A DNA stretch of 64,000 nt from Thermoplasmatales archaeon. GTDB lineage: Archaea > Thermoplasmatota > E2 > DHVEG-1. Shown piece after piece: positions 1-64,000 of this stretch; within the stretch, counting starts at the first letter, position 1; every line of letters starts with the position of its first letter. Location of the stretch: contig DAOVGR010000039.1 of NCBI GenBank assembly GCA_030672305.1, positions 66,651 through 130,650 on the forward strand, in the 5' to 3' direction. Made by a program: the position numbers and the translations under genes. The notes beneath the pieces are model-generated. The model was not told the origin of the DNA. It worked only from the letters and a program-made list of their open reading frames with translations, and searched no databases.

Positions 1-1212
1 TGATTCAAAATCAACTTTTACACCAACACCTTTTGGTGGTTTTAAAATATCTACCTTTAACAAGTTATGACCTAATATTGATGGTTGTCTTTGTTGTTCA
101 ATTTTGCAGTCACCTTCCAATTTAACTGTTCTTTCGTCATCAGTATATATACCCTTTATTTTTCCTGGTATTTCAGGTAATATAAAAGCTCTATAGAATC
201 CATTACCTTTGAATTTCTCGATATATTCATAGATTTCACATGTTGGCCATACTCGGAGTTTGATTTTTTTATCATCTAATTTAGCAGTTAAATTTAAATC
301 AATTGGATAGTAAATATCATATTCTTCAACATATTTAATTTTATTATAATGGAAATTTACATCGCTGAAATCTATGTAGTTATTTCCTTCAGTAAATAAT
401 GTTAATACTCCAAATGCTGGTCCTTTACTTAACCAGAATAATGAATTGCCATACAAAACACTCCAATCATTATTAAAAATACCCCAGAACCAGTCATAAC
501 TAAAAGGATTATTTTCAGATGTAAAAGCAATTTGATTTGGAATTTTTGGTTTTCGATGTGTAAACCACCAATAAAACAGATTTCCATAGATTGAAATAGT
601 TTTTCTGAATCCTGATAATTTTTGAAAAGGATTTGTATAAGACCAATTTCCCCAAGCTTTTTCAAGGTATCCCTTACCTTGAATTTTGTATGAATGTTCC
701 ATGATTTTCAGGGATCCAGATAGATCACAATTTAAGAGCCATCCATATCTATAATAGTCCAGTCCAAAAGGCAGATATCCATTTGTTGTATCTTGCACAC
801 TCCAATGCGGAAATATTTTAGCATTATAGGCTATTTCTGCAATTAAGTCTTTTTTATCATCTTCAATATGAATCTTATATTTTGGGTATACGCCTTTTAT
901 TGAGTTTTTTTCATATTTTAAGTCAACTTTATTCTTTTTATGTGAAAATTTTTCGATTTTATCATTTATTGAATTTCCCGCTACAAATTTTTTTGAAGTT
1001 ATATCAAAAAGATTATATAAAAAAAAGCAAGAAGGAGTTTCAAGTTCATAAGCAAATGATGCCTTAAGATTCCATTTTCTATTGTCTTCTAAGTTTTTAA
1101 AGATTGTTTGTATGCACCACCATTCCTTCATTGAGGGATAATGATCACCCTCATCTTCAGGTGTCCAAGGATTTATTTGTTTATCCTTTTTCGAATTTAT
1201 TTTATTAGTCAT
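1..1212 (-). CDS. Lipocalin-like (AttH/CrtC-type?) protein, 3' end beyond window
   Basis: An uninterrupted minus-strand frame of 404 codons starts at ATG 1212 and runs off the left edge, so the C-terminus is missing. There is no signal peptide. The protein is rich in Trp, Tyr and Phe and has many short beta-type segments; a stretch reading GKGYLEKAWGNW near the middle resembles the conserved centre of the AttH/CrtC (carotenoid hydratase-like) lipocalin-type fold. That family call is from motif memory only. It lies 33 bp downstream of a B12 radical SAM gene on the same strand and may share its transcript. Gene reality is well supported, function is not. Confidence 0.72.
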   Translation of the reverse strand, partial: MTNKINSKKDKQINPWTPEDEGDHYPSMKEWWCIQTIFKNLEDNRKWNLKASFAYELETPSCFFLYNLFDITSKKFVAGNSINDKIEKFSHKKNKVDLKYEKNSIKGVYPKYKIHIEDDKKDLIAEIAYNAKIFPHWSVQDTTNGYLPFGLDYYRYGWLLNCDLSGSLKIMEHSYKIQGKGYLEKAWGNWSYTNPFQKLSGFRKTISIYGNLFYWWFTHRKPKIPNQIAFTSENNPFSYDWFWGIFNNDWSVLYGNSLFWLSKGPAFGVLTLFTEGNNYIDFSDVNFHYNKIKYVEEYDIYYPIDLNLTAKLDDKKIKLRVWPTCEIYEYIEKFKGNGFYRAFILPEIPGKIKGIYTDDERTVKLEGDCKIEQQRQPSILGHNLLKVDILKPPKGVGVKVDFES

Positions 1213-1244
1213 ATAATCAATTTTGATTTGATTTCTGAAATATA

Positions 1245-2564
1245 TCAGAAACCAAAATCTATTTTATAGTATCTTCTAAATGAAATACTTGTAGCTAGAG
1301 GAATTATACTATAAAATTTCTTGGTAATATAGACGATTTTTGAAATATTATTTATCAAATTAATTGGTGAATAAAACTCCTTAGCAACCTTTTTTGCACC
1401 ATTATAAAGTTCTTCAACAGTCATATTTTTTGGTTGAAAAACAACATCTACTTGATTATATTTACTCCAATCTCGCGTTAGTATTCTACCCTCCTTATTC
1501 AGCCTTTCAAATAGAGGAGTTCCCGGGTATGGAGTTAAAATATTTACTTCAAGCACGTCTAATTCCCAGTCATTAATTGTTTCAAGTGTTGTATCAAAGA
1601 TATCATTTTTATCCTCATCAAATCCAAAAATGATTCCGCCTTGAATAGTCATCCCATAGTCATGAACTCTTTTTATCATTTTTTTGAAATCTTCTACCTT
1701 ATTATGATTCTTTTTTATATTATTTAATGCTTCTTGACTAACAGATTCAAAACCAACAAACCATTCAACACAACCTGATTTTCGTGCAAGATTTAAGAAT
1801 TCTTCATCTACATTTCTAAGGATATTTGTAGTTCCATTAGCAACCCAGCCTTTATGCACCTTCTGCCGAATCATCTCCTTAAAAAGTTCTTGTGCATATT
1901 TTCTGTGAAGGGTAAGGTGAGGATCATGAAATATAAACATTTTATTTGGCATTTTCTTTATTTCATCAACAACGTCTTTTATAGGCCGTTGTTTTACTAC
2001 ATTTCCACAGAAACTACTTATAGCACAGAATTCACATTGATTTGAACACCCACGTGTTGTTTGAATTGCTCCTAAAAAAGGATTTGATTTAATAAGATCC
2101 CTTCTTAATGGAGGTACTTTTGATATGTCAAAATTATGATCTCGCTCGTATATGGATTTTAATTTACCTTTTTCAAAATCCTCAAGTGCTATTGGCCAAT
2201 TGGCTTCTGCCATACCCATGATAACACTATCAGCATGTTGTTTTGCTTCTTCAGGCATTGCTGTTGGATGATATCCACCCAATATAACCGTCTTTCCACG
2301 TTTTCTAAACTCATCTGCAATTTTATACACTCTTGGAGCAGTCATTGTATAACAGGTTATACCTACAACGTCAAAATCTTCATCAAAATCAATATTTTCA
2401 TAATTTTCATTAACGATTTTAACAGAATGTTTACTAGGTGTTATCGCAGCAAGATGAGGGAGAGTGATAATTGGATATCCAGAGATTATTTTACGCCATG
2501 AGTGCCTATCCCTATATGTTGTCATTCCATGTTCAATTGCTGGAAATACAAGTAGAATCTTCAT
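1245..2564 (-). CDS. B12-binding domain radical SAM protein
   Basis: This 439 aa protein has an N-terminal cobalamin-binding Rossmann-like domain (about residues 1-140, including ILGGYHPTAMPEEA) and a radical SAM barrel with the cluster motif C173-x3-C177-x2-C180 (RGCSNQCEFC). This is the class B architecture, whose members perform methylations, ring contractions and similar radical chemistry on varied substrates. The substrate cannot be read from sequence. The ATG is preceded by CGGAGATT, a usable ribosome binding site. Its neighbours (lipocalin-like protein, sulfotransferase, CapK ligases, second B12 radical SAM enzyme) suggest a biosynthetic cluster for a small molecule or surface component. 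Confidence 0.9.
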   Translation of the reverse strand: MKILLVFPAIEHGMTTYRDRHSWRKIISGYPIITLPHLAAITPSKHSVKIVNENYENIDFDEDFDVVGITCYTMTAPRVYKIADEFRKRGKTVILGGYHPTAMPEEAKQHADSVIMGMAEANWPIALEDFEKGKLKSIYERDHNFDISKVPPLRRDLIKSNPFLGAIQTTRGCSNQCEFCAISSFCGNVVKQRPIKDVVDEIKKMPNKMFIFHDPHLTLHRKYAQELFKEMIRQKVHKGWVANGTTNILRNVDEEFLNLARKSGCVEWFVGFESVSQEALNNIKKNHNKVEDFKKMIKRVHDYGMTIQGGIIFGFDEDKNDIFDTTLETINDWELDVLEVNILTPYPGTPLFERLNKEGRILTRDWSKYNQVDVVFQPKNMTVEELYNGAKKVAKEFYSPINLINNISKIVYITKKFYSIIPLATSISFRRYYKIDFGF

Positions 2565-2616
2565 AATCTCCGAGGAATTAGGAGATGTTGATTGAATATT
2601 TAATATTTTTTAACCA

Positions 2617-2748
2617 ATCCAAGCGAGAAATCCCCAAATTTTAAGTTGTGGGATGAATCGCATGGAGATTAAACTTAAAACGCCGAAAGGCGTTTTTTTC
2701 CCCTTGAGGGGAAAGCCACGCAATTTTATTGCGTGGAAGGGGTGACAA
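2617..2748 (+). mobile_element. IS200/IS605 right-end (omega-RNA-like) relic without tnpB
   Basis: Four consecutive hairpins are packed into 130 bp. The first spans 2623-2661: GCGA and ATCCC pair with GGGAT and TCGC around a symmetric GAA/GAA internal loop. The others are AAAACGCC-GAAA-GGCGTTTT (2677-2696), CCCC-TTGA-GGGG (2700-2711) and CCACGCAAT/ATTGCGTGG (2716-2736), followed by AAGGGGTGACAA. Order and sequence resemble the structured 3' end of tnpB-type elements (subterminal palindrome followed by the cleavage site). No tnpB or tnpA frame adjoins it: the gene to the left runs in the opposite direction. It is probably a decayed or non-autonomous copy. An independent small RNA with a T-tract terminator is the alternative. 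Confidence 0.55.
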
Positions 2749-2754
2749 TAGGTC

Positions 2755-3696
2755 TTATATGCTATATCCAAAAAATTCAAAGTAGGGTTTCATTGTTTTA
2801 AATATTAGTTTTTTAAGAAATATAACCTCTGGAAGTAACTGGAGTTTTCTTGGTTTTATGTATCTACTGAAATTCATATCTGTTTTCAAATCAAGAAAAT
2901 CTAATATAGCTTTGATTATCTCATCAGGCTTTTCACATAAATCCCCATATTTTATAGAAATATAGTCCTCTTTAGATAGATTTTTTATGTTTTTAAGATA
3001 GTAATTAGTAGCCTTTTTAGAATGCCAGATTACTTCAAATATTCCTGGAGGGAATTTTGATGTATAATACATTTTTGATGCAAAAAGTAAAAGTGGATTT
3101 TTGTATAATTTATCATATTCCTTGGAATATAGTATAAAAAATTCGTCCCTGGATTTAAGTCTAGTTTTCCAAAGTCTCATAATTGAACTTATTACTTCAA
3201 GCGGATTTCTATGGATAAAAACAAATTTAGCATTTGGATATATTTTTTTAATGAGAAGAAAATTTGGGTAATCATGAGGATTTTTTAGTAGTAATGGTTT
3301 ATCGTTTTCTGAAATATATTGTATCTTTTTACATAGAATATCGAATAATTCTTTGCTAATATTATTTATTTTTGAACTAAAATTTCTCTCTGAAAATATA
3401 TAAGCATACTCATGTTCATAATCAGATGATACTTCAACATTATCTGTTTTTCTAGTTACAATGCCCTTCTCTTTTAATAGATTATTTAATTCTTCTTTTT
3501 CTTTTAATTCGAGATTATTTATATGATTATATATCAGTCTATCAAAATTTAAAACATGGTATAAATTTAAAAAATTGAAATTTCCTGTTTCATTTAACAT
3601 TTTATATAAAACGGTTGTTCCTGAACGATGAAGACCTAATATAAAAGTAGGTGTAAAAGATTTGTTTTTAATTTTATCTAAATAATTACAATCTAT
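2755..3696 (-). CDS. Sulfotransferase family protein with apparent ATA start
   Basis: The protein has the hallmarks of a PAPS-dependent sulfotransferase: an N-terminal 5'-phosphosulfate loop GLHRSGTT and a downstream 3'-phosphate-binding stretch FVFIHRNPLEVISSIMRLW. The first ATG in frame (3600) lies inside the protein, after the PAPS loop, so it cannot be the true start. The frame is open upstream to a TGA at 3705-3703. A GGTG Shine-Dalgarno-like sequence lies 7 nt before an in-frame ATA (3694-3696), exactly where an ATG would be expected. With that start the protein has 313 aa. Either ATA initiates, or the start was lost by an ATG-to-ATA change, or the base is wrong. It is probably part of the surrounding biosynthetic cluster. 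Confidence 0.75.
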   Translation of the reverse strand: MDCNYLDKIKNKSFTPTFILGLHRSGTTVLYKMLNETGNFNFLNLYHVLNFDRLIYNHINNLELKEKEELNNLLKEKGIVTRKTDNVEVSSDYEHEYAYIFSERNFSSKINNISKELFDILCKKIQYISENDKPLLLKNPHDYPNFLLIKKIYPNAKFVFIHRNPLEVISSIMRLWKTRLKSRDEFFILYSKEYDKLYKNPLLLFASKMYYTSKFPPGIFEVIWHSKKATNYYLKNIKNLSKEDYISIKYGDLCEKPDEIIKAILDFLDLKTDMNFSRYIKPRKLQLLPEVIFLKKLIFKTMKPYFEFFGYSI

Positions 3697-3767
3697 ATTT
3701 TTTCACCTTTTGAGTCCAGACATATAATAAGTTATATTAATGTTTGATTGTTAATTTCTTATGATAT

Positions 3768-5171
3768 ATGAATGCATTTCTTAATCCTATCATAGGTTTG
3801 CCATTCTTAAAAAACTATCTATTTGTGCCTAATAGATTAAGAAGATTAAATCATAAAAAAATGGAAGATTTGAGAGATAAAGCTCTAAGGAAAATTGTTA
3901 GATATGCTTATGATGTACCACTATATCATAAAAAATATAATGCAGCTGGATTTAAACCTGATGATATTAAGGGTATAAAAGATATAGAAAAACTTCCGTT
4001 TATAACTAAAAAAGATATAATTGAAAATTTCCCAGATTCAGTGATTCCAATTGGTTATGATAAAAGTAAAGGTTATATTACTAGCACGAGCGGATCATCA
4101 GGCAAGCCCGTCTCTATCTATTTAGATTTTCCAACTATATCCGCAGGATTAATGCTATTTCTTAGAGAAGGTAAAATATACAACTATAATGTTAGAAAAG
4201 CAAAATTTGTAAGTATTGGTACTTTTCTTAAAGGTAGAATTGATCAGGTTGTCGATGAAGCAATTGTATCAAAAACGAGGATATTTCGTAAATCTGATAG
4301 CTATATGACAATGAATGCTTTTGAACCGATAAAAGATATCATTAAGAGATTAAACGATTTTAAGCCAGATGTTATTTACACTTATCCAATTATTTTACAG
4401 CATCTAGCTTATTTTAAAAAGAAAGGCTATTGCGATAAAATAAACCCAAGAGTTCTTCAAGTAGGAGGATACTCAATGGATAAATACGCTCGTGATTATA
4501 TAGAAGATGCTTTTGGATGTAAAGTATTTAATGTATATCAATCAGTTGAATCATGTGGTGATGTATCCACTGAATGTATCTGTCGAACATGGCATATTAA
4601 TTACGATTTTTATAATGTAGAAACAATAGATGAGAATGAGAATATTGTAGCGCCTGGTGAAAAAGGACATATGGTTTTAACCAGATTATTTGGACAAGGT
4701 ACGCCTATTATTAGGTATACTGGAATGGATGATTGGGTTACTTTGCTTCAAGAATATAAATGTGAATGTGGACTTTCAACGCCCATTTTCAAAAATGGCA
4801 TAGAAGGCAGAATAAGTGCCCGCGTGATTTTACCTGACGGGCGGATTTATCCTGCTGCTTCTTTTGAACTAGTATCTCTTGTACTTACCGATCTTAAGAC
4901 ATTTAAGGTCACCCAGTTTCAAACTATTCAGAATAAAATAGATGAGATTGAAATAAATCTTGTTATTGATAATGATCTTCGTAATGTTGGCCCATCAGTG
5001 AATCTAATTTTCGATAAAGTAAGACAAATATACAGAGAGAAATGTGGACCTGATATTAAAATTACTGTGAAAGAAGTTAAAGAAATTAAATCACCCAAAA
5101 ATAAACCAGCACCACTTGTTATTTCTAAAGTAAAACTTGAGGATGGTTTTAAAATACTAGAATCATATTAA
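3768..5171 (+). CDS. PaaK/CapK-like adenylate-forming enzyme (paralog 1)
   Basis: This 467 aa member of the ANL (acyl-CoA synthetase-like) superfamily is closest to phenylacetate-CoA ligase and the CapK/F390-synthetase group. The ATP-binding P-loop TSTSGSSGKPVS and the adenylation motif GTPIIRYTGMDD are both intact. A Cys pair (KCECG) near residue 330 may bind metal, as in related proteins. Enzymes of this group activate a carboxylate with ATP; the acceptor may be CoA or another thiol or amine. It is the first gene of a plus-strand pair with the B12 radical SAM gene, 45 bp apart. Two paralogs are at 7796-9172 and 27378-28763. Substrate unknown. Confidence 0.88.
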   Translation: MNAFLNPIIGLPFLKNYLFVPNRLRRLNHKKMEDLRDKALRKIVRYAYDVPLYHKKYNAAGFKPDDIKGIKDIEKLPFITKKDIIENFPDSVIPIGYDKSKGYITSTSGSSGKPVSIYLDFPTISAGLMLFLREGKIYNYNVRKAKFVSIGTFLKGRIDQVVDEAIVSKTRIFRKSDSYMTMNAFEPIKDIIKRLNDFKPDVIYTYPIILQHLAYFKKKGYCDKINPRVLQVGGYSMDKYARDYIEDAFGCKVFNVYQSVESCGDVSTECICRTWHINYDFYNVETIDENENIVAPGEKGHMVLTRLFGQGTPIIRYTGMDDWVTLLQEYKCECGLSTPIFKNGIEGRISARVILPDGRIYPAASFELVSLVLTDLKTFKVTQFQTIQNKIDEIEINLVIDNDLRNVGPSVNLIFDKVRQIYREKCGPDIKITVKEVKEIKSPKNKPAPLVISKVKLEDGFKILESY

Positions 5172-5216
5172 TATCTTGAATTGGGGGAATCATTTGAATT
5201 ATTATAGAGGAATTAT

Positions 5217-6638
5217 ATGAATATAACCCTGGTTTTTCCAAATTTAGCTAAATTCCCTTCTTGGTTTGTAAAATATCATATACTTCCTAAGAATCCTTTT
5301 CCTCCTGCACCTCCACTTGGTTTACTCTTGGTAGCAGCATTTGTTGAAAATCAAGGTCATAAAGTTAGAGTCATTGATAATTGTATAGAAGAGTTAGATC
5401 ACAGGGATTTAGTTAAAGAGATACTTAGAACTGATCCAAAAGTAGTTGCATTTCATACCACTAGTTTGACTTATCCTAATGTAAGAACATATTTAGAATT
5501 TATAAAGGAGGAAAATAATGATATTTTTACAGTAGTTGGTGGTCCTCTTGCAACATTTTATCCCGATAGAATTGTAGAGAATCCTAATGTAGATTTTGTT
5601 ATAAGAAATGAAGGGGAGATTACTTTTTCTGAACTTGTAAAAAGCCTTGAAAATGGAGGTAATATTAATACAATAAAAGGATTGTCTTTTAAAAAGGAAA
5701 ATAAGATTGTTCATAATGAGCAAAGACCTTTTATTGAAGATTTAGACAGTTTGCCTTTTCCTGCAAGACATCTAATAGATATATCTAAGTATCCTAGAAG
5801 GGAATTATTTTTTGATGCTTATCCTACAGATGCTGTAAGTACTTCAAGGGGTTGTCCTTATGATTGCCGATTCTGCAGTAGTACTAGATATATGTTTTGT
5901 AGAACATACAGGTTTAGATCTGCAGGGAATGTTGTTGACGAAATAGAATTACTAAAGGAGAAATATGGAACCAAAGGTTTATATTTTAGAGAGGATATTT
6001 TTACAGTAAATAAGAAGAGACTTTTTGCTATTTGTGACGAAATGATAAAAAGAAAAATTGATCTACCTTGGTTATGTGAAAGTAGGGTAGATACAGTTTC
6101 AAAAGATAAATTGAAAAAGATGAAAGCTGCTGGGTGCAAAGCCATCTGGTTTGGCTGTGAATCAGGCTCTCAACGAGTGTTGGATTATATAAATAAGGAG
6201 ATAACTGTTTCTCAAATTGAGGATACTTTCAAATGGTGTAAAGAAGTCGGTATAATTACAGGTGCAGCGTTTATTGTTGGTTTTCCTGGTGAGACGGTTG
6301 AAGATATCAACAAGACAATAGAACTTGCAAAGAGAATACGTTCAAATTATTCTTGGATTAGGATTTATATTGGTTCTCCAAGAAGTCCACTATATGATGA
6401 AGTTATTGAGAAAAAGTATTATAGGCAAGATTGCAAGTGGGAGGGATTAGTGGCAGTAGAAACCCCAGATCTATCTCTTGAAACAATAGTTAAATCACGT
6501 AATAAAATTGAAAAAGAGTTCACTAAAATAACCTTTAAGAGAGTATTATCAGATATTTTTGTAATGCATGAACCACCTATACTGGTTATGAAAAATCTTT
6601 TAAATTTAGTTAAATACCTGGTCGATACACAAGTTTGA
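5217..6638 (+). CDS. B12-binding domain radical SAM protein
   Basis: This 473 aa protein has a cobalamin-binding N-terminal domain (about 1-150, with VVGGPLATFYPDRI), a radical SAM domain with C213-x3-C217-x2-C220 (RGCPYDCRFC), and the conserved GCESGSQRVLDYINK and FIVGFPGE segments typical of BchE/HpnJ/HpnP-like methylases and cyclases. The start is preceded by GAGGAATT, a good ribosome binding site. It probably forms a transcription unit with the upstream CapK-like gene. The substrate is unknown; lipid or secondary-metabolite methylation or cyclisation would be typical of the class. It differs clearly from the other B12 radical SAM protein of this window. Confidence 0.9.
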   Translation: MNITLVFPNLAKFPSWFVKYHILPKNPFPPAPPLGLLLVAAFVENQGHKVRVIDNCIEELDHRDLVKEILRTDPKVVAFHTTSLTYPNVRTYLEFIKEENNDIFTVVGGPLATFYPDRIVENPNVDFVIRNEGEITFSELVKSLENGGNINTIKGLSFKKENKIVHNEQRPFIEDLDSLPFPARHLIDISKYPRRELFFDAYPTDAVSTSRGCPYDCRFCSSTRYMFCRTYRFRSAGNVVDEIELLKEKYGTKGLYFREDIFTVNKKRLFAICDEMIKRKIDLPWLCESRVDTVSKDKLKKMKAAGCKAIWFGCESGSQRVLDYINKEITVSQIEDTFKWCKEVGIITGAAFIVGFPGETVEDINKTIELAKRIRSNYSWIRIYIGSPRSPLYDEVIEKKYYRQDCKWEGLVAVETPDLSLETIVKSRNKIEKEFTKITFKRVLSDIFVMHEPPILVMKNLLNLVKYLVDTQV

Positions 6639-6717
6639 TTGCCGTTTCAAATAGTTCAAACATATCGGTTGAAGGATTAGGAATATGCGAGAGTGCTTTT
6701 GGAATTTTATTATAGTT

Positions 6718-6777
6718 GCGACTGGGAATACTGCGTGGTCTGAAACATAAGTGGAAGACCCGCAGATGAAAAGTCGC
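6718..6777 (+). repeat. Long imperfect stem at left end of the IS200-like element
   Basis: Three helices stack in one arm. GCGACT (6718-6723) pairs with AGTCGC (6772-6777), CTGCG (6731-6735) with CGCAG (6761-6765), and GGTCT (6737-6741) with AGACC (6756-6760), with a bulged T and a 14-nt apical loop. It could be the left-end recognition palindrome of the element or a structured leader that limits transposase expression, as the leader of classical IS200 does. Seen directly; function inferred. Confidence 0.6.
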
Positions 6778-6824
6778 CCCACTTTTTAGCCAATCAACCA
6801 ATCTCCTCTTTTTGTCGCACGCGA

Positions 6825-6842
6825 CACACCAACTAGGGTGTG
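6825..6842 (+). repeat. Hairpin before the tnpA start
   Basis: CACACC and GGTGTG form a six-base stem around a six-base loop, about 33 bp before the presumed tnpA ATG at 6876. Together with GCAACAGGAGAAATCA just downstream (which contains the ribosome binding site) it resembles the leader of IS200-type transposase genes, where RNA structure keeps expression low. Only the pairing is seen; the role is inferred. Confidence 0.45.
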
Positions 6843-6875
6843 CTCTATAAAGGTGCAACAGGAGAAATCAATAAT

Positions 6876-7344
6876 ATGGAAATTGTAAGTAGCGGTAGCT
6901 CTAAAAAGATTGCTGGTGACACCCCGCAATAACTAGGTGACGATGATGTTTGTCACCAAGAAAAGGTATAAATCTTTCCGAAAACAAGATCATATTGACA
7001 CCTGCGCTGAGGCGTTTCATGACCTGGAACGCTTCGGGTTTGAATTCGGTGACTTTGGGTTCGCCTAGAATCATGTCCACTTCCAGGTGAATATCCCAAA
7101 AAAGTACTTAGTTGAAGATGCGGAGATTATGCTCAAATTCTACAGCGCCAAAAAAATATTCGAAATGCATCCTGGATTCCGCAAGCGGTATCCAAGCGGT
7201 GGTTTCTGGAGAGGCTATGAACATCATACTTCCACTGGCATGATGAACTTGGAGGAGTCCAGCCAGTATCTCCGTGATCAGCAACGTCATCACAACATAG
7301 TTGTTGATGACCAACAACAGTTACCTGACTTCACGACCGAGTGA
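6876..7344 (+). pseudogene. tnpA: IS200-type Y1 transposase (tnpA), broken
   Basis: Three pieces in two frames reconstruct a single IS200/IS605-type HUH/Y1 transposase. An N-terminal piece (from ATG 6876, SD AGGAG) ends at TAA 6930. A central piece continues in another frame with FVTKKRYKSFRKQDHI and then FGFEFGDFGFA, stop TAG, NHVHF, where the HxH of the HUH motif follows the amber codon. The C-terminal piece (from IPKKY to PDFTTE) contains GGFWRGYEHHTSTG and the presumed catalytic-Tyr helix EESSQYLRDQQ. So two nonsense codons and one frameshift separate conserved segments. The element cannot make an active enzyme on its own. Confidence 0.8.
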
Positions 7345-7394
7345 GATGCGGCATGACCGAAGGGCTTGCCAAGGAGCGAAGGCAAAATGGGATC

Positions 7395-7413
7395 ATAAGG
7401 GCGATGCCCTTAT
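7395..7413 (+). repeat. Right-end palindrome of the IS200-like element
   Basis: ATAAGGGC-GAT-GCCCTTAT is a perfect eight-base stem with a three-base loop, about 50 bp after the end of the tnpA remnant. This is the expected place and form of the subterminal right-end hairpin that a Y1 transposase recognises. Confidence 0.6.
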
Positions 7414-7420
7414 TTCACCA

Positions 7421-7795
7421 TCTATTCGTACAATTGTTTTGTTAGAAGAAATATCCCTCTGCAGCAATAAATGCTGTCCCTCCAGTAAAACCTCCCGCTG
7501 CAGGATTTTTCTTTATTCAACCTTCTCATTTTGGTAATTTTGCACCATATGGATACTCCAGGGAAATAAGATATTGATTGGATATTTAACGTTTTTTATA
7601 GATATAATTTCAATCTCTTTAAAATTTCTAGTTATAGTATAATATTAATTAAGTAAAAACTAATTTCATAAAATTTTATAAATGGAGAAATGTTAAATTC
7701 TTGTCAATTGATCGAGCAAACCAAAGAGATACAAATTTATCGATGTTTTCTTGATCAATCGATATCGATTACTCTTCAGACTCTGAGGTCGATTG
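7421..7795. other. Gene-free stretch after the IS remnant
   Basis: No supported gene was found. 7440-7570 is less AT-rich than the rest and stays open for about 43 codons on the plus strand (from KKYPSAAINAVPP to YGYSREIRY) without a start codon, so it may be a scrap of a gene cut by the insertion. The remainder is AT-rich. It includes the self-complementary ATCGATATCGAT (7758-7769), close to two TTGATC-type words. Confidence 0.4.
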
Positions 7796-9172
7796 TTAAC
7801 CCTTATTTAACTTGGTAATGATAGGTGATGGTGGTTTACTAAGATTATCACTTCCTATCACTTTTTTAACTTCCTTTACTTCAAATTGGAAAGTTTTACC
7901 AAATATCTTATAATATTCTTTTTTAATTTCTGCAATAAGTTTATCTAAGGATGGCGGATCGTTCCTTTTATCTTCATTAATAACAATAAGTATGTCTATT
8001 TTATCCAATTTCTCTTGGACTACTTGGAATTGTAATATTTTTTCAGTCTTTAATACCCGCATGGGTTCTGTAAAAATAGAGGGTGTTATATATTTTCCAT
8101 CAGGTGACTTTATTTGATGAACTCGTCTCCCATCAATGCGTTTAATAAGTTGCGAATACAAACCGCAAGGGCAGGTATCATAGAGCGGTGTAACGATATC
8201 GTCCAACCCAGTATAACGTATGAAGGGAGTTCCTTTTCCAAAAAATCGTGTTAAGACAACATGCCCAGGTTCACCTGATGACACTGGTTCCCCTTTTTCA
8301 TCAAGAAATTCGAGATATAGATAATCTGATAATACATGATAGTTACCTTCTTCACACTCGATTGCCCCTAGACCCATTTCTACGGAGCTGTACATGTCTA
8401 CTACTTTACAATGAAAAGCGTCTTCGATGTATGATCTTACGTATCCATCTAGCATCCCCCCTGATGTTACTATTACTCTAGGTTTGATATCTTTTCCATA
8501 GCCTTTTTTTTTAAGAAAAGCCAAAGCCTGTATATCTACAGGTGGCCCTAGAATAAAATCCGGCTTGAATGTATTTATTTTTTCAATTTTTTCATTTAAA
8601 TCTTTGTATGTATAAGTTAGATGTTGAGCGTTAACTAGTGAAGAAGAGAAAAATTTCAAATTATCTAAGATGGCATGCTTAGCGGCATAATCATATCTAC
8701 CTGGTGAATCGTGTGGACCAAAACTCGTAAGTCTATCTTTTCTCCAGTTAATATCGACAATCCTAAGACTTCTATCACCATAAACTAAATCCTGAAGTAA
8801 ACCAAATGTGTCTCTATAGAAAGAAAGAGGTTTACCTGTTGAACCTGAGGAGTGTATTATCCATAATTTGTTTTTATTTACATTCTTTGGGATAACACTA
8901 TTGGGAAATGCATCCCTTATATCATTTTTTGAAACCATTGGAAGTTTGTGCAGGTCATCTATGCCTCTAATGTCATTTGGATGTATATTTAGTTCTTTGT
9001 ATTTTTTATTATATAGTGGCACCGTATAGGCATATTTTACTGCCCGTCTTAATGCCCGATCCTGAAATCGTTTTAATTTTTCTGGCGATATATCCCATAA
9101 TCTATCTACATCGAACAAGTAGCTTTTGACAGCCTTGAATGTAAACACAGGATTTAAAAATGGATTAATCAT
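7796..9172 (-). CDS. PaaK/CapK-like adenylate-forming enzyme (paralog 2)
   Basis: This 458 aa ANL-superfamily enzyme is collinear with paralog 1. It shares the N-terminal signature (RFQDRALRRAVKYAYTVPLYNKKY), P-loop HSSGSTGKPLSFY, a YSSVEMG motif, GTPFIRYTGLDD and a CPCG cysteine pair. All usual ATP-handling segments look intact. It is monocistronic here, transcribed towards the IS200 remnant, and separated from the upstream tRNA by about 155 bp. The carboxylate it activates is unknown. Shared presence beside radical SAM genes at three places suggests the paralogs belong to related accessory pathways. Confidence 0.88.
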   Translation of the reverse strand: MINPFLNPVFTFKAVKSYLFDVDRLWDISPEKLKRFQDRALRRAVKYAYTVPLYNKKYKELNIHPNDIRGIDDLHKLPMVSKNDIRDAFPNSVIPKNVNKNKLWIIHSSGSTGKPLSFYRDTFGLLQDLVYGDRSLRIVDINWRKDRLTSFGPHDSPGRYDYAAKHAILDNLKFFSSSLVNAQHLTYTYKDLNEKIEKINTFKPDFILGPPVDIQALAFLKKKGYGKDIKPRVIVTSGGMLDGYVRSYIEDAFHCKVVDMYSSVEMGLGAIECEEGNYHVLSDYLYLEFLDEKGEPVSSGEPGHVVLTRFFGKGTPFIRYTGLDDIVTPLYDTCPCGLYSQLIKRIDGRRVHQIKSPDGKYITPSIFTEPMRVLKTEKILQFQVVQEKLDKIDILIVINEDKRNDPPSLDKLIAEIKKEYYKIFGKTFQFEVKEVKKVIGSDNLSKPPSPIITKLNKG

Positions 9173-9327
9173 AACAACAACCCATAAAATTTGCTCTAGT
9201 TTATTGCATGCCTGCCCTACTGTGTTATCCTATGCTCACTTTTAAAGATTGCTCTACTTATTTTACAGATACAAACACAGAGAATATTCTAAATTCATGA
9301 AAATAGTAAGGTTGCAAAAAGCATCTA

Positions 9328-9399
9328 TGGACTGGACGGGATTTGAACCCGTGGCCTCCACCTTGCGAAGGTGGCGATCTTCCGCTGATCTACCAGCCC
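9328..9399 (-). tRNA. tRNA-Ala (anticodon CGC)
   Basis: A 72-nt cloverleaf can be folded on the minus strand. The acceptor stem GGGCTGG/CCAGTCC contains the G3-U70 wobble pair that identifies alanine tRNAs. The anticodon stem CCACC/GGTGG closes the loop TTCGCAA (anticodon CGC, reading GCG). The T arm is ACGGG-TTCAAAT-CCCGT and the discriminator is A. CCA is not encoded. No intron is seen. Confidence 0.95.
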
Positions 9400-9455
9400 T
9401 ATTATCAAATATTTAAATAGAATGATTATTTGATTATTTCCATTTATATTCATTA

Positions 9456-10682
9456 CTAAAAAGATTTGTTTTTAGAATTAATCAATGCTACAATAACAGG
9501 AAGTTTTTCACCCATCATAAATTTCTCAAGTGATCCGCCACCAGTACTAATATGAGATATTTTTTTGTCAAGACCTAATTTTTCTACTGCAGCAACAGTA
9601 TGGCCTCCTCCTGCAATAGAAAAAACATCAGATTTTGCTACAAAAGTAAAGATTTCTTTTGTCCCCTTCATAAAAACAGGATTTTCAAAAACGCCACATG
9701 GTCCTGATAAAAAAACAGTTTTTGCATCTGAAAGAATTTTTTTAAAATTCTCTATTGATTTTTCGCCAATATCATAAAGATTATAATTTGTTGGCAGATC
9801 AGATACATCTATCTCTGTTCTATTTGTGTTTTCCTGCTGAGCAAAATCAAGTGGAAGATATATCTTGTCTTTATATTTTGCAATAAGCTTTTTGATCTCA
9901 TTATAGTTTTCAGGTGTTCCCTCTTTTTCAAGCATTTCTTCGTTTTTATCACCCAGATTTATACCTTCAGCTTTTAAAAAGGCATTTGCTGGAAGCCCAG
10001 TTAGAATTATTTTATCTGCTGTTTTATTATCAAGTAATCTTTCAATTGTTACAATAACATCTGAAAATTTTGCACCACCAAATAAAAATACCGAAGGTTT
10101 TTCTGGTTTTTCTATTATTTCTCTTAAAGTACTAAGTTCTTTTTCCATCAGACGTCCTGCACAAGATGGCATAACCTCTGTAAATCCAACCAATGAACAT
10201 TGAGCCCTATGGGCTGCAGCAAAGGCATCGTTTACAAATATATCTGCTATAGGATAAAGATTTTGAACAAGATCTGATTGAGCATGTTCATTTGCAGATT
10301 TTTTTTCTGTTTCACCGTCAAATTTTCTAACGTTATCAAGTAACAATACCTCTCCAATCTGAAGATTTTTTATAGCATCCTTTGCTTTTTCTCCAAACAC
10401 ATCATCAACAAATTTTACCTCTTTCCCAAGTAAATTTTCAAGAGCTTTACCATGTTTTTCAAGATTTGTGAAATCCCAACTTCCTTGTCGCCCCTGGTGT
10501 GCCAAAATAATTGTTTTTGCATTCTTTTCAATAAGCTCTTTAATAGTTGGTAACACTCTCTTGATTCTAGTTGTATCAAGTATATCTAATGTATTTTTAT
10601 CAAGAGGCATATTAAAATCTACTCGTAATAAAACTGTTTTATTTTCAAAATTAAAATCATCTAATGTGTTGTACATATTCAT
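9456..10682 (-). CDS. pgk: Phosphoglycerate kinase
   Basis: This 408 aa archaeal-type phosphoglycerate kinase interconverts 1,3-bisphosphoglycerate plus ADP with 3-phosphoglycerate plus ATP. Visible family segments are LLRVDFNMPLD, LAHQGRQG, LLLDNVRKF, VNDAFAAAHRA and the C-terminal SIAGGGHTVAAVEK nucleotide-binding loop. ATG 10682 is chosen because GGAGGATT sits 8 nt before it; the frame is open 10 codons further upstream, without a ribosome binding site. It lies 92 bp downstream of gap on the same strand, so the two consecutive glycolytic or gluconeogenic steps are probably co-expressed. Confidence 0.96.
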   Translation of the reverse strand: MNMYNTLDDFNFENKTVLLRVDFNMPLDKNTLDILDTTRIKRVLPTIKELIEKNAKTIILAHQGRQGSWDFTNLEKHGKALENLLGKEVKFVDDVFGEKAKDAIKNLQIGEVLLLDNVRKFDGETEKKSANEHAQSDLVQNLYPIADIFVNDAFAAAHRAQCSLVGFTEVMPSCAGRLMEKELSTLREIIEKPEKPSVFLFGGAKFSDVIVTIERLLDNKTADKIILTGLPANAFLKAEGINLGDKNEEMLEKEGTPENYNEIKKLIAKYKDKIYLPLDFAQQENTNRTEIDVSDLPTNYNLYDIGEKSIENFKKILSDAKTVFLSGPCGVFENPVFMKGTKEIFTFVAKSDVFSIAGGGHTVAAVEKLGLDKKISHISTGGGSLEKFMMGEKLPVIVALINSKNKSF

Positions 10683-10774
10683 AGATAAATCCTCCACAAA
10701 AATCAATATCAAAAGTTTTTATTTAAACATATTTAAAAATGCGATTTTTTATTTCAAAACTCAAAAATATTGAT

Positions 10775-13115
<2,341 letters not shown>

Positions 13116-13141
13116 AAACAGAAGCACTAAGAGTAAATGTA

Positions 13142-14692
13142 CTATTTAATTGCTTCCTCAACTCTCTCTAAAACAAACTTTTTATCAAGATTTGATAAAA
13201 AGTAGCCAGCTCGAGGACCTTTTTCTTGTCCAAGAATAATTTGATAAATTGTTTTAAAAGCTGTTTTTATTGGAATTTTATCTTTTTGTGATGACTCATA
13301 AATTGCATTATGAACATTTTCTGCTTCCCAATTTATTGACGATAAATTTTTTAAAAGTGAAGTTAAAAAGCTAATTTGTTCTACAGCTAAATTTACTTTT
13401 GGTATTTTCTTTTTTACATCAAATTTTACCATATCAGGAGCAAAATTGTCTAACCAAAATCTTGCATGTTCAGCTCTCTGTTTCAAATGATTCTCATCAT
13501 CCTTACTCAATCCTTTCGGGATTTGTTCGGTTCTAAAAAGGATTTTTTTAACTTCCTTCCAATCCTTTCCAATTTGAACAAGGGTAACTAAATGTCGATA
13601 CGGTATTTGAAAAGGAATTGTTTTTGGAATATTATATGGTTGAGAAAGATCATATGTCTTTTTTAAATCCTTCATACCTTTAATTGCTTCTTCTTTTTCA
13701 AAGTAGACCCTTTCTAGTTTATCATATTCATCAACAAGATTAAGTAGACCAAGACCTGAATCAAAAACAAGATGTTTATCTGGTTGATTATTTACTATTA
13801 AAAATCTCAGAACTTCAGGAGGGGTCATATTCAAGAGCTCTTCTGCACTTAGAGCTGTACCTTTTGAACTATGCATTGCACCCATTCCCTTCAACATGAT
13901 AAATTCATAAACAGAATATTTTGGAGCAGGATATTCATATATTTCTTCTACAATAGCTTTACCAGTATCTCTTGCTCCTCCTACAGTTCCTAAATCTTTT
14001 CCAAAAGGCTCAAACGTTACACTAAGCATTTTCCAACGTGCTGGCCAATCAACACGCCATGGAAGTTTTCCAACTCCTCCTTTTTTTATATCAACTTCTC
14101 CGGAGTAACCACAATCACACTTGTATTCAATTATTGGATATTCATATAAGGTTGGTTTTGTATTTGTAATTCTACCACATTTATCACATTTAACGTTAAA
14201 AGGAATCCATTCTTTTGGAAGTTCCCTTTTTGATATTTTTTGAATAATGTCTTTTATTTTATCTGAATTTTCTAATGCTATCTGTATTGCATCATTGTAT
14301 TCTCCACTTTTATACATCTCATTTGCTCTGTAAATTTTTGGATTTACACCAATTTCTTTTAAAGCATTTAAAAAAGAAATCAAGTAATGATCTGCATAGC
14401 TTATATGATCTCCACAAGGACATGGTATTTCTGATATAGGCATGCCAACATACTTTTCATAAGTTTTTGGTAAATATGGATATACTTTTCTTAGATGATC
14501 AAAATCATCTGCAATATAAATTAGTTCTGCATCTCCACCTTTGGATAGAAGGCATCTATAAACTGCATCTGTTGTTAGAATCTCACGCATATTGCCAATA
14601 TGGATAGGGCCCGAAGGAGTTATGCCTGTAGCAAGAATATGCTTTTTATCTTCTTTTAGTAATTCATCAGCTAAAACATCTGCCCAATGCAT
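13142..14692 (-). CDS. lysS: Lysyl-tRNA synthetase, class I
   Basis: This 516 aa class I LysRS charges tRNA-Lys. The class I signature is present as HIGN (residues 31-34, after GITPSGPI), with SSKGTA in place of KMSKS. Two Cys pairs (CDKCGRI and CDCGYSG) form a zinc ribbon in the middle. Length matches the archaeal family. SD AAAGGAG is followed by ATG 14692. It probably forms an operon with the PRTase regulator upstream (24 bp) and mtaB downstream. Confidence 0.96.
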   Translation of the reverse strand: MHWADVLADELLKEDKKHILATGITPSGPIHIGNMREILTTDAVYRCLLSKGGDAELIYIADDFDHLRKVYPYLPKTYEKYVGMPISEIPCPCGDHISYADHYLISFLNALKEIGVNPKIYRANEMYKSGEYNDAIQIALENSDKIKDIIQKISKRELPKEWIPFNVKCDKCGRITNTKPTLYEYPIIEYKCDCGYSGEVDIKKGGVGKLPWRVDWPARWKMLSVTFEPFGKDLGTVGGARDTGKAIVEEIYEYPAPKYSVYEFIMLKGMGAMHSSKGTALSAEELLNMTPPEVLRFLIVNNQPDKHLVFDSGLGLLNLVDEYDKLERVYFEKEEAIKGMKDLKKTYDLSQPYNIPKTIPFQIPYRHLVTLVQIGKDWKEVKKILFRTEQIPKGLSKDDENHLKQRAEHARFWLDNFAPDMVKFDVKKKIPKVNLAVEQISFLTSLLKNLSSINWEAENVHNAIYESSQKDKIPIKTAFKTIYQIILGQEKGPRAGYFLSNLDKKFVLERVEEAIK

Positions 14693-14716
14693 TTATAACT
14701 CCTTTAAAAAAGCAGT

Positions 14717-15286
14717 TTATATTATTCTTGCTCTTATTAATGCACGAAGCGGTACGCCATCAATACTATTTTGAGCTCTTTTATTTATAACAGCTATACA
14801 TAAAACAGGTTTTCCTTTCTCTGCAGTTGTTGCTTTTATTGCACTTTTAAATGTGACTCCAGTTCCAACTACATCATCTATCAAAATTGCTTTTTTATTT
14901 TTTACATTAGCATAATTTGAAGAAAAGGCACCAGCTTTTTGATGATGAGGTCGGAAAATGGCCATTTCTAAACCTAATTTATCAGCAATAAATGTAGCAA
15001 AAGGTATTCCATTTACAGCAATACCAACAACTGTATCCGCATCTTCACATTCTTCAAGAATAATATCACACATAGCATCTGCTATAAATCCTAATCTGGA
15101 AGGATATACTCCAAGAGAACGCCATCCGATTTTAACATCACCAGTTGGTTTTTTCTCTTTTCCTTTCCCTAATAACCATACAGCTGTTTCTTTTGAAACA
15201 TTAAGCTCTTCAGCTATTTCATGTTCTGTTAGCCCGCTCTCTTTGTATTTAAATGCTTTTTTAATGAGCGCCTCTACTTCCTTCAT
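14717..15286 (-). CDS. gfcR: GfcR-like PRTase-domain regulator (PyrE-like)
   Basis: The 189 aa protein joins an N-terminal helix-turn-helix (about 15-40, LTEHEIAEELNVSKETAVWLL) to a type I phosphoribosyltransferase domain with the PRPP loop ILIDDVVGTGVTF (134-146). This is the archaeal family formerly called PyrE-like or PyrL. In haloarchaea the homolog GfcR activates glycolytic genes including gap and pyk. Here it is four genes upstream of gap and pgk on the same strand, so a role in sugar-phosphate-responsive control is a reasonable inference. SD GAGGGTG precedes the ATG. An actual orotate PRTase activity is less likely because of the HTH. Confidence 0.83.
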   Translation of the reverse strand: MKEVEALIKKAFKYKESGLTEHEIAEELNVSKETAVWLLGKGKEKKPTGDVKIGWRSLGVYPSRLGFIADAMCDIILEECEDADTVVGIAVNGIPFATFIADKLGLEMAIFRPHHQKAGAFSSNYANVKNKKAILIDDVVGTGVTFKSAIKATTAEKGKPVLCIAVINKRAQNSIDGVPLRALIRARII

Positions 15287-15429
15287 ATAATTACACCCTC
15301 AGAAACTACGTATATAAATTCAATATTTAGATTTTTGCTAAAAATATAAGGATATTTAAAAGATAACAGTAAAGCTAAAATATTACAATGATATGTAGTA
15401 ATATAAAAAATGTGAGTAAGTGAGATAAT

Positions 15430-15597
15430 ATGGCTAAACAGAAAAAAACTGAAGGATTTCATTCTGCAGCTGGACTTATTAGATACTTTGATGCTGAAGA
15501 AAAGACCTCACTTAGAATTCCACCTTGGTTTGTAATTGGACTATGTGTAGGTACTATACTTGTGGTAACAGCAATTAATATAATATATAAAATTTAA
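15430..15597 (+). CDS. Preprotein translocase Sec61-beta subunit (archaeal SecG)
   Basis: This 55 aa protein has the typical archaeal Sec61-beta layout: a short basic cytosolic N-terminus, the signature SAAGLIRYFDAEEKTSLRI, and one C-terminal transmembrane helix (about 33-54, FVIGLCVGTILVVTAINII). It associates with SecY/SecE in the membrane. It is divergent from gfcR and ends 11 bp before the convergent alaS stop. Confidence 0.93.
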   Translation: MAKQKKTEGFHSAAGLIRYFDAEEKTSLRIPPWFVIGLCVGTILVVTAINIIYKI

Positions 15598-15608
15598 AAA
15601 TCTCAAAA

Positions 15609-18323
15609 TCAAGTTTTTATTAGTTTCTTTTTAGTAAGCTGTTTTGCTAGTTTAAGAGCTTCATCAATTTTATTCTTATTTGGCCCACCACATTGAGTCA
15701 TTTTTGGATTGCCACCACCACTTCCACCAAGAATTTTACCTATTTCAGGAGCAATTTCTCTAAGATCAATCTCAACATTATCCGATGCAATAGATACAAG
15801 TTTTTTTCCATCAAAAATATGAACAACATAATTGTCTTCTTTAGTAATTGCACCAGCAAGTGTTGTTCCTTCCATTGAAGAAATTCCAGTAATTATTTTA
15901 ATCTTTGTTCCAGGGATGATTTCAGCTTGACTGATTAATGTTTCAATTTCATCTGAAGAAATCTTCTTTTTATCTTTTCGTGTTTTTTTCCACTCATTGA
16001 AGAGATCTTCGCTTGCTTCCTTTAAATCTCTAACTTTCTCTTTCTCTTTTATTTTAGTTTCATTTAAAAATCGTTTTATTGTTTTTTCTATCTGGGGAAT
16101 TGGTACTGTAAAAACCTTTGAAGTTTCCTCTAATTGTTTGGAAATATTCTTATCTTCTAAAATTTCGTAATAATTACCCAGTTTAAATATGATTTTTTCG
16201 TAAAGCTGCATTTCTTCTTGTATATGGGCATCGGCCATTTTTCCAGCTGCAAAAATTATCCTGTTTACCCCATCCTGGATTCTCTCTGTTTTTATTATTC
16301 TAATTTTTTCTACTTCATTTGTATTATTAAGGTGAGTTCCTCCACATGCTTCGACATCAATACCCGGTATGTTTAATACGAGAATAGAATCACCATGAGG
16401 AACGCCTCCTTGATAAAGACGAAATCCAAATGTTTTTTCAGCACTATTTCTGTCCATTACTTTTTTTTCAACTGGAACTGATTGATTTATGAATTTATTT
16501 ATTAATATCTCGATTTGTTTTTTTTCAGATTCAGATATCGATTTATAATGAGAGAAATCAAAACGTGCATTATTAATTTCAAGTTGGGAACCAGCTTGCC
16601 AAATATGTTCACCTAATATTTTTCTTAATGCTCCATTTACCAGATGGGTCCCAGTATGATGTTTCATTAAGGTGTAACGATGGTCCCAATCAATTTCCCC
16701 ATGTACTTTTTCTCCAACATCTAAATTTCCATCAATAGTATGTATTATTGCATTTCCAATTTTTTCAACGGATTTAACAAGGATCTTTCCACTTTTGTTT
16801 GAAAGATATCCAATATCTCCTAGTTGTCCACCACCGTCTGGATAAAAAGCAGTTTTATCAAGTATAACCTTTGGTCCACTTTTCCACAAAACCTTTGCAT
16901 CAAACTCTTTTGTATAATGATTTTTACGATAAAGCAGCTCAGTTTTAGGAAGATCTGTATGCTTTTCCCTGGCTTCTTCCTTTTTTTCATGTGAATGTAA
17001 TTCTGCAACCATTGATTCAAAATTATTTGGTATTTTTACATCGATTCCTTGCTTTTTAGCAATATTTTTTACAATATCCGGCTGCATTCCATGTGTGTCA
17101 TATAAGGTTATAAGTTCACTTTCATCGATATTTTTTTTCTCCTTTAAAATTCTTTTTACAAGTCCCTCCCCTTTAGAAAGTGTTTCTGAATATCTTTTAG
17201 ATTCAATATTTAAGATTTCACCAATCTGTTTCTTACTCTCTAATAATGATGGAAAATCTTTTCCAAGAAAATCAACTTGCATTTCTACAAGATCTTTTAA
17301 AGAAGCTTTTAATCCAATATTTTCAAGTAAACGTAAAGATCTTCTGATAATAAGTCTGGCAAGATATCCTGCTTTAACATTGGATGGAACAATTCCATCA
17401 CCTAGCATAAATGCTAGGCATTTTGTATGATCAGCAAGCGAATAAATACTAGCATTATCAGTTTTTTTTTCTCCATTTTCTTTTAGGAATCTTACCATTT
17501 CTGGAAAAACAGTTTCATAGATGGTTTTAGTCCCCCATGTGCACCAAGCAATCCTTTCTAATCCATAACCAGTATCTACAATGTTTAAGGGATTTTGAGA
17601 ATATTTTTTATCTTTTATTTCAAATTCTCCATTCTCGTCTTCCTTGAGGTTCATAAAAACAAGTGTGGCTAATTCCAAACCACCTGCAATTACCTCAAGA
17701 CATGGACCTGCATTACCTCCTCCATCCCAGAGTTGCTCTTTGTAATTAATTGCTATTTTTGGAATCCCAATAATTTCTACAAAAAATTCATCACATAGTC
17801 TGACGGTTTCTTCTTTAAAATAAATTTCATCTATGTTTTTATTAAATGCGTGATGCCCCATCATCTCAAATATGGTTAGATGACGTCCACTTACACCAAC
17901 TTCTTCTAAATCATTGAGTCTTATGCACGGTTGTGAAATTACTAGTGGATTTGCTGGTGGGGGTACTTCTCCAGATGTAACATGAGGCTGAAAATCGGCT
18001 ATTGATGCAATTGTTAGATAAATATCAGATCGCCATCTTGCGATAACAGGACAACGTTCTCCTGTTTCAGGGTAGTTAAGTCTTGAATGTCCATTTTTTT
18101 CAAAAAAGGATAAAAAACTTTCACGTACCTCTAATAAAGAAAAAGGTTTTTTTCCAAATGGTTTACCTATGAAACTAAATTTAGCACAAGGTTTATCGCC
18201 GCAAATCTTAGCATTTTTATCTAAGGTCCAAAAATATGCTCCACATTTTGAGCATTTTTTTCTAAAATAATTATTTGAATCAAAAAAGTTTAAATCGCAT
18301 TCTTTTTTAAGAAATGATTCCAT
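15609..18323 (-). CDS. alaS: Alanyl-tRNA synthetase, archaeal type
   Basis: The 904 aa class II synthetase has the archaeal N-terminal extension (about 1-55, with a CxxC...C zinc-like cluster), the catalytic core (RWRSDIYLTIASIADFQPHVTSG, FEMMGHHAFN), the editing domain with HHTGTH and CGGTH zinc/active-site motifs, and a C-terminal DHHA1-like domain ending in GGSGGGNPKMTQCGG. It charges tRNA-Ala and hydrolyses mischarged Ser/Gly-tRNA-Ala. Length is normal for Archaea. It is alone on its strand between two plus-strand genes. The window also encodes tRNA-Ala(CGC). Confidence 0.96.
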   Translation of the reverse strand: MESFLKKECDLNFFDSNNYFRKKCSKCGAYFWTLDKNAKICGDKPCAKFSFIGKPFGKKPFSLLEVRESFLSFFEKNGHSRLNYPETGERCPVIARWRSDIYLTIASIADFQPHVTSGEVPPPANPLVISQPCIRLNDLEEVGVSGRHLTIFEMMGHHAFNKNIDEIYFKEETVRLCDEFFVEIIGIPKIAINYKEQLWDGGGNAGPCLEVIAGGLELATLVFMNLKEDENGEFEIKDKKYSQNPLNIVDTGYGLERIAWCTWGTKTIYETVFPEMVRFLKENGEKKTDNASIYSLADHTKCLAFMLGDGIVPSNVKAGYLARLIIRRSLRLLENIGLKASLKDLVEMQVDFLGKDFPSLLESKKQIGEILNIESKRYSETLSKGEGLVKRILKEKKNIDESELITLYDTHGMQPDIVKNIAKKQGIDVKIPNNFESMVAELHSHEKKEEAREKHTDLPKTELLYRKNHYTKEFDAKVLWKSGPKVILDKTAFYPDGGGQLGDIGYLSNKSGKILVKSVEKIGNAIIHTIDGNLDVGEKVHGEIDWDHRYTLMKHHTGTHLVNGALRKILGEHIWQAGSQLEINNARFDFSHYKSISESEKKQIEILINKFINQSVPVEKKVMDRNSAEKTFGFRLYQGGVPHGDSILVLNIPGIDVEACGGTHLNNTNEVEKIRIIKTERIQDGVNRIIFAAGKMADAHIQEEMQLYEKIIFKLGNYYEILEDKNISKQLEETSKVFTVPIPQIEKTIKRFLNETKIKEKEKVRDLKEASEDLFNEWKKTRKDKKKISSDEIETLISQAEIIPGTKIKIITGISSMEGTTLAGAITKEDNYVVHIFDGKKLVSIASDNVEIDLREIAPEIGKILGGSGGGNPKMTQCGGPNKNKIDEALKLAKQLTKKKLIKT

Positions 18324-18392
18324 ATTTTATCACGGATGCAAACGGGAATATAACGAAAGTTTATAAATGGTATCTTAATCAAAAACTGCGAT

Positions 18393-19085
18393 ATGTTTAC
18401 TTTAGTTACTCTAACAGATATTGGTTTATGGATATTCTATATAATAATACCAATTTTAGTTTTTTATTTTGTATATTTGATTTTTACAAAGGCTTTTAGA
18501 TATATGGGTTTTACAACTGTAGAAGCAATAATCATTGTTTTTATTTCATTTCTTTTTGGATTTGAAATTATTATTTTTGGTATTAATATTTCCAATATTT
18601 ACCTTTTCTCATATGAAAATTGGATAGTTGCGATTAATATGGGTGGAGCAATAATCCCTATCATACTGAGCATCTATTTAATAATAAAGAAAAAGATACC
18701 TTTAAAGAAAATTTTAATTGGAATTAGTATTGTAACAATAATTTCCTATTTTGTAACACATCCAGTTCCTGATAAGGGTATAGTTGCATATTTTCCATAT
18801 TGGTTGCTTCCAGGTTTTTTTGCCAGTTTAACTTCAATATTTTTATCATGGAAGAATTTCATTAAAGCTGCACCTCTTGCATATATATCAGGGACTATCG
18901 GTGTTTTGATTGGTGCTGATTTTTTACATCTTTGGGAGTTGCTTAATTTCCAAATAAATACCTCAAGATCTGCGGTTTTAGGTGGCGCAGTTGTTTTCGA
19001 TATGATATTTATAACAGGAATACTTGCGGTTATTTTAGATGGCTTGATAATGTTTCGAAAGCGTGAAAAAGCAGGCATATCTTAA
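18393..19085 (+). CDS. DUF1614 family membrane protein
   Basis: A 230 aa polytopic membrane protein with about seven hydrophobic segments. The pattern GADFLHLWEL followed by GGAVVFDMIFITGILAVILDG is characteristic of DUF1614, a family common in methanogens and other euryarchaea with no assigned function. A TATA-like TTTATAAATGG at about 18360 precedes it by about 30 bp, which suggests a nearly leaderless mRNA. It diverges from alaS. Confidence 0.8.
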   Translation: MFTLVTLTDIGLWIFYIIIPILVFYFVYLIFTKAFRYMGFTTVEAIIIVFISFLFGFEIIIFGINISNIYLFSYENWIVAINMGGAIIPIILSIYLIIKKKIPLKKILIGISIVTIISYFVTHPVPDKGIVAYFPYWLLPGFFASLTSIFLSWKNFIKAAPLAYISGTIGVLIGADFLHLWELLNFQINTSRSAVLGGAVVFDMIFITGILAVILDGLIMFRKREKAGIS

Positions 19086-19170
19086 TTTTTTGTAAAAAAA
19101 TCCTCAAAATGCTTAAAAACCTCCTATTATTTTACCTTATATACTAGGCTGCTTTCAATCGAGGTTGTAA

Positions 19171-20040
19171 ATGACTGAATCTATCGAGGATTTGATAAAA
19201 GAAAAAGATGAATTTCAGATAAATGCAAATGAGTTAAAAGAAAAACGAAATCAGCTACATCTTAAATCAAAAAAACTTGCAGATGAGCGTGATTCGCTGA
19301 ATTCTTCCATTCGAGAGATGAGAAATAAAATAACAGAACATAAACAGCGAAGAGATGAGCTTAATGAAAGGGTAAAACATGCGAAAGATCATAGAAACAA
19401 ACTAAACAAAAGCTATAGTGAGATTAAAAAAAGGATTGAGATGCTAGAGAGAGAAAGATCTTTAGCTTCAGGTACTAATTTAAATGAGCTGAGGAAACAG
19501 CTTAGAACTTTAGAAAATGAACAAATGACACAACCGATGTCTTCTCATAAGGAGAAAAAAATAATTGTAGTTATATCTGAGATTCATACTAAAATTATGG
19601 AGCAAGAAGACCGTTTAAATAAAGATCCAAAGCTCAAAAAAGCAGTAGACGAAGAAAAAATAATTAAACAGAAAGCAGAAAAACAACATGATCAAGTAGA
19701 GAAATTAGCAACAAGAGCTCAGGAAGAGCATGAAAACATGATTAAGATTATTCAACAGCTTGATAATCTAATAAAAAGGGTAAATGTAACCCAAGAATCA
19801 ATTGTTATGACAAAAATCGAAGCTGATAATGTTCATAAAGGTTTTATTGAATGTGTTGATAAAATTCATGATTTTGAACGACAAATTTCAGCAGGTCATG
19901 AACTCAAACGTAAAACAAAAAAAGCTGCTGAAGTTACAATTGCTCAGAAGGAGGCAAATGATATCTTTGAAAGATTCAAACGTGGTGAGAAGCTTAGTAC
20001 TGAAGATTTAATGGCCTTACAAAAAGCTGGTTTAATTTAA
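19171..20040 (+). CDS. Archaeal coiled-coil protein (COG1340-like)
   Basis: The 289 aa protein is almost wholly charged heptad coiled coil, rich in Lys, Glu, Arg and Gln, without Pro or Cys. The opening (about 1-110, repeated LKEKRNQL and ADERD patterns) and the helical hairpin at 150-260 match the COG1340 family found throughout Euryarchaeota, whose function is unknown. The C-terminal FKRGEKLSTEDLMALQKAGLI is the conserved end of the family. A strong SD (GAGGTTG) lies 8 nt before the ATG. It is probably first in the operon with aMBF1 and sua5. Confidence 0.82.
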   Translation: MTESIEDLIKEKDEFQINANELKEKRNQLHLKSKKLADERDSLNSSIREMRNKITEHKQRRDELNERVKHAKDHRNKLNKSYSEIKKRIEMLERERSLASGTNLNELRKQLRTLENEQMTQPMSSHKEKKIIVVISEIHTKIMEQEDRLNKDPKLKKAVDEEKIIKQKAEKQHDQVEKLATRAQEEHENMIKIIQQLDNLIKRVNVTQESIVMTKIEADNVHKGFIECVDKIHDFERQISAGHELKRKTKKAAEVTIAQKEANDIFERFKRGEKLSTEDLMALQKAGLI

Positions 20041-20072
20041 ATTATTTATTCTATTTGGAGGGATTAAATTAC

Positions 20073-20549
20073 ATGCAATGTGAGCTTTGTGGTATAGAAT
20101 GTGATTGTAAACCTGCCAATATTGATGGTGTAAAAATGATGCTTTGTCCAAAATGTATGCGGCATGGACAACCAATTGATACACCTGATACAACACCAAT
20201 AGGTGTTAAAAAACCTATGTTAGACAGAATAAAGAGACCTAAAGTAAAAGATGTTTACCGAAATATGGAGACAGAACTTAGATCTGATTGGAATGAATTG
20301 ATAAAAAACGCTCGAGAAAAAAAAGGTCTAAGTCGAGAAGAACTTGGATTTAAGATTGGTGAGAGGACTGTTACGATTTCAAAAATTGAGAATGGAGATT
20401 TAAGGCCTTCAGATAAAATGATTGGTAAACTGGAAAAGGAATTGGAAATTACCCTCGTTGAAAAAGTTGGAGGTATTTCTTCAATGCCTAGCAGTTCTCA
20501 TTCTCGAGGTTTAACTATTGGTGATTTCATTAAAAAAGAAGACGAGTAG
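20073..20549 (+). CDS. Archaeal MBF1-type transcription factor (aMBF1)
   Basis: This 158 aa protein has an N-terminal zinc ribbon (MQCELCG...CDC...CPKCMRHG) and a Cro/C1-type helix-turn-helix (about 83-137, ARAKKG-like: AREKKGLSREELGFKIGERTVTISKIENGDLRP). This is the multiprotein bridging factor 1 homolog of Archaea. ATG 20073 is chosen because the GGAGGG ribosome binding site lies 10 nt before it; a TTG at 20055 would put that site inside the gene. It ends 2 bp before sua5. Confidence 0.92.
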   Translation: MQCELCGIECDCKPANIDGVKMMLCPKCMRHGQPIDTPDTTPIGVKKPMLDRIKRPKVKDVYRNMETELRSDWNELIKNAREKKGLSREELGFKIGERTVTISKIENGDLRPSDKMIGKLEKELEITLVEKVGGISSMPSSSHSRGLTIGDFIKKEDE

Positions 20550-20551
20550 AT

Positions 20552-21142
20552 ATGGTTAAGCTTGACTTTTCCGGAGCAATTAATGCATTAAAAAACGGGA
20601 AGATAATTGTTTATCCTACTGATACTTTATATGGTCTTGGGGCAGATATTTATAATGATAATGCTGTGAGAAAGGTTTTTCAAATAAAAAAACGCTCATT
20701 TGACAATCCGCTCTCAGTTGCGATTTCAAATATTGATGAATTGGAAAAGATTGCTTTTCTTAATGAAACTTCTCGTCATCTTGCAGAAACCTTTTTGCCG
20801 GGTAGATTAACACTTGTGCTGGAGAAGAGAAGCATCATACCTGATATTGTTACATCAGGATTAGAAAAAGTTGCTGTTAGAATTCCTGATAATAAAGTTG
20901 CTTTAGAATTGTTATCAGAATTTGGACCTCTTACAGCAACAAGTGCAAATATTCATGGTAAGAAAACCCCAGTTATTATAAAAGAAATTCTTATGCAATT
21001 TAAAGAAGAAGATATTAGTGATTATCTTGATATTGGAAAGCTTAATGGTAAACCTTCAACAATTGTAGATGCTACTGAAAAACATATTAAGTTGGTCAGA
21101 TTAGGTGCCATATCTGAAAAAGAAATCTTGGATGCGATTTAA
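20552..21142 (+). CDS. sua5: Threonylcarbamoyl-AMP synthase (Sua5/YrdC)
   Basis: This 196 aa YrdC-domain protein makes threonylcarbamoyl-AMP from Thr, bicarbonate and ATP, the first step of tRNA t6A37 synthesis. Visible motifs are VYPTDTLYGLGAD, KKRSFDNPLS, FLPGRLTLVLEK, VRIPDN and the ATSANIHG loop. It lacks the long C-terminal Sua5 domain. It is functionally linked to the ms2t6A enzyme at 11865-13115. It is co-directional with aMBF1 (2 bp) and map (1 bp). Confidence 0.93.
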   Translation: MVKLDFSGAINALKNGKIIVYPTDTLYGLGADIYNDNAVRKVFQIKKRSFDNPLSVAISNIDELEKIAFLNETSRHLAETFLPGRLTLVLEKRSIIPDIVTSGLEKVAVRIPDNKVALELLSEFGPLTATSANIHGKKTPVIIKEILMQFKEEDISDYLDIGKLNGKPSTIVDATEKHIKLVRLGAISEKEILDAI

Positions 21143-21143
21143 C

Positions 21144-22046
21144 ATGGAGAATGATGTTTATGATAATTACATTTTTGCAGGTAAGATTGCAGCAAAAGCT
21201 AGAGAATATGGCATTGGTTTATTAAAACCAGGATTTAAATATTTGGAAATTGCTGAAAAAGTTGAATCAAAAATTATAGAAGGTGGAGCTGGACTTGCCT
21301 TTCCAGTTAATATTTCAATAAATGAGATTGCAGCTCATTTTAGCCCAAGACATGATGATGCGACATTGACCTTAAAAAAAGGAGATGTGGTAAAATTAGA
21401 TCTTGGAGCACATTTTGAAGGATATATTGCAGATACTGCAATAACTGTTGAGATTGGGTCTAATGAATATGAAAATATGATTAAAGCATCAACTGAAGCA
21501 TTGGAAAATGTTATTAATTTTATAAAACCTCAAATTAAACTATTTGATATTGGAAAATGTGTTGAGGATACTATTAAATCCTACGGTTTCAAACCAATTA
21601 TTAATCTTACAGGACATAGTATGAAAAGATATGTACTTCATGCAGGAATGACTATCCCAAATGTTGCAGATCGATCTTATAAAAATAAATTAAAAATCGG
21701 TGATGTTTTAGCAATTGAACCTTTCGCAACAAATGGTGCAGGGCAAGTTATAACTGGAGAGGGGAGCAATATTTACCTATGTAAGAATACTTTTAAACCA
21801 AGACTTATCAGAGATAATCGAGCAAAAATTATGTTTAGCAAGGCAAAGAATATTTTTAATACACTTCCCTTTGCTCAAAGATGGTTTGAAAAGCAATTTT
21901 CTAATAGTGATATTTTATTAAGAAAACTCTCCTTTCTAGGAATGATAAAGCACTATCCACAACTAATCGATGCGAATAAAGGAATTGTAACTCAGAAAGA
22001 GCATACGGTTATAATAACAGAAGAAGGATGTGAGGTAATCACATGA
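21144..22046 (+). CDS. map: Methionine aminopeptidase, type II
   Basis: This 300 aa dinuclear metallopeptidase removes the N-terminal Met. Metal ligands are visible in LDLGAHFEGYIADTA (two Asp), TGHSMKRYVLHAG (His), AIEPFATNG (Glu) and the C-terminal QKEHTVIITEEG (Glu). The insert of about 60 residues before the last ligand marks the type II subfamily of Archaea and eukaryotes. The start MENDVYDNYIFAG fits homologs; the frame opens 13 codons earlier inside sua5. Its last 4 bases overlap the next gene. Confidence 0.94.
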   Translation: MENDVYDNYIFAGKIAAKAREYGIGLLKPGFKYLEIAEKVESKIIEGGAGLAFPVNISINEIAAHFSPRHDDATLTLKKGDVVKLDLGAHFEGYIADTAITVEIGSNEYENMIKASTEALENVINFIKPQIKLFDIGKCVEDTIKSYGFKPIINLTGHSMKRYVLHAGMTIPNVADRSYKNKLKIGDVLAIEPFATNGAGQVITGEGSNIYLCKNTFKPRLIRDNRAKIMFSKAKNIFNTLPFAQRWFEKQFSNSDILLRKLSFLGMIKHYPQLIDANKGIVTQKEHTVIITEEGCEVIT

Positions 22047-22903
22047 AAAATAATACCAATAAAATAACAGAATCAAAAATTATCAAATTAGAAGAACTAA
22101 ATTGGAAACAAATCGACAAACTTGATAGAAATAAAACAATTTTCTTTTTACCAATTAGCCCGTTAGAGGAGCATGGACCTCATTTACCTGTTGGAACAGA
22201 TTTACTGACTATAAAAGACGTTGTTAATGAGGCAGTAAAAATCTTAAATAAAAAAAATCCTGAACTAGCATATGTTGTAATACCTCCAATACCACTTGGC
22301 TATTGTAAATTTAATACAGAATTTCCAGGTAGTATATCTGTTAGTGGAAAAGTTGTAAGAGATGTTGTTTATAGTGTTGGATCATCACTGGGAAATCATA
22401 AATTTAAATATCTGATTATTTGCACATTTCATTTAGCTGTAGCCCATCTTAGGGGTATATATTCTGCTATGAAGAAACTAGAATCTGAATTTGGATTTAG
22501 AACTTGTGAACCATGGGGACCTATCTATTACAAAAAAGATATTGAAAAAAGGGAACCAAAATTAGGTTTTGATACAACAAAAGAAGTTCATGGAGGTTTT
22601 AGAGAAACTTCACTTATGAAATACCAATATCCTTACCTTGTAGATGAATCTTATAAAAAATTGCAAAGTATATATAGAGATGTTTTCTCACCTAGAGTTT
22701 TAGGAAAGAATTTTAAAGAAATTGGTTTAAAAGATGGTTACATTGGTAGTCCTGCAAGAGCAGATGCTGATTATGGAAGATGGTTTTTTAATGAGTTAGT
22801 AAATGTTTTTGTCGATTCAACAATCAAACTTTATGAGGGAAAAAAACTTCCAGAGTTACCGAACCATGTTAAAATTGCAATGAAAGCACTTTTTTGGCAA
22901 TAA
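22043..22903 (+). CDS. Creatininase-family amidohydrolase/peptidase with altered motifs
   Basis: The 286 aa protein has the N-terminal creatininase signature LPISPLEEHGPHLPVGTD, which carries Glu, His and Asp metal ligands. The family's usual NGHGGN (or NGHYEN) is replaced by CTFHLAVAH, and the HAGExETS-type motif reads HGGFRETS, so the metal site may differ. Relatives include creatininase, the pterin/flavin-pathway deformylase ArfB and the mycofactocin precursor protease MftE. It overlaps map by 4 bp but ends 6 bp from the convergent last gene of the radical SAM operon. A role in trimming those peptides is only a hypothesis. Confidence 0.78.
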   Translation: MKNNTNKITESKIIKLEELNWKQIDKLDRNKTIFFLPISPLEEHGPHLPVGTDLLTIKDVVNEAVKILNKKNPELAYVVIPPIPLGYCKFNTEFPGSISVSGKVVRDVVYSVGSSLGNHKFKYLIICTFHLAVAHLRGIYSAMKKLESEFGFRTCEPWGPIYYKKDIEKREPKLGFDTTKEVHGGFRETSLMKYQYPYLVDESYKKLQSIYRDVFSPRVLGKNFKEIGLKDGYIGSPARADADYGRWFFNELVNVFVDSTIKLYEGKKLPELPNHVKIAMKALFWQ

Positions 22904-22909
22904 ATTTTA

Positions 22910-24211
22910 TTAAACCTCTGTTACAGGTTTTCCATGTTCTTTTGATGAAAAACCGGTCATCTCTTTTTTAAGAATCTGTTCAAGTTTCTTTTTTTCTTTA
23001 AATTCAATTTTTTTAGTCAAATTTATTGCATTATTGTAAACTCTTTTTGCCTCTAGCTTCCTGTTATTTATAGATAATGCTCTCGCCAAATTCCAATAAT
23101 ATAGTAGGTGATTTCTATCAATTTTAATTGCTTCTTTTAATTCATTAATTGCTTTTTTATAATTACCAATTATAAACTCTTTAATTCCTTTATAAAAAAA
23201 AACTGAAGCTTCTCGTTCTAATAAATCATATGAGAAAAATACTGTTTTATCGGTATTGCACTCATTAGAAAGTTTCAATAGAGATGCTTTAACATTTGAT
23301 TTTTCTTTATCGTTTAATAATAATTTCTTTATGCTTTGTTTTCCAACATTACAAACTGTTAGATATGTTTTATTTTGAGTCCCTGCATTATCAGAGGATT
23401 CTTTTATTAGATGAAATAAAATAGATGGGAAATCTATTTTATCAAGAAAATTTAAAGTTTCAATATGTGAAATCAATTTGTTTTTTAATATTATTTTATG
23501 ATTTATGCACTCTTTTAAAAACAGTTTTGTCATTTTTACATTTTGAACTGATCCCTCTATTACAATTTCGTCTATTAATCCAAATTTTTTATTTTTGTAA
23601 AACTTTTTGATCATTTCTAAAAATAAATCAATTAATTTTTCTTGTTCTAGAACTATATAAAAACTATTTTTGTCGACTATTTTTTCATTTATTAATTTTT
23701 TTCTAAAAGTAGAAACAACCTGAAATGGTTGATTCTCTCTGGTTTTTTTACAAATAATTTTTTGTGTAGGATGATTTTTTTCTTTTTCATAAAACGACTT
23801 TTTAATATCCTCAAATCCAGTTTTATAAAGCAACATTTCTAAGAGATCAGTTGGAAAACAAAGTGAATGCAACATACCTTTTGATTCCACCCCGTAGATC
23901 CAGGTTAAAAGATTTTTACGAGTTTCAAGATCGCCTTCTATGAATTCTTTGAATGATTTTTCTAAATCTGGGGTTTCTAATAGTAGTTCTCCGCCAGGTT
24001 TTAACACTCTGAACCATTCAGCTAAAATATAGATGCTTTTTATTAGACCAAAATGTTCAATGACTTGATAGGCTTCGATTCTATCAATCGTATTAGCAGT
24101 GAATTTTAAGTCATTAGCAGACATGATTTTATCTGCCACTGTTGAATCATAGGCATCGATATTGATGAATCCTTCTTTGTAAGTCTTACCACAGCCAATG
24201 TTTAGTTTCAT
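22910..24211 (-). CDS. Methyltransferase-TPR fusion, last gene of radical SAM operon
   Basis: The 433 aa protein starts with a class I SAM-dependent methyltransferase-like domain (LNIGCGKTYKEGFINID, IEAYQVIEHFG, EWFRVLKPGGELLLETPD; about 1-160). A Lys/Asn-rich middle follows, then two or three TPR-like repeats at the C-terminus (about 345-415, KGIKEFIIGNYKKAINELKEAIKIDRNHLLYYWNLARALS). ATG 24211 follows SD AGGAGA. It is 16 bp downstream of the second radical SAM gene, so it is probably co-transcribed. It could methylate the same product; the substrate is unknown. The motif resembles the COG4627 group. Confidence 0.82.
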   Translation of the reverse strand: MKLNIGCGKTYKEGFINIDAYDSTVADKIMSANDLKFTANTIDRIEAYQVIEHFGLIKSIYILAEWFRVLKPGGELLLETPDLEKSFKEFIEGDLETRKNLLTWIYGVESKGMLHSLCFPTDLLEMLLYKTGFEDIKKSFYEKEKNHPTQKIICKKTRENQPFQVVSTFRKKLINEKIVDKNSFYIVLEQEKLIDLFLEMIKKFYKNKKFGLIDEIVIEGSVQNVKMTKLFLKECINHKIILKNKLISHIETLNFLDKIDFPSILFHLIKESSDNAGTQNKTYLTVCNVGKQSIKKLLLNDKEKSNVKASLLKLSNECNTDKTVFFSYDLLEREASVFFYKGIKEFIIGNYKKAINELKEAIKIDRNHLLYYWNLARALSINNRKLEAKRVYNNAINLTKKIEFKEKKKLEQILKKEMTGFSSKEHGKPVTEV

Positions 24212-24227
24212 ATATAAACAAATTCTC

Positions 24228-25298
24228 CTAATCAATTTCGACAAAATTTTGTATATTTTTCTCAATTCGATAATAACAATTTGGGTCGTTATGAGGAATT
24301 CCTGTTATACTACTCGATCTAGTTAAACATCCACCTTTGCATTTTTTTCCATATTTGCATTGTTGACAATTTTCTCCCAGATTTTCAACTTTAAATTTCC
24401 GATTAAAGGCAAAGGCATTTGGATCATTCCAGATTTCTTTGATATTCCTTTTATGAATATTTCCCTCAATAAATTCATCAGACATCGCAAGACATCCTTT
24501 GACGTTTCCATTGCTTTGAATTCCTAGAACTGTTTTTCCAGCGTAACAACCTTCCCATTCTGGATAATTACTTAAATTTGGAATAACTCGCGAAAAGAAT
24601 CCAAAATTATGTACACCGACAATCGGAATTTCTTTTGTTTTATATTTTTTTTGCATAGAATACACAAAGAGACCTAGAGTATAATACTCTTCATCTGATA
24701 ATAAAAGCTTTTTTGGAAATCTACCTATTGGTGTTGCTTCCTGGATTTGCCATCCTATTTGTTCCTCTATAATAAAATTTTTAATTTTTGGCAATTCTCT
24801 AAAATTTATCTTATGAACTGTTGTAATAATTCCTATTGGTAGATTTGCCTCTTTTGCTGCACGAATAAATTTTGTTACTTTACTGTAGGCACCTTCAACA
24901 TTTCTTATTTTATCCTGCATTTCTGCTGAAGCACCATCCAGACCAACCATAAGACATTCTGGTTCTATCTTTTTTAATTGAGGGATAATTTTTTTCGGAT
25001 CAAAATACCCATTTGTAATTATTGATAAGGTAATTCCTAAATCTTTAATTTCTCTAGAAATAACTGGCCAATCCTTACGTAAAAATATCTCGCCACCCAT
25101 TAATGCGATTCCTTTAAATCCTAAATCTGAGAGCTCATGGCAGAGCTGAAGAGCTTCCTTTGTAGTTAATTCATCTGTCCTTTTTAATCCTGCAGAAGAA
25201 CCACAATGAAGACACTTTAAATTACATCTGAGCGTAAGCTCCCAAACAGTGATATCAGGATTTTTATAGATTCCTTTACTTATCATAATATCATTCAT
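24228..25298 (-). CDS. Radical SAM/SPASM peptide maturase-like enzyme B
   Basis: This 356 aa protein has a radical SAM core with C25-x3-C29-x2-C32 (LRCNLKCLHC), GGE at MGGEIF, and a C-terminal SPASM domain. Multiple Cys (GCYAG, GCLAM, CQQCKYGKKCKGGC, NCYY) fit two auxiliary iron-sulfur clusters. SPASM enzymes typically modify peptides or proteins. It is about half identical to its upstream neighbour, a tandem duplication. ATG 25298 overlaps the neighbour's stop by 8 bases, so translation is probably coupled. Its motif reads GGEIF where the twin has GGEPF. The proximity of three small peptide genes suggests their products as substrates. Confidence 0.9.
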   Translation of the reverse strand: MNDIMISKGIYKNPDITVWELTLRCNLKCLHCGSSAGLKRTDELTTKEALQLCHELSDLGFKGIALMGGEIFLRKDWPVISREIKDLGITLSIITNGYFDPKKIIPQLKKIEPECLMVGLDGASAEMQDKIRNVEGAYSKVTKFIRAAKEANLPIGIITTVHKINFRELPKIKNFIIEEQIGWQIQEATPIGRFPKKLLLSDEEYYTLGLFVYSMQKKYKTKEIPIVGVHNFGFFSRVIPNLSNYPEWEGCYAGKTVLGIQSNGNVKGCLAMSDEFIEGNIHKRNIKEIWNDPNAFAFNRKFKVENLGENCQQCKYGKKCKGGCLTRSSSITGIPHNDPNCYYRIEKNIQNFVEID

Positions 25299-26340
25299 TT
25301 TTTTGTAATATTTCAGGTTCAATTTTATAGAAACAGTAGGGATGATTATGAAATCTACTAGTAAATCCAACAGACATGCCTGAACATCCACCTTTACATG
25401 TTTCACCAAATTTACAACCTTTACAATTTTCTCCTAAATAATCAACTTTAAATTTTCTTGTATATGCAAATGAATTTGGAGAATTCCAAATATCTATGAT
25501 ACTTTTTTCTCTAATATTCCCTTCAATTTTAGATTCTGGTATTGCAAGGCATCCAATGACATCGCCATTGCTTTTGATGCTCAGTACAGATATGCCCGCT
25601 TGACAACCAGCCCATCCTGGATAAAGACCTAACCATGGAAGGTGTCGTGAATGGTATCCAAAACAATGTGCACCAACAACTGGCATTTCTTTTGGCGTAT
25701 ATTTTTTCTTAAGTGATGCAATAAATATAGCAGCAGAATAGTATTCTTCTTTTGATAAAGCATATTTATGTAAAAATCTACCTTCAGGTGTCGCAATCTG
25801 AATTTGCCATGCTATTTGTTTATTTAATAGGAAATCTCGCAGCTCTGGTAATTCCTTAAAGTTCAATTTATTAACAGTGGTTATCACTGTTGTTGGTAGA
25901 TCTGCTTCTTTTGATAAAGAAATATACTCCATAACCTTGTCAAATGATCCATTAACTCCCCTAATATGATCATGTGTTTCTGGAGTTGAACCGTCTAAAC
26001 TAGTTGAAACACTGTGTGGTTCAAGTTTTACTAGTTTTGAAATTATGTCTTTATTGATGTTATAACCATTTGAGATAAAAAGTAACTTCATTTTCAAATC
26101 TCTGACCTGCTTTGCGATGATATACCAATCTTTTCTTAGGAATGGTTCTCCGCCCATAAGACAGATTTCTTGTGCGTCTAAATCCTTGAGATCTTTACAT
26201 AATTGTATAGCTTCATCTGTTGATAGTTCATTAGGGCGGGCTCTACCTGCTGAAGAACCACAGTGAATGCACTTTAAATTACAACGAAGTGTTGTTTCCC
26301 AAACAACCTGACCAAGTTTATATATCTGCTCCGAAGGCAT
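25291..26340 (-). CDS. Radical SAM/SPASM peptide maturase-like enzyme A
   Basis: This 349 aa protein has a radical SAM motif C20-x3-C24-x2-C27 (LRCNLKCIHC), LMGGEPFLRKDW, and the SPASM domain with GCQAG, GCLAI, CKGCKFGETCKGGC and a last Cys in PYCFYK. There is no obvious N-terminal peptide-recognition (RRE) domain; the core begins almost at residue 10. It is the first gene of a three-gene operon with its paralog and a methyltransferase-TPR protein, behind its own TATA box (about 26381-26388). It starts 91 bp downstream of the last small precursor-like gene, same strand. No described family could be assigned from memory. Confidence 0.9.
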   Translation of the reverse strand: MPSEQIYKLGQVVWETTLRCNLKCIHCGSSAGRARPNELSTDEAIQLCKDLKDLDAQEICLMGGEPFLRKDWYIIAKQVRDLKMKLLFISNGYNINKDIISKLVKLEPHSVSTSLDGSTPETHDHIRGVNGSFDKVMEYISLSKEADLPTTVITTVNKLNFKELPELRDFLLNKQIAWQIQIATPEGRFLHKYALSKEEYYSAAIFIASLKKKYTPKEMPVVGAHCFGYHSRHLPWLGLYPGWAGCQAGISVLSIKSNGDVIGCLAIPESKIEGNIREKSIIDIWNSPNSFAYTRKFKVDYLGENCKGCKFGETCKGGCSGMSVGFTSRFHNHPYCFYKIEPEILQKNE

Positions 26341-26380
26341 ATAATCACTTATAAATCAGCAAATGATAAGTATCAAAAAC

Positions 26381-26388
26381 TATTTAAA
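26381..26388 (-). promoter_or_regulatory. TATA box of the radical SAM operon
   Basis: TTTAAATA on the minus strand lies about 42 bp before the ATG of radical SAM enzyme A, which would give a leader of about 15-20 nt. It indicates that the maturase operon can be expressed separately from the precursor-like genes. Confidence 0.45.
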
Positions 26389-26430
26389 AGAAGATGATGA
26401 AATTTTCAAATAATCTTAGAAATTTTTTAA

Positions 26431-26610
26431 TTAAAAATCTTTGATACTAATTGATCCATAAAAACAACTTGTATACATAGGTGGACGTGGACCTGTTTCT
26501 GATTTAGGCTGTTTTATTACATTGGTATAACTGTTAAGCACGTTTTTAATTTCAGTCTGGCTTAAACCTAGCTTTTTTCCAACTTGATAGTATGTCTTAC
26601 AACTACTCAT
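26431..26610 (-). CDS. Putative RiPP precursor peptide 3
   Basis: A 59 aa peptide, starting at ATG 26610 (a TTG four codons upstream is less likely; the context TAATAAAAATGA matches that of precursor 2). The N-terminal half YYQVGKKLGLSQTEIKNVLNSY is leader-like and amphipathic. The C-terminal half begins at GP and reads MYTSCFYGSISIKDF at its end. Two sister genes upstream share the final nine residues almost exactly. The pattern of related leader, variable middle and conserved tail, next to two radical SAM/SPASM enzymes, is what RiPP precursors look like. It is the only one of the three with Cys in the presumed core. Confidence 0.8.
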   Translation of the reverse strand: MSSCKTYYQVGKKLGLSQTEIKNVLNSYTNVIKQPKSETGPRPPMYTSCFYGSISIKDF

Positions 26611-26668
26611 TTTTATTACCAATTTTTCAGAGATTAATTCAAAGATTATAAAAGTTATGTAATATTAG

Positions 26669-26730
26669 TAACAAAAACACGGTAGAATGTGTCATATAAA
26701 TACTTTCTGTTACAAGAGTAATTGACACAT
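26669..26730. repeat. Two interleaved inverted repeats between precursor genes
   Basis: GTAACA (26669-26674) pairs with TGTTAC (26709-26714), and TGTGTCA (26689-26695) pairs with TGACACA (26724-26730). The arms alternate A-B-A'-B', so they cannot form two simple hairpins but could make a pseudoknot in RNA, or be two overlapping operators in DNA. They flank the TATA-like sequence of precursor gene 3. Confidence 0.5.
26694..26704 (-). promoter_or_regulatory. TATA box of precursor gene 3
   Basis: The minus strand reads GTATTTATATG followed by ACACATT. The same arrangement, a TATTTAT-type box followed within 15 nt by ACACATT, occurs upstream of precursor 2, and TATTTAA-ACACT occurs upstream of precursor 1. 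A second AT-rich candidate lies nearer the gene at about 26648-26655. Confidence 0.5.
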
Positions 26731-26790
26731 AACCTTTTGTTATTATAATATCATCTCAAAGAATTTTGATATTGTTAATTTGTGATTTAT

Positions 26791-26964
26791 TTAAAGATCC
26801 TTGATACTAACTGTTCCATAACGATTTCCTGGATACCATGGTGGTCCTGATGAGAAATAAACTTGTTCCAGGCTTGAATTTTCTATAATGTTTTCTATAT
26901 CAATATTACTTAAACCTAGTTTGTTTCCAAGTTTATAAATTTTAATTTCCGTATGATTTTTCAT
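26791..26964 (-). CDS. Putative RiPP precursor peptide 2 (57 aa)
   Basis: A 57-codon gene from ATG 26964 to TAA 26791. The leader-like part IKIYKLGNKLGLSNIDIENIIENS aligns with precursor 3 (YYQVGKKLGLSQTEIKNVLNSY). The C-terminal part starts with SGPPWYPG and ends RYGTVSIKDL, differing from its sisters mostly between GP and YG. There is no Cys in the peptide. Its short length makes it easy to miss, but position, orientation, spacing (about 180 bp from each sister) and sequence make it a genuine member of the set. Confidence 0.8.
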   Translation of the reverse strand: MKNHTEIKIYKLGNKLGLSNIDIENIIENSSLEQVYFSSGPPWYPGNRYGTVSIKDL

Positions 26965-27040
26965 TTTTATCAGTCCTAATATTATTCACTAGATTAATGT
27001 ATCTATGAATAATTAAACCATATACCTCAATGTGTAATAA

Positions 27041-27050
27041 TTTATAAATA
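27041..27050 (-). promoter_or_regulatory. TATA box of precursor gene 2
   Basis: The minus strand reads TATTTATAAA, followed by ACACATT about 8 nt on, as in the region before precursor 3. Just upstream, TGCTC (27054-27058) and GAGCA (27065-27069) form a short inverted repeat where a TFB-recognition or regulator site would lie. Confidence 0.55.
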
Positions 27051-27131
27051 TTCTGCTCTAAATGGAGCATTATTACCATTAAGATATTATATTCTAAACG
27101 AAATTTTTAAAATATGAGTTTAATGATTTAT

Positions 27132-27320
27132 TTAGAAATCTTTGATGCTTATTGTTCCATAATAAGTTGAAGTATACATTACAGGACCCGCTGTTAAACA
27201 GCCTTGTTCGTTTGATGATGCTCTGTTTGCTAAAATACTTTCTACTTCTTCTCTATTTATTCCCAGGGTGCTTGTCAGCTCGTTGAGCTTTCCCCAATTT
27301 ATATTGATATATTGTAGCAT
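27132..27320 (-). CDS. Putative RiPP precursor peptide 1
   Basis: A 62 aa peptide from ATG 27320; an ATG five codons upstream (27335) is also in frame, but it lies only 15 nt from the TATA box, so the inner start, giving a nearly leaderless mRNA, fits better. The leader-like part contains GKLNELTSTLGINREEVESIL. The C-terminal part starts at AGP and ends MYTSTYYGTISIKDF. It shares MYTS with precursor 3, and the nine-residue tail with both sisters. One Cys lies in the middle (QGCLTAG), before GP. It is the first of the three and follows the CapK-like gene by 57 bp on the same strand. Confidence 0.8.
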   Translation of the reverse strand: MLQYININWGKLNELTSTLGINREEVESILANRASSNEQGCLTAGPVMYTSTYYGTISIKDF

Positions 27321-27350
27321 GGTATCACGAAACATGAATACAATTAGTGT

Positions 27351-27357
27351 TTAAATA
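27351..27357 (-). promoter_or_regulatory. TATA box of precursor gene 1
   Basis: The minus strand reads AAAGTATTTAAACACTAATT between the stop of the CapK-like gene and precursor 1. Archaeal transcription would start about 25 nt downstream, close to the ATG at 27320. Each of the three peptide genes thus has its own promoter-like sequence. Confidence 0.55.
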
Positions 27358-27377
27358 CTTTTTGGAAAAATATTCTT

Positions 27378-28763
27378 TTAAATAAGATATTTTTTCTCGA
27401 TAAATTTTGTTCTATCAATTCTAGATATAAAATATTCATCTTTTACATCAAAATGTTTAACTTCGCTTATCGTTAATTGAATATTAGAACCACTTTTTTC
27501 TAAAAATTTCCTTTTCAAAACACCAAAGATTATTTCTGGAGATGCACCAACGTTCCTTAATTCTTTATAAAAAAGTACCTTAATTTCTAAACTGTTAATC
27601 TTATTTTGAATTATCTGAATACGTTGAATTTTATTTGCTTTTGTTTCGTGAATTGTTTCACCTAAAACATTATCAATGAAGGAGGGCAACGCCATTACCC
27701 CATTCGATAGAAGAATAGAATGACTCTTCCGTCCATGTATCTTCTTTATTAGAGTTCCAGTTAAACCACAAGAACAATTATTTTTAAGAGGTGTGACAAC
27801 ATCGTCAATACCCGTGTACCTAATGATTGGAGTTCCTTTACCATAAAGTTTAGTAATTACCAAAGTGCCAGGTTTTCCTTGTGAAACATGTTTTCCATTT
27901 GTTAAAAATTCTGTATAAATCATATCAGAATGCACATGATAATTTCCTTTTTTACATTCAAAAGCAATAGGTCCAGATTCTGTTGCCGCATAAAAATCAT
28001 ATATTTTAGTACTAAATTTTTCTTCAATATATTTTCTCAAATATTCGTCTAAATAGGCACCAGATGATAAAATACATCTTGGAGCTATATTCTTACCAAA
28101 ACCCTTATCTTTAAGCATAGCCAACCGAATAAGTGCAAATGGATATCCTCCAATGAACTCTGGTTGAAATTGGTCAATTTTTTTAATAACTTTTTCAGAT
28201 ATACTAAACAAATCAAAGATCTGTATATTTTTTTCAGAAAAAAATGGTTTGATTGCAGAAAAGGTACTATTGATAAAATATTCATTTTCAAAACTTCTAT
28301 CAGATAAATCAATCAGTAAGGACATCTTAGTTTTTCTCCAATCAACGTCATATTCGTTTAATGCTCTAACAAATCCTAACATACCCTTAAAAACGGTGTA
28401 AAAATCAAAATATACTGGTAATGAGTCCCTTGTTGTACCACCCGTTCTTGAGACGATTCCTTTTTTTTTATTAAAATTAGGTGAAACGATACCATCTGGT
28501 GAATATTTCCTTATATCATCTTTTGTAATAAAAGGTAATTTTTCTATATCGTCAATTCCATGAATATCTCGAGGATGAACACCAGCCGCATTATATTTAT
28601 CTCTGTACAAAGGAACTTTGTAAGCATGGATAACCATTTTTCTTAATAAGATATTTTGAAATGCTTTTAGCTCTTCGGTTGTCTTTTTTCTTAATCTATC
28701 TGGGTCCACCAAATAGCTTTTAAGGATTCGAGATAAAAGAACTGGTTTGAAAAAGAGATTCAT
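27378..28763 (-). CDS. PaaK/CapK-like adenylate-forming enzyme (paralog 3), atypical P-loop
   Basis: This 461 aa paralog of the enzymes at 3768 and 7796 has the same N-terminal signature (FQNILLRKMVIHAYKVPLYRDKYNAAG), YAATESG, GTPIIRYTGIDD and a CSCG pair. The ATP loop, however, reads RTGGTTRDSLPVYFD in place of the canonical SGTTGKP, so the conserved Gly-Lys is missing and the activity may be altered. ATG 28763 is just 5 bp past the stop of the deoxyhypusine synthase gene. It lies immediately upstream of the three precursor-like genes. Substrate unknown; acylation or activation of the peptide product is a guess. Confidence 0.87.
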   Translation of the reverse strand: MNLFFKPVLLSRILKSYLVDPDRLRKKTTEELKAFQNILLRKMVIHAYKVPLYRDKYNAAGVHPRDIHGIDDIEKLPFITKDDIRKYSPDGIVSPNFNKKKGIVSRTGGTTRDSLPVYFDFYTVFKGMLGFVRALNEYDVDWRKTKMSLLIDLSDRSFENEYFINSTFSAIKPFFSEKNIQIFDLFSISEKVIKKIDQFQPEFIGGYPFALIRLAMLKDKGFGKNIAPRCILSSGAYLDEYLRKYIEEKFSTKIYDFYAATESGPIAFECKKGNYHVHSDMIYTEFLTNGKHVSQGKPGTLVITKLYGKGTPIIRYTGIDDVVTPLKNNCSCGLTGTLIKKIHGRKSHSILLSNGVMALPSFIDNVLGETIHETKANKIQRIQIIQNKINSLEIKVLFYKELRNVGASPEIIFGVLKRKFLEKSGSNIQLTISEVKHFDVKDEYFISRIDRTKFIEKKYLI

Positions 28764-28767
28764 TAAA

Positions 28768-29709
28768 TCACATTCTTTCGAATAAGGCACTAATTATAAG
28801 GGGCAATAAAACAGTAGCATCACCATCTATTGTCACATTATTTGCCTTTTCTTTGATTTTCCCCCATGAAATAGCCTCACGGGTTTTGGCTCCACTAAGA
28901 CTTCCATCATATTCTACAGCTGTAGTGATGTAAACAGCGTGATCTAACCCACCCTTAAACTGGTTCCACCAGATTGTATGATGCTTGGAGATACCTCCAC
29001 CTATTATTAAGGCACCACTCTTTTTAAAACCAAATACCAAATCCGAAAGTTCTTGTTCATCTTTTAATAAATCAAATGTAAAATCTTTATGTTCTTGGTA
29101 ATACATCCAAATTTGAGACCCAAACGCTCCATCTGTGATACCTGGTACAAATATAGGTATCTTGTTTTTCCAACCCCAATAAATTATTGAATCTTCATGA
29201 TTCTCTTCATTTTTTATTTCTTTTCCAAATTCCCAGACAAGATCTTTTGTTGACCATTTTTTCTTTGATTTGTAAAGTTCATTAAGAATAGGTTGCATTT
29301 TTTTTTCAAGAATTTTACCGTAGCATTCATTTGGAATGAAAATGTTACCCAATCTATTTATTCCTCTTTTATGGAGTTCCTTGTCATCAGCAAAAAAAGA
29401 ACCATGATAATAATTTTCCCAAGTTCTAGCTAAATCGTGATCTAGTGTTCCAGCTGTAGTAATAACTACATCAAAAATTTTTCTTTTTAGTAATTCTTTT
29501 ATTACTCCTCTTGTCCCAGTTGCACAAATGCATGCAGGAAATGAAAGAAATTTTAAACAATTCTTCTCCTTGATCATGTTTTCAAGGATATCTACTCCCA
29601 CAGCTACTTTTTTTGCTGTAAATCCACCTGAATTAAATAGTTTTTTAATTAACTCATTTGTACTTATTCCTTTTTTAAGCTGAATATCTTTAACTGGTAT
29701 ATTACCCAT
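28768..29709 (-). CDS. dys: Deoxyhypusine synthase
   Basis: This 313 aa enzyme transfers the aminobutyl group of spermidine to a Lys of aIF5A, using NAD. Family segments include ICATGTRGVIKELL, FDVVITTAGTLDHDLAR, PIFVPGITDGAFGSQIW, LIIGGGISKHH and the active-site Lys region EAISWGKIK. Length and order of motifs are normal. It lies 13 bp downstream of the MEMO gene and 5 bp before the CapK-like gene, with which it is probably co-transcribed. A spermidine-dependent role in the neighbouring pathway is not excluded, but the housekeeping function is much more likely. Confidence 0.94.
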   Translation of the reverse strand: MGNIPVKDIQLKKGISTNELIKKLFNSGGFTAKKVAVGVDILENMIKEKNCLKFLSFPACICATGTRGVIKELLKRKIFDVVITTAGTLDHDLARTWENYYHGSFFADDKELHKRGINRLGNIFIPNECYGKILEKKMQPILNELYKSKKKWSTKDLVWEFGKEIKNEENHEDSIIYWGWKNKIPIFVPGITDGAFGSQIWMYYQEHKDFTFDLLKDEQELSDLVFGFKKSGALIIGGGISKHHTIWWNQFKGGLDHAVYITTAVEYDGSLSGAKTREAISWGKIKEKANNVTIDGDATVLLPLIISALFERM

Positions 29710-29721
29710 AATTTTTAACCT

Positions 29722-30603
29722 CTAATATATCGATAATGCTCCATATCCTACACATGAGGTTCCTGGATGCACCTCATAGGATGTCCCATATTTTAGCAAT
29801 TCTGCCTTTTTTGCACCAAGAATTTTTGTAGCAGTAAGCATTGCTGCAACTGGTCCATATCCACACATTGTAATACTGTTTTTTTGAACAGTATCAATTA
29901 AACCTTCTGGGTCCATTTTAAGAATTTGATCTATTGCAAGTTTGTCTTGTTTCTTAGCGTATTCGTCAACTCTTATGCCCTCAGGGGGCATACTCATATA
30001 GTTAAAACCTGCATGTGAAAAATCAGTACTAGCAATTATTACAACATTTTCATCTGATTTTATAATTGCATCTGCAATGATTTTTCCAACTTTAGCAGAT
30101 GTTTCAGAGTCCTGCATTGCCATACAAATTGGTACAAAACCAAATTCTTGCTTACCAGCTGAAAATTGTAAAAATGGTAATTGTACTTCTATACTATGCT
30201 CATACATATGAGCATTATCATCTTTGGTTATGGGTCCAATATTTAACTCTTTTGCCAGTTTTTCATTTATTGGAACTTTACCAAGAGGTGTAAGCCAAGA
30301 TCCTTCAGTCATTAATGATACTCCAGATCCTATTCCTGTATGATTTGGACCAATAATTAAAAAAGTCTTTGCAAAACCTTTACTTGTAAGATAGTTATAG
30401 GAATGAGCAGCAATAGCACCAGAATATATGTAACCTGCATGTGGCACAACTATTCCAACATTTTTTTTGTCTGCTTTAATTATTTTGGGTAGAGTTTTAG
30501 GCCCTCTTTCATCTAAGAAACATTCTTTTATTCTTTCATTTAAAGATGTTTCATTTCCTTCATAGAACTGACCTGCTACAGCAGGTCTCCTTATATTCTC
30601 CAA
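29722..30603 (-). CDS. MEMO family protein (AmmeMemoRadiSam system protein B)
   Basis: This 293 aa member of the MEMO1 family starts RRPAVAGQFYEGNE and contains VVPHAGYIYSGAIAAHSY, GPNHTG, DDNAHMYEHSIEVQLPFLQ, ASTDFSHAGF and CGYGPVAAML. The conserved His residues recall class III dioxygenases, but the archaeal function is unsettled. Family members are linked by occurrence to AMMECR1 and a radical SAM protein; the latter partners are not in this window. Probably first gene of the dys-CapK3 transcript. Confidence 0.9.
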   Translation of the reverse strand: MENIRRPAVAGQFYEGNETSLNERIKECFLDERGPKTLPKIIKADKKNVGIVVPHAGYIYSGAIAAHSYNYLTSKGFAKTFLIIGPNHTGIGSGVSLMTEGSWLTPLGKVPINEKLAKELNIGPITKDDNAHMYEHSIEVQLPFLQFSAGKQEFGFVPICMAMQDSETSAKVGKIIADAIIKSDENVVIIASTDFSHAGFNYMSMPPEGIRVDEYAKKQDKLAIDQILKMDPEGLIDTVQKNSITMCGYGPVAAMLTATKILGAKKAELLKYGTSYEVHPGTSCVGYGALSIY

Positions 30604-30680
30604 AATCTTACCTCACAATTGCTGTATTGATTATGTTATCATTAAACTTTATCCACAAAAAATATAAATAGAGTTGATGA

Positions 30681-30708
30681 ATTCCCGATTGCAGATTAGG
30701 GCGGGAAT
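30681..30708 (+). promoter_or_regulatory. Hairpin over the leader of the 52-aa gene
   Basis: ATTCCCG (30681-30687) and CGGGAAT (30702-30708) are perfect complements that end 2 nt before the ATG at 30711. The purine-rich GGGCGGG that would serve as ribosome binding site lies inside the structure. A TATA-like AATATAAATAG lies at about 30660-30670. The arrangement could gate translation, or be an operator. Confidence 0.5.
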
Positions 30709-30710
30709 CA

Positions 30711-30869
30711 ATGGAGACGGTTTGCCATATTGAAATAATTAAGGACGGGCGAGATTTTGTTGCAAGAGCGCACATGGCAAATGGTTCTATTAAAGAATAT
30801 AGACATCCAGTATTTGAAGATGTTTTAACTGAGATGGTAATAGATCTTCAAGAAGAGCTTGCAGAATAA
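30711..30869 (+). CDS. Small hypothetical protein, 52 aa
   Basis: A 52-codon frame with ATG 30711 and TAA 30867-30869, behind a TATA-like sequence and a hairpin leader. The product is acidic at the end: CHIEIIKDGRDFVARAHMANG, then RHPVFEDVLTEMVIDLQEELAE. The pattern of two beta strands and a helix looks like a real small folded protein. I do not recognise the family. It diverges from MEMO and converges with the antiporter gene 5 bp away. Confidence 0.65.
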   Translation: METVCHIEIIKDGRDFVARAHMANGSIKEYRHPVFEDVLTEMVIDLQEELAE

Positions 30870-30874
30870 AACAA

Positions 30875-32200
30875 CTATTTTTCTTGTTTTATTTTATTAT
30901 CTATTTGTTGTGTTTCAGATTCCTGTATTTTTTTCATTTCATAATGACATATTAATGATACACCAACCGTTGTAATAATAGCTGTTCCTAGAATTACAAC
31001 GAACGCCACATCCTTAAAAAATCCTTCATTACCTGGAATATATCTTTTTACAAACTCATCTCCAAATTTTATTGCAAGAATAGCTGCTGCAAGACCCCGC
31101 GGCATCATAACAAACATTATTTGTTTATCATCTCTTTCAAATTTACCTTTATACGTTGAAATATAAATAATAATATATCTAACTCCAAGAAGCGCTAACA
31201 AAATGATAATTCCAAATAATATAAAATAAATGTTTTGAAAAGAAACAATCATTCCTAGATAAACAAAAAAGAATGTTCTGATAACAAAAGAAGTCAATGA
31301 ATGAAATTGTTTGGTCTCAGCATCCATTTCAAATCCTTTACCCTCATAATTAACCATTTTCAATATTTTTTTTCCATTCCCAAGTACAAGACCAAACATT
31401 AGACAAGATATTGCGCCAGCTCCTTCACCGCCTTCACCAATACCAACAATTAATGCAGTAAAAGAATAAACCAGAAATACAACTGCTAAGGTTAAAACAT
31501 ATGAAAACTGTTCCTTTCTTAATTTATTCATAATAAAAAGCCAAATAAAACCTAGTATAAATCCTAACACAATTCCAACAGAAAATGTCTTTACCAAATT
31601 TCCAATTCCAAGACCAATATTAATTTCTCCAACAACAAATATCATATAATAGATGGCAAAAATGACAACGATACATAAGGGATCTGTTAAAATACTTTCA
31701 ATTGATAAAACCATCTTTGTTTTCTCATTTAGATTCTTAAGTTTATAAACTAGAGGTATAACAATAGGGCTACTAGTTCCACCAATTATTGCGCCTAATA
31801 CCGCTCCAACTACAAAACTATCACCTTGAATATTTATTATTCCTGCAGCATCAAGACCTGCGACAATTAATATTGTTGCAAAAAAACTTAGAAAAAAACC
31901 AGAAGCTGTTAATAATAGTCCTCTAGGGGCACCTTTAAAAAGTTGATATATATCAGTATTTATTCCACCATCAAACAGTATAATAACAATAGCAATAGCT
32001 CCGAAAAAACTGGAAATTGTCATAAGTAGTTCAGGGTATGCAACTTGAAAAGTTTCGACTTTGAAAAACGCTCCAACGACCAGTCCAAAAAGTAAAAGCC
32101 ATACTATGCTTGGAATCTGAGTTCTATTAAAAATATAATTTCCAATAAAACCTAGGACCATTATTACTCCTAGAATTATTAAAGCAGATATCACATCCAT
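30875..32200 (-). CDS. Cation:proton antiporter (NhaP-like CPA family)
   Basis: This 441 aa integral membrane protein has about 12 transmembrane helices. The first resembles NhaP/CPA transporters (FGLVVGAFF), GGTSSPIVIPLVYKL replaces the usual unwound-helix signature, and ILTDPLCIVV is the Asp-containing helix expected for ion exchange. A highly charged C-terminal tail (KKIQESETQQIDNKIKQEK) is cytoplasmic. It probably exchanges Na+ or K+ for H+. A single-gene unit. Confidence 0.88.
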   Translation of the reverse strand: MDVISALIILGVIMVLGFIGNYIFNRTQIPSIVWLLLFGLVVGAFFKVETFQVAYPELLMTISSFFGAIAIVIILFDGGINTDIYQLFKGAPRGLLLTASGFFLSFFATILIVAGLDAAGIINIQGDSFVVGAVLGAIIGGTSSPIVIPLVYKLKNLNEKTKMVLSIESILTDPLCIVVIFAIYYMIFVVGEINIGLGIGNLVKTFSVGIVLGFILGFIWLFIMNKLRKEQFSYVLTLAVVFLVYSFTALIVGIGEGGEGAGAISCLMFGLVLGNGKKILKMVNYEGKGFEMDAETKQFHSLTSFVIRTFFFVYLGMIVSFQNIYFILFGIIILLALLGVRYIIIYISTYKGKFERDDKQIMFVMMPRGLAAAILAIKFGDEFVKRYIPGNEGFFKDVAFVVILGTAIITTVGVSLICHYEMKKIQESETQQIDNKIKQEK

Positions 32201-32247
32201 ATGAATCGGAAAATCCTAAAACTTTGATTTAAACCTTCGCTTTTATT

Positions 32248-32445
32248 TTAAAAATATCTTCCACCAATAACAATCACAATAATTAAAGCAGCAAGCATAC
32301 CATACATAAAATAAACCATTAATTTTCTTCTTCTAAGCATAGTTTGATATCTTTGTCTACAATCCTCTGAACATAGTGTCTCATTAATAGGTATAGATTT
32401 GCCACACATATGGCAATGGGCATGTTGAGGGATATTTCCAACCAT
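32248..32445 (-). CDS. DUF2116-type zinc-ribbon membrane protein
   Basis: A 65 aa protein with an N-terminal zinc-ribbon-like segment (HCHMCGKSIPINETLCSEDC) and one C-terminal transmembrane helix (about 43-63). This is the layout of the archaeal DUF2116 family. ATG 32445 is chosen over a TTG three codons upstream because AGGGG lies 10 nt ahead. Function unknown. Confidence 0.82.
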   Translation of the reverse strand: MVGNIPQHAHCHMCGKSIPINETLCSEDCRQRYQTMLRRRKLMVYFMYGMLAALIIVIVIGGRYF

Positions 32446-32489
32446 AATAATCAACCCCTACAATATATATCTAATATGAAATACTTTCT

Positions 32490-33059
32490 CTAAATTTTTT
32501 TTATAACAACCTTTTCATCAACAATGTCAATATATGCAAGAATATCAATCTTTATTTTGAATTTTTCAATTATTTTTTTTGTTGCATTTCCTTTATCAAC
32601 TACTATAAAAATGCCCTTAATCATTACTCCTAGATTTTTAAGCGTTGAAATTATTGCTGATAGAGTACCACCAGTACTTAAGACATCATCAACAATAATA
32701 ATTCTATCACCCTTTTCTAATCCATTTATATATAGTTTAGATTTAGAATAACCTGTTGTTTGCTCTACGCTTATCTCATCAGATAATCCATATGATCTTT
32801 TTCTAATAATTACAAAAGGAACTTTCATTTTTAGTGATAAAGCTGACGCGATAGGAATTCCCATTGCTTCAATTGTTACAATTTTATCAAAAGAACCACA
32901 TTTCTCAATACGCTTTTTCATTTCTTCTACAACTTCATTTAACAATTCTGGTTTTATTTCAGGTACTCCATCTGTTATTGGATGAACAACATATGAATAA
33001 CCGCCCTTTTTTACAATTGGAGCATCAATCAATGATTGCTTTAATAATTCTAAACTCAT
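32490..33059 (-). CDS. hpt: Hypoxanthine/guanine phosphoribosyltransferase, archaeal
   Basis: This 189 aa archaeal purine PRTase salvages hypoxanthine or guanine using PRPP. Family features are the opening SLELLKQSLIDAPIVKKGGYSYVVHPITDGVP and the PRPP loop IIIVDDVLSTGGTLSAI. ATG 33059 overlaps the stop of the upstream decarboxylase gene (ATGA), so the two are translationally coupled. Confidence 0.9.
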   Translation of the reverse strand: MSLELLKQSLIDAPIVKKGGYSYVVHPITDGVPEIKPELLNEVVEEMKKRIEKCGSFDKIVTIEAMGIPIASALSLKMKVPFVIIRKRSYGLSDEISVEQTTGYSKSKLYINGLEKGDRIIIVDDVLSTGGTLSAIISTLKNLGVMIKGIFIVVDKGNATKKIIEKFKIKIDILAYIDIVDEKVVIKKI

Positions 33060-34216
33060 AATTCTCCAACCTCCCGACATGCTTTTTCTAAATCTGGAAT
33101 AAAATTATCAATTATATCTTTTGTAACCCGAGGCATTAAAACAATCCGGATAGCAGATAATCTTTCCATTTTATTTACTTTCCAGCCAAAATCAGTTAAC
33201 TTTTTTACAACTTTTGATGGATTTTTTAGTTTAATTCCTAGTACATTCAATGTCGGTTTAATTACTAAATTTAGTCCGATATCACTTATTCTTTTCTCAG
33301 CATATTCTGTTGTAGTCATACACTCTTTAATTAGATCTTTGTAACCCTCTCTTCCTAAATATTTTGAGACAGCATATGCTGCTGCTACAGGCCCTCCAGA
33401 TCTTGTTGCTAAAAGACCTGCTTGTTTATTACTACTTATATAGGGTGTTGTAACACTTATTTCATCCAACCATTTTTTGTTTCTTATGATAAGAGCTCCC
33501 AAAGGAATTGCTGAATATCCCATTTTATGAGCATCTATTGAGATACTACTCACACCTTTAAGTTGGAAGTCAAAATCAGTTATATTATTTTTTAGTTCTT
33601 TTAAAAATGGTATTACAAAACCTCCAAAGGCTGCATCTATGTGTAAAAATATGTTGTTATCAGTACAAATTTCACTCAATTCTGGAATTGGATCAATTGT
33701 TCCTAATTCTGTAGAGCCTGCTATTCCAATAATTGCAGCGGTATCTTTGGAAATCATTTTTTTTAGTTCAGAGGTGTTCATAAAATATTCCTTGTTTAAT
33801 GGAATATAAACAAGTTTAGTATTCATAAGTGATCCAATTTTTTCAAATGAAAAATGAGCACTTTCAGGTACTATAATTTCACTTTTTCCAGTTAATTTTT
33901 TCGACATCCAGATTGCCGTGATATTACTTTCAGTTCCTCCACTACATATTAAACCCGCAGATGATTTAGGTGCATTTAACAAATCCATAATAAAGGATAA
34001 TAATTTGGTTTCCATTTCTTTTGTTCCTGGAAAGAGTTCTGGGTCTCCAAGATTGGTTTCTAAGAATTTTATGTATGCTTCTTTTGCAATAGAATGTGGT
34101 TGAGTACACATCGAACCGAGTATTCTTCCACTTGAAAAAGTAAAATCTTTATTATAAAAATTTTGAAGTTCTTTTAATATTTTAATTCGTCTTTCTTCAT
34201 TTAATTTTCCATTCAT
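33056..34216 (-). CDS. mfnA: Tyrosine/aspartate decarboxylase MfnA
   Basis: This 386 aa group II PLP-dependent decarboxylase has the cofactor Lys in SISIDAHKMGYSAIPLGAL and the preceding HIDAAFGGF. Archaeal MfnA homologs make tyramine for methanofuran, or beta-alanine from aspartate for coenzyme A. With no methanogenesis genes in the window, the aspartate decarboxylase/CoA role is the more general guess. Overlaps hpt by 4 bases. Confidence 0.88.
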   Translation of the reverse strand: MNGKLNEERRIKILKELQNFYNKDFTFSSGRILGSMCTQPHSIAKEAYIKFLETNLGDPELFPGTKEMETKLLSFIMDLLNAPKSSAGLICSGGTESNITAIWMSKKLTGKSEIIVPESAHFSFEKIGSLMNTKLVYIPLNKEYFMNTSELKKMISKDTAAIIGIAGSTELGTIDPIPELSEICTDNNIFLHIDAAFGGFVIPFLKELKNNITDFDFQLKGVSSISIDAHKMGYSAIPLGALIIRNKKWLDEISVTTPYISSNKQAGLLATRSGGPVAAAYAVSKYLGREGYKDLIKECMTTTEYAEKRISDIGLNLVIKPTLNVLGIKLKNPSKVVKKLTDFGWKVNKMERLSAIRIVLMPRVTKDIIDNFIPDLEKACREVGEL

Positions 34217-34302
34217 TTTGTATATAAAATAGTAGCAGATTGAAAAAAGATTTCGCTTTATTTACCATCACATTTTAATATAGGTAATTGTATTTTGATT
34301 AC

Positions 34303-34623
34303 ATGATGGAAAAAGATACTAAATCGGAAGAGGTTACATCCTTTTTGAAATTACCAGTTTATACTCGTGCAGGAACATTTATTGGCCATGTAAGAAATGT
34401 TTTTTTAGACATGGATGAAAAACGTGTTAGTAGCTTGCTTGTCACAAATACAAATCCTTCGATTGTTGAAGGTACAGTTGATGTTGCTGTCCCATATAGG
34501 TGGGTAAATGCTGTTGGTGATATTATAATCCTATCTCATTTTCCTGAGCGAGTAACTACTAAAAAGAAAGAGGAAAAAACTGAAGAAGAGGAAGATAAAT
34601 CAGACATTGATGTTGTTGAATAA
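34303..34623 (+). CDS. PRC-barrel domain protein
   Basis: A 106 aa protein with a PRC-barrel-like beta domain (about 15-80, LPVYTRAGTFIGHVRNVFLDMDEKRVSSLLV, VPYRWVNAVGDIIILS) and an acidic/basic tail (KKKEEKTEEEEDKSDIDVVE). Archaeal PRC-barrel proteins are small and of unclear role, with links to RNA metabolism and cell division. The TATA-like TTAATATAGG about 25 bp upstream of ATG 34303 suggests a leaderless mRNA. Confidence 0.85.
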   Translation: MMEKDTKSEEVTSFLKLPVYTRAGTFIGHVRNVFLDMDEKRVSSLLVTNTNPSIVEGTVDVAVPYRWVNAVGDIIILSHFPERVTTKKKEEKTEEEEDKSDIDVVE

Positions 34624-34667
34624 AAACTAAATAACAATTCACTTTGTCTTCTATTTATTCATATTTT

Positions 34668-34746
34668 TTAAAAATTGACTTTATATGCAGCATATTGACT
34701 GATATATTTCATACTTCTTAAAAAGTGACATTATCTGTAGCACAAT
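34668..34746. repeat. Imperfect 28-bp direct repeat, 50-bp period
   Basis: TTAAAAATTGACTTTATATG (from 34668) recurs as TTAAAAAGTGACATTATCTG (from 34718), and both continue with a variant of CAGCATAT/TAGCACAA. About four in five positions match and the offset is exactly 50 bp, near five helical turns. The pair lies in a 258-bp gap upstream of the surface-protein genes and could be a regulator site. The rest of the gap is AT-rich without a supported gene. Confidence 0.5.
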
Positions 34747-34881
34747 ATATTTATATAAAGAAAGTTATATATATAATTATAATATGGATTGTTATACATA
34801 GTTATAAGAGATGTACAACAATCTTTAAATACGGGAAAATGTAAATATATATTGAAAATATTAAAAAACTGGTGATTAAAA

Positions 34882-35853
34882 ATGAGGAAAAACTTTAGAA
34901 CAGTTAAAACCGGAATTATTTTTGGAATATTACTATTGAGTTTATTTATTGCTTTTATTCCTAGTGCATCAGCCGGTTTTGTTCCTGTTGATCCTTTAAT
35001 TAATGTTACATATCCAATACAAGAAAGAAATATTATACCAAATAGTGGAGTACTTGACATACCTTTAAAAACAACATTCAAACTTACAGGTCCTTGGGCA
35101 GGTATTGTTGAAGGTCGTAGCTTATTAAGTAATACTGATGTACAAATAGAATTGAAAGTTGTTAGAACTCCGGAGTGGTGTACAGCAAGTATATCAAATC
35201 CTCTTGCTCAAATGGTTATAAATCAACAAGAACCTTATCAATCAACCTTAACAGTTACTGTTACCGAGAATGCTCCAGCATTTACACAAGGAATTGTAAG
35301 AATAAGTGCAACTTCAAAAATACAACGTGGAATATTTTTTAATATTGGTGAAGTAACTGTTGAATTTGATGTTTCTTTCATAATAGGTTATTGGTCTGTT
35401 GTTTCCTACGGACTTCCAGATGGTAATCTTATTGAAGTTGGACCACTTGATATCGCTGATTTTCAAATTGATATTGAAAATATTGGTAATGGACCAACTT
35501 ATGTTGGAATAGAGATAGTAGATATACCTGAGGATGAATGGAGTGTAAGTATTGCCTCTAGTGTTCAATTATCTTCTACAGTTTATGGTGGAGAAGGTAC
35601 TAAAGAAACCGTTCATTTAAAAATAAAACCACCGTTTGGATTTGGTTTTCATAATGAAATAAAAACTTTCAGAGTAAGGTTTACACCTTATTATTTAGGA
35701 TTACCTGGTTTAGTAGGTCAAACAGAAACAATAACCTTTAATGTTCAAAATATTGGTATGTCTCCTGGTGCAGGTTTCGAGATTCCATTGATTGTTATTG
35801 TTGTGGTAATAATTTTGCTAATATATTACTTTTTTAGGCAAAGGAAAAAATAA
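34882..35853 (+). CDS. Membrane-anchored surface protein 1
   Basis: A 323 aa exported protein with a signal peptide (about 1-32, hydrophobic core GIIFGILLLSLFIAFIPSASA), a beta-rich extracellular part and a C-terminal transmembrane helix (about 296-318) followed by RQRKK inside. Part of it, DIADFQIDIENIGNGPTYVGIEIV, looks like an Ig-like CARDB/COG1470-type repeat. It is collinear with the next protein (shared IENIGNGxT, KPPFGFGFH and length), so the two are old duplicates. It has no enzyme motif. Confidence 0.82.
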   Translation: MRKNFRTVKTGIIFGILLLSLFIAFIPSASAGFVPVDPLINVTYPIQERNIIPNSGVLDIPLKTTFKLTGPWAGIVEGRSLLSNTDVQIELKVVRTPEWCTASISNPLAQMVINQQEPYQSTLTVTVTENAPAFTQGIVRISATSKIQRGIFFNIGEVTVEFDVSFIIGYWSVVSYGLPDGNLIEVGPLDIADFQIDIENIGNGPTYVGIEIVDIPEDEWSVSIASSVQLSSTVYGGEGTKETVHLKIKPPFGFGFHNEIKTFRVRFTPYYLGLPGLVGQTETITFNVQNIGMSPGAGFEIPLIVIVVVIILLIYYFFRQRKK

Positions 35854-36030
35854 ATTTCCCTCTCTTTTTAATCTTTTTTGTTATAATAATTTTTAAAGTA
35901 ACTTTTTTATATCAATATGCTAATATATTTTTTCAAATAATTATAAAATTGAACATAAATATACCATAACATTTATATATATACTATAAAAATAAATAAT
36001 AACATTGTAAAATAATATGGCGATAGAAAA

Positions 36031-37044
36031 ATGAATAAAAAATTCCAAAAAATAAAAATAGTTTTAATATTCCTAATACTATTTAGTTTTTCTATAATCT
36101 CTATATCCTCTATTGCCAAATCTGGTCCACTTGATCAAATTTATGAATTAACTCCCAATCTTGTTATTGATTATGACAGATCACTATTGCAAGTACCAAT
36201 TATTCCTTTTGATGAAGCAAGATCTATACCTGTAAAAGTAAAATTGCAATTACTTGGTCCAGCTGTTGATATTGTACTTGGGAAAACTGGAGGAAATATA
36301 GATTTAATTGTTGATATGTCTATTGCTAATATTCCTGAAGGATGCCAAGCATCAGTAACTCCGCCTATATTATTAATAGAGCTTCCAGGGCAAAACATAG
36401 TTGTCGAAGTAAATGCAACCATTTCAATTACTATTAATCAATATATACCTGCTGAATCGCAAAAAAATATAGCTGTAAGGATGAGCTCTAGAAGAGTTGG
36501 TGGCAGTACAACACTTATTAAACCTGGAAATTTTACACAGGATATTCCTTTTATAGTTGGTTACTTTTCCCAATTAAGCTTTAATTATATAGATGGAAAT
36601 GTAAGAAATATTAGTCCAGATGAAACAGCTGATTTTAATTTTGAAATTCAAAATTGGGGAAATGGTGCCACAAAAGTAATTTCTGAAGTTGTAGATCTTC
36701 CTGATGGATGGCTTACAGAGATAGTTCACAGCACTATTTTAGGATCTGAACTTGTTGGTAGCACCTCAGGAAAATTAATATCTTTAAGAGTTAAACCACC
36801 AGTTGATTTTGGATATCATGAGGACCGAGCAGTAATTAAGATTTCAATGACCCCAATAAGCATTGAAAATCCTGATTATCGAGGAGAACCACATTATCTT
36901 TATTTTATTGTTCAAAGTAAGGGATTTTTTACACCTGGTTTTGATATAGTTATTCTATTATTTGCTTTTATTTTTGTATTAATCCCTATCTGGAAAAGGA
37001 AAAATAGAACAAAGGAAAACAAAGATTTGAGGAGGAAACTATGA
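36031..37044 (+). CDS. Membrane-anchored surface protein 2
   Basis: A 337 aa paralog of the preceding protein, with signal peptide (about 1-31), beta-rich ectodomain with several possible N-glycosylation sites, C-terminal helix (FDIVILLFAFIFVLIPIW) and basic tail. The segment DETADFNFEIQNWGNGATKVISEVVDLPDGW aligns with DIADFQIDIENIGNGPTYVGIEIVDIPEDEW of protein 1. It overlaps the third gene by 4 bases; an AT-rich 177-bp gap separates it from protein 1. Confidence 0.82.
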   Translation: MNKKFQKIKIVLIFLILFSFSIISISSIAKSGPLDQIYELTPNLVIDYDRSLLQVPIIPFDEARSIPVKVKLQLLGPAVDIVLGKTGGNIDLIVDMSIANIPEGCQASVTPPILLIELPGQNIVVEVNATISITINQYIPAESQKNIAVRMSSRRVGGSTTLIKPGNFTQDIPFIVGYFSQLSFNYIDGNVRNISPDETADFNFEIQNWGNGATKVISEVVDLPDGWLTEIVHSTILGSELVGSTSGKLISLRVKPPVDFGYHEDRAVIKISMTPISIENPDYRGEPHYLYFIVQSKGFFTPGFDIVILLFAFIFVLIPIWKRKNRTKENKDLRRKL

Positions 37045-38801
37045 TGCTCATAAAAAAACTTATTATAATTCTAATAATTTTCAGTTTAATTCTTCCCTCA
37101 ATTTCATTAAATGTTTTGTCTCAGTCAGTGACTGATAATGGTGATTCAAATAATACATTAGGATTAATTTGGAGACTTCTTAAATTACGTTTTAATTTAG
37201 GATTTTTAGACTCTTTATCTCTTGGAAGATATTTTTATCGACAAATGAGACCCCCAGTTGCCATTCAGTCTTATCCTGATGCTGTGGATTTAAGGTATCT
37301 TAATAAAACCATATTTAATATTGGTGGAAAAAACCCTACGACTCTTGAATGGGAACCAATGGTAAAGGTAGCTGGTAGTTGGAGCTTTGCTTGGTTTAAT
37401 TCAAGAACAATTTTTTCATTTGAATTTGTTCCTCCTGAAGATGCGCCTGGGGATGTTTGGAATGTTCAATTTGATCCTAATGAATTGATAATGGATACAA
37501 ATATGGAAAATTTAGACTGGCCTGGTGCCGAAGCCCCCTTTAGAACAAATGTAACTATAATGCTTAAGCCATCTCTAGATCTAACCTATCCTTCTCAAGA
37601 TGTAGTTTTAAAAGTTAATATTATAAGGGAAGAGCTTTTAGACCATAATCGTATTAGAAAAGGTGCTCCAAAATGGGTAAAAACCAACCTTTCTGGATAT
37701 CAAGAAAAAATGAATGAAATGGATCCAGATATGTATCAATTTTGGTCTTATAGAATTAATACCATTGTATGGAATACACTTAGTAAACGAGTCTATTTCT
37801 TATTAAATTTAAATTTTCCTGCTCATGACAAATGGGTTGATAGCACTGTTGAGATTTTAGTTAGAGTAAATAGATATCATCAAGCAAAGATACTTCCTCC
37901 TTTACCTCAGGATATTCAACCTTATGAGGTAAAATCTATTCCAATTACTATAATAAATTTGGGGAGTCACATTGATACCTTTAATTTTAGAGTTTCAACT
38001 ACAGGTGAAAATATGGTTGTCACGCCTCCACCAGCGATTACATTAAAACCGGGTGAAGAATCCCAGGCATTAGTTGGGGTTGCTGCGCCAAAAAGCTTTT
38101 TATCAATTGGTGCTACCACTTCAATATTTATTGAAGCATATTCTGTAAACGATCCAAATAGTGTATTTTCAAATACAATAATTTTGTCAACAGTAGGAGT
38201 ATATGCTACAGGTAGTGATACTTACAATTTAGTTTTAGTATTAATAACATTGTTAGTAATTGTTGGAATATTTCTTTATTTCATAAGAAAACGTAGGGAA
38301 AAAATATCTATTAAACCAGATAAGCCCTGGGAGATACCTGAAGAAAAAAAATATCTTGAAAACTTAAAAGAAAAAGATAAGCAGAAATACAATGACACCT
38401 TAAAGATGATGGAAGATGAATATAAATCTGCTTTGTTATGGCATAGATACTATTGTGATGCTTTACTTAGAAAGAAAAAGGTTCCAAGAAAAAAAATTGA
38501 AATTAAAATCAATTTCAAAAGACTTACTGATAGATTTGATAAAATAAAGATAGCAAGAAAAGAGCCTAAAAAACAAAAATTAAAGGTTAAAGAAAAAAAA
38601 ATAAAGGTTGAAAAAGAAAAAATCCCAGAAAAACAACCCATTGAAGAACCTAAGAAAATTGAAGAGATAAAGCCTGAAGAAATCAAAAAGAAAGAAAAAA
38701 TAGTTGATAAAAAAGCAGAATTAGAACGAATTAAAAGGGAAAGAGTACTTTCTAAAATAAGGCGTGAACAAGAAAAACAGATTAGAAAAATTGGTGATTA
38801 G
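37041..38801 (+). CDS. Membrane-anchored surface protein 3 with long charged cytoplasmic tail
   Basis: The 586 aa protein has a signal peptide (about 1-29), an ectodomain to about residue 385 that ends in an Ig-like domain (LPPLPQDIQPYEVKSIPITIINLGSHIDTFNFRV), one transmembrane helix (about 393-415) and a 170-residue cytoplasmic region extremely rich in Lys and Glu. Some of the latter (PEEKKYLENLKEKDKQKYNDTLKMMEDEYKSALLWHRYY) looks helical. The tail suggests a link from the cell surface to an internal partner. No family recognised. Confidence 0.8.
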   Translation: MMLIKKLIIILIIFSLILPSISLNVLSQSVTDNGDSNNTLGLIWRLLKLRFNLGFLDSLSLGRYFYRQMRPPVAIQSYPDAVDLRYLNKTIFNIGGKNPTTLEWEPMVKVAGSWSFAWFNSRTIFSFEFVPPEDAPGDVWNVQFDPNELIMDTNMENLDWPGAEAPFRTNVTIMLKPSLDLTYPSQDVVLKVNIIREELLDHNRIRKGAPKWVKTNLSGYQEKMNEMDPDMYQFWSYRINTIVWNTLSKRVYFLLNLNFPAHDKWVDSTVEILVRVNRYHQAKILPPLPQDIQPYEVKSIPITIINLGSHIDTFNFRVSTTGENMVVTPPPAITLKPGEESQALVGVAAPKSFLSIGATTSIFIEAYSVNDPNSVFSNTIILSTVGVYATGSDTYNLVLVLITLLVIVGIFLYFIRKRREKISIKPDKPWEIPEEKKYLENLKEKDKQKYNDTLKMMEDEYKSALLWHRYYCDALLRKKKVPRKKIEIKINFKRLTDRFDKIKIARKEPKKQKLKVKEKKIKVEKEKIPEKQPIEEPKKIEEIKPEEIKKKEKIVDKKAELERIKRERVLSKIRREQEKQIRKIGD

Positions 38802-38839
38802 ACATCGCAACTCTATTTTTATTATTATACTACTTTTTT

Positions 38840-39568
38840 TTAAATTTCAAGAGAAAATTTTGGCATTATTGTCATTAGAATAAAAATTGCAATTATTAGT
38901 AATATTATCCATACTGTTGCATTCCATCTTATTATTTTTACTCCATCAAGAGGGCCAAATGGTAGCAGGTTAAATGTAGCAAGAAATGCATTAATCAAAC
39001 AAATAAATCCAAATATTTGTCCAATAATTTGAAATTCAAAGACAACAAAAAGATAAATTGGAAGTGTAATTATTGCAACAATGATATTTGCCAATGGTCC
39101 TGCCACTGCAATTTTTCCAGTTTCATGATATCTTGATCCACCCATAAACATAACTGCACCAGGTGCAGCAAAAACAAAGGGAGTCAAAACACCAAGAAAT
39201 AGAGCTAAACTCAAGCCTTGAGGAAACATTCTATATTCTGCCCATAAATTATGTTTCTGAGCAATGATTTTGTGTGATATTTCATGAAAGAAGAAAGCTG
39301 TAACAATACCAAAAAATGAAACAGCAATACCATATGGAATTCTACTAGGATTGAAACCAATGCTAAGACCTGTGATTAAATTGTTTCCTGTTAAGGCAAA
39401 TGTAAAGGCTACGGTCAAAACAATCATAGAAATTAAAAGATGACGAATTTCAACACCACTAAATCTCCCAGGCTTACCACCTTCTAAGCTACCTTCTGGA
39501 AAATACATGTATTCTCTTGGTGGGATGTCGTGAAATGAAGTATAAATCCTTCTTTTCTCCTGTGCCAT
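38840..39568 (-). CDS. Site-2 protease (M50) family membrane metalloprotease
   Basis: A 242 aa multipass protein with zinc motif HEISH (HExxH, in FFHEISHKIIAQKH) and a second catalytic segment NLLPFGPLDG (NxxPxxxLDG type) near the C-terminus. The central AVAGPLANIIVAI is also typical of the M50B group. Such proteases cut membrane proteins within the bilayer. It sits next to a surface-protein cluster that it might process, which is inference from position only. Confidence 0.87.
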   Translation of the reverse strand: MAQEKRRIYTSFHDIPPREYMYFPEGSLEGGKPGRFSGVEIRHLLISMIVLTVAFTFALTGNNLITGLSIGFNPSRIPYGIAVSFFGIVTAFFFHEISHKIIAQKHNLWAEYRMFPQGLSLALFLGVLTPFVFAAPGAVMFMGGSRYHETGKIAVAGPLANIIVAIITLPIYLFVVFEFQIIGQIFGFICLINAFLATFNLLPFGPLDGVKIIRWNATVWIILLIIAIFILMTIMPKFSLEI

Positions 39569-39626
39569 ATATTTTCCTCACCAGCTTACATTACTATTTA
39601 TGTTTGTTTTTAGTAAAAATAATTTA

Positions 39627-40796
39627 TCATCCAAATACAAGACTTGCAATATATGGAAATGCAATAAGTGTACCGATCATACTTCCTAAATTTGCCAGTG
39701 CTACTACCATGAGAAGCCTGATAACTCTATTATTCCAGAATTCTTTAAAGCTTTCAATTTTACTTATATCCTTAAAATCTTTAACAACAGGTGTTCTAAG
39801 TTTTGCTTCGACATATCCTGCAACCCATCCTGCTGCAATAGCAGGATTAAGAGACGTAAGTGGTGCGGCTATAAAGGCAGTACCAATCGATAATGGATGA
39901 CCACGTGCTATTGCAGCACCAAGTGCAGATAGACTTCCATTTATTAGAAACCACCAAATAAAGACGTTTTTTATCTGATCCCATGCATCTGGTCCTCTAT
40001 TAAAAAGCAACCAGAGTATTAATACGGCAAATAAGATTGGAATTGAATAAGCTGCAATTTTTGCAATTTTTATTCTTTTTTTAGGCACTTCTTCGAATTT
40101 TTTCAGATCGGTTTTTAACTCTTTTTTTTCTAAATGTTTTTTTATTCCTTTAAGATGACCTGCACCAACAACAGCAACAACCTTTCCTTTCTTGCTTTCA
40201 TCAAGAATTTTTTTGGCAATATATTCATCTCTTTCATGAATTAAAACAGTTGCAACACTTGGTGCAATTTCACCAAATTCCTCCATAAGAGAAGAGATTA
40301 CATCTTGATCCATTAGCTTTTTAAGATCAAGCTCTTCTGTTTCTTCTTCGTCGTATCCCATTATTGCCTTAAGAAATTCCCAGGTAAGTTTGAATTTCTC
40401 CCTGATGCCCATTTTTCGCCATGCTCTTTTAAGGGTAATTGTAATATCTCTATCTACTAATGCTACATCTAAACCATTTTTCTTTGCAACATCCATTGCT
40501 GCAATCATTTCAGAACCTGGTTCTACTCCATATTCCTTACCAAGTCTTCTTTGAATTGAGGATAAAAATGTTTGAGCTAGCATTAGATAAGCATTATTAG
40601 ACTTCAAAAGTTTTGTTACAGGAGTACTTTCCCATTTGTCCTTTTTTGTAATTGCTTCATATCTTCTATTACAAAGCTCTACTGCAACAATATCTGGCTT
40701 ATATTTTTCTATTGCTTGTTTAACCTCTTCAACACTTTCTTTAGATATATGTGCAGTACCTACCAGTATAATGTTATCTTTTACTTCTACTAGCAA
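39627..40796 (-). CDS. TraB family membrane protein
   Basis: The 389 aa protein has an N-terminal TraB/PrgY-like domain (LVGTAHISKESVEEVKQAIEKYKPDIVAVELCNRRYEAI, VALVDRDI, VVGAGHLKGI) and a C-terminal region with about four transmembrane helices. Archaeal members correspond to the family first seen in the enterococcal pheromone-shutdown protein; the biochemical role is unknown, although the fold is related to ancient metalloproteases. Good ribosome binding site AAAGGAGATAAATTG occurs just upstream of ATG. Confidence 0.87.
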   Translation of the reverse strand: MLVEVKDNIILVGTAHISKESVEEVKQAIEKYKPDIVAVELCNRRYEAITKKDKWESTPVTKLLKSNNAYLMLAQTFLSSIQRRLGKEYGVEPGSEMIAAMDVAKKNGLDVALVDRDITITLKRAWRKMGIREKFKLTWEFLKAIMGYDEEETEELDLKKLMDQDVISSLMEEFGEIAPSVATVLIHERDEYIAKKILDESKKGKVVAVVGAGHLKGIKKHLEKKELKTDLKKFEEVPKKRIKIAKIAAYSIPILFAVLILWLLFNRGPDAWDQIKNVFIWWFLINGSLSALGAAIARGHPLSIGTAFIAAPLTSLNPAIAAGWVAGYVEAKLRTPVVKDFKDISKIESFKEFWNNRVIRLLMVVALANLGSMIGTLIAFPYIASLVFG

Positions 40797-40846
40797 TTTA
40801 TCTCCTTTAACCTTAAATATAGTAAATCTGTAACAAAAAAAACTAC

Positions 40847-41482
40847 TTAAATTTCGGCTTCGAAGTCTTCAACTGGAGGATTGAAATCATCATATTTCTT
40901 TATCTTACCTTTTTCCTTTAGGATTGCTCTAGTTAAAAGCCAATAAACAAGAGCTAGCGCTCTTCTACCCTTATTATTGGTTGGAATTACTAGATCAAGA
41001 AACTTGGTATCATTATTTGTATCACATAAACCTACAACTGGGATGCCAATGTTTTCTGCTTCATGCAATGCCTGAGCATCTGCAAGTGGATCAGTCAGTA
41101 TTAAAAGCTCAGGTTCAAGAAAACCTTTTGAATTTGGGTTAGTAAGTGTTCCAGGTCTAAAACGACCATCCAAGACTGTTATACCAGTGTGTTCAGAAAG
41201 CTTTTTGATTGGTTTCTGCCCATATTGTCTTACAGAGACAATTAGAATATTTTTAGGATCATAATTAGCTATAAACTTACCAGCTATCTTTATTCTCTCA
41301 TCAGTTTTTTTAACATCAATAATGTATAAACCATCATTTCTTACCTTGTAAATGAAATCCTTGATATCTGCAGTTTTCTGTCTTGTACCAATATGAGCAC
41401 CAGAAGTCATATAGGTTTCTTCGGAGATAGTCATACCATTTTCTTCTTTTTTTTCCTCTTTTTCCTTTTTTTCTTCGGCCAT
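40847..41482 (-). CDS. rps2: 30S ribosomal protein S2
   Basis: A 211 aa archaeal S2 (uS2). Visible motifs are TSGAHIGTRQKTADIKDFIYKVR, FRPGTLTNP, LLILTDPLADAQALHEAENIGIPVVGLCDTNN and IPTNNKGRRALALVYWLL. The first 17 residues are Lys/Glu-rich and poorly conserved. It is 18 bp downstream of rpoK, as in many archaea, but here both follow the S5-L30 end of the spc operon. Confidence 0.96.
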   Translation of the reverse strand: MAEEKKEKEEKKEENGMTISEETYMTSGAHIGTRQKTADIKDFIYKVRNDGLYIIDVKKTDERIKIAGKFIANYDPKNILIVSVRQYGQKPIKKLSEHTGITVLDGRFRPGTLTNPNSKGFLEPELLILTDPLADAQALHEAENIGIPVVGLCDTNNDTKFLDLVIPTNNKGRRALALVYWLLTRAILKEKGKIKKYDDFNPPVEDFEAEI

Positions 41483-41500
41483 AACTACTCCCCTTTTACC

Positions 41501-41677
41501 TTAATTTTGCACCCTTTTAACAGTAATTGGTATAGCATCCTCTTTAAATTCTAACATAGCAATGTCAATAGGTGAGATAACATCCTTTGGTAATTTAATA
41601 AGAGTGGGAGCTCCCATAGATATTTGTAAAGCTCTCGCTCCAACAATACGTGCTTTTTCAAATCGTGTGTATATCAA
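41501..41677 (-). CDS. rpoK: DNA-directed RNA polymerase subunit K (Rpb6 homolog), TTG start
   Basis: A 58 aa subunit recognisable by [24 protein letters not shown] followed by a C-terminal ITVKRV. Archaeal RpoK corresponds to Rpb6/omega and stabilises RNA polymerase. No ATG is in frame at the right place; TTG 41677 follows GGTGAGA by 4 nt and yields the family-normal N-terminus. An unusual start codon for so essential a gene, but TTG is also seen elsewhere in Archaea. Confidence 0.92.
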
Positions 41678-41750
41678 ATTATCTCACCATATCTTATAAA
41701 CAGTAAGAGCACCAAATATTAGAAGTATTTAAAAAGGTTACCATGAAACT

Positions 41751-41963
41751 TTAGTGTCTGATTCCCTCCTGAGTTTCTGAATATTCAACAGATCTATTGG
41801 AGAATTCTTCAAGGGCAAGTTGCATATCAATTGTTATATCTCTTAAAAGTTGATCTAAGAATTCATTTTTAAACTCTTTTACACCATCAACATCTGAAAA
41901 TAATTTACCAAGATACCCATTTGACTCCTTATGGATCTCTATATTATATAAGGTCTCTTCCAT
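41751..41963 (-). CDS. Hypothetical 70-aa protein in the ribosomal operon
   Basis: The 70 aa acidic protein (MEETLYNIEIHKESNGYLGKL...DVDGVKEFKNEFLDQLLRDITIDMQLALEEF) is predicted mainly helical. It lies between L30 and rpoK, on the same strand, where many archaea have L15 and SecY. I do not recognise a family. A GAGGGGTATAT ribosome binding site at 41970 supports translation. Its role may be ribosomal or transcriptional by association only. Confidence 0.7.
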   Translation of the reverse strand: MEETLYNIEIHKESNGYLGKLFSDVDGVKEFKNEFLDQLLRDITIDMQLALEEFSNRSVEYSETQEGIRH

Positions 41964-42032
41964 ATATACCCCTCTTCCTAGATTAAATAAAACACCTCTT
42001 ATATAAAAGGTTTTTGGAATATTTAATGATTT

Positions 42033-42497
42033 TTATATCATTCTTTCAATAAGCTTATTTATATCTTTACCACGATAGCCCAATGCACCTTTTTTTACAT
42101 ATGACCGCTTCACGCCCTCATAACCATTTTTTGGAGGATTGAGCCTAAAAATCGGTTTTATGTTGGGAAGATCTTTGTATTTGATTTTATTATCAATTAT
42201 TGCTTGAGAAAGTTTATCTATACTATTGTATGATGTGGCAGATTTTAGATGTTTTTCTGTTAATTCTTTATCCCCTTCAAGTTTACCTCTTGTAATCATT
42301 AGCTTTTCTAATACATCTTTCTCAACCTCGCCCCAGGTGATGTAGTCTTTTGCTACTTGAAGCATGCCTTTTATACTTGGTTTTTCTTCAAGGAGTACAC
42401 AATGATTTGCTCTTGTTAAATTTAAAAGTTGTAATGTTTTTCTAATATCAGGTTTTATATTTATTATTCCTCGAACTCTAATTGCTGCATATGTCAT
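42033..42497 (-). CDS. rpl30: 50S ribosomal protein L30
   Basis: A 154 aa archaeal-type L30 (uL30), longer than bacterial L30. It begins YAAIRVRGIINIKPDIRKTLQLLNLTRANHCVLL and ends with FRLNPPKNGYEGVKRSYVKKGALGYRG. It overlaps nothing, starting 1 bp after S5. It is the last canonical ribosomal gene of the spc part: the usual L15 and SecY genes do not follow. Confidence 0.96.
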   Translation of the reverse strand: MTYAAIRVRGIINIKPDIRKTLQLLNLTRANHCVLLEEKPSIKGMLQVAKDYITWGEVEKDVLEKLMITRGKLEGDKELTEKHLKSATSYNSIDKLSQAIIDNKIKYKDLPNIKPIFRLNPPKNGYEGVKRSYVKKGALGYRGKDINKLIERMI

Positions 42498-42498
42498 T

Positions 42499-43236
42499 TT
42501 ATGCAGCCTCCTTTTGAGATGGTTCTATGGGTTGTTTTTCTGCAATAGGTTCTATACTTCCTGATTTTATACCAACGAATTTTACAGCTTCGGGCATAAC
42601 ACGCATTTCTGCGTTTTGTTCAAGGGCATTAAATACTGCTTTTGAATAATTAACAGTTGTTTTTGTTTTACCTCTTGTAAAAGTCCAACAATCTTTTATA
42701 CCCGCAAGAGTAAGAATCTTTTTTGCTACACTTCCTGTTGCAAGACCAATTCCTCTAGGAGCAGGTTTCAGCGTAATTTCAACAGATCCACTTTTTCCTT
42801 TAACTGTGAATGGGACAGTATGTGGTTTTCCACATCCACATTCCCAAGAACCACATCCACGTTTAATCTCAATAATATTTAATTTTGCACTATCAATTGC
42901 TTTTCTGATACTTGAACCAACTTCTTTTCCCTTAGCCTGACCAAATCCAATAAATCCATCTTTATTTCCAACAGCAACAGTTATAACAAATTTTACTCTT
43001 CTACCAGAGTCAGTCATACGTTGGACCATATTAACATCTATTACTTCATCATTTATTTCTGGAAGTAAAATATCCACAATTTCAGGTTCTCTAATAGGAA
43101 GACCTGTTCTCAATGCATCACTCATTGTTGTTACTTGCTTACTTAAAACCATTTTTCCAAGCTTAGTTCTGGGATCCCAGTTTACTGGTGTAGATCGTGT
43201 TTTATCTACATTTCTTCTTCTTCTTCTTGTTGCCAT
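42499..43236 (-). CDS. rps5: 30S ribosomal protein S5
   Basis: The 245 aa archaeal S5 (uS5) has the double-stranded-RNA-binding region [37 protein letters not shown] and the archaeal Cys cluster [15 protein letters not shown], which may bind zinc, followed by [22 protein letters not shown]. The C-terminal tail is short and acidic. It abuts L18 with a shared base. Confidence 0.96.
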
Positions 43237-43742
43237 TATTTGCCCCCTGTAATTTTACTTTTTATATCAGATATAGCAGGCATAATATCCTTAGTCAAAT
43301 GTTTACCCATAATTCTATCCTCACTTGGTATTTTCTCTTCACTATGTTTACACTCAATACCAGCATCAGTCAATCCTTTTACAGAAGCAAAAATTTTTGA
43401 ACCAGTAATCGGAGGATGTCTTCCAGTGTCCAGGACACATTCATTTATACCCTTATTTTTTGCTCTTGTGCCTGCAAGAAAACCAGTTAAATAAGCAGAT
43501 GGAGTCGTAGCAGTTGAAAAGTTCCAATTGTATTTATTCTTTAATTCATTTGAGTTGGCTGAAGCAAGAATAATATCTCCTTCTTGCTTATATTCAATAA
43601 GCTGGATTTGTGTATTTTTTAATGATTTTCTTACAACTACTCTTACTTTTCCAGATCTAAGTAGCTTAAGTCTTTTCCTATAATCAGTTATCCCTTCACG
43701 TCGTCTCCTGGGTTTTACATGGTAACGCGGTCCTTGGGTCAT
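43236..43742 (-). CDS. rpl18: 50S ribosomal protein L18
   Basis: The 168 aa archaeal uL18 binds 5S rRNA. Family segments: [64 protein letters not shown] and [17 protein letters not shown]. It overlaps L19e by 4 bases. Confidence 0.96.
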
Positions 43743-44203
43743 TGTTGTTTGCCCTCCTTCAAAATTCCATCAGAAATTAGGTGAGTCTGAAGATGATGTT
43801 TGCTTCTGAATTCACCACCCTTTGCTTTCCTGTAATATTTACGATAGGTTGTTTTATCAATTTGCTTTTCTTCTCTAAGAGTTTTAAGATATTTTCTTAA
43901 AGCCCTAATTGTACGCATCCAGCGTTCCTTTTTAGGTAGCCGAGCATACTTTGCCCCTTTTCTAGAACCATGACCACGCTTGCGACCTTTTTCCTTTTGT
44001 TTCTGATTAAACTTTTTTCTCCCGCTTGAGATTCCCTTGATTTGTCTAACTGTTATAGCTTTTCCATTGATAAGAATTCTAATGTCTTCTTTTGTTACTG
44101 CTTTTGCAATCTCATCTAGCCTGTCCTGATCCATCCATACTCTATATACACCGCATTTAAGTATTGATGCAGCCATTCTTCGTTGATTTCTTAAATCAGT
44201 CAT
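43739..44203 (-). CDS. rpl19e: 50S ribosomal protein L19e
   Basis: A 154 aa eL19, present in Archaea and eukaryotes only. It begins TDLRNQRRMAASILKCGVYRVW and has GRKRGHGSRKGAKYARLPKKERWM with the helical C-terminal half. Normal archaeal length. It follows L32e by 11 bp. Confidence 0.96.
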   Translation of the reverse strand: MTDLRNQRRMAASILKCGVYRVWMDQDRLDEIAKAVTKEDIRILINGKAITVRQIKGISSGRKKFNQKQKEKGRKRGHGSRKGAKYARLPKKERWMRTIRALRKYLKTLREEKQIDKTTYRKYYRKAKGGEFRSKHHLQTHLISDGILKEGKQQ

Positions 44204-44214
44204 CTTTCACCCTC

Positions 44215-44997
44215 TTATAGGTTAAGTATTCTAACATCAAGTTCATTGGCTTTCTTTTCAATGTCTATGCGTTTTTTAGTTCCAACTGTACTACCAATTC
44301 GAGCTGCTTGTTTTTCAGGATTTATTCCCTCTAGATCATTAACATTGTATACAATTACTTCTTCAAAACCAGATGAATGAAGACCTCGCACTTCCTTTGG
44401 CCCTCTAAACCCCACTCTAACCTTGCTAGGTCTGTATTTTAAATTAATTCGCATCTTTGATGATATACCATCAGGTTTACGCCAATTTTTTGATAATTTC
44501 TTGTATCTAAACCATTCTTCTCTTAAAAAATTTGGAGTTCTCTTCTTAATTTCTTTTCTTAATATTAATCTTCTTTTGATTTCCTTACTATGCTTAGGTT
44601 TCTTTTTAACTTTATACTTCTTTTCTTCCTCTTCAGTTCCAATTTCTTCTTCATCTTTTTTTGAAACTTTAGGTGTCTCCTCTTTCTTTGCCTTTGTTTT
44701 TTTCTCAATTTTCTTTTCAGGTTTTTGTTTTACCTCTGCAGTCTTTTCTGGTTTAGTTTTCTCAACTTTCTCTTTTTTAGGTACTTTAGGTTTTGTTACC
44801 TGTGGTTTTTCTTTAAACTGATCTTTTATATTTTTTGCAATACTTTCAGTGATTCCTTCAACTTTTGTTAAATCTTTAACATTTGCTTCTTTAAGTTTTT
44901 AAAGTGAATCATAACCTTTTTTATAAAGAGCTTCAGCTTTTGCTTTGCCAATCCCCTGAATCTTTGTAAAATCATTGATAACATCTTTTTTTGCCAT
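44215..44997 (-). CDS. rpl32e: 50S ribosomal protein L32e with HhH N-terminal extension, interrupted by TAA
   Basis: A well-placed start (ATG 44997 behind AGGAGGT) opens a helix-hairpin-helix extension (IQGIGKAKAEALYKKGYDSL), but codon 33 is TAA (44901-44899). The same frame then continues uninterrupted for 227 codons: the rest of the HhH, a Lys/Glu/Pro-rich linker and the eL32 core (FLREEWFRYKKLSKNWRKP...RGLHSSGFEEV...). After the stop there is no ATG, GTG or TTG before 44454, which lies inside the core and would omit conserved residues. The HhH of S3 has Glu at the matching place (GIKSLEEL versus GYDSL-stop-KL), so GAA to TAA is the simplest change. Sequencing error, strain variant or real loss are all possible. 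Confidence 0.85.
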
Positions 44998-44999
44998 TT

Positions 45000-45542
45000 C
45001 TATCTACCTCCTCTGCTGATTCTATATACGCCATCTTGAAATACACGAGTATCCCGTCTTTTGACTGAAGTAGCTCTTTCAATATTTGCAACGGTCTGTC
45101 CGACTTTCTCCTTATTTATCCCTTGTACAGTTATGTCATCGCCTTTGATTTCTATGTTTATTCCTTCAAGAATTTTTGCTCTTCTTGCAGCTCTTTCTCC
45201 AAGGAAATTCTGAATGATAAATTCATTTCCTTCTACAGAAGTTTTTATAGGAAAATGAGAAAAAACAGTTTTCATTTTATATTCAAATCCTTCTGTAACG
45301 CCTTTAATCATGTTCTTTGTGTGTGCAACAATAGTTCCGATTAATGCTAATTCTTTTCGTCTTACATTTTTCCCATTTACTTCTATTGCATTGCCATTAA
45401 TCTTTATATTTATTTTAGGATGGGAAAAAATCCTTTTAAGTTCACCTTTTTCTCCTTTAACTGTTAGTATGTTATTTTCAATTGTTACTGTAACACCATC
45501 AGGTATTTTTATCTGTTCTTTTATCGCTGTCGTCCTAACCAT
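45000..45542 (-). CDS. rpl6: 50S ribosomal protein L6
   Basis: The 180 aa archaeal uL6 has two related beta-alpha domains. Signature sequences are IPDGVTVTIENNILTVKGEKGELKRIF, EGFEYKMKTVFSHFPI and NFLGERAARRAKILEGINIEIKGDDITVQGINKEKVGQTVANIERAT. It is 18 bp downstream of S8 and 2 bp upstream of L32e. Confidence 0.96.
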   Translation of the reverse strand: MVRTTAIKEQIKIPDGVTVTIENNILTVKGEKGELKRIFSHPKINIKINGNAIEVNGKNVRRKELALIGTIVAHTKNMIKGVTEGFEYKMKTVFSHFPIKTSVEGNEFIIQNFLGERAARRAKILEGINIEIKGDDITVQGINKEKVGQTVANIERATSVKRRDTRVFQDGVYRISRGGR

Positions 45543-45560
45543 AAATTAATCACCCTGTCG

Positions 45561-45950
45561 TTAATAAACAAAAGCTAGTAGTTTTCCTCCGATTCCATTT
45601 TTTCTTGCTTCATTCTGGGAAACAATTCCTTTTGTAGTTGTTAAAATCAATAATCCAAAATGTTGTGCAGGAAGATACCTTGATTCCCATTCGTCCAACT
45701 CATCTCTTTTTATAGGATATCTGGGTTTAATTACACCGCAGTTATTTATATTTCCAGTGAGCTTAACTTGAAAAACACCTGTTTTCCCATCATCAATATA
45801 TTCAAAATCTCCAATGTATCCTTTCTTTTTTAATAAATCTAAAACTCCACCTATAAGTTTTGAAGATGGTTGGATTTTACATGTACCTTTTCCTTTTATT
45901 TCAGCGTTTTTCATTGCGGACAATGCATTTGCTAGCGGATCGTTTAACAT
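45561..45950 (-). CDS. rps8: 30S ribosomal protein S8
   Basis: A 129 aa archaeal uS8 (DPLANALSAMKNAEIKGKGTC at the N-terminus, GLLILTTTKGIVSQNEARKNGIGGKLLAFVY at the end). It binds central-domain 16S rRNA. The order S14-S8-L6-L32e is standard for archaeal spc operons. Confidence 0.96.
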   Translation of the reverse strand: MLNDPLANALSAMKNAEIKGKGTCKIQPSSKLIGGVLDLLKKKGYIGDFEYIDDGKTGVFQVKLTGNINNCGVIKPRYPIKRDELDEWESRYLPAQHFGLLILTTTKGIVSQNEARKNGIGGKLLAFVY

Positions 45951-45965
45951 TTAAATCTTAGCCTC

Positions 45966-46121
45966 CTAAGAGTATTTTCTAAATCCCATTTCTTCAGCTT
46001 TTTCACGAAAGCATTGCCTGCACATATGCAGACCATATGCTCTTATTAATCCCCTTTTTCTTCCGCATCTTTCGCACCCTTTGATTCTACCATAGCTCTT
46101 TTGTTTCACTTTTATTTTCAC
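45966..46121 (-). CDS. rps14: 30S ribosomal protein S14, type Z
   Basis: A 51 aa zinc-type uS14. Cys pairs [10 protein letters not shown] and HMCRQCFRE bind zinc; the end GFRKYS is conserved. GTG 46121 is the start; its GTGA overlaps the TGA stop of L5, so translation is coupled. Too short for many gene callers, but unmistakable in sequence and position. Confidence 0.93.
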
Positions 46122-46699
46122 TTAATAACCTCCACATTAAATGTTTCAGAGAAAAATTTAATGGTTTCTTCTTTTACCACCATATATCGATGCGGAATCT
46201 TTCTTCTTGCAATACGCCTTCGTTTAATTCTATAACCTGGTTTTTCCATTGTTATAGATATATCCATTCCAAATATGCCAATGTTTGGATCGTATTTTTG
46301 AGTCTTAAAAAGTGTATGATCAGGTATGCCAAATGATAGATTACCTTGATCATCAAATGAGTAATCTGCCATTTTATTTTCTCTAGTGTTTAATGCTTCT
46401 TTTAAAAATTCACGGGCATCTTTACCTCGAAGAGTTACCTTACATCCAATCGGCATCTGTTTTCTAAGGCCCCAATCCTTGTTAGTAGTATTGGAAAGGG
46501 TTTCTACTGGTTTGTGACCGGTTATGTTTTGTAATACAGTTTCTGCTTTTTTAAGCCGTTCACCTGCTTCACCAACTCCTATATTTATGGTAACCTTTTC
46601 AATTCTTGGAGAAAAAAGATATTTTTTCTTTTCTGGATCTAGCTTGGTTTTTTTCTTTGTTTGTTTTTTCTTTGTTACTTTGCTTTTTTCAGTACTCAT
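46118..46699 (-). CDS. rpl5: 50S ribosomal protein L5
   Basis: A 193 aa uL5 that binds 5S rRNA. Family segments: [38 protein letters not shown] and [23 protein letters not shown]. The Lys/Thr-rich first 25 residues are an extension compared with most archaeal L5. It overlaps S4e by 4 bases. Confidence 0.96.
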
Positions 46700-47412
46700 T
46701 GTATTTTCACCTCTGGTAGTCCTATCACTGGTTTTGTCTTGCCAATTGGAAATACATACTTTTGAAGTGTTGAAAAATCATTTTTTCCTTTCATTTTTGT
46801 TAGATTTGGTTTTGAAGACGGGATAATTTCAATATCTTCAATATTTGCTACCTCTCCAATATGGCTACCACCGATGATCATTGATATTGTTCCTTTTTCA
46901 AATTTAAAGATATCATCGATTTTTTCATCTTTAAAGGATATTTTTAAAACATCTCCGGTTTTATATTCATCTTTTTTTACAAGTTTGTTCTTACCATCAT
47001 GGAGATTGATTTGTATTTTTTTCCCTTTTGCAATTGTTTTGTTTTCTATTCTACATAATTTCCAAGTAGCTTCATTTGATGATATTGGAATAAGTATTAA
47101 TTTACCCCTTCTGTTAAATAAAACTCGATAATCTTTTTTTATTTTTGGAATTGAGATTACATCCATAAATCCACAGGGAAACTTATGGTTTTTTCTAATA
47201 ATTCCGTCTACTAGAACCTCAGCATTTGATATGATTCTTTTTGTTTCTTTTAAGGTATCAGCAAGATTTAAGTAATTTCTAATAACTAGGCCAAGTGGTA
47301 TGGATTTTTCTAATGAATGTGGGCCTGGTGATGATTTAACAGTCCAAGTTTCTTCCTTTCTATGAATTTGCAGTGTTCTTGGAGCATTTAGTCTCTTTAA
47401 GTGTTTACTCAT
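46696..47412 (-). CDS. rps4e: 30S ribosomal protein S4e
   Basis: A 238 aa eS4 with an S4-type RNA-binding region (SIPLGLVIRNYLNLADTLKETKRIISNAEVLVDGIIRKNHKFPCGFMDVISIPKI) and a KOW motif (FEKGTISMIIGGSHIGEVANIEDIEI). Present in Archaea and eukaryotes. Overlaps L24 by 4 bases. Confidence 0.96.
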   Translation of the reverse strand: MSKHLKRLNAPRTLQIHRKEETWTVKSSPGPHSLEKSIPLGLVIRNYLNLADTLKETKRIISNAEVLVDGIIRKNHKFPCGFMDVISIPKIKKDYRVLFNRRGKLILIPISSNEATWKLCRIENKTIAKGKKIQINLHDGKNKLVKKDEYKTGDVLKISFKDEKIDDIFKFEKGTISMIIGGSHIGEVANIEDIEIIPSSKPNLTKMKGKNDFSTLQKYVFPIGKTKPVIGLPEVKIQ

Positions 47413-48107
47413 TTATTTTCCTCCTTTTTCTTTGTTGTTTTTACAGGAGTCTTTTTGGTTGTTTTCTTTTTAGATGACGTTGTTGCTGGTTTCTTATCAG
47501 ATTTAGCTTTCTTTTTTGGTTCTTCTTTTTTAGTTTCTGCTTTCGGAACAGATTTTTTTTCGACCTTAGCTTTTGGCTTTTCCTCTTCTTGTTTTTGTTC
47601 TGGTTTTTCTTTTGGTTCTTCAGATTCCTCTTCTATGGCCTCTTCCTCTTCTTTTAGGGCTTTAGCTTCCTCTTCTTTTTTTCTCTCCTCTTCTTTTGCG
47701 ATTTTTATCTGTTCTTTTGCTTCTGCTTCAATTTCTTTTTTAGCATCTTCTGAAAGATTTCGTTCAAGTTTTTTTCTTCGCCATTTATCAGTTAGATTTA
47801 ATTTTGTGATTATTACATTACTTGAATGAATAGGTTTTGCGATTTTGTTTCCATCTGCTTTAGACATTGTAATGCCTTCAATTTCGATACATCTTTTTTT
47901 TACATTTACTTTTACAATTTTGTCTTCATGACCCTTAAAGCTTCCTCTCATTACTCTAATAGAATCTCCTCTCACAACAGGTACTGCTCTTTTGTCATAT
48001 TTTAATAAAAGATTTTCTTCAAGATGAGCACCAATAAATTTTCTCTTTATATGAAGAGGAGCGTTGAACATTTTTTTTCTCTGTTTTCTTGGTTTCTTTG
48101 ACATCAT
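47409..48107 (-). CDS. rpl24: 50S ribosomal protein L24 with long charged C-terminal tail
   Basis: A 232 aa uL24. The first 115 residues are the normal protein (KPRKQRKKMFNAPLHIKRKFIGAHLEENLL, KOW region VVRGDSIRVMRGSFKGHEDKIVKVNVKK). A Glu/Lys-dominated tail of about 100 residues follows (alternating acidic then basic blocks), unlike the short tail common in other archaea. The start may be either of the first two Met. Confidence 0.95.
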   Translation of the reverse strand: MMSKKPRKQRKKMFNAPLHIKRKFIGAHLEENLLLKYDKRAVPVVRGDSIRVMRGSFKGHEDKIVKVNVKKRCIEIEGITMSKADGNKIAKPIHSSNVIITKLNLTDKWRRKKLERNLSEDAKKEIEAEAKEQIKIAKEEERKKEEEAKALKEEEEAIEEESEEPKEKPEQKQEEEKPKAKVEKKSVPKAETKKEEPKKKAKSDKKPATTSSKKKTTKKTPVKTTKKKEENK

Positions 48108-48117
48108 TTCTATTCCC

Positions 48118-48516
48118 TCATACTATTACAGATGCATTTGAAGCAATCTTAGGGTATCTCTCTGCTGCTTCTAATGCAACAGGACCCTTTATCATAGATC
48201 CTTTTGTTTCTCCTGTTTCTGTTACTATTACTGCGGCATTATCTTCAAATTGGACCATTGTTCCATCAGATCTTCTAAATGGTCTTCTTTGACGTACTAT
48301 CACTGCTCTAAGAAGTTGTCGTCTCATGTCAGCAGCTCCTTTTTTAACACTTATAATAACCATATCTCCAACTCCTGCCTTAGGGTAACGTCTATGTGTA
48401 CCCTTAAGCTTTGGAGTCATTACGATTTGAACTACTTTAGCACCTGTATTATCAATGCATTCCATACGGGCTCCTACTGGAAGTCCCCTCATTGCTCTAC
48501 CCGCTATACCTTTCAT
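48118..48516 (-). CDS. rpl14: 50S ribosomal protein L14
   Basis: A 132 aa archaeal uL14 with GLPVGARMECIDNTGAKVVQIV, GDMVIISVKKGAADMRRQLLRAVIVRQRRPFRRSDGTMVQFEDNAAVIVTE. It is 10 bp upstream of L24 in the standard order. Normal in every respect. Confidence 0.97.
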   Translation of the reverse strand: MKGIAGRAMRGLPVGARMECIDNTGAKVVQIVMTPKLKGTHRRYPKAGVGDMVIISVKKGAADMRRQLLRAVIVRQRRPFRRSDGTMVQFEDNAAVIVTETGETKGSMIKGPVALEAAERYPKIASNASVIV

Positions 48517-48528
48517 ATTATTTCACCA

Positions 48529-48876
48529 TTATAATTTTTCAATAGTAACAAATGAAACTGTTTTGCTGAGTGGTCTACATTCAGCAATTCTAACCTTATC
48601 TCCTACTTTTGTTTTTATACATGGAGGACAATGTGCAGGATATGTTGAAGTTCTTTTTTCATATCTTTCGTATTTTGGTACATAATGCATGTATTCCCTA
48701 TTAACTAAAATTGAATCTTGCATTTTTGTTGCTGAAACAACTCCAGTTATGATTTGTCCTCTAACAGGTAAAGTACCATGAAATGGACAGTTTTTATCAT
48801 TACAACTTTCACTAGGAGTTTTAACATTAAGTCCAATATTTCTTGTTTCTACTTTTTTTTCTGCCAATATTTTCAC
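48529..48876 (-). CDS. rps17: 30S ribosomal protein S17
   Basis: A 115 aa archaeal uS17 ([82 protein letters not shown]). The longer N-terminus with DKNCPFHG is common to the archaeal form. Overlaps rnp1 by 4 bases. Confidence 0.97.
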
Positions 48877-49136
48877 CTTACTTTTTTTATTCTTTCTTCA
48901 GGTCTAAATGCTATTTTTGAACCATTAATGGTAATTCTTTTTCCTTTATACTCGAATTCAAATGATGCAATATTTTTTGCAATTTTTTTCTTTTTATCCT
49001 CAATTTCTAAGAGGAAGGTGTTCTTTGTCTCATCTACTATTATGCCAGATTTTCCTATCCAGCTTGGATCTTTGCAATCCTTAATTTTTACATGCAGTCC
49101 TATGAGTTCGTCTCTTGCGAGTGTTTTTTCATCCAT
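48873..49136 (-). CDS. rnp1: Ribonuclease P protein component 1 (Rpp29)
   Basis: An 87 aa Rpp29/Pop4 homolog, a protein subunit of archaeal RNase P that helps to process tRNA 5' ends. Recognisable by [36 protein letters not shown] and [19 protein letters not shown]. Its place between eIF1 and S17 is conserved in Archaea. Confidence 0.93.
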
Positions 49137-49193
49137 ACTATCCTCTCTTAGAGAATATCAGCTGCATAGGATTGTTGAATTGGATTTGAATAT

Positions 49194-49493
49194 CTATATT
49201 AAATCAACTGTAAATCCCATTTTCTCCAATGTTTCCTTTACTTTTTTTCTGTGGTCACCTTGAAGTTCAATTTTCCCTTCTTTTATTGTTCCGCCACATG
49301 CACATTTAGATTTGAGCTGTGTTATTAGTCCATTTATATCAAGTTCATGGGGATCTATTCCATCTACGATGGTCATCATCTTCCCATAGCGTCTCTTATC
49401 GATAGCAATATTGATCTTTTGTTGTTCTCTTGCGATATCTTCACAGACACAGATTTCCTTAGGCAGACCACATACTTCACATATGTCGCTCAT
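49194..49493 (-). CDS. sui1: Translation initiation factor aIF1 (SUI1)
   Basis: A 99 aa SUI1-family protein. It has an N-terminal CEVCGLPKEICVC zinc-like pair and the eIF1 fold segments KRRYGKMMTIVDGID, LITQLKSKCACGGTIKEGKIELQGDHRKKVKETLEKMGF. aIF1 selects start codons on the 30S subunit. A 57-bp gap follows before rnp1. Confidence 0.94.
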   Translation of the reverse strand: MSDICEVCGLPKEICVCEDIAREQQKINIAIDKRRYGKMMTIVDGIDPHELDINGLITQLKSKCACGGTIKEGKIELQGDHRKKVKETLEKMGFTVDLI

Positions 49494-49694
49494 TTATTTT
49501 TCTCCTTCCTCCCGCATGATAGTAAGTAGCTTTGCAATTTCCATTCTTATTTGTCTTATCTTACCTGGTGACGGAGGTGAACCTCCCATTGCGGCTACTC
49601 CCCTTTCATGCATAAGTTCGCTTTTCAATTCATTTAATTTTTCAAGCCTTCCATCAGGAGTTAATTCTCTAATCTCTTTTGCTTTTAGAACCAT
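49494..49694 (-). CDS. rpl29: 50S ribosomal protein L29
   Basis: A 66 aa uL29 (KAKEIRELTPDGRLEKLNELKSELMHERG, KIRQIRMEIAKLLTIMREE), two antiparallel helices as usual. It abuts S3 and aIF1 without spacing. Confidence 0.95.
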   Translation of the reverse strand: MVLKAKEIRELTPDGRLEKLNELKSELMHERGVAAMGGSPPSPGKIRQIRMEIAKLLTIMREEGEK

Positions 49695-50555
49695 TTAGGC
49701 AACCTCTTCAAGCAATTTCTTTAAACTTTTTACAATATTTTCAGCTGTTTTACCACCAATACCATTAATTGTTGCTAAATCATCAACATCCATTTCAAAT
49801 AATTCCTCAAGAGACTTAATCCCTGCCTTTTCAAATTTCTTGACTATAGATGGACCAATTCCTTGGATCTCTGTAAGTTTCTTGAGATCTGTTTTTTTCT
49901 TAGGTTTTGTTTCTTCTTTTTTCTCTTCAGCTTTCTCAACTTTTGGTTTTTCTTCTTTTTCAATATGAATTTTAATTTCATCAGGTAATTTAGCATCGGG
50001 TTTCATAATACTAACTTTAACTCCAAGAACACCTGGCTTTAATTTAGCTACTGCGTAACCTCTATTCATCACCTCTCTTGCTGTTTCACCACAATATTTA
50101 ACATGACCTTCGGTAAATTTCTCAGTTCTATGTCTTGCACCTGTAAGTTTTCCAGCAATTATTACCTGGCATCCTTTAGCTCCGGCTTCCATAATTCTTC
50201 TGACAGTTGAATGTCCGGCCCGTCTAAAATGCCAACCTCGCTCAAGTGCTTCAGCAAGTTTTTCTGCCATTATTTGAGCATTAAGTGAGGCTCTTCCTCC
50301 TGCTTCTTCAATTTCAATTTGAGGATTATCCACTTTAAAATTTTCTCTAATTGCTTCAGTAAGTTCTTTTATTTTAGATCCACCCTTACCAATTACCATA
50401 CCAGGCCGTTCTACTAGTATATTTATCCTTGTCCCCATAGGGGTTCTTTGGATTGTCATCCCTCCAAAACCTGCACCCTCAATTTTTTTTATTAGAAACT
50501 CTTTTATCAATATCCTGTTTGTATTTTCTCTAATGAATTTACGTTCACCAGTCAT
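49695..50555 (-). CDS. rps3: 30S ribosomal protein S3 with C-terminal helix-hairpin-helix domain
   Basis: A 286 aa uS3. The N-terminal KH domain (about 18-90, GMVIGKGGSKIKELTEAI) and S3 C-terminal domain (GCQVIIAGKLTGARHRTEKFTEGHVKYCGE) are normal. A Lys/Glu linker then leads to a helix-hairpin-helix pair (about 226-286, LTEIQGIGPSIVKKFEKAGIKSLEELF, DLATINGIGGKTAENIVKSL) of the type that binds nucleic acid. The same domain type is found on the L32e N-terminus of this operon. Confidence 0.95.
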   Translation of the reverse strand: MTGERKFIRENTNRILIKEFLIKKIEGAGFGGMTIQRTPMGTRINILVERPGMVIGKGGSKIKELTEAIRENFKVDNPQIEIEEAGGRASLNAQIMAEKLAEALERGWHFRRAGHSTVRRIMEAGAKGCQVIIAGKLTGARHRTEKFTEGHVKYCGETAREVMNRGYAVAKLKPGVLGVKVSIMKPDAKLPDEIKIHIEKEEKPKVEKAEEKKEETKPKKKTDLKKLTEIQGIGPSIVKKFEKAGIKSLEELFEMDVDDLATINGIGGKTAENIVKSLKKLLEEVA

Positions 50556-50998
50556 TACTCTACCTCTTCAATGATTATTTCAATATTAGTTGTTTTTGTG
50601 TTCTTGTCAGAAGCTCTTCCGTGGGCTCTTTGCATAATTCCTCTAATAACTCTTCCCCCATATGTTGATATATGAGAGATTTTCATGTTTTCTGGATCAA
50701 ATCCTTTATATTCTGCGTTATTTTCTGCATTTTCAAGTGTTTTTAACATATGCCTTGCAGCCTTTTGTGGGTAACTTCCGGGTCCAATACCCTTTTGATG
50801 AGATCTCTTTCTCTTATGAAAGATTGTAGGTAGGGCCCGCTTCATCTCAATTATTTCATTTAGAAATTTCTTGGCATCCTCTATTTTCATGCCTTTTATA
50901 CCATGCGCTAGGTTTTCAGAATCCTTTCTTGAGCAATGAAGCTCATAGCCATATGCTTTAGCTGTTTTATCAGGATCAATATCTGTTGAATATTTCAT
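50555..50998 (-). CDS. rpl22: 50S ribosomal protein L22
   Basis: A 147 aa archaeal uL22 (GIKGMKIEDAKKFLNEIIEMKRALPTIFHKRKRSHQKG, HMLKTLENAENNAEYKG, THISTYGG-like ISHISTYGGRVIRGIMQRAHGRASDK). It lines the exit tunnel. It shares one base with S3. Confidence 0.96.
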   Translation of the reverse strand: MKYSTDIDPDKTAKAYGYELHCSRKDSENLAHGIKGMKIEDAKKFLNEIIEMKRALPTIFHKRKRSHQKGIGPGSYPQKAARHMLKTLENAENNAEYKGFDPENMKISHISTYGGRVIRGIMQRAHGRASDKNTKTTNIEIIIEEVE

Positions 50999-51004
50999 TT
51001 TTCA

Positions 51005-51460
51005 TCACTTTAATGGCATATATTTAGATGATCTAGTAGCACCTACTCCTGGACCTGTATGCTTAACCTTCTGACGTGACAATGCAAATTCTCCTAAATA
51101 ATGTCCAATCATATCTGGTTGAATATCTACACGTTGAAATTCTTTACCATTATGAACATGAATAATATGACCAATAAAATTGGGAAGTATTATCATATCT
51201 CTACAATGTGTTCTAATCATGTCTCCTGTATTGGCTTTTTCTATGTCTTTGAGAAGCTTGTCTTGTTTTTCTGTAAGTCCTCTTTTAATTGTCCTTCGCA
51301 TCCTTGATGGAAGAAAAGGTAAAAGTTCCTCAATAGAAAGTTTTTTTAATTCTTCAAGGGTCATACCACGATAAGAAAATTCTTTCTTTTTAATCTCGAT
51401 TTTTTTCCTTCTGGCTTTTCTTTTGCTCCTTGCAGAACTCCTAAAACCCTTTGATGCCAT
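51005..51460 (-). CDS. rps19: 30S ribosomal protein S19
   Basis: A 151 aa archaeal uS19 (FSYRGMTLEELKKLSIEELLPFLPSRMRRTIKRGL, THCRDMIILPNFIGHIIHVHNGKEFQRVDIQPDMIGHYLGEFALSRQKVKHTGPGVGATRSSKYMPLK). The basic first 25 residues are a normal archaeal extension. Confidence 0.97.
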   Translation of the reverse strand: MASKGFRSSARSKRKARRKKIEIKKKEFSYRGMTLEELKKLSIEELLPFLPSRMRRTIKRGLTEKQDKLLKDIEKANTGDMIRTHCRDMIILPNFIGHIIHVHNGKEFQRVDIQPDMIGHYLGEFALSRQKVKHTGPGVGATRSSKYMPLK

Positions 51461-51463
51461 TTA

Positions 51464-52174
51464 TTACTTCCTCCCAGTTCGTTTAGCAGCTAAACTTCCT
51501 ACTTTCCTACCTGGTGACGCGCCACGTTTAACAGTGGATGGTTTACCAACATGCTGATGACCTCCACCACCATGAGGGTGACTTACAGCACACATTGCTA
51601 CCCCTCTTACGACTGGATATTGTTTACCTCTTTTTTTATAGGAATAATATTTATTACCTGCCTTAAGAAATGGTTTGTCTTTTCTTCCCCCACCAGCAGC
51701 AATTCCTATTGCAGCTCTGCATGTTGATTCAATAGTTTTAAATTGACCTGACGGTAGTTGTATGACCGTATTAGTTTTATCATGAGAAACTACTGAGGCA
51801 GTACTACCACCAGCTCTGACAAGTTTTCCGCCATCACCTGGTGATAACTCTATATTATAAATAGGGGCTCCTTCAGGTATTTTTCCAATAGGTAAAACAT
51901 AACCAGCTACAATTTCATTTTTTTTGTCTGTGAACTTTATCCTGTCTCCATTTTTAATTCCTTCTGGAGCTAAGATAGAAATTATTTTATTATTTTTCAA
52001 CTTAACATTTGCAATTGGTGCAGTACGACCAGGATCATGAAGGATATCTATTATTACTCCTTCAGTTTCTTCAAATTTCTGAGAATATTTAATTTTCCCT
52101 TTGAATCTATGGGATGGGGAATTGAATTTGCTTTTTGTTCGCCCTCTTCTTTGTTGTATCAATCTTTTTCCCAT
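51464..52174 (-). CDS. rpl2: 50S ribosomal protein L2
   Basis: A 236 aa uL2, which is needed for subunit association and peptidyl-transferase centre structure. The C-terminal GVAMCAVSHPHGGGGHQHVGKPSTVKRGASPGRKVG holds the conserved His. The N-terminus is QQRRGRTKSKFNSPSHRFKG. Normal archaeal length. Confidence 0.97.
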   Translation of the reverse strand: MGKRLIQQRRGRTKSKFNSPSHRFKGKIKYSQKFEETEGVIIDILHDPGRTAPIANVKLKNNKIISILAPEGIKNGDRIKFTDKKNEIVAGYVLPIGKIPEGAPIYNIELSPGDGGKLVRAGGSTASVVSHDKTNTVIQLPSGQFKTIESTCRAAIGIAAGGGRKDKPFLKAGNKYYSYKKRGKQYPVVRGVAMCAVSHPHGGGGHQHVGKPSTVKRGASPGRKVGSLAAKRTGRK

Positions 52175-52184
52175 TTTTTTACCT

Positions 52185-52442
52185 CTAGAATATTCCGATT
52201 CTCATGCCTATATCTTCAGCTTTGAATTCAGGCATAAAAATAACAATTGCATGTTTTCCTCCCTTTGTTATCCTGGTATTAACTTTTTTTACTTTAACTT
52301 CGAACATTTTTTCAATTGCCTTCTTAATAGTTATTTTATTTGCGTCTCTTTTAACAACAAATTCTAAAGCATTGTTTTTTTCCATGAAATTCATAGTTTT
52401 TTCTGTTACAAAGGGGTGAAAAATTATTTTATATGGATCCAT
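52185..52442 (-). CDS. rpl23: 50S ribosomal protein L23
   Basis: An 85 aa uL23 (IIFHPFVTEKTMNFMEKNNALEFVVKRDANKITIKKAIEKMFEVKVKKVNTRITKGGKHAIV). It is a tunnel-exit protein and docking point for SRP and other factors. It touches the L4 stop. Confidence 0.96.
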   Translation of the reverse strand: MDPYKIIFHPFVTEKTMNFMEKNNALEFVVKRDANKITIKKAIEKMFEVKVKKVNTRITKGGKHAIVIFMPEFKAEDIGMRIGIF

Positions 52443-53203
52443 TACTTTGTCCCCCCTATTTCTTTGAGAGCAGATTTTGTAATTATTGTGAGTCTGCCTG
52501 CATCTCCACCTGGTGCTAAATGTTCAATATTAATCTTTTTTGGTTTGACAACTTCAACACCTAATAGATTTCTTGAACTCTTTTTGATATCCTCTTTACC
52601 AGTAACAATTAGAATAGATTTTGGAGTTTTGTATTTCCTTCCTCTTGATTTTCCTTTACCTGCCCGTATATGTTTTCCATTTGCAGCCCTTAGAATATCA
52701 TCATATATTCCAATTTTATCAAGAGTATTAATAACATCTTTTGTTTTCTTTAAGTTTTCAAACTTGTCATCAATGATGATTGGTAAGGTAATATTTTCAT
52801 TAAACTTGTGACCTCTATTAGTAACAATTTCTTTGTCTGCTGTTGCCGCAATTGCAGAATTCTTTGCCAAGAGTTTTTCCTTTTTATTTATCTTTTCTTT
52901 CCAATTTTTTTCTGCTTTAGGAGGATGAGCTCTTCTCCCTCCAACTACACATGGTGCGAGTGCTCCTCGCCTACCTGAGGTTAGTCTTGGTACACGAGAC
53001 ATCCCTCTACCCTTTCCAACAGAAGCTGTTGCATGTCTGGTGCCAGCGAGCGGATAAGCTCCATAAGGTTGCCGCTTATTTGAACTTAGAACATTAAAAG
53101 ATTTTCTTATAATATCTGGTCTATATGGAGTATTAAAAACCTCTGGTAAATCAATTTTTTCTGAAGAAGAACCATCAAGACCATACACATTTACCTTAAC
53201 CAT
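52442..53203 (-). CDS. rpl4: 50S ribosomal protein L4 (L1e)
   Basis: A 253 aa archaeal uL4 (GKGRGMSRVPRLTSGRRGALAPCVVGGRRAHPPK with the tunnel loop, ending HLAPGGDAGRLTIITKSALKEIG). In some bacteria L4 regulates its own operon; no such evidence here. Follows L3 by 2 bp. Confidence 0.97.
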   Translation of the reverse strand: MVKVNVYGLDGSSSEKIDLPEVFNTPYRPDIIRKSFNVLSSNKRQPYGAYPLAGTRHATASVGKGRGMSRVPRLTSGRRGALAPCVVGGRRAHPPKAEKNWKEKINKKEKLLAKNSAIAATADKEIVTNRGHKFNENITLPIIIDDKFENLKKTKDVINTLDKIGIYDDILRAANGKHIRAGKGKSRGRKYKTPKSILIVTGKEDIKKSSRNLLGVEVVKPKKINIEHLAPGGDAGRLTIITKSALKEIGGTK

Positions 53204-53205
53204 GA

Positions 53206-54198
53206 TTATACTCCTTGTTTACTTGTTGTAGAAATGTAACTAATTTCTGGTTTCTCTATCTTAACTCCACGTTGATATCTAATTGCATCTCTCATACTGA
53301 TAAGTCTCTTCGCAGGTCCTGGTATTGAACCATGTAATAGTACATATGAATTTCTGATAACTCCATAATTTGGAAAGCCACCTGCTGGTGTAATTTCTTC
53401 ACCGACATCTCCTACTTTAAGGACACGCTTGTTATATTCAGTTCTTTGATGATATCCCATTTGACCTGCTTGTGGAACAGTTGTTTGAATCCAATTAGGA
53501 TGCCAGGAACCTGCAGTTCCAATCATTCTTCTATGTTTTGAATTTTTATGAGTTAATAATTTTACTCCCCATCTTTTAACATGACCCTGGAATCCTTTGC
53601 CCTTAGTAATGGCTATTGTATCAATCATATCTCCTTCTTTTAGTGCATCATTTATTTTTACTTCTTTGCCAAGTATATCCTTGACATATTTTATTTGTTC
53701 CTCAATTGTTCCTCCACTTATTCTGAACTCTCTGATTTCAGGTGATTTCTTTGGGATACCTGTTACAAGCTTTGGCTGGGTATAAACAATAACTCTAATT
53801 TCATCTGCATTTTTTGTAAAATCCCATTTTTTCTTCAACTCTTTCTTTGAGAGGGGTAACTTTTTCGATAATTCCGGATCCAATTTATCTGCCCATATCT
53901 CCCCTATGGTTTGCAACCCATGAACTGATTTTTGATAAGCTCTAACCGCAGCAACTTTAATTGGTGGAGTTTCGACAACTGAAACTGGCATAGCTACTTC
54001 TCTTCCTGATGTAGTTGAAGTTGGTCTGTAGTCAACAACAAAAGCATGGGTCATACCTGCTTTATATCCTAGAAAACCTTGTATCTTGGGCTTATCATTA
54101 CCTTCGGGCCAACTTTTGATATGTGGTGTTTCAGCTCTAGCTCTTTTCCTAGGCGAAAAGCCCATAGATCCTCTTCTTGGATGATGTCTCTTAGACAT
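53206..54198 (-). CDS. rpl3: 50S ribosomal protein L3
   Basis: A 330 aa archaeal uL3 and first gene of the ribosomal operon. Motifs: RHHPRRGSMGFSPRKRARAETP, GFLGYKAGMTHAFV, GKGFQGHVKRWGVKLLTHKNSKHRRMIGTAGSWHPNW and HQRTEYNKRVLKVG. ATG 54198 follows AGGTGAGGG, a strong ribosome binding site. Confidence 0.97.
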   Translation of the reverse strand: MSKRHHPRRGSMGFSPRKRARAETPHIKSWPEGNDKPKIQGFLGYKAGMTHAFVVDYRPTSTTSGREVAMPVSVVETPPIKVAAVRAYQKSVHGLQTIGEIWADKLDPELSKKLPLSKKELKKKWDFTKNADEIRVIVYTQPKLVTGIPKKSPEIREFRISGGTIEEQIKYVKDILGKEVKINDALKEGDMIDTIAITKGKGFQGHVKRWGVKLLTHKNSKHRRMIGTAGSWHPNWIQTTVPQAGQMGYHQRTEYNKRVLKVGDVGEEITPAGGFPNYGVIRNSYVLLHGSIPGPAKRLISMRDAIRYQRGVKIEKPEISYISTTSKQGV

Positions 54199-54290
54199 AA
54201 ATTACCCTCACCTTGTTGAGTTATATGATATAGTCATCTTGATTTAAATCCAAACCGTGACATTTCACATTTAGCCAAAAATATTGATAG

Positions 54291-54338
54291 GCTGTCTGGT
54301 GGCGGGATTCTTAAAGAATTGCCCGATAGATGTCTGGT
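54291..54338 (-). promoter_or_regulatory. Structured GC-rich island upstream of the ribosomal operon
   Basis: Within a 257-bp AT-rich gap (54199-54455), the word TGTCTGGT occurs at 54293-54300 and again at 54331-54338. Between them GGGATTC and GAATTGCCC can fold into a hairpin. A TATATATG/TATTTATA-like box lies about 40 bp beyond (54365-54385), so the element would be in the 5' leader of the L3 mRNA, about 95-160 nt before the ATG. It may be a leader regulatory structure, or a small RNA. Strand is inferred from the operon. Confidence 0.4.
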
Positions 54339-54455
54339 AAGGACAAGGAATAAAGGCATAATAGATATCATATATAAATATTACTAATCAGAAAATACTT
54401 CTAAAAAAAGCTATCAATTGGTAATAATAAACATAATAAAAGTTTATTAGAAAAT

Positions 54456-55589
54456 CTATTTTATAAGAGAAAAGATTCTTTTTAATATAGGAAACTGATC
54501 TAAAAACCTTAGGAACAATGTATTATAATGTACCACATTTCTAGGGATATTAACTTTTAATATTCCCCAGTCACTTTCTGCACCATTAATATCTCTTGCT
54601 TTTGCCTTAATTGTATATATTCCATTTTCATCCCATATATGGCTTATAGCTATTTCTTTTCCAGAGCTATATTGACCTATCCAATTTTCGTTCTGATTAT
54701 CTCCCCATTCGATATAATAGTAGACCTCATTTTCATCGGGATCAGATGAAGAGAATCTATATTCATATCTTATACCTGGTTTACCTTGTAAAGGACCTTG
54801 TATTGTTGGTATATCTGGATGGGTATTTGGCTCATAAGGATCATAATAATTATTGGGATCAGTACCATAAACGATTTCTGAATAATCTGAGTAACCATCA
54901 TTATCGGTATCTCTATCAAATGGATTTGTAAAATAAACAAATAGCTCATCATAATCCGCTAAAAAATCATCATCCCTATCATAATTCTGGAGAGTATCAT
55001 TATCCTCTAAATTTAAAATAACAAATGAATATTGATTTGGATTACATAATACATATGGATTAGGTCCAAAAATTTTGATAGTAAAATTATATATATCATT
55101 TCCCTTAAAAGTAGCAATATATGGATTGGTATATTGCATAGCTTGTATCAACCTAAAATCATATACCTCACTGATATAGTCATTTGTATCAATCCATATA
55201 GATTCGTTAAATCCTGCTGCATGTTCACTAGATGTACTGTATCCTACTTCATATTCTAATTCTTGAATAAAACTTTTTTGCCATAAATGATAGTATATGT
55301 TGAATATTTTGCTTTCTCTAGTATATATTCCACTTTGATTAAAGTGAAAATTAACAAACATCCCGCATCGAGTAGTCTCATTTTCTATTGGGGAATCCTT
55401 CTTTAAAGAACCTACGTCTTCCCAGTTTAATGGGTCATCATCCCTTAAATAATAAAGCCCATCAATAACTGTATCAATATAATTTATTACTTCTCCCAAT
55501 CCTTCAGTCAATGGTATTGTACTTAGTCCGATAAATAAAATCAATACTCCAAAAACCAATCCTTTCCGAAAAATATGATTATTAAACAT
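54456..55589 (-). CDS. Secreted protein with calcium-binding repeats and PKD-like domain
   Basis: A 377 aa exported protein with a signal peptide (about 1-31, GLVFGVLILFIGLSTIPLTEG). A unique N-terminal domain to about 205 is followed by thrombospondin type 3-like Asp repeats (DRDDDFLADYDELF, DRDTDNDGYSDYSEIVYGTDPNN), which bind calcium, then a PKD-type Ig fold (about 258-352, YEYRFSSSDPDENEVYYYIEWGD, GIYTIKAKARDINGAESDW). The short hydrophobic end FLRFLDQFPILKRIFSLI may anchor it to the membrane or be a sorting signal. Function unknown; surface role likely. Confidence 0.85.
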   Translation of the reverse strand: MFNNHIFRKGLVFGVLILFIGLSTIPLTEGLGEVINYIDTVIDGLYYLRDDDPLNWEDVGSLKKDSPIENETTRCGMFVNFHFNQSGIYTRESKIFNIYYHLWQKSFIQELEYEVGYSTSSEHAAGFNESIWIDTNDYISEVYDFRLIQAMQYTNPYIATFKGNDIYNFTIKIFGPNPYVLCNPNQYSFVILNLEDNDTLQNYDRDDDFLADYDELFVYFTNPFDRDTDNDGYSDYSEIVYGTDPNNYYDPYEPNTHPDIPTIQGPLQGKPGIRYEYRFSSSDPDENEVYYYIEWGDNQNENWIGQYSSGKEIAISHIWDENGIYTIKAKARDINGAESDWGILKVNIPRNVVHYNTLFLRFLDQFPILKRIFSLIK

Positions 55590-55920
55590 TTTTTACTTCC
55601 ATCACATTAATTTCTTTTTTAAATATTATAAATTTACAATTGTTAATATCAATGTAATGTTAATATCTATACTCCTTATAATATATAAGATTAACGCATG
55701 TTAATTACTGTTATTTAAATTAAATTATGGTATAACTTACTGCTTTATTCAATAAAATAATATTTTACTTTTCTTATAAAAAAGGAGTTTTACATTACAA
55801 TCTGTCCATATCAATATACGCTTTCTGATGTAAAAAAAACAATTGTTAACTAAAATTCATAAATAATTTTTTTTGTAAATTATTGTTTTTTAATAAATTT
55901 TTTAAGTTTATCTAATAAAT
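55590..55920. other. AT-rich intergenic gap
   Basis: A 331-bp gap of very high AT content between two minus-strand genes. I see no supported gene or RNA. TATA-like words are plentiful and cannot be told from background; those at about 55665-55690 could serve the secreted-protein gene. Confidence 0.5.
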
Positions 55921-56391
55921 TTAGAAAATTCTGGGAACAAGACGCCAAGGTACTTTTTTCATGTACTCTTTGTATTCATCACCATATTGTTTTATTAATA
56001 GTTTTTCTTCATCCAATACGCTCCAAATCATTATTGGTATAGCCAGGAAAGCGATTATTAATGCCGATAAAGAATAAAAAAATAATGCAAGTCCAAATCC
56101 GACAATAAGAATGGAAACATAATGTGGATGTCTGATATGTTGGAAAATGCCTCCAGTTACAAGCTGTCCTTTGTATGTTTTATGCCAAAAAATTTCCCAT
56201 TTAAAATATACATAGGTACCTAATAGAAATATGGTTATTCCCAAAATAATGCTTATAAACAGGTTTATTGGGAGCTTCCAAACACCATATAATCCTGTTA
56301 ATGGTCCTATCATTATTATTAGAAGTATTGGTGCGTAGTGAACAATAAAAAGAGCTCTTAGTTCTTTTGGGGGAGTATAATTAAAAACCAT
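55921..56391 (-). CDS. Isoprenylcysteine carboxyl methyltransferase-like membrane protein
   Basis: A 156 aa membrane protein with about four helices and the ICMT/PEMT-type C-terminal signature GIFQHIRHPHYVSILIVGFGLAL...LDEEKLLIKQYGDEYKEYMKKVPWRLVPRIF, which forms the SAM pocket. Members methylate small lipids, amines or protein termini; the substrate is unknown. It lies 5 bp downstream of the first KaiC-like gene, so they are probably co-transcribed. Confidence 0.83.
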   Translation of the reverse strand: MVFNYTPPKELRALFIVHYAPILLIIMIGPLTGLYGVWKLPINLFISIILGITIFLLGTYVYFKWEIFWHKTYKGQLVTGGIFQHIRHPHYVSILIVGFGLALFFYSLSALIIAFLAIPIMIWSVLDEEKLLIKQYGDEYKEYMKKVPWRLVPRIF

Positions 56392-56396
56392 ATTGA

Positions 56397-57119
56397 TTAA
56401 ACCAATTTTATGCCACCAGTATTTATTACAATATCCTGAGGTTTTAGTGTATGTTTTGTATTTCTCATTTTCAATACTGAGAGTTTTCTTCTATCCATAG
56501 TTGGATCTACATTGAGTTTAATTACCCCATCAGCTAAGAATTCTGAGATACCATCTCTTGATAACAGAGAAGAACCCATTGGTAGTTCTGACGTAACAAT
56601 AGATGTCGAATTTGATGATTCTAAAGCACTCATTATGAATTGTAAATGTAGTCTTCTCGTTGGTAAATTAATTCCTTCCGAATAATCTCCGGCATCTATC
56701 ATACTAACATCTGGAGATCCTTCTTCTGTATTTTTCATAAATATAGGCATTTCTGATAAGGGAGTAATGGAATCAAGAACTACTCTATCAAACTCACCAG
56801 ATAAAATCTCGTTTGTCATCTTTTCATATACTAACTTCTTATTTATATTTAAATATAGAAATTTGACTAGATTATTTTCTATTGCTGGTTGAAAATCAAA
56901 TCCAAGTTCTCTTGCTTGGATTAGGAGTCCTTCAACTTTTTTATCTAATGTAAGATACAAGCATCTTTCTTGGTTTTTTACTCCTTCATATAGGAATTGA
57001 AAACAAAAAATACTTTTACCTCCACCAGGTGGGCCAGAAACAAGAGTTATTGAACTTTTTGGTAAACCTCCTTGAATTATAACATCAAGACCTTCAACAC
57101 CTGTTTTAATTCTATTCAT
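56397..57119 (-). CDS. KaiC-like RecA-superfamily ATPase
   Basis: A 240 aa single-domain KaiC/RadA-like ATPase. It begins MNRIKTGVEGLDVIIQGGLP and has Walker A GPPGGGKS (29-36) and Walker B RVVLDSITPL, with the family C-terminus LADGVIKLNVDPTMDRRKLSVLKMRNTKH. The longer frame begins 48 codons earlier, but AGAGG sits just before ATG 57119. Such proteins in Archaea are linked to signalling, including pilus/archaellum regulation (ArlH-like). No second KaiC domain. Confidence 0.88.
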   Translation of the reverse strand: MNRIKTGVEGLDVIIQGGLPKSSITLVSGPPGGGKSIFCFQFLYEGVKNQERCLYLTLDKKVEGLLIQARELGFDFQPAIENNLVKFLYLNINKKLVYEKMTNEILSGEFDRVVLDSITPLSEMPIFMKNTEEGSPDVSMIDAGDYSEGINLPTRRLHLQFIMSALESSNSTSIVTSELPMGSSLLSRDGISEFLADGVIKLNVDPTMDRRKLSVLKMRNTKHTLKPQDIVINTGGIKLV

Positions 57120-57331
57120 TTTTACCTCTCCAAATTTATTAAATTTAGTGATCCCAGACATCAATATAATATGTAACAGCACATATATTATTTTATCTTT
57201 CGTCATTATCTTTTTTAAAAAAATTTGAATTTTACAGTGTTTTTTTAGCAATAGACAAGGCATGTATAGAAATATTTATATAGTAACAAATATAAAAATA
57301 ATAATGGATAAAATTATTATTGGGAAAGTAT

Positions 57332-57559
57332 ATGAGAAAGAAAAACAAAAATATCTGGATCTGGCTTCAAAACGATAAACTAGTTAAAGCTATATTATGC
57401 ATTGATGACGGGACTTTAAAAATATATGATGAAAACGATAACTTAATATTAAGAAGGACAGGTTTAAGTAAACTTCAAGTTAAACAAATTGAAAATACAA
57501 TAATAAAATATGGAGCTAAAAAACTTAGTGAACATGCTGAACCATTCAAATTTTTGTAA
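57332..57559 (+). CDS. Hypothetical 75-aa protein between KaiC-like genes
   Basis: A short plus-strand gene (start ATG 57332; a TTG four codons upstream is possible) encoding a basic, probably folded protein: IWIWLQNDKLVKAILCIDDGTLKIYDENDNLILRRTGLSKLQVKQIENTI. A TATA-like TATTTATATAG lies about 55 bp upstream. It is divergent from the first KaiC-like gene and convergent with the second. No family recognised. Confidence 0.65.
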   Translation: MRKKNKNIWIWLQNDKLVKAILCIDDGTLKIYDENDNLILRRTGLSKLQVKQIENTIIKYGAKKLSEHAEPFKFL

Positions 57560-57568
57560 AAACAATAT

Positions 57569-58387
57569 TTAATAATTATTAACAAATACACGTTTTTCAG
57601 GATGGATTATCACACCCTGTTCTGAAATCTCCATCATAACTATCTTTTTTTGGTGTTTACCATCTCTCATTTTTAAAATTTCAATTGCATTTTCTCTAAA
57701 ATCTTCTTTTTGAAAATTATAAAGAACAATAATACCATCTGCAAGGAATTCTTCAATTCCAGATTCACTAAAACGTGAAGGTATTGGATCTGTTTCAGTT
57801 ATTAAAAAAGAAGTAGCACCCGTCTCTTCAAAGAAACCAAATAATTGTTGAAGATAAATTCTATAGTTTTTATCTTTTGTAACGGAAGCCTCAATAATTG
57901 CAGTTAAGGAGTCTACTGCTATTACATCAGGTTGAAAATCTTTTGGAATCACAAGTGGTTTTATTTTATATGATAGTTCAGTTGCAGATCCAGATCCACC
58001 TATTGAACCGAATTTCATTCTTAGAATATCTAGAGGATTAATTTTCTGAATTAAAAGATCACCGTTCTCAATGAATCTATTAACATCCCAACCAAATTTA
58101 TTCATACTTTTTACAATTCGTTCCTGGCTTTCTTCAAAACTTACATACATGCATTTTTTACCTTTTGAAACAAGATTAAAAGATATTTGTCTACAGAGTA
58201 TACTTTTTCCAGTTCCTGGACCACCAGCTACTAATACAGAATTTCCTAATGGGATTCCGCCTCCTGCAAATAATTCATCAAAGCCCCTAATTTCTGTTCT
58301 AAGTACCCCCTCCCGTTTATCATTTCTAATTTCAATATTTTCGTGCACATGTGAATTTTCATTAATATGCATATCATTTTCGTCCAT
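57569..58387 (-). CDS. KaiC-like RecA-superfamily ATPase
   Basis: A 272 aa single-domain KaiC-like ATPase with Walker A GGPGTGKS (55-62), Walker B VIAVDSLTAI and C-terminal LADGIIVLYNFQKEDFRENAIEILKMRDGKHQKK. The first 30 residues form a His/Glu/Asn-rich tail before the fold. ATG 58387 follows AAGGAAAAT; the longer frame upstream is unlikely. It is a divergent paralog of the gene at 56397. Confidence 0.88.
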   Translation of the reverse strand: MDENDMHINENSHVHENIEIRNDKREGVLRTEIRGFDELFAGGGIPLGNSVLVAGGPGTGKSILCRQISFNLVSKGKKCMYVSFEESQERIVKSMNKFGWDVNRFIENGDLLIQKINPLDILRMKFGSIGGSGSATELSYKIKPLVIPKDFQPDVIAVDSLTAIIEASVTKDKNYRIYLQQLFGFFEETGATSFLITETDPIPSRFSESGIEEFLADGIIVLYNFQKEDFRENAIEILKMRDGKHQKKIVMMEISEQGVIIHPEKRVFVNNY

Positions 58388-58512
58388 GGTTATTTTCCTT
58401 TTTATTACTAAACTTATATTAATTAAAATATTAACTTCTAACAAACATCATTATATTCTTTTTAGCTATATATTGAAGCAAATAAAAAAACTTTCTTATG
58501 ATTTTTGGAAAA

Positions 58513-59436
58513 TTAAGAAATAACTGCTCCAGCACCTACTTGGGTCCCAATTTCAATTATTGTAAGTCTTAAATCTATGTTTTTTGTACCTGGCGTAATA
58601 ATTACTCTGTCAGGAGATGTTGATGTATCTACTTGAACATTTAAATATCCATTATCATGGTATTCCCATAATAAACCACGAGTAGTATTGATAAATGAAT
58701 GATTCCATGCATCTGGGTAGTCAGTATATATCTGAACAAAGTTTGCTGTTCCCTGATGTTCATAATAAGTTGTATAATTTGTTCGAATGTAACTTTCTTT
58801 ATATCCACCAGTTATATTTTTTCCTGGAATTCCTCTGAATAGTGGAATATCCCAGTTTATTTCTATATCATTTGTATAATTTACTATATTCATAGCAGGA
58901 AAAACCCTCATTACTTCTCCGTCAGTTTGTTTAAGTATAATTCCTCCTCCTTCAAGAGCATAAATTATTTTAGTAGCATCCAAGTAATAATAGTTAAATG
59001 CTTCATATTTAATTGAGGTTAATGGGATACCTGATGGAAAATCAGCTGGTGCTGGTTGGATATTTATTTTATAAGGTCCTGATGAATCTTGATCTATAAT
59101 AGAAATTTGACCTGCAGATCTTTGTGATATAAAATAAGGCAATTCTCTGCTGCCCATTGTTATTGGAGAGGATGTTGAGGTATATGCAGTATATTTTGGA
59201 TTACCACTTTCTTCGTTGATTATTCCCATTGTAGATTGTATTTCTATTACCGATTTCAAATTTGAAAATTGATTGGAAACCTGATCCATATGGTCTGCTT
59301 CTCTATCTTTCATTATTTCTGGAACATAATAAAGTTGTATAAATGATAAAATTATTGCTACAAGTGCTACCATTAAAAGTGCTTCAATTACTCCTGCTAC
59401 TGCGCACTGATTATTAAAGAAATGTCTATGTTTCAT
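58513..59436 (-). CDS. Pilin-like/archaeal class III signal protein (DUF7289-like)
   Basis: A 307 aa protein with one N-terminal hydrophobic helix (AVAGVIEALLMVALVAIILSFIQLYYVPEIMKDREAD) followed by a beta-rich extracellular part, as in archaeal type IV pilin-like or DUF7289-type proteins. ATG 59436 follows GGAGAG; the helix lies about 12 residues from the start. A TATA box TTTATATATA lies about 30 bp upstream. No obvious class III cleavage motif (e.g. KG before the helix) is present, so processing is uncertain. Confidence 0.7.
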   Translation of the reverse strand: MKHRHFFNNQCAVAGVIEALLMVALVAIILSFIQLYYVPEIMKDREADHMDQVSNQFSNLKSVIEIQSTMGIINEESGNPKYTAYTSTSSPITMGSRELPYFISQRSAGQISIIDQDSSGPYKINIQPAPADFPSGIPLTSIKYEAFNYYYLDATKIIYALEGGGIILKQTDGEVMRVFPAMNIVNYTNDIEINWDIPLFRGIPGKNITGGYKESYIRTNYTTYYEHQGTANFVQIYTDYPDAWNHSFINTTRGLLWEYHDNGYLNVQVDTSTSPDRVIITPGTKNIDLRLTIIEIGTQVGAGAVIS

Positions 59437-59626
59437 CTCTCCATCTTCACCCTTCAAATATCAATATATATAAACTGTAACTTATAGTTTTCTTATTATT
59501 ATGTCAAATTGTAAAACCGGCAATATATTGTTTTTAATTAAGTAAATCTTAAGAAGAATAATTAGTTCCTATTTTCAAATTTCTAGATTTTAATCTATAT
59601 CTATTACAATTTGGAGGCTAGTAAAT

Positions 59627-60895
59627 ATGGATATGACTTTTGCGGAAAAAATACTTGCAAAATATTCAGATTTAAAGGAGGTTGCTCCAGGCCAAATTGT
59701 AACTGTTCATCCTGATCATCTTTTGACTCATGATAATACAGCTGCTATTATTCAAAAGATAAAACCTGAGTTAAATAAATATGGTATTTATTCAAAAACT
59801 CTGCCAATTATAGTTCTTGATCATGTTATTCCTGCCTCATCTGAAAAAACAGCTAATAACCATAAGATTATTAGGGAATTTGTAAAAAATAATGAAATTA
59901 AGAATTTTTTTGATATTGGTTTTGGTATTTGTCATCAGTTAGTCATTGAGAAGGGACTTGCACTTCCTGGAAAATTACTTCTTGGTTCTGACTCGCATAC
60001 GTGTTCTTATGGTGCAATTGGGGCCTTTTCATCTGGTATTGATAGAACTGAAGCAGCCTCACTTTTACTCACGGGTGAGACTTGGCTTAAGGTACCTAAC
60101 AGCATTAAAATGGTTTTAACAGGTAAATTGAATCCTGGAGTATATTCAAAAGATGTAATATTACATATTATTGGTGATATTTCAGCATCTGGTGCAAACT
60201 ATTGCTCTGTAGAGTTCCATGGTGATGTTAGGAATTTCTCTATAGATGATAGATTTACAATTGCAAATATGGGTATTGAGATGGGTGCAAAAAATACTTT
60301 GTTTTTTTGTGATAATGTTACAAAAGAATATCTTAATCTTATTGGAATTCCTGATTCATCATACAGTCCAATAGATGCTGATAAAGATGCAAAATATTAT
60401 AAGGAATTTAAATACAATTTAACTGAGATTTCTCCAGTAGTTGCTTGCCCTCATACTGTTGATAATGTTAAACCTATTGCAGAAGTTTCTGATATAGAAA
60501 TTCAGCAATGTTTGATAGGAACATGTACAAATGGAAGACTTTCAGATTTGAAGGTTGCTGCTGATATACTAAAAGGAAAAACGATTAATTCAGGTGTCAG
60601 ATTATTAATCTTACCTGCTTCAAAAGATATCTTTGAGAAAGCACTAAATTCTGGAATTATCGAAATACTTGTTAAAGCAGGCGGAGTATTACTTCCACCT
60701 GGATGTGGTCCTTGTCTGGGTGCCCATCAAGGAGCTCTTGCACCTGCTGAGAGATGTCTAAGTACTGCAAATCGAAACTTTAAGGGACGTATGGGTTGTA
60801 AAGAAGCAGAAATTTATCTTGCTAGTCCTGCAACAGTTGCTGCGTCTGCTCTTTATGGTAAAATTACTGATCCTAGAGCGGTGATAAATAAATGA
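59627..60895 (+). CDS. leuC: Isopropylmalate/homoaconitate isomerase large subunit
   Basis: A 422 aa aconitase-superfamily large subunit. The [4Fe-4S]-cluster Cys are in GTCTNGR and GPCLGAHQG, with LGSDSHTCSYGAIGAFSSGIDRTE. It isomerises 2-isopropylmalate (leucine synthesis) or a homolog (homocitrate-type). SD TTGGAGG is 10 nt from ATG. The last 4 bases overlap leuD, so the two subunits are coupled. Confidence 0.93.
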   Translation: MDMTFAEKILAKYSDLKEVAPGQIVTVHPDHLLTHDNTAAIIQKIKPELNKYGIYSKTLPIIVLDHVIPASSEKTANNHKIIREFVKNNEIKNFFDIGFGICHQLVIEKGLALPGKLLLGSDSHTCSYGAIGAFSSGIDRTEAASLLLTGETWLKVPNSIKMVLTGKLNPGVYSKDVILHIIGDISASGANYCSVEFHGDVRNFSIDDRFTIANMGIEMGAKNTLFFCDNVTKEYLNLIGIPDSSYSPIDADKDAKYYKEFKYNLTEISPVVACPHTVDNVKPIAEVSDIEIQQCLIGTCTNGRLSDLKVAADILKGKTINSGVRLLILPASKDIFEKALNSGIIEILVKAGGVLLPPGCGPCLGAHQGALAPAERCLSTANRNFKGRMGCKEAEIYLASPATVAASALYGKITDPRAVINK

Positions 60896-61374
60896 ACATT
60901 TGGAGATATGGTGATAACATAGATACAGATATGTTATTTCCTGGAAAATATGTTTATATATGTAGCATTCCTGAGGAAATCAAACCTCATCTTTTAGAGG
61001 ATCTTGATCCTTCATTTTCAAAAAATGTAAAAAAAGGAGACATAATTATTGCCGGAATAAATTTTGGATGTGGTAGTTCACGTGAACAACCTGCAATAGG
61101 TTTAAAATCTGTAGGTATCAAAGCTGTTGTGGCATTAAGCTTTGCAAGAATTTTTTATCGAGCAGCAATTAACCAAGGTCTAGTTCTTATTGAATGCCCT
61201 GAAGCAGTAAAATTTTATTCAGATGGTGATAATGTCGAGATTGATATGGATAATGGTAAAATTATTGTTGGAGCTAAGACCTTTTCATTTCCAAAGTTGC
61301 CAGAGCAAATTATTGCTATAAGAGATGCTGGAGGTTTACTTGAATATACGAGAAAAAAATTGAAAAAGAAGTAA
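60892..61374 (+). CDS. leuD: Isopropylmalate/homoaconitate isomerase small subunit
   Basis: A 160 aa swivel-domain subunit: RYGDNIDTDMLFPGKYVYICS, then AGINFGCGSSREQPAIGLKSVGIKAVVALSFARIFYRAAINQG. In archaeal small subunits the short loop after the first helix sets substrate choice; in homoaconitase-type proteins it contains an Arg (YLRT), absent here (YICS), which suggests isopropylmalate or a related substrate. This is inference. Confidence 0.92.
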   Translation: MNIWRYGDNIDTDMLFPGKYVYICSIPEEIKPHLLEDLDPSFSKNVKKGDIIIAGINFGCGSSREQPAIGLKSVGIKAVVALSFARIFYRAAINQGLVLIECPEAVKFYSDGDNVEIDMDNGKIIVGAKTFSFPKLPEQIIAIRDAGGLLEYTRKKLKKK

Positions 61375-61384
61375 TTTTTTATAT

Positions 61385-61888
61385 CTATGGTTCAAAGCTC
61401 ATATGTTTTTTTTCGATATGGCTTTTACTTATTCTTCTGTATTCTGCAGCATTTAAACGTGCTTTTTCCCTAATTTTTTTATCTTGTTTCATTATTTTTC
61501 CTGGAATACCAATGACTAAACTGTTTTCAGGGACCTCCATATATTCTCTGACAAGAGCATTGGCTCCAATAATTGATCCTTTTCCGATTTTTGCACCATT
61601 GAGTATTGTTGAGTGAATTCCAATAAGACAATCATCCTCAATTGTTGCGCCATGTATCATTGCGCAATGTCCGATTGTAACATTTTTCCCAATTCTTACA
61701 GAATGATCTAAATCACAATGTATTACGCAGCAGTCTTGGACATTTGAACCATCACCAATTGTTATAGAACTTTCATCTCCCCTAATTACTGCACATGGAT
61801 AAATACCACAATTTTTACCAATTTTTACATTACCAATTATTACTGCAGTTTTTGCAACGAAGGATGACTTGTGAATTTCTGGTTTCAT
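61385..61888 (-). CDS. Gamma-carbonic anhydrase-like hexapeptide protein
   Basis: A 167 aa left-handed beta-helix protein with hexapeptide repeats. The three zinc-ligand His of gamma-class carbonic anhydrases are present (H57 in VIHCD, H74 and H79 in TIGHCAMIHGA), with the Arg of IRGDESSITIGDGSNVQD. The catalytic acidic loop of Cam is absent, as in the CamH group, so activity is uncertain. Convergent with leuD. Confidence 0.9.
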   Translation of the reverse strand: MKPEIHKSSFVAKTAVIIGNVKIGKNCGIYPCAVIRGDESSITIGDGSNVQDCCVIHCDLDHSVRIGKNVTIGHCAMIHGATIEDDCLIGIHSTILNGAKIGKGSIIGANALVREYMEVPENSLVIGIPGKIMKQDKKIREKARLNAAEYRRISKSHIEKKHMSFEP

Positions 61889-62063
61889 TTTTTATTACCA
61901 CGTTTTTGGAAATAATGATGTTATATTATAATTTATGTTCAACTTTTTTAGATGTTTCTTTAAAATTATTTCTTTTAATTATTAATAGAAAGATAGAAAT
62001 ACAACTTTAAGGATATAAATTAAAAATATTTGTAGGGGGACCAGCATAAAAGGTAGGTATCGT

Positions 62064-64000
62064 ATGCTAAAACTTGTTATTAGTAAATATAAGAAGTTTT
62101 ACATGATTTTTGTGATTCTTTTACTGTTTCTTAGTTTTTATAATTTTCCAACTATCGCTAATGAAAGGGGACGACCAGATCTAATAATATATGATGTAGA
62201 TCTTCCGGGTAATCCACCTGGTTATATATCAGAGGGAGATGAAGTTGAATTTATTGTAAAAATTAAAAATATTAAAGACCCAGACACTGGTGAATATGGA
62301 AATATCTCTACAGGAATAGAAATTGTTGTTGCACTTTTTATTGATAATTCTCTTGTTATTACTAATTCAACAAATGAAGGTCTAAATGTTGATGAAATAA
62401 AGTTTGTAAATTTAAGCTGGATAGCTGATTTGGATTCTAATACTAAACGTAAAATAACAATAGAAGTTGATTATCCTCCTCCCGGTAATGTTAAAGAAAT
62501 CTATGAAGATAACAATTTTTGGGATGGTTTTATTTATGTATCTGAAAAAATCCCTGGATTAGAAATTATAAATATTGATATTCCCCAGAATATCATAGTT
62601 AATGAAACAGTGACAATTAAATCAACTATTAAAAATAGTGGAGGAGCCACTAACGATACCATTTATGCCAAACTAAATTCTAGTGTAGACGGTGAGGTTC
62701 AAACACTAACTAGATCTAGAAGTTTATCTCGAAATAAAACCCATAACTTTTCATTTAATTGGAAACCATCACAATTTGGAACTCAAACTATAACAATTGA
62801 TATAATATATAAAGATAAAATCCATGATTTCGTAGAGATTTCTGTAAATGTTGAAGTAAAATATTTACAATGGTGGAATAAAAACTGGCATTACAGACAT
62901 TTTGTTTCTGTAGAGGGAAGTGGAAATGTTGAAGTATCAATAAATTTTACAAAATTATTAAACAATTTAGGTGTTTTTTCTCAATCATTTGAAAATGAAA
63001 CATTAAGAATTGTTGAATATTCTCCTGATGGGAATTTTATTAGTGAAGTTTTAAAATATATTTTTAAAGAAAGTGGAAGTTTTGATAGTGTAACTAGTGC
63101 ATCTGGAAAATTACTTTGGCAAATAACTGGATCTTCTTTTGAAAAATTCTACTGTATCTATTTTGATGTATCTGCCAATCTTGGTCTAAGAACCATTTTG
63201 GGAGAAACTGATATGAGTGTGTCGGGGAATGCAAGTGTAGGTGAATTTGGTTTTGTAGATGGCTGGGGTATAGAATCAGTAAGTCCAATTGATGGCAGTT
63301 TTACCCCTATTGGCGAATTAATAAATATTTCTGTTACAACTAATGCTAGAGCAGAAAATGTAACAGCATATATTTTCTTGAAGAATAATCTAAGTGTAAA
63401 TTTTTACATCTATCTTTTCAATGTTCAAGATAATACAATCTGGAAATCTGATGATTTTTCCTTTGATAAGGATGGAGATTGGACAATTATAATTTCTACA
63501 AGGGATTGGGCAGATTACGATGCACCAGAAGTAAAACAAGCTTTTTTTGTTGGAAAACCAGATGTTGAAATCAAAAATATATCCTTTTCCACTATTTGGA
63601 CTAAAATATCTCCAAAGATTTACATAAACGATACAGTCAATATTACTGCTGGCTTGGCTAGTTATGATGCTAATGTTGAGGACGTTAATGTATCTTTAAA
63701 AATATCTGATTTTAAAACAAAAAAGACAATATATGAACAATACACCGAAACGACGATTTATATGGGTATAGCAAACTACGTTTCCTTTAGTTGGAATGCA
63801 AAAATATCTGGCAAGTTCAATGTCACAATAACACTTGATTCGGAAGATCTAATTGATGAAAAAAACGAGAAAAATAACAAATTGACAGAACCAATAACTG
63901 TTAATCAGATACCTGATTTAGCAATTGTAGATATAAAGTTACCATCTATTGAAATTAGCGAATTTGATAAAGTAAAAATTGACATTGTAGTAAAAAACAT
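62064..64000 (+). CDS. Large secreted CARDB-domain protein, 3' end beyond window
   Basis: At least 645 codons are open from ATG 62064 to the right edge. A signal peptide (FYMIFVILLLFLSFYNFPTIA) is followed by several CARDB-like Ig repeats (PDLIIYDVDLPGNPPGYISEGD, and another beginning IPDLAIVDIKLPSIEISEFD at the end) and a DUF2341-like part opening WWNKNWHYRHFVSVEG at about residue 272. A TATA box (ATATAAATT, about 62013) and GGTAGG precede the gene. It is probably a surface or adhesive protein. Confidence 0.88.
   Translation, partial: MLKLVISKYKKFYMIFVILLLFLSFYNFPTIANERGRPDLIIYDVDLPGNPPGYISEGDEVEFIVKIKNIKDPDTGEYGNISTGIEIVVALFIDNSLVITNSTNEGLNVDEIKFVNLSWIADLDSNTKRKITIEVDYPPPGNVKEIYEDNNFWDGFIYVSEKIPGLEIINIDIPQNIIVNETVTIKSTIKNSGGATNDTIYAKLNSSVDGEVQTLTRSRSLSRNKTHNFSFNWKPSQFGTQTITIDIIYKDKIHDFVEISVNVEVKYLQWWNKNWHYRHFVSVEGSGNVEVSINFTKLLNNLGVFSQSFENETLRIVEYSPDGNFISEVLKYIFKESGSFDSVTSASGKLLWQITGSSFEKFYCIYFDVSANLGLRTILGETDMSVSGNASVGEFGFVDGWGIESVSPIDGSFTPIGELINISVTTNARAENVTAYIFLKNNLSVNFYIYLFNVQDNTIWKSDDFSFDKDGDWTIIISTRDWADYDAPEVKQAFFVGKPDVEIKNISFSTIWTKISPKIYINDTVNITAGLASYDANVEDVNVSLKISDFKTKKTIYEQYTETTIYMGIANYVSFSWNAKISGKFNVTITLDSEDLIDEKNEKNNKLTEPITVNQIPDLAIVDIKLPSIEISEFDKVKIDIVVKN

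Follow-up and report, generated by a model that had tools for sequence, protein, structure and literature searches.

Three small genes lie in tandem directly upstream of two radical SAM genes on a contig of a Thermoplasmatales archaeon, raising the question of whether they encode substrates of these enzymes and, if so, what modification the substrates receive. The window we analyzed is a stretch of 64,000 nt (assembly GCA_030672305.1, contig DAOVGR010000039.1, positions 66,651–130,650 of the forward strand), and a preliminary description of it had proposed a candidate archaeal RiPP system matching no RiPP class that it could name. Our searches leave us in little doubt that the locus is a RiPP-type system, in which precursors with leader and core are served by SPASM maturases; we tentatively assign the cluster, at slightly under an even chance, to RiPP biosynthesis by radical SAM/SPASM enzymes that resemble spliceases but form a lineage of their own.

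Precursors and enzymes of the locus

Precursor A (27132..27320, minus strand) is a 62 residue peptide when read from the ATG at 27320, MLQYININWGKLNELTSTLGINREEVESILANRASSNEQGCLTAGPVMYTSTYYGTISIKDF, with an alternative ATG start at 27335. Precursor B (26791..26964, minus strand; 57 residues) has the tail YPGNRYGTVSIKDL, and precursor C (26431..26610, minus strand; 59 residues, alternative TTG start at 26622) the tail YTSCFYGSISIKDF. The alignable leaders and tails that the preliminary description had noted in three genes of 57–62 codons are indeed present: each leader has a [KT]LG[LI][SN]-type motif, and each tail runs from GP to YG[TS][IV]SIKD[FL] with the pattern Y-x4-Y-G-[TS]-[IV]-S-I-K-D-[FL], its X-Tyr-Gly motif occurring in the window cores as TYYG, NRYG and CFYG. 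All three precursors are under purifying selection, with dN/dS values against the orthologues in a congeneric genome of 0.28 (A), 0.19 (B) and 0.22 (C). Three further precursor copies are found elsewhere in the source genome and more in its relatives. The conserved N-terminal leader reads K-[IL]-Y-x-[LI]-G-x-x-LGL-[SN]-x-x-[DE]-I; the core, at the C-terminus, reads Y-x4-X-Y-G-[TS]-[IV]-S-I-K-D-[FL]. Every complete soluble precursor from Thermoplasmatota in our alignment keeps the YG (in one alignment the row for locus L028 is truncated and precursor A is shown without its start codon, which leaves the conclusions unaffected). No named NCBIfam family was identified for these peptides, and a Pfam search of the window precursors returned no DUF1843 match.

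Pfam, NCBIfam and an AlphaFold model identify rSAM1 (25291..26340, minus strand; 349 residues) as a radical SAM/SPASM maturase; its stop is overlapped by the start of the paralogous maturase rSAM2 (24228..25298, minus strand), to which it is 53% identical. Pfam Radical_SAM matches had E-values of 1.7e-26 (rSAM1) and 4e-22 (rSAM2), and SPASM matches of ~1e-9 and 5e-10, respectively; Pfam identified no RRE or PqqD domain in the cluster, rSAM1 lacking an N-terminal RRE. The rSAM1 model (pLDDT 92) had its best fold matches among RiPP maturases, i.e., SkfB, PqqE and SuiB (TM 0.67–0.74); no close relative with a solved structure was found, SkfB and PqqE being the best by sequence. Next to these lies MT-TPR (22910..24211, minus strand; 433 residues; pLDDT 92.5), which by Pfam is a class I SAM-dependent methyltransferase with an alpha-helical TPR C-terminal half, and for which a fold search returned generic methyltransferases only. 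On the other side of the precursors is a gene for a PaaK/CapK-like adenylate-forming enzyme (27378..28763, minus strand; 461 residues; NCBIfam PaaK-family matches at 5e-32). The placement of all these genes in the preliminary description proved accurate. The locus has the general features of a RiPP system, namely a genetically encoded precursor whose leader and core are both conserved, and an adjoining modifying enzyme.

Distribution and core architecture in relatives

If the tail were widespread in genomes without a radical SAM neighbor, the RiPP reading would have been undermined. Among 293 Thermoplasmatota genomes, precursors were identified in 11, all within the 23 that have the rSAM family, and in none of the other 270. 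The further expectation that every match would sit beside a radical SAM gene is not strictly true, as about half of the precursors in the source genome are orphans encoded away from the enzymes. Of 45 genomes in the family, 10 have strong precursors (E < 1e-10), and these same 10, with no others, have rSAM1 at E < 1e-180; MT-TPR is present in those 10 and one more. The CapK-like gene belongs to the cluster in most Thermoplasmatota loci; we rejected CapK as a marker of the system, paralogs being found in nearly all genomes, and only close cluster-borne copies (at least 48% identity) track it. By sequence, precursors, the two paralogous maturases, MT-TPR and the adenylating enzyme are inherited together. 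The selection and the additional copies speak against chance, as does the location of the tail pattern, which at 69 loci marked 106 of the 3038 short ORFs close to a family rSAM vs. 12 of 4110 elsewhere, counts that are not independent because some of the loci duplicate one genome; about eight of the 12 remote ORFs are genuine orphan precursors or lie beside a cut-off rSAM gene.

Beyond Thermoplasmatota, the enzymes also occur in Asgard archaea, Elusimicrobiota and Desulfobacterota, with nearby small genes that carry the same tail. The label archaeal is too narrow for the system, as rSAM, methyltransferase and tail are all present at elusimicrobial and desulfobacterial loci. One precursor at locus L037 has three tandem cores and another has two, and fused double precursors occur at L036 and L047, from which we conclude that the tail is the RiPP core. 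Together with the co-occurrence of precursor and rSAM, these repeated cores strongly support the RiPP reading of the preliminary description. In Lokiarchaeota the tail sits behind a transmembrane helix, and in other relatives it follows either a lipoprotein-like N-terminus or a Kunitz/BPTI domain. Pfam places the Kunitz domain before the tail in three precursors (1e-13 to 1e-14), such Kunitz-tail fusions occurring in Geobacter and Syntrophus; the isolate Geomobilimonas luticola JCM 17780 (L090) has the Kunitz version as well. The cores of relatives are many and divergent outside the motif. Lokiarchaeal cores mostly have Ser after the tyrosine, and elusimicrobial ones Tyr or Phe, in place of the Gly by which XYG is defined. 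In Thermoplasmatota the first core Tyr never varies; loci elsewhere that have lost it keep the second (L090, MGHKYGGVGIRDF; L051, NGSRYAGGSINDF), and we consider the second Tyr the probable target of modification.

Relationship to known SPASM maturases

The claim that the system matches no RiPP class stood in part: in the family libraries searched, neither rSAM enzyme reached the cut-off of any named maturase family, but their closest families are PlpX spliceases (TIGR04103) and GDL/DUF1843 maturases (TIGR03913), the peptides of which also have X-Tyr-small sites, and the YG of the tail is the XYG substrate motif of spliceases. These two profiles, 'nif11-class peptide radical SAM maturase 3' and 'rad_SAM_trio', respectively, were the nearest both for the enzymes of the window and for every relative that we tested. 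Against TIGR04103 (cut-off 725 bits) rSAM1 scored 198 and rSAM2 181, and against TIGR03913 (cut-off 592 bits) the window enzymes scored 202–206. They were ~32% identical to a Nostoc plasmid member of the PlpX family, which served as stand-in for Pleurocapsa PlpX in our comparisons. In our tree a joint clade with PlpX/GDL enzymes was set off from MftC and TIGR04053 (support 100/99), the branch order near PlpX/GDL being unsure because a Parabacteroides TIGR04133 enzyme with a very long branch also falls there.

Like PlpX spliceotide systems, whose profile TIGR04103 is the best or second-best match of all enzymes here, the present one has enzymes with radical SAM and SPASM domains, placed in a shared clade, and an X-Tyr-Gly in the core, and multiple sites per precursor are allowed. 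XYG is reported as the splice site (PMC11117315), and published splice tags, GPIRPLYGLPI (PMC10533398), have a layout close to the GP...XYG of the window tails; a Nostoc PlpX-family precursor ends SIALYGLPPELF. Unlike PlpX spliceotides, the present system is archaeal, has neither a Nif11 or NHLP leader nor PlpY, adds the MT-TPR and CapK-like genes and a conserved upstream tyrosine, and in some lineages has Ser, Tyr or Phe after the tyrosine. A search for homologs of PlpY identified none in any locus, the query being the small protein encoded next to the PlpX-family gene of Nostoc, taken as PlpY from its position.

TIGR03913 systems resemble the present one in that the profile scores are equal, tandem small peptides directly precede the rSAM gene, there is no separate PlpY, the Y-x10-GDL spacing recalls the Y-x10-KDL of precursor B, and a class I methyltransferase is encoded in one Aureibacter cluster as well. 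The GDL/DUF1843 peptides carry LYG, PYG, LYA or MYM; however, their tyrosine lies near the N-terminus, before the DUF1843 domain, whereas in the window peptides it comes after a leader and close to the C-terminus, and the long C-terminal extension with CxxC pairs of TIGR03913 is absent from the enzymes here. With SkfB, SuiB, PqqE and MftC, i.e., the sactipeptide, ranthipeptide, PQQ and mycofactocin systems, the enzymes share the SPASM radical SAM fold, but profile scores are much lower (112–127 bits for MftC, cut-off 265), MftC falls outside the clade, the core lacks a Cys pattern, and PqqD, RRE and MftB are absent, a search of the cluster's proteins with Pfam and NCBIfam identifying no MftB-like gene.

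Predicted chemistry and alternatives

Spliceotides are recognized by a loss of 135.07 Da, equivalent to tyramine, with formation of a ketoamide. The chemistry that we propose for the tail by analogy is provisional: tyramine may be excised from the core, which we rate at not quite even, by the splicease-like rSAM/SPASM enzymes acting at its XYG. The methyltransferase would then methylate the product, e.g., at the nucleophilic carbon next to the ketone, the CapK-like enzyme would activate a carboxylate for further conjugation, and a protease encoded elsewhere would cut off the leader. Inhibition of serine or cysteine proteases would be the likeliest role of the mature electrophilic peptide, one that we propose with considerable doubt; relatives present the same tail at the cell surface (Lokiarchaeota) or join it to a Kunitz inhibitor (Geobacter, Syntrophus). 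Spliced peptides are reported as protease inhibitors (PMC10373908).

The same RiPP system could instead perform other chemistry on the conserved Tyr(s), such as a cross-link (a Tyr-based C-C, C-O or C-N ring), epimerization or another C-H functionalization, with no tyramine excision, and we regard this as a serious contender, only slightly less likely than splicing. Splicing does not explain the first Tyr, nearly all cores have two tyrosines at fixed spacing, the soluble-precursor type has two rSAM paralogs, the enzymes score under the splicease cut-offs, the Y+1 residue is sometimes not Gly, and the closest solved folds make bonds between residues. Several relatives nevertheless dispense with the first Tyr, single-rSAM lineages keep both, and the nearest profile families are not cyclizing ones. 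PQQ and mycofactocin both derive from peptide tyrosines, and a tyrosine-bearing peptide beside a SPASM enzyme would also suit the raw material of a redox cofactor or small molecule, with the creatininase-family gene at 22043–22903 as an MftE-like peptidase; this neighbor matches MftE at 6.5e-15, below the cut-off, and is also adjacent in L032. We rejected it in that role: 43 of the 45 family genomes have it, and most of these lack the cluster, so it is housekeeping. As the cores are also divergent, repeated, and membrane-anchored or Kunitz-fused in relatives, and MftC lies outside the clade, a cofactor origin seems improbable. Weak HTH/UBA-like matches to the leader half (E 0.02–0.2) and the orphan copies would accord with a structural or DNA-binding role for small proteins that just happen to adjoin rSAM genes, but this reading is very hard to reconcile with how strictly the precursors track the rSAM and MT-TPR genes across genomes, with repeated cores, and with rSAM neighbors bearing the same tail in other phyla.

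RiPPs have hardly been explored in archaea; a 2025 survey counted just two archaeal lanthipeptides validated earlier and left rSAM-modified ones unexamined (PMC12144867). In the fullest reading, which we offer as a possibility only, the system would be a tyrosine-splicing (or otherwise backbone-modifying) rSAM lineage distinct from the two curated ones and common to Thermoplasmatota, Asgard, Elusimicrobiota and Desulfobacterota. Its proteins, whether secreted, membrane-anchored or fused to Kunitz domains, would bear electrophilic beta-amino-acid warheads and act as protease inhibitors; to the extent of our checks, no such system had been predicted in archaea before. Ribosomal beta-amino acids, so far described across bacteria (PMC10373908), would then also reach archaea, Asgard lineages among them, where surface-anchored proteins would carry them. 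With neither a Nif11/NHLP leader nor PlpY, the enzymes appear to act on a short tail and could help install ketoamides, and the Kunitz fusions are an independent hint of a protease-inhibitor role.

The gene cluster and its precursors

The 2.8 Mb genome carrying the window (completeness 88%), which named relatives place in Thermoplasmatota, encodes, all on the minus strand and as the preliminary description had placed them and their motifs, a CapK-like adenylating enzyme (28763–27378), the small candidate precursors A (27320–27132), B (26964–26791) and C (26610–26431), the paralogous radical SAM/SPASM maturases rSAM1 (26340–25291) and rSAM2 (25298–24228), and MT-TPR, a methyltransferase with a TPR C-terminal half (24211–22910), transcribed in that order. 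With dN/dS values of 0.19–0.28 against the orthologous cluster of one congeneric genome, precursors A, B and C are genuine genes rather than chance frames. A converging creatininase-family gene (22043–22903) was rejected as a part of the system; it is housekeeping, since 43 of 45 family genomes have it. The PaaK/CapK-like family is expanded in this lineage, with two more paralogues in the window (3768–5171 and 7796–9172; 37–40% identity to the cluster copy).

The leader of each precursor contains a small helical motif, Y-x-[LI]-G-x-x-LGL-[SN]-x-x-[DE]-I, and is joined by a variable linker to the tail Y-x4-X-Y-G-[TS]-[IV]-S-I-K-D-[FL]. Among 29 aligned Thermoplasmatota precursors the first Tyr of the tail never varied and the second Tyr, the Gly and the Ser hardly did, the sole row without these three being a sequence incomplete at the coordinates used. 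In genome G018 (locus L037) one precursor has three tandem copies of YKAGTxYGT[VI]SxKD and another has two; fused double precursors were present in L036 and L047. As such tail repeats behind a single leader are a RiPP hallmark, the sequences define the tail as the core.

Distribution in archaea and bacteria

Strong precursor matches (E<1e-10) occurred in 10 of 45 family genomes, the same 10 that have rSAM1 at E<1e-180; MT-TPR was found in these and one more. Nine of these 10 genomes also have close, cluster-borne CapK copies; in G018, the exception, a CapK relative lies beside the MT-TPR on another contig. Across the phylum (293 genomes) the rSAM family was present in 23 and precursors in 11, all of them within the 23; precursors were thus confined to genomes with the radical SAM family, and this survey does not refute the RiPP system proposed in the preliminary description. 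In G021 a second cluster has a third, distant radical SAM/SPASM gene between MT-TPR and CapK (L057:3012–3992).

The window's own genome has three additional precursors elsewhere, without rSAM neighbours, so a single maturase set probably serves several precursor loci. Such orphan precursors were located at L027:8606–8794 (adjoining an IS200-type transposase), L028:8502–8729 (near a NosD/beta-helix protein), L029:7814–7987, L031:9258–9455, L038:278–727 (a pair adjoining a condensation-domain acyltransferase) and L039:6005–6181; an outlying precursor copy in L030 is likewise near a NosD/beta-helix protein.

An rSAM1 scan of named genomes identified ~50 homologues with 40–56% identity, plus closer ones, in Thermoplasmatota, Lokiarchaeota, Thor- and Heimdallarchaeota, Elusimicrobiota and Desulfobacterota (records labelled Deltaproteobacteria, Geobacter or Syntrophus), many with an MT-TPR homologue before or after them and small genes bearing the same tail. 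Most Thermoplasmatota loci are of a type (i), in which soluble precursors are as a rule accompanied by two rSAMs, MT-TPR and CapK; type (ii), in Lokiarchaeota, bacteria and some Thermoplasmatota, has anchored or secreted precursors and one rSAM, and usually has the methyltransferase and lacks CapK. Lokiarchaeal precursors have the leader motif, a hydrophobic segment that by eye reads as a transmembrane helix, and Y[PA]xG[TS]xY[SG][TS][VI]x[IL]KDF; those of Elusimicrobiota are lipoprotein-like and end in YPCGTRYYTVSxxDF. In Desulfobacterota precursors a signal-like segment comes first, then a Kunitz/BPTI domain (Pfam 1e-13 to 1e-14), then YPVSKYGGVSIRDF or YPCGTRYFTVSLRDF. Kunitz/BPTI-type domains precede the tail in five bacterial precursors (L071:8442–8975, L055:8571–8999, L054:1012–1446, L059:8460–8999 and L090:8562–8999), three called by Pfam (1e-13 or better) and two by cysteine pattern; an extra Kunitz-pattern ORF lies nearby in L090 and in L064. 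In the deltaproteobacterial L088, which has two rSAMs, small proteins (6089–6304 and 11152–11343) with an N-terminal LTVExLExRxAP motif have tails, PPPYPPGTRYGLIRRDKLQF and PPPYAPGTDYGLLRRDNLSW, that are a divergent version of the core.

Enzyme family and candidate chemistry

The radical SAM motif is CNLKCIHC in rSAM1 and CNLKCLHC in rSAM2, with the SPASM cysteines intact in both, and the AlphaFold model of rSAM1 (pLDDT 92) gave SkfB, PqqE and SuiB as its best fold matches. For the window enzymes and 10 of 10 relatives tested the top two NCBIfam models were TIGR03913 (GDL-motif/DUF1843 peptide maturases) and TIGR04103 (nif11-class maturase 3), at 160–229 bits; the models for heme, NirJ and mycofactocin maturases scored clearly lower. 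We take TIGR04103 to be the same family as IPR026482. A spliceotide review assigned PlpX to IPR026482 (PMC11002830). In our tree the new, PlpX-type, GDL-type and Agathobacter enzymes formed one set (100/99) against MftC and TIGR04053; this set also included a long-branched TIGR04133 enzyme, and its internal order was only partly resolved. The NCBIfam and Pfam releases searched have no curated entry for the system, and our literature searches found no archaeal spliceotide.

The second Tyr of the core is likely the modification target, as it is kept in the L090 and L051 precursors, where the first Tyr is gone. Spliceases can dispense with the leader and accept short tags, for example GPIRPLYGLPI (PMC10533398), which the window cores (TYYG, NRYG and CFYG, each preceded by GP) resemble in having GP before XYG. 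A Nostoc PlpX-family precursor ends in SIALYGLPPELF, and DUF1843 peptides adjoining TIGR03913 enzymes contain LYG, PYG, LYA, MYA or MYM. Because of these sites and the published tag we tentatively favour a reaction in which the maturase or maturases would excise tyramine at the second Tyr. Against it, the enzymes score far below the curated family cut-offs, the loci lack PlpY, the residue following Tyr in most Lokiarchaeota and in Elusimicrobiota is other than the Gly of the splicease XYG, and splicing does not account for the conserved first Tyr. Cross-linking or other tyrosine chemistry is almost as likely. The system, while not filed as a spliceotide family member, probably works like one; every step past precursor plus maturase is what we infer.

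Following tyramine excision, the methyltransferase could act on the carbon adjoining the new ketone; ApyS provides a RiPP precedent, methylating an alpha-keto acid at its beta-carbon (PMC11117315). The Kunitz fusions, together with reports of spliced peptides as protease inhibitors (PMC10373908, PMC11117315), suggest that the mature peptide could possibly inhibit proteases, a role we propose with some doubt.

Follow-up and report, generated by a model that had tools for sequence, protein, structure and literature searches.

According to a review (PMC10373908, section 10), peptide backbone splicing is broad 'across the bacterial kingdom'. In the prototype of this chemistry tyramine is excised at an X-Tyr-Gly site, and the characterised splicease, PlpX, is a member of family IPR026482 (PMC11002830). 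PlpXY is reported to splice without needing the leader, and its products, the spliceotides, are described as protease inhibitors (PMC10373908, section 10; PMC11117315). No archaeal case of splicing was found in the literature searched, and a survey of archaeal RiPPs (PMC12144867) contains no word starting with 'splic'. Here we describe a locus within a 64,000-nucleotide stretch of a Thermoplasmatales genome (the window) in which three genes for short peptides with a common C-terminal tail adjoin two radical SAM/SPASM genes. We hold with about even confidence that the peptides are RiPP-like precursors from which the enzymes excise tyramine at the X-Tyr-Gly of the tail, as PlpX does.

The cassette and its gene neighborhood

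The genes of the cassette lie on the minus strand in the order ligase, three peptide genes, rSAM-A, rSAM-B and methyltransferase/TPR gene (Table 1). In a census of 24 sources (the window, three stretches from its own genome and 20 stretches of relatives), relatives of the enzymes were present in 21. Eight sources have the ligase, and seven have the methyltransferase/TPR gene. Both rSAM-A and rSAM-B were found in eight loci, namely the window, L040, L042, L043, L044, L045, L050 and L051. The contig end truncates rSAM-A in L043; L042 has the same flanking genes as the window and lacks the methyltransferase. Related Thermoplasmatota also have this cassette of two radical SAM enzymes, methyltransferase/TPR protein, PaaK-like ligase and peptides. 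A creatininase-family gene (22043-22903, plus strand; MftE 55 bits against a cut-off of 172) adjoins the cassette on the opposite strand, and such a gene likewise flanks it in the syntenic L042.

Table 1. Genes of the cassette, with their positions in the window
Feature	Position	Strand	Evidence
Methyltransferase domain with C-terminal TPR repeats, 433 aa	22910..24211	-	Pfam Methyltransf_11 3.1e-5, TPR_2 1.6e-6
rSAM-B, radical SAM/SPASM enzyme, 352 aa from ATG 25286	24228..25286	-	Pfam 4e-22, 5e-10
rSAM-A, radical SAM/SPASM enzyme, 349 aa	25291..26340	-	Pfam Radical_SAM 1.7e-26, SPASM 9.7e-10
Precursor peptide 3	26431..26610 (alternative TTG start 26622)	-	ORF and L040 orthologue; C-terminus ..GPRPPMYTSCF-YGSISIKDF
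Precursor peptide 2	26791..26964	-	ORF and L040 orthologue; C-terminus ..GPPWYPGNR-YGTVSIKDL
Precursor peptide 1	27132..27320 (alternative upstream ATG 27335)	-	ORF and L040 orthologue; C-terminus ..GPVMYTSTY-YGTISIKDF
PaaK / coenzyme F390 synthetase-like adenylate-forming ligase, 461 aa	27378..28763	-	NF041878 5.4e-32, TIGR02304 6.5e-22, below cut-off

Precursor peptides of the window

The first-pass annotation of this DNA had noted that the three peptides keep their last eight or nine residues, and the closer comparison agrees: the tails have the consensus YG[TS][IV]SIKD[FL] with 6 of 9 columns identical, while 200,000 residue shuffles never gave more than 3. Relative to the same-genus orthologues in L040, the tails show 3 amino-acid and 7 synonymous changes in 27 codons. 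Amino-acid changes affect 8 of 27 codons in the nine residues before the tail and 45 of 133 in the leader; for the tail against the rest of the precursor the figures are 3/27 and 53/160 (Fisher p = 0.023). The difference, though modest, fits peptides that are translated and whose tail is constrained.

A Pfam search with the three precursors at E up to 0.001 returned no family, and in particular no Nif11 or nitrile-hydratase-like leader. The structure model of a precursor is poor (pLDDT 63.9, pTM 0.31); it has leader helices at 14-24 and 28-38 and the tail at about 60. Three further full precursors are found in the window genome on contigs 56, 35 and 21, far from the enzyme genes, and two more precursor-like matches, with E values of 0.18 and 0.27, are probably due to chance. 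A short frame-broken, core-like stretch, LYKAGLYYGTISIKDF, lies on contig 26 of the same genome (G000:C26:56991-57038, L190); it has no leader and is out of frame with the closest ATG in the current assembly.

The radical SAM/SPASM enzymes and their nearest relatives

When the window enzymes were compared with 18,950 NCBIfam models, the best matches of both were TIGR03913, the GDL-motif maturase (E = 9.3e-60 for rSAM-A and 8.8e-61 for rSAM-B), and TIGR04103, which we take to be the PlpX splicease family, IPR026482 (1.5e-58 and 3e-53). All four matches are below cut-off, at 202.3 and 205.7 bits against 591.75 for TIGR03913 and at 198.4 and 180.9 bits against the curated 725 for TIGR04103. The latter cut-off was passed by none of 60 enzyme relatives; a Nostoc positive control scored 853.1 bits. 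The same two models also rank at the top for four distant relatives, from Geobacter, Loki-, Thor- and Heimdallarchaeota. Matches of the window enzymes extend to the mycofactocin, heme and sactipeptide families, in keeping with the shared radical SAM/SPASM fold. The cysteines of the CX3CX2C motif and the SPASM clusters (C20/24/27, C246, C264, C306/309/315/319 and C336) are invariant in 27 sequences and again in 39. An AF2 model of rSAM-A (pLDDT 92.6) has PqqE, SkfB and SuiB as its closest solved structures; such matches of a predicted structure only say that the enzyme would be a RiPP-type radical SAM/SPASM protein, and nothing finer.

Outside the archaea, the best matches of a plasmid search were enzymes of Agathobacter, Azospirillum (GDL-type), Nostoc (TIGR04103) and Aureibacter. 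The gene of the Nostoc TIGR04103 protein (853 bits) is flanked on one side by a Nif11 precursor with the C-terminus ..IALYGLPPELF and on the other by a small PlpY-like ORF, and the Azospirillum TIGR03913 and Aureibacter enzymes adjoin DUF1843 peptides with LYG, PYG, LYA, MYA or MYM near the N-terminus. The DUF1843 peptides beside GDL-type enzymes in L170, L172, L174 and L173 have in common an N-terminal [LPM]-Tyr-[Gly/Ala/Met]. Directly upstream of the radical SAM gene on an Agathobacter rectalis plasmid is an unannotated ORF (L171 4710-4925) ending ..FGPVMYGTGVRM.

rSAM-A (9 rows, support 100/99) and rSAM-B (10 rows, 99/96) form two orthologous clades. In the tree that includes the nearest known enzymes, the 38 rows of the window family group at 89/98 (not starred). 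The TIGR04103, GDL, Aureibacter and Tropicibacter enzymes join at 100/99, and the MftC/TIGR04053 enzymes are more distant (98/99). No branching order is supported among the window family, PlpX/GDL, Agathobacter and TIGR04133, the last of which is, to our knowledge, not known as a splicease. An AU test rejects a 43-row group with the Tropicibacter enzyme L178 as outgroup (p 0.002). Once L178 is counted within the group, the test no longer rejects 44 rows against 5 (p 0.455); this is no proof of a clade, and the 44-row grouping was named post hoc from the tree itself. In the 7 kb of L178, a member of the PlpX/GDL clade, no short YG ORF was found on the plus strand.

Distribution of the family and conservation of its precursors

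In a sample of the phylum the enzyme family was detected, at E up to 1e-90, in 23 of 389 genomes. A degenerate DNA pattern of the tail matched 6 of 292 phylum genomes (reversed control, 0), and all six are among those that carry the enzyme. A wider scan of genome contigs gave 386 enzyme relatives. The best 80, retained for analysis, come from Thermoplasmatota, Thor-, Loki-, Heimdall- and Hodarchaeota, Elusimicrobiota, Syntrophus, Smithellaceae, Geobacter, Nitrospiraceae and other bacteria; many relatives are metagenome bins whose individual taxon labels may be wrong. A precursor profile matched 66 of these best 80 loci in round one and 73 after three rounds. There was no precursor match in L085, L087, L098, L100, L101, L105 and L132 (7 of 80), where a looser pattern gave nothing convincing.

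Positions are numbered below from the tail Tyr, taken as 0. The test free of anchoring on this residue was a search with a profile of the leader alone: 63 of its 68 matches have the tail motif, compared with 118 of the 6,692 remaining ORFs of 45-160 aa at these loci. A set of 38 rows (30 short precursors and 8 of a membrane class) was drawn from 39 matches by dropping a leader-only fragment (L044 3418-3513), counting two near-identical L056 peptides as one and splitting a fused L046 ORF. This set was anchored on a Tyr with Ser at +4, so that Tyr0 and Ser+4 are constant by construction. The wider counts, on 137 precursors (137 of 139 distinct matches were assigned) or 118 distinct sites, were anchored on Tyr0.

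Among the 30 short precursors, Ser+4 is found in 30 (by construction), Ile+5 in 27, and Asp+7 and Phe+8 in 25 each; Lys+6 is replaced by Asn, His or Gln in 11. X-Tyr-Gly is present in 3 of 3 window peptides, 29 of 30 short precursors and 83 of 137 precursors of the wider family, in which, with Tyr as the anchor, a Tyr at -5/-6 occurs in 111, Asp or Glu at +7 in 118 and Ser+4 in 85. The residue after the tail Tyr is Ser in 21 of 23 Lokiarchaeota, Tyr in 10 of 10 Elusimicrobiota and Gly in 31 of 38 Thorarchaeota precursors. The membrane-class precursors of Thermoplasmatota keep Gly+1 in 1 of 8 cases and lack the Tyr at -5/-6 in 6 of 8. The tail Tyr, itself the anchor of the counts, is the sole residue kept across all assigned classes. 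Two points of the earlier reading are supported: the tail is constant and accompanies the enzymes, and the Tyr, one of its plausible crosslink or cleavage sites, is the likely reacting residue.

Every precursor has Gly+1 in the loci with rSAM-B (8 of 8), against 1 of 9 loci without this gene. A causal role of rSAM-B was nevertheless set aside, because the loci lacking it belong mostly to another clade, because G002 and G028 carry rSAM-B or a fragment of it elsewhere, and because the Thorarchaeota retain Gly+1 to the extent given above without a recognised rSAM-B.

The first-pass annotation had contrasted the conserved tail with a variable middle between GP and YG, given as MYTSTY, PWYPGNR and MYTSCF. 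PWYPGNR is correct; the other two had been trimmed, and are really VMYTSTY and RPPMYTSCF. When the three segments are aligned from the tail, one Pro and the Tyr at -5 are invariant, and the middle is therefore not simply variable. The contrast fails also in related genomes, where a second Tyr is conserved in 28 of the 30 short precursors, lying at -5 in 16 and at -6 in 12, and size is constrained by position. In the 118 distinct sites from the loci of the best 80 of 386 relatives, Gly occupies -3 in 86, and Thr, Ser or Gly occupies -2 in 88; large residues occur at -2 in 7 and at -3 in 3. In 103 of 118, position -1 holds Arg, Lys, Leu, Met, Phe, Tyr, Trp or His, compared with a background of 0.377. 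Per-position conservation across homologues thus upholds a constant tail and adds a middle that is constrained at -5/-6, -3, -2 and -1. The resulting pattern is a Tyr, a short Gly-containing spacer, a large or basic residue and then the tail.

Cys occurs between GP and YG in just one of the three window peptides (26431-26622), as had been reported, and at -8 to -1 in 7 of 30 short precursors, the other 23 having none there. The earlier argument that thioether chemistry of the sactipeptide type cannot be general holds, and such chemistry was rejected on these counts.

Precursor carriers

The core and tail are found on several kinds of carrier, short peptides with a leader being one. A leader followed by a transmembrane helix, the membrane class, occurs in Thermoplasmatota, Lokiarchaeota and Thorarchaeota. 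Precursors of Geobacter, Syntrophus and Smithellaceae contain a Kunitz_BPTI domain; of four bacterial precursors examined, three exceed the Pfam cut-off for it and the fourth, L094, falls narrowly short. This domain lies between leader and tail in L119 6424-6975, L083 6553-6999 and L104 6598-7011. Two L044 precursors have tandem cores, with YKAGTxYGTxS repeated two and three times, and one genome (L056/L074) encodes leaderless peptides of 26-31 aa that are barely more than a core. In runs of precursors in L137, L126, L109, L114 and L120, from Thermoplasmatota and Heimdall-/Hodarchaeota, a YGV[FY] motif replaces the long tail.

L047 (4301-8878) and L059 (47-3410) each have a membrane-anchored precursor (..GKRYAAISPLDF) and a single radical SAM enzyme, flanked by PAD_porph and Peptidase_C25 genes, as assigned by Pfam for the genes of L047 and through homology for L059. 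PAD_porph is the peptidyl-arginine deiminase family, which also includes agmatine deiminases, and Peptidase_C25 is the gingipain family. The residue preceding the Tyr in this precursor is Arg, which would fit an Arg-specific protease.

Proposed reaction and its alternatives

From these observations we infer the following scheme, in which tyramine excision, the enzyme responsible for it, the use of the product and what the methyltransferase/TPR protein and the ligase contribute are all proposals. Each precursor would have an N-terminal helical leader followed by the core pattern Tyr-x(4,5)-X-Tyr-Gly-Thr-Ile/Val-Ser-Ile-Lys-Asp-Phe. Its constant tail would act as a recognition tag, and the residue before it together with its first two residues would form the X-Tyr-Gly site. 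The radical SAM/SPASM enzymes would cut the tyramine unit out of the backbone and rejoin the ends (-135.0757 Da), so that X becomes an alpha-keto-beta-amino (ketoamide) residue. X, in window peptides 1 to 3 Tyr, Arg and Phe in turn, would then be a P1-like residue presented to a protease. We propose that the residues before the Tyr vary among the peptides because they set the target protease of the ketoamide; the products are perhaps protease inhibitors.

Several observations argue for splicing. TIGR03913 and TIGR04103 are the best of all the models compared, which points to PlpX-type chemistry, a possibility that the first-pass annotation had not considered, and the peptides encoded beside the related Nostoc, Azospirillum, Aureibacter and Agathobacter enzymes count in the same direction. 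The tail accompanies the leader in the leader-only search, and the six phylum genomes with the tail pattern all have the enzyme. Tandem cores, as in L044, would follow from a motif that is itself the unit of reaction, the leaderless peptides of L056/L074 agree with a dispensable leader in PlpXY, and the reading of X as a P1 residue of a protease inhibitor is in line with the Kunitz fusions and with a large or basic residue at -1. Against splicing count the constancy of Ser+4, Asp+7 and Phe+8, which exceeds what X-Tyr-Gly alone requires, and the position of L178 in the PlpX/GDL clade without a short YG ORF. A search for a PlpY homologue (phmmer with the Nostoc PlpY-like query) found none at E up to 1 among the 30,339 ORFs of the loci, although a highly divergent partner could escape it. 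Given the scores below cut-off, this result for PlpY and a leader of neither Nif11 nor nitrile-hydratase type, we do not file the system as a spliceotide; it probably works like one.

Splicing does not account for the loss of Gly in Lokiarchaeota, Elusimicrobiota and the membrane class, for the constant Ser, Asp and Phe, or for the presence of two conserved Tyr residues and two enzymes, and these features leave room for a carbon-carbon or carbon-oxygen (cyclophane-like) crosslink from the tail Tyr to the Tyr at -5/-6, Ser+4, Lys+6 or Asp+7. This was one of the two readings preferred by the first-pass annotation, the other being the tail as a recognition handle, and we think it unlikely. It would explain why several residues besides the Tyr are constant, above all in the short precursors, and why the Tyr at -5/-6 is so widespread in both the short and the wider sets; the fold of the enzymes is also common to crosslinking maturases such as SuiB. 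However, no partner residue is constant throughout the family: most membrane-class precursors lack the Tyr at -5/-6, Ser, Asp and Phe are gone from the precursors with YGV[FY], in Heimdall-/Hodarchaeota and in L126/L137, and Lys+6 gives way to other residues in more than a third of the short precursors. Maturases of the dynobactin and sactipeptide types also score lower than TIGR04103.

That the tail is a mere handle for recognition or cleavage, later removed, with the modification in the middle and chiefly at the Tyr at -5/-6, seems to us distinctly improbable. This Tyr is kept where two enzymes, or the Asgard or Elusimicrobiota enzymes, occur, and in many precursors the tail stands at the extreme C-terminus, where it could be removed; but the tail motif repeats together with the core in the L044 repeat precursors, and the YGV[FY] and membrane classes mostly lack the middle Tyr while keeping that of the tail.

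Other radical SAM chemistry, at the Tyr or at another residue, would suit the matches to other families of this common fold, but is very unlikely, be it oxidative decarboxylation of the mycofactocin type, epimerisation or a thioether. Mycofactocin-like chemistry was rejected: MftC acts on a C-terminal Val-Tyr while the tail Tyr is the ninth residue from the C-terminus of each window peptide, and the TIGR03962 scores are 126.9 and 112.5 bits against a cut-off of 265. Most short precursors, as noted, have no Cys in the eight residues before the Tyr.

Returning to tyramine excision, we tentatively extend it, with somewhat less than even confidence, to a ketoamide-forming class spread over Thermoplasmatota, Asgard archaea, Elusimicrobiota and a few other bacteria. 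In such a class one C-terminal tag would be carried on many architectures, position -1 would be varied for different proteases, and the lineage of the window would use two enzymes, perhaps one for each Tyr.

If splicing is the correct reading, backbone splicing by tyramine excision extends into the archaea, Asgard lineages among them, and both the enzyme pair and the precursor architectures are of kinds for which the literature searched gave no description. That full-text search found no description of this family; Scott et al. 2022 (Chem), Morinaka et al. 2018 and Haft 2011 lie outside it, and an earlier description is possible. Dozens of unannotated archaeal peptides would gain a concrete, testable function, and the question of which paralogous enzyme modifies which conserved Tyr would become directly testable. 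A short C-terminal tag and small enzymes without PlpY would also be possible tools for installing ketoamides in proteins.

Comparison with known systems

The mycofactocin system (MftA/MftC/MftE) resembles the window locus in its Tyr-directed radical SAM/SPASM chemistry and in the creatininase-family gene close to the window cassette. It differs in that the window Tyr is not C-terminal and the creatininase gene is on the opposite strand.

The GDL-motif maturase (TIGR03913) with its DUF1843 peptides is one of the two best matches, and these peptides have an [LPM]-Tyr-[Gly/Ala/Met] site. However, that Tyr site is near the N-terminus and is followed by the DUF1843 helix with GDL, whereas the site in the window is C-terminal, after the leader; the window enzymes are below the TIGR03913 cut-off and the window precursors have no Pfam match.

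In contrast to the PlpXY spliceotide systems, the window cassette is archaeal and has two orthologous enzymes below the TIGR04103 cut-off, a constant C-terminal tail, a methyltransferase/TPR protein and a PaaK-like ligase. Its precursors have no Nif11 or nitrile-hydratase leader by Pfam, and no gene was found resembling PlpY, the partner protein that is a truncated RiPP recognition element. In both systems, a radical SAM/SPASM enzyme is encoded beside small precursors with X-Tyr-Gly, TIGR04103 being among the two best matches of the window enzymes; sites may recur within one precursor, and in at least one relative of the window the leader appears to be dispensable, as it is for PlpXY.
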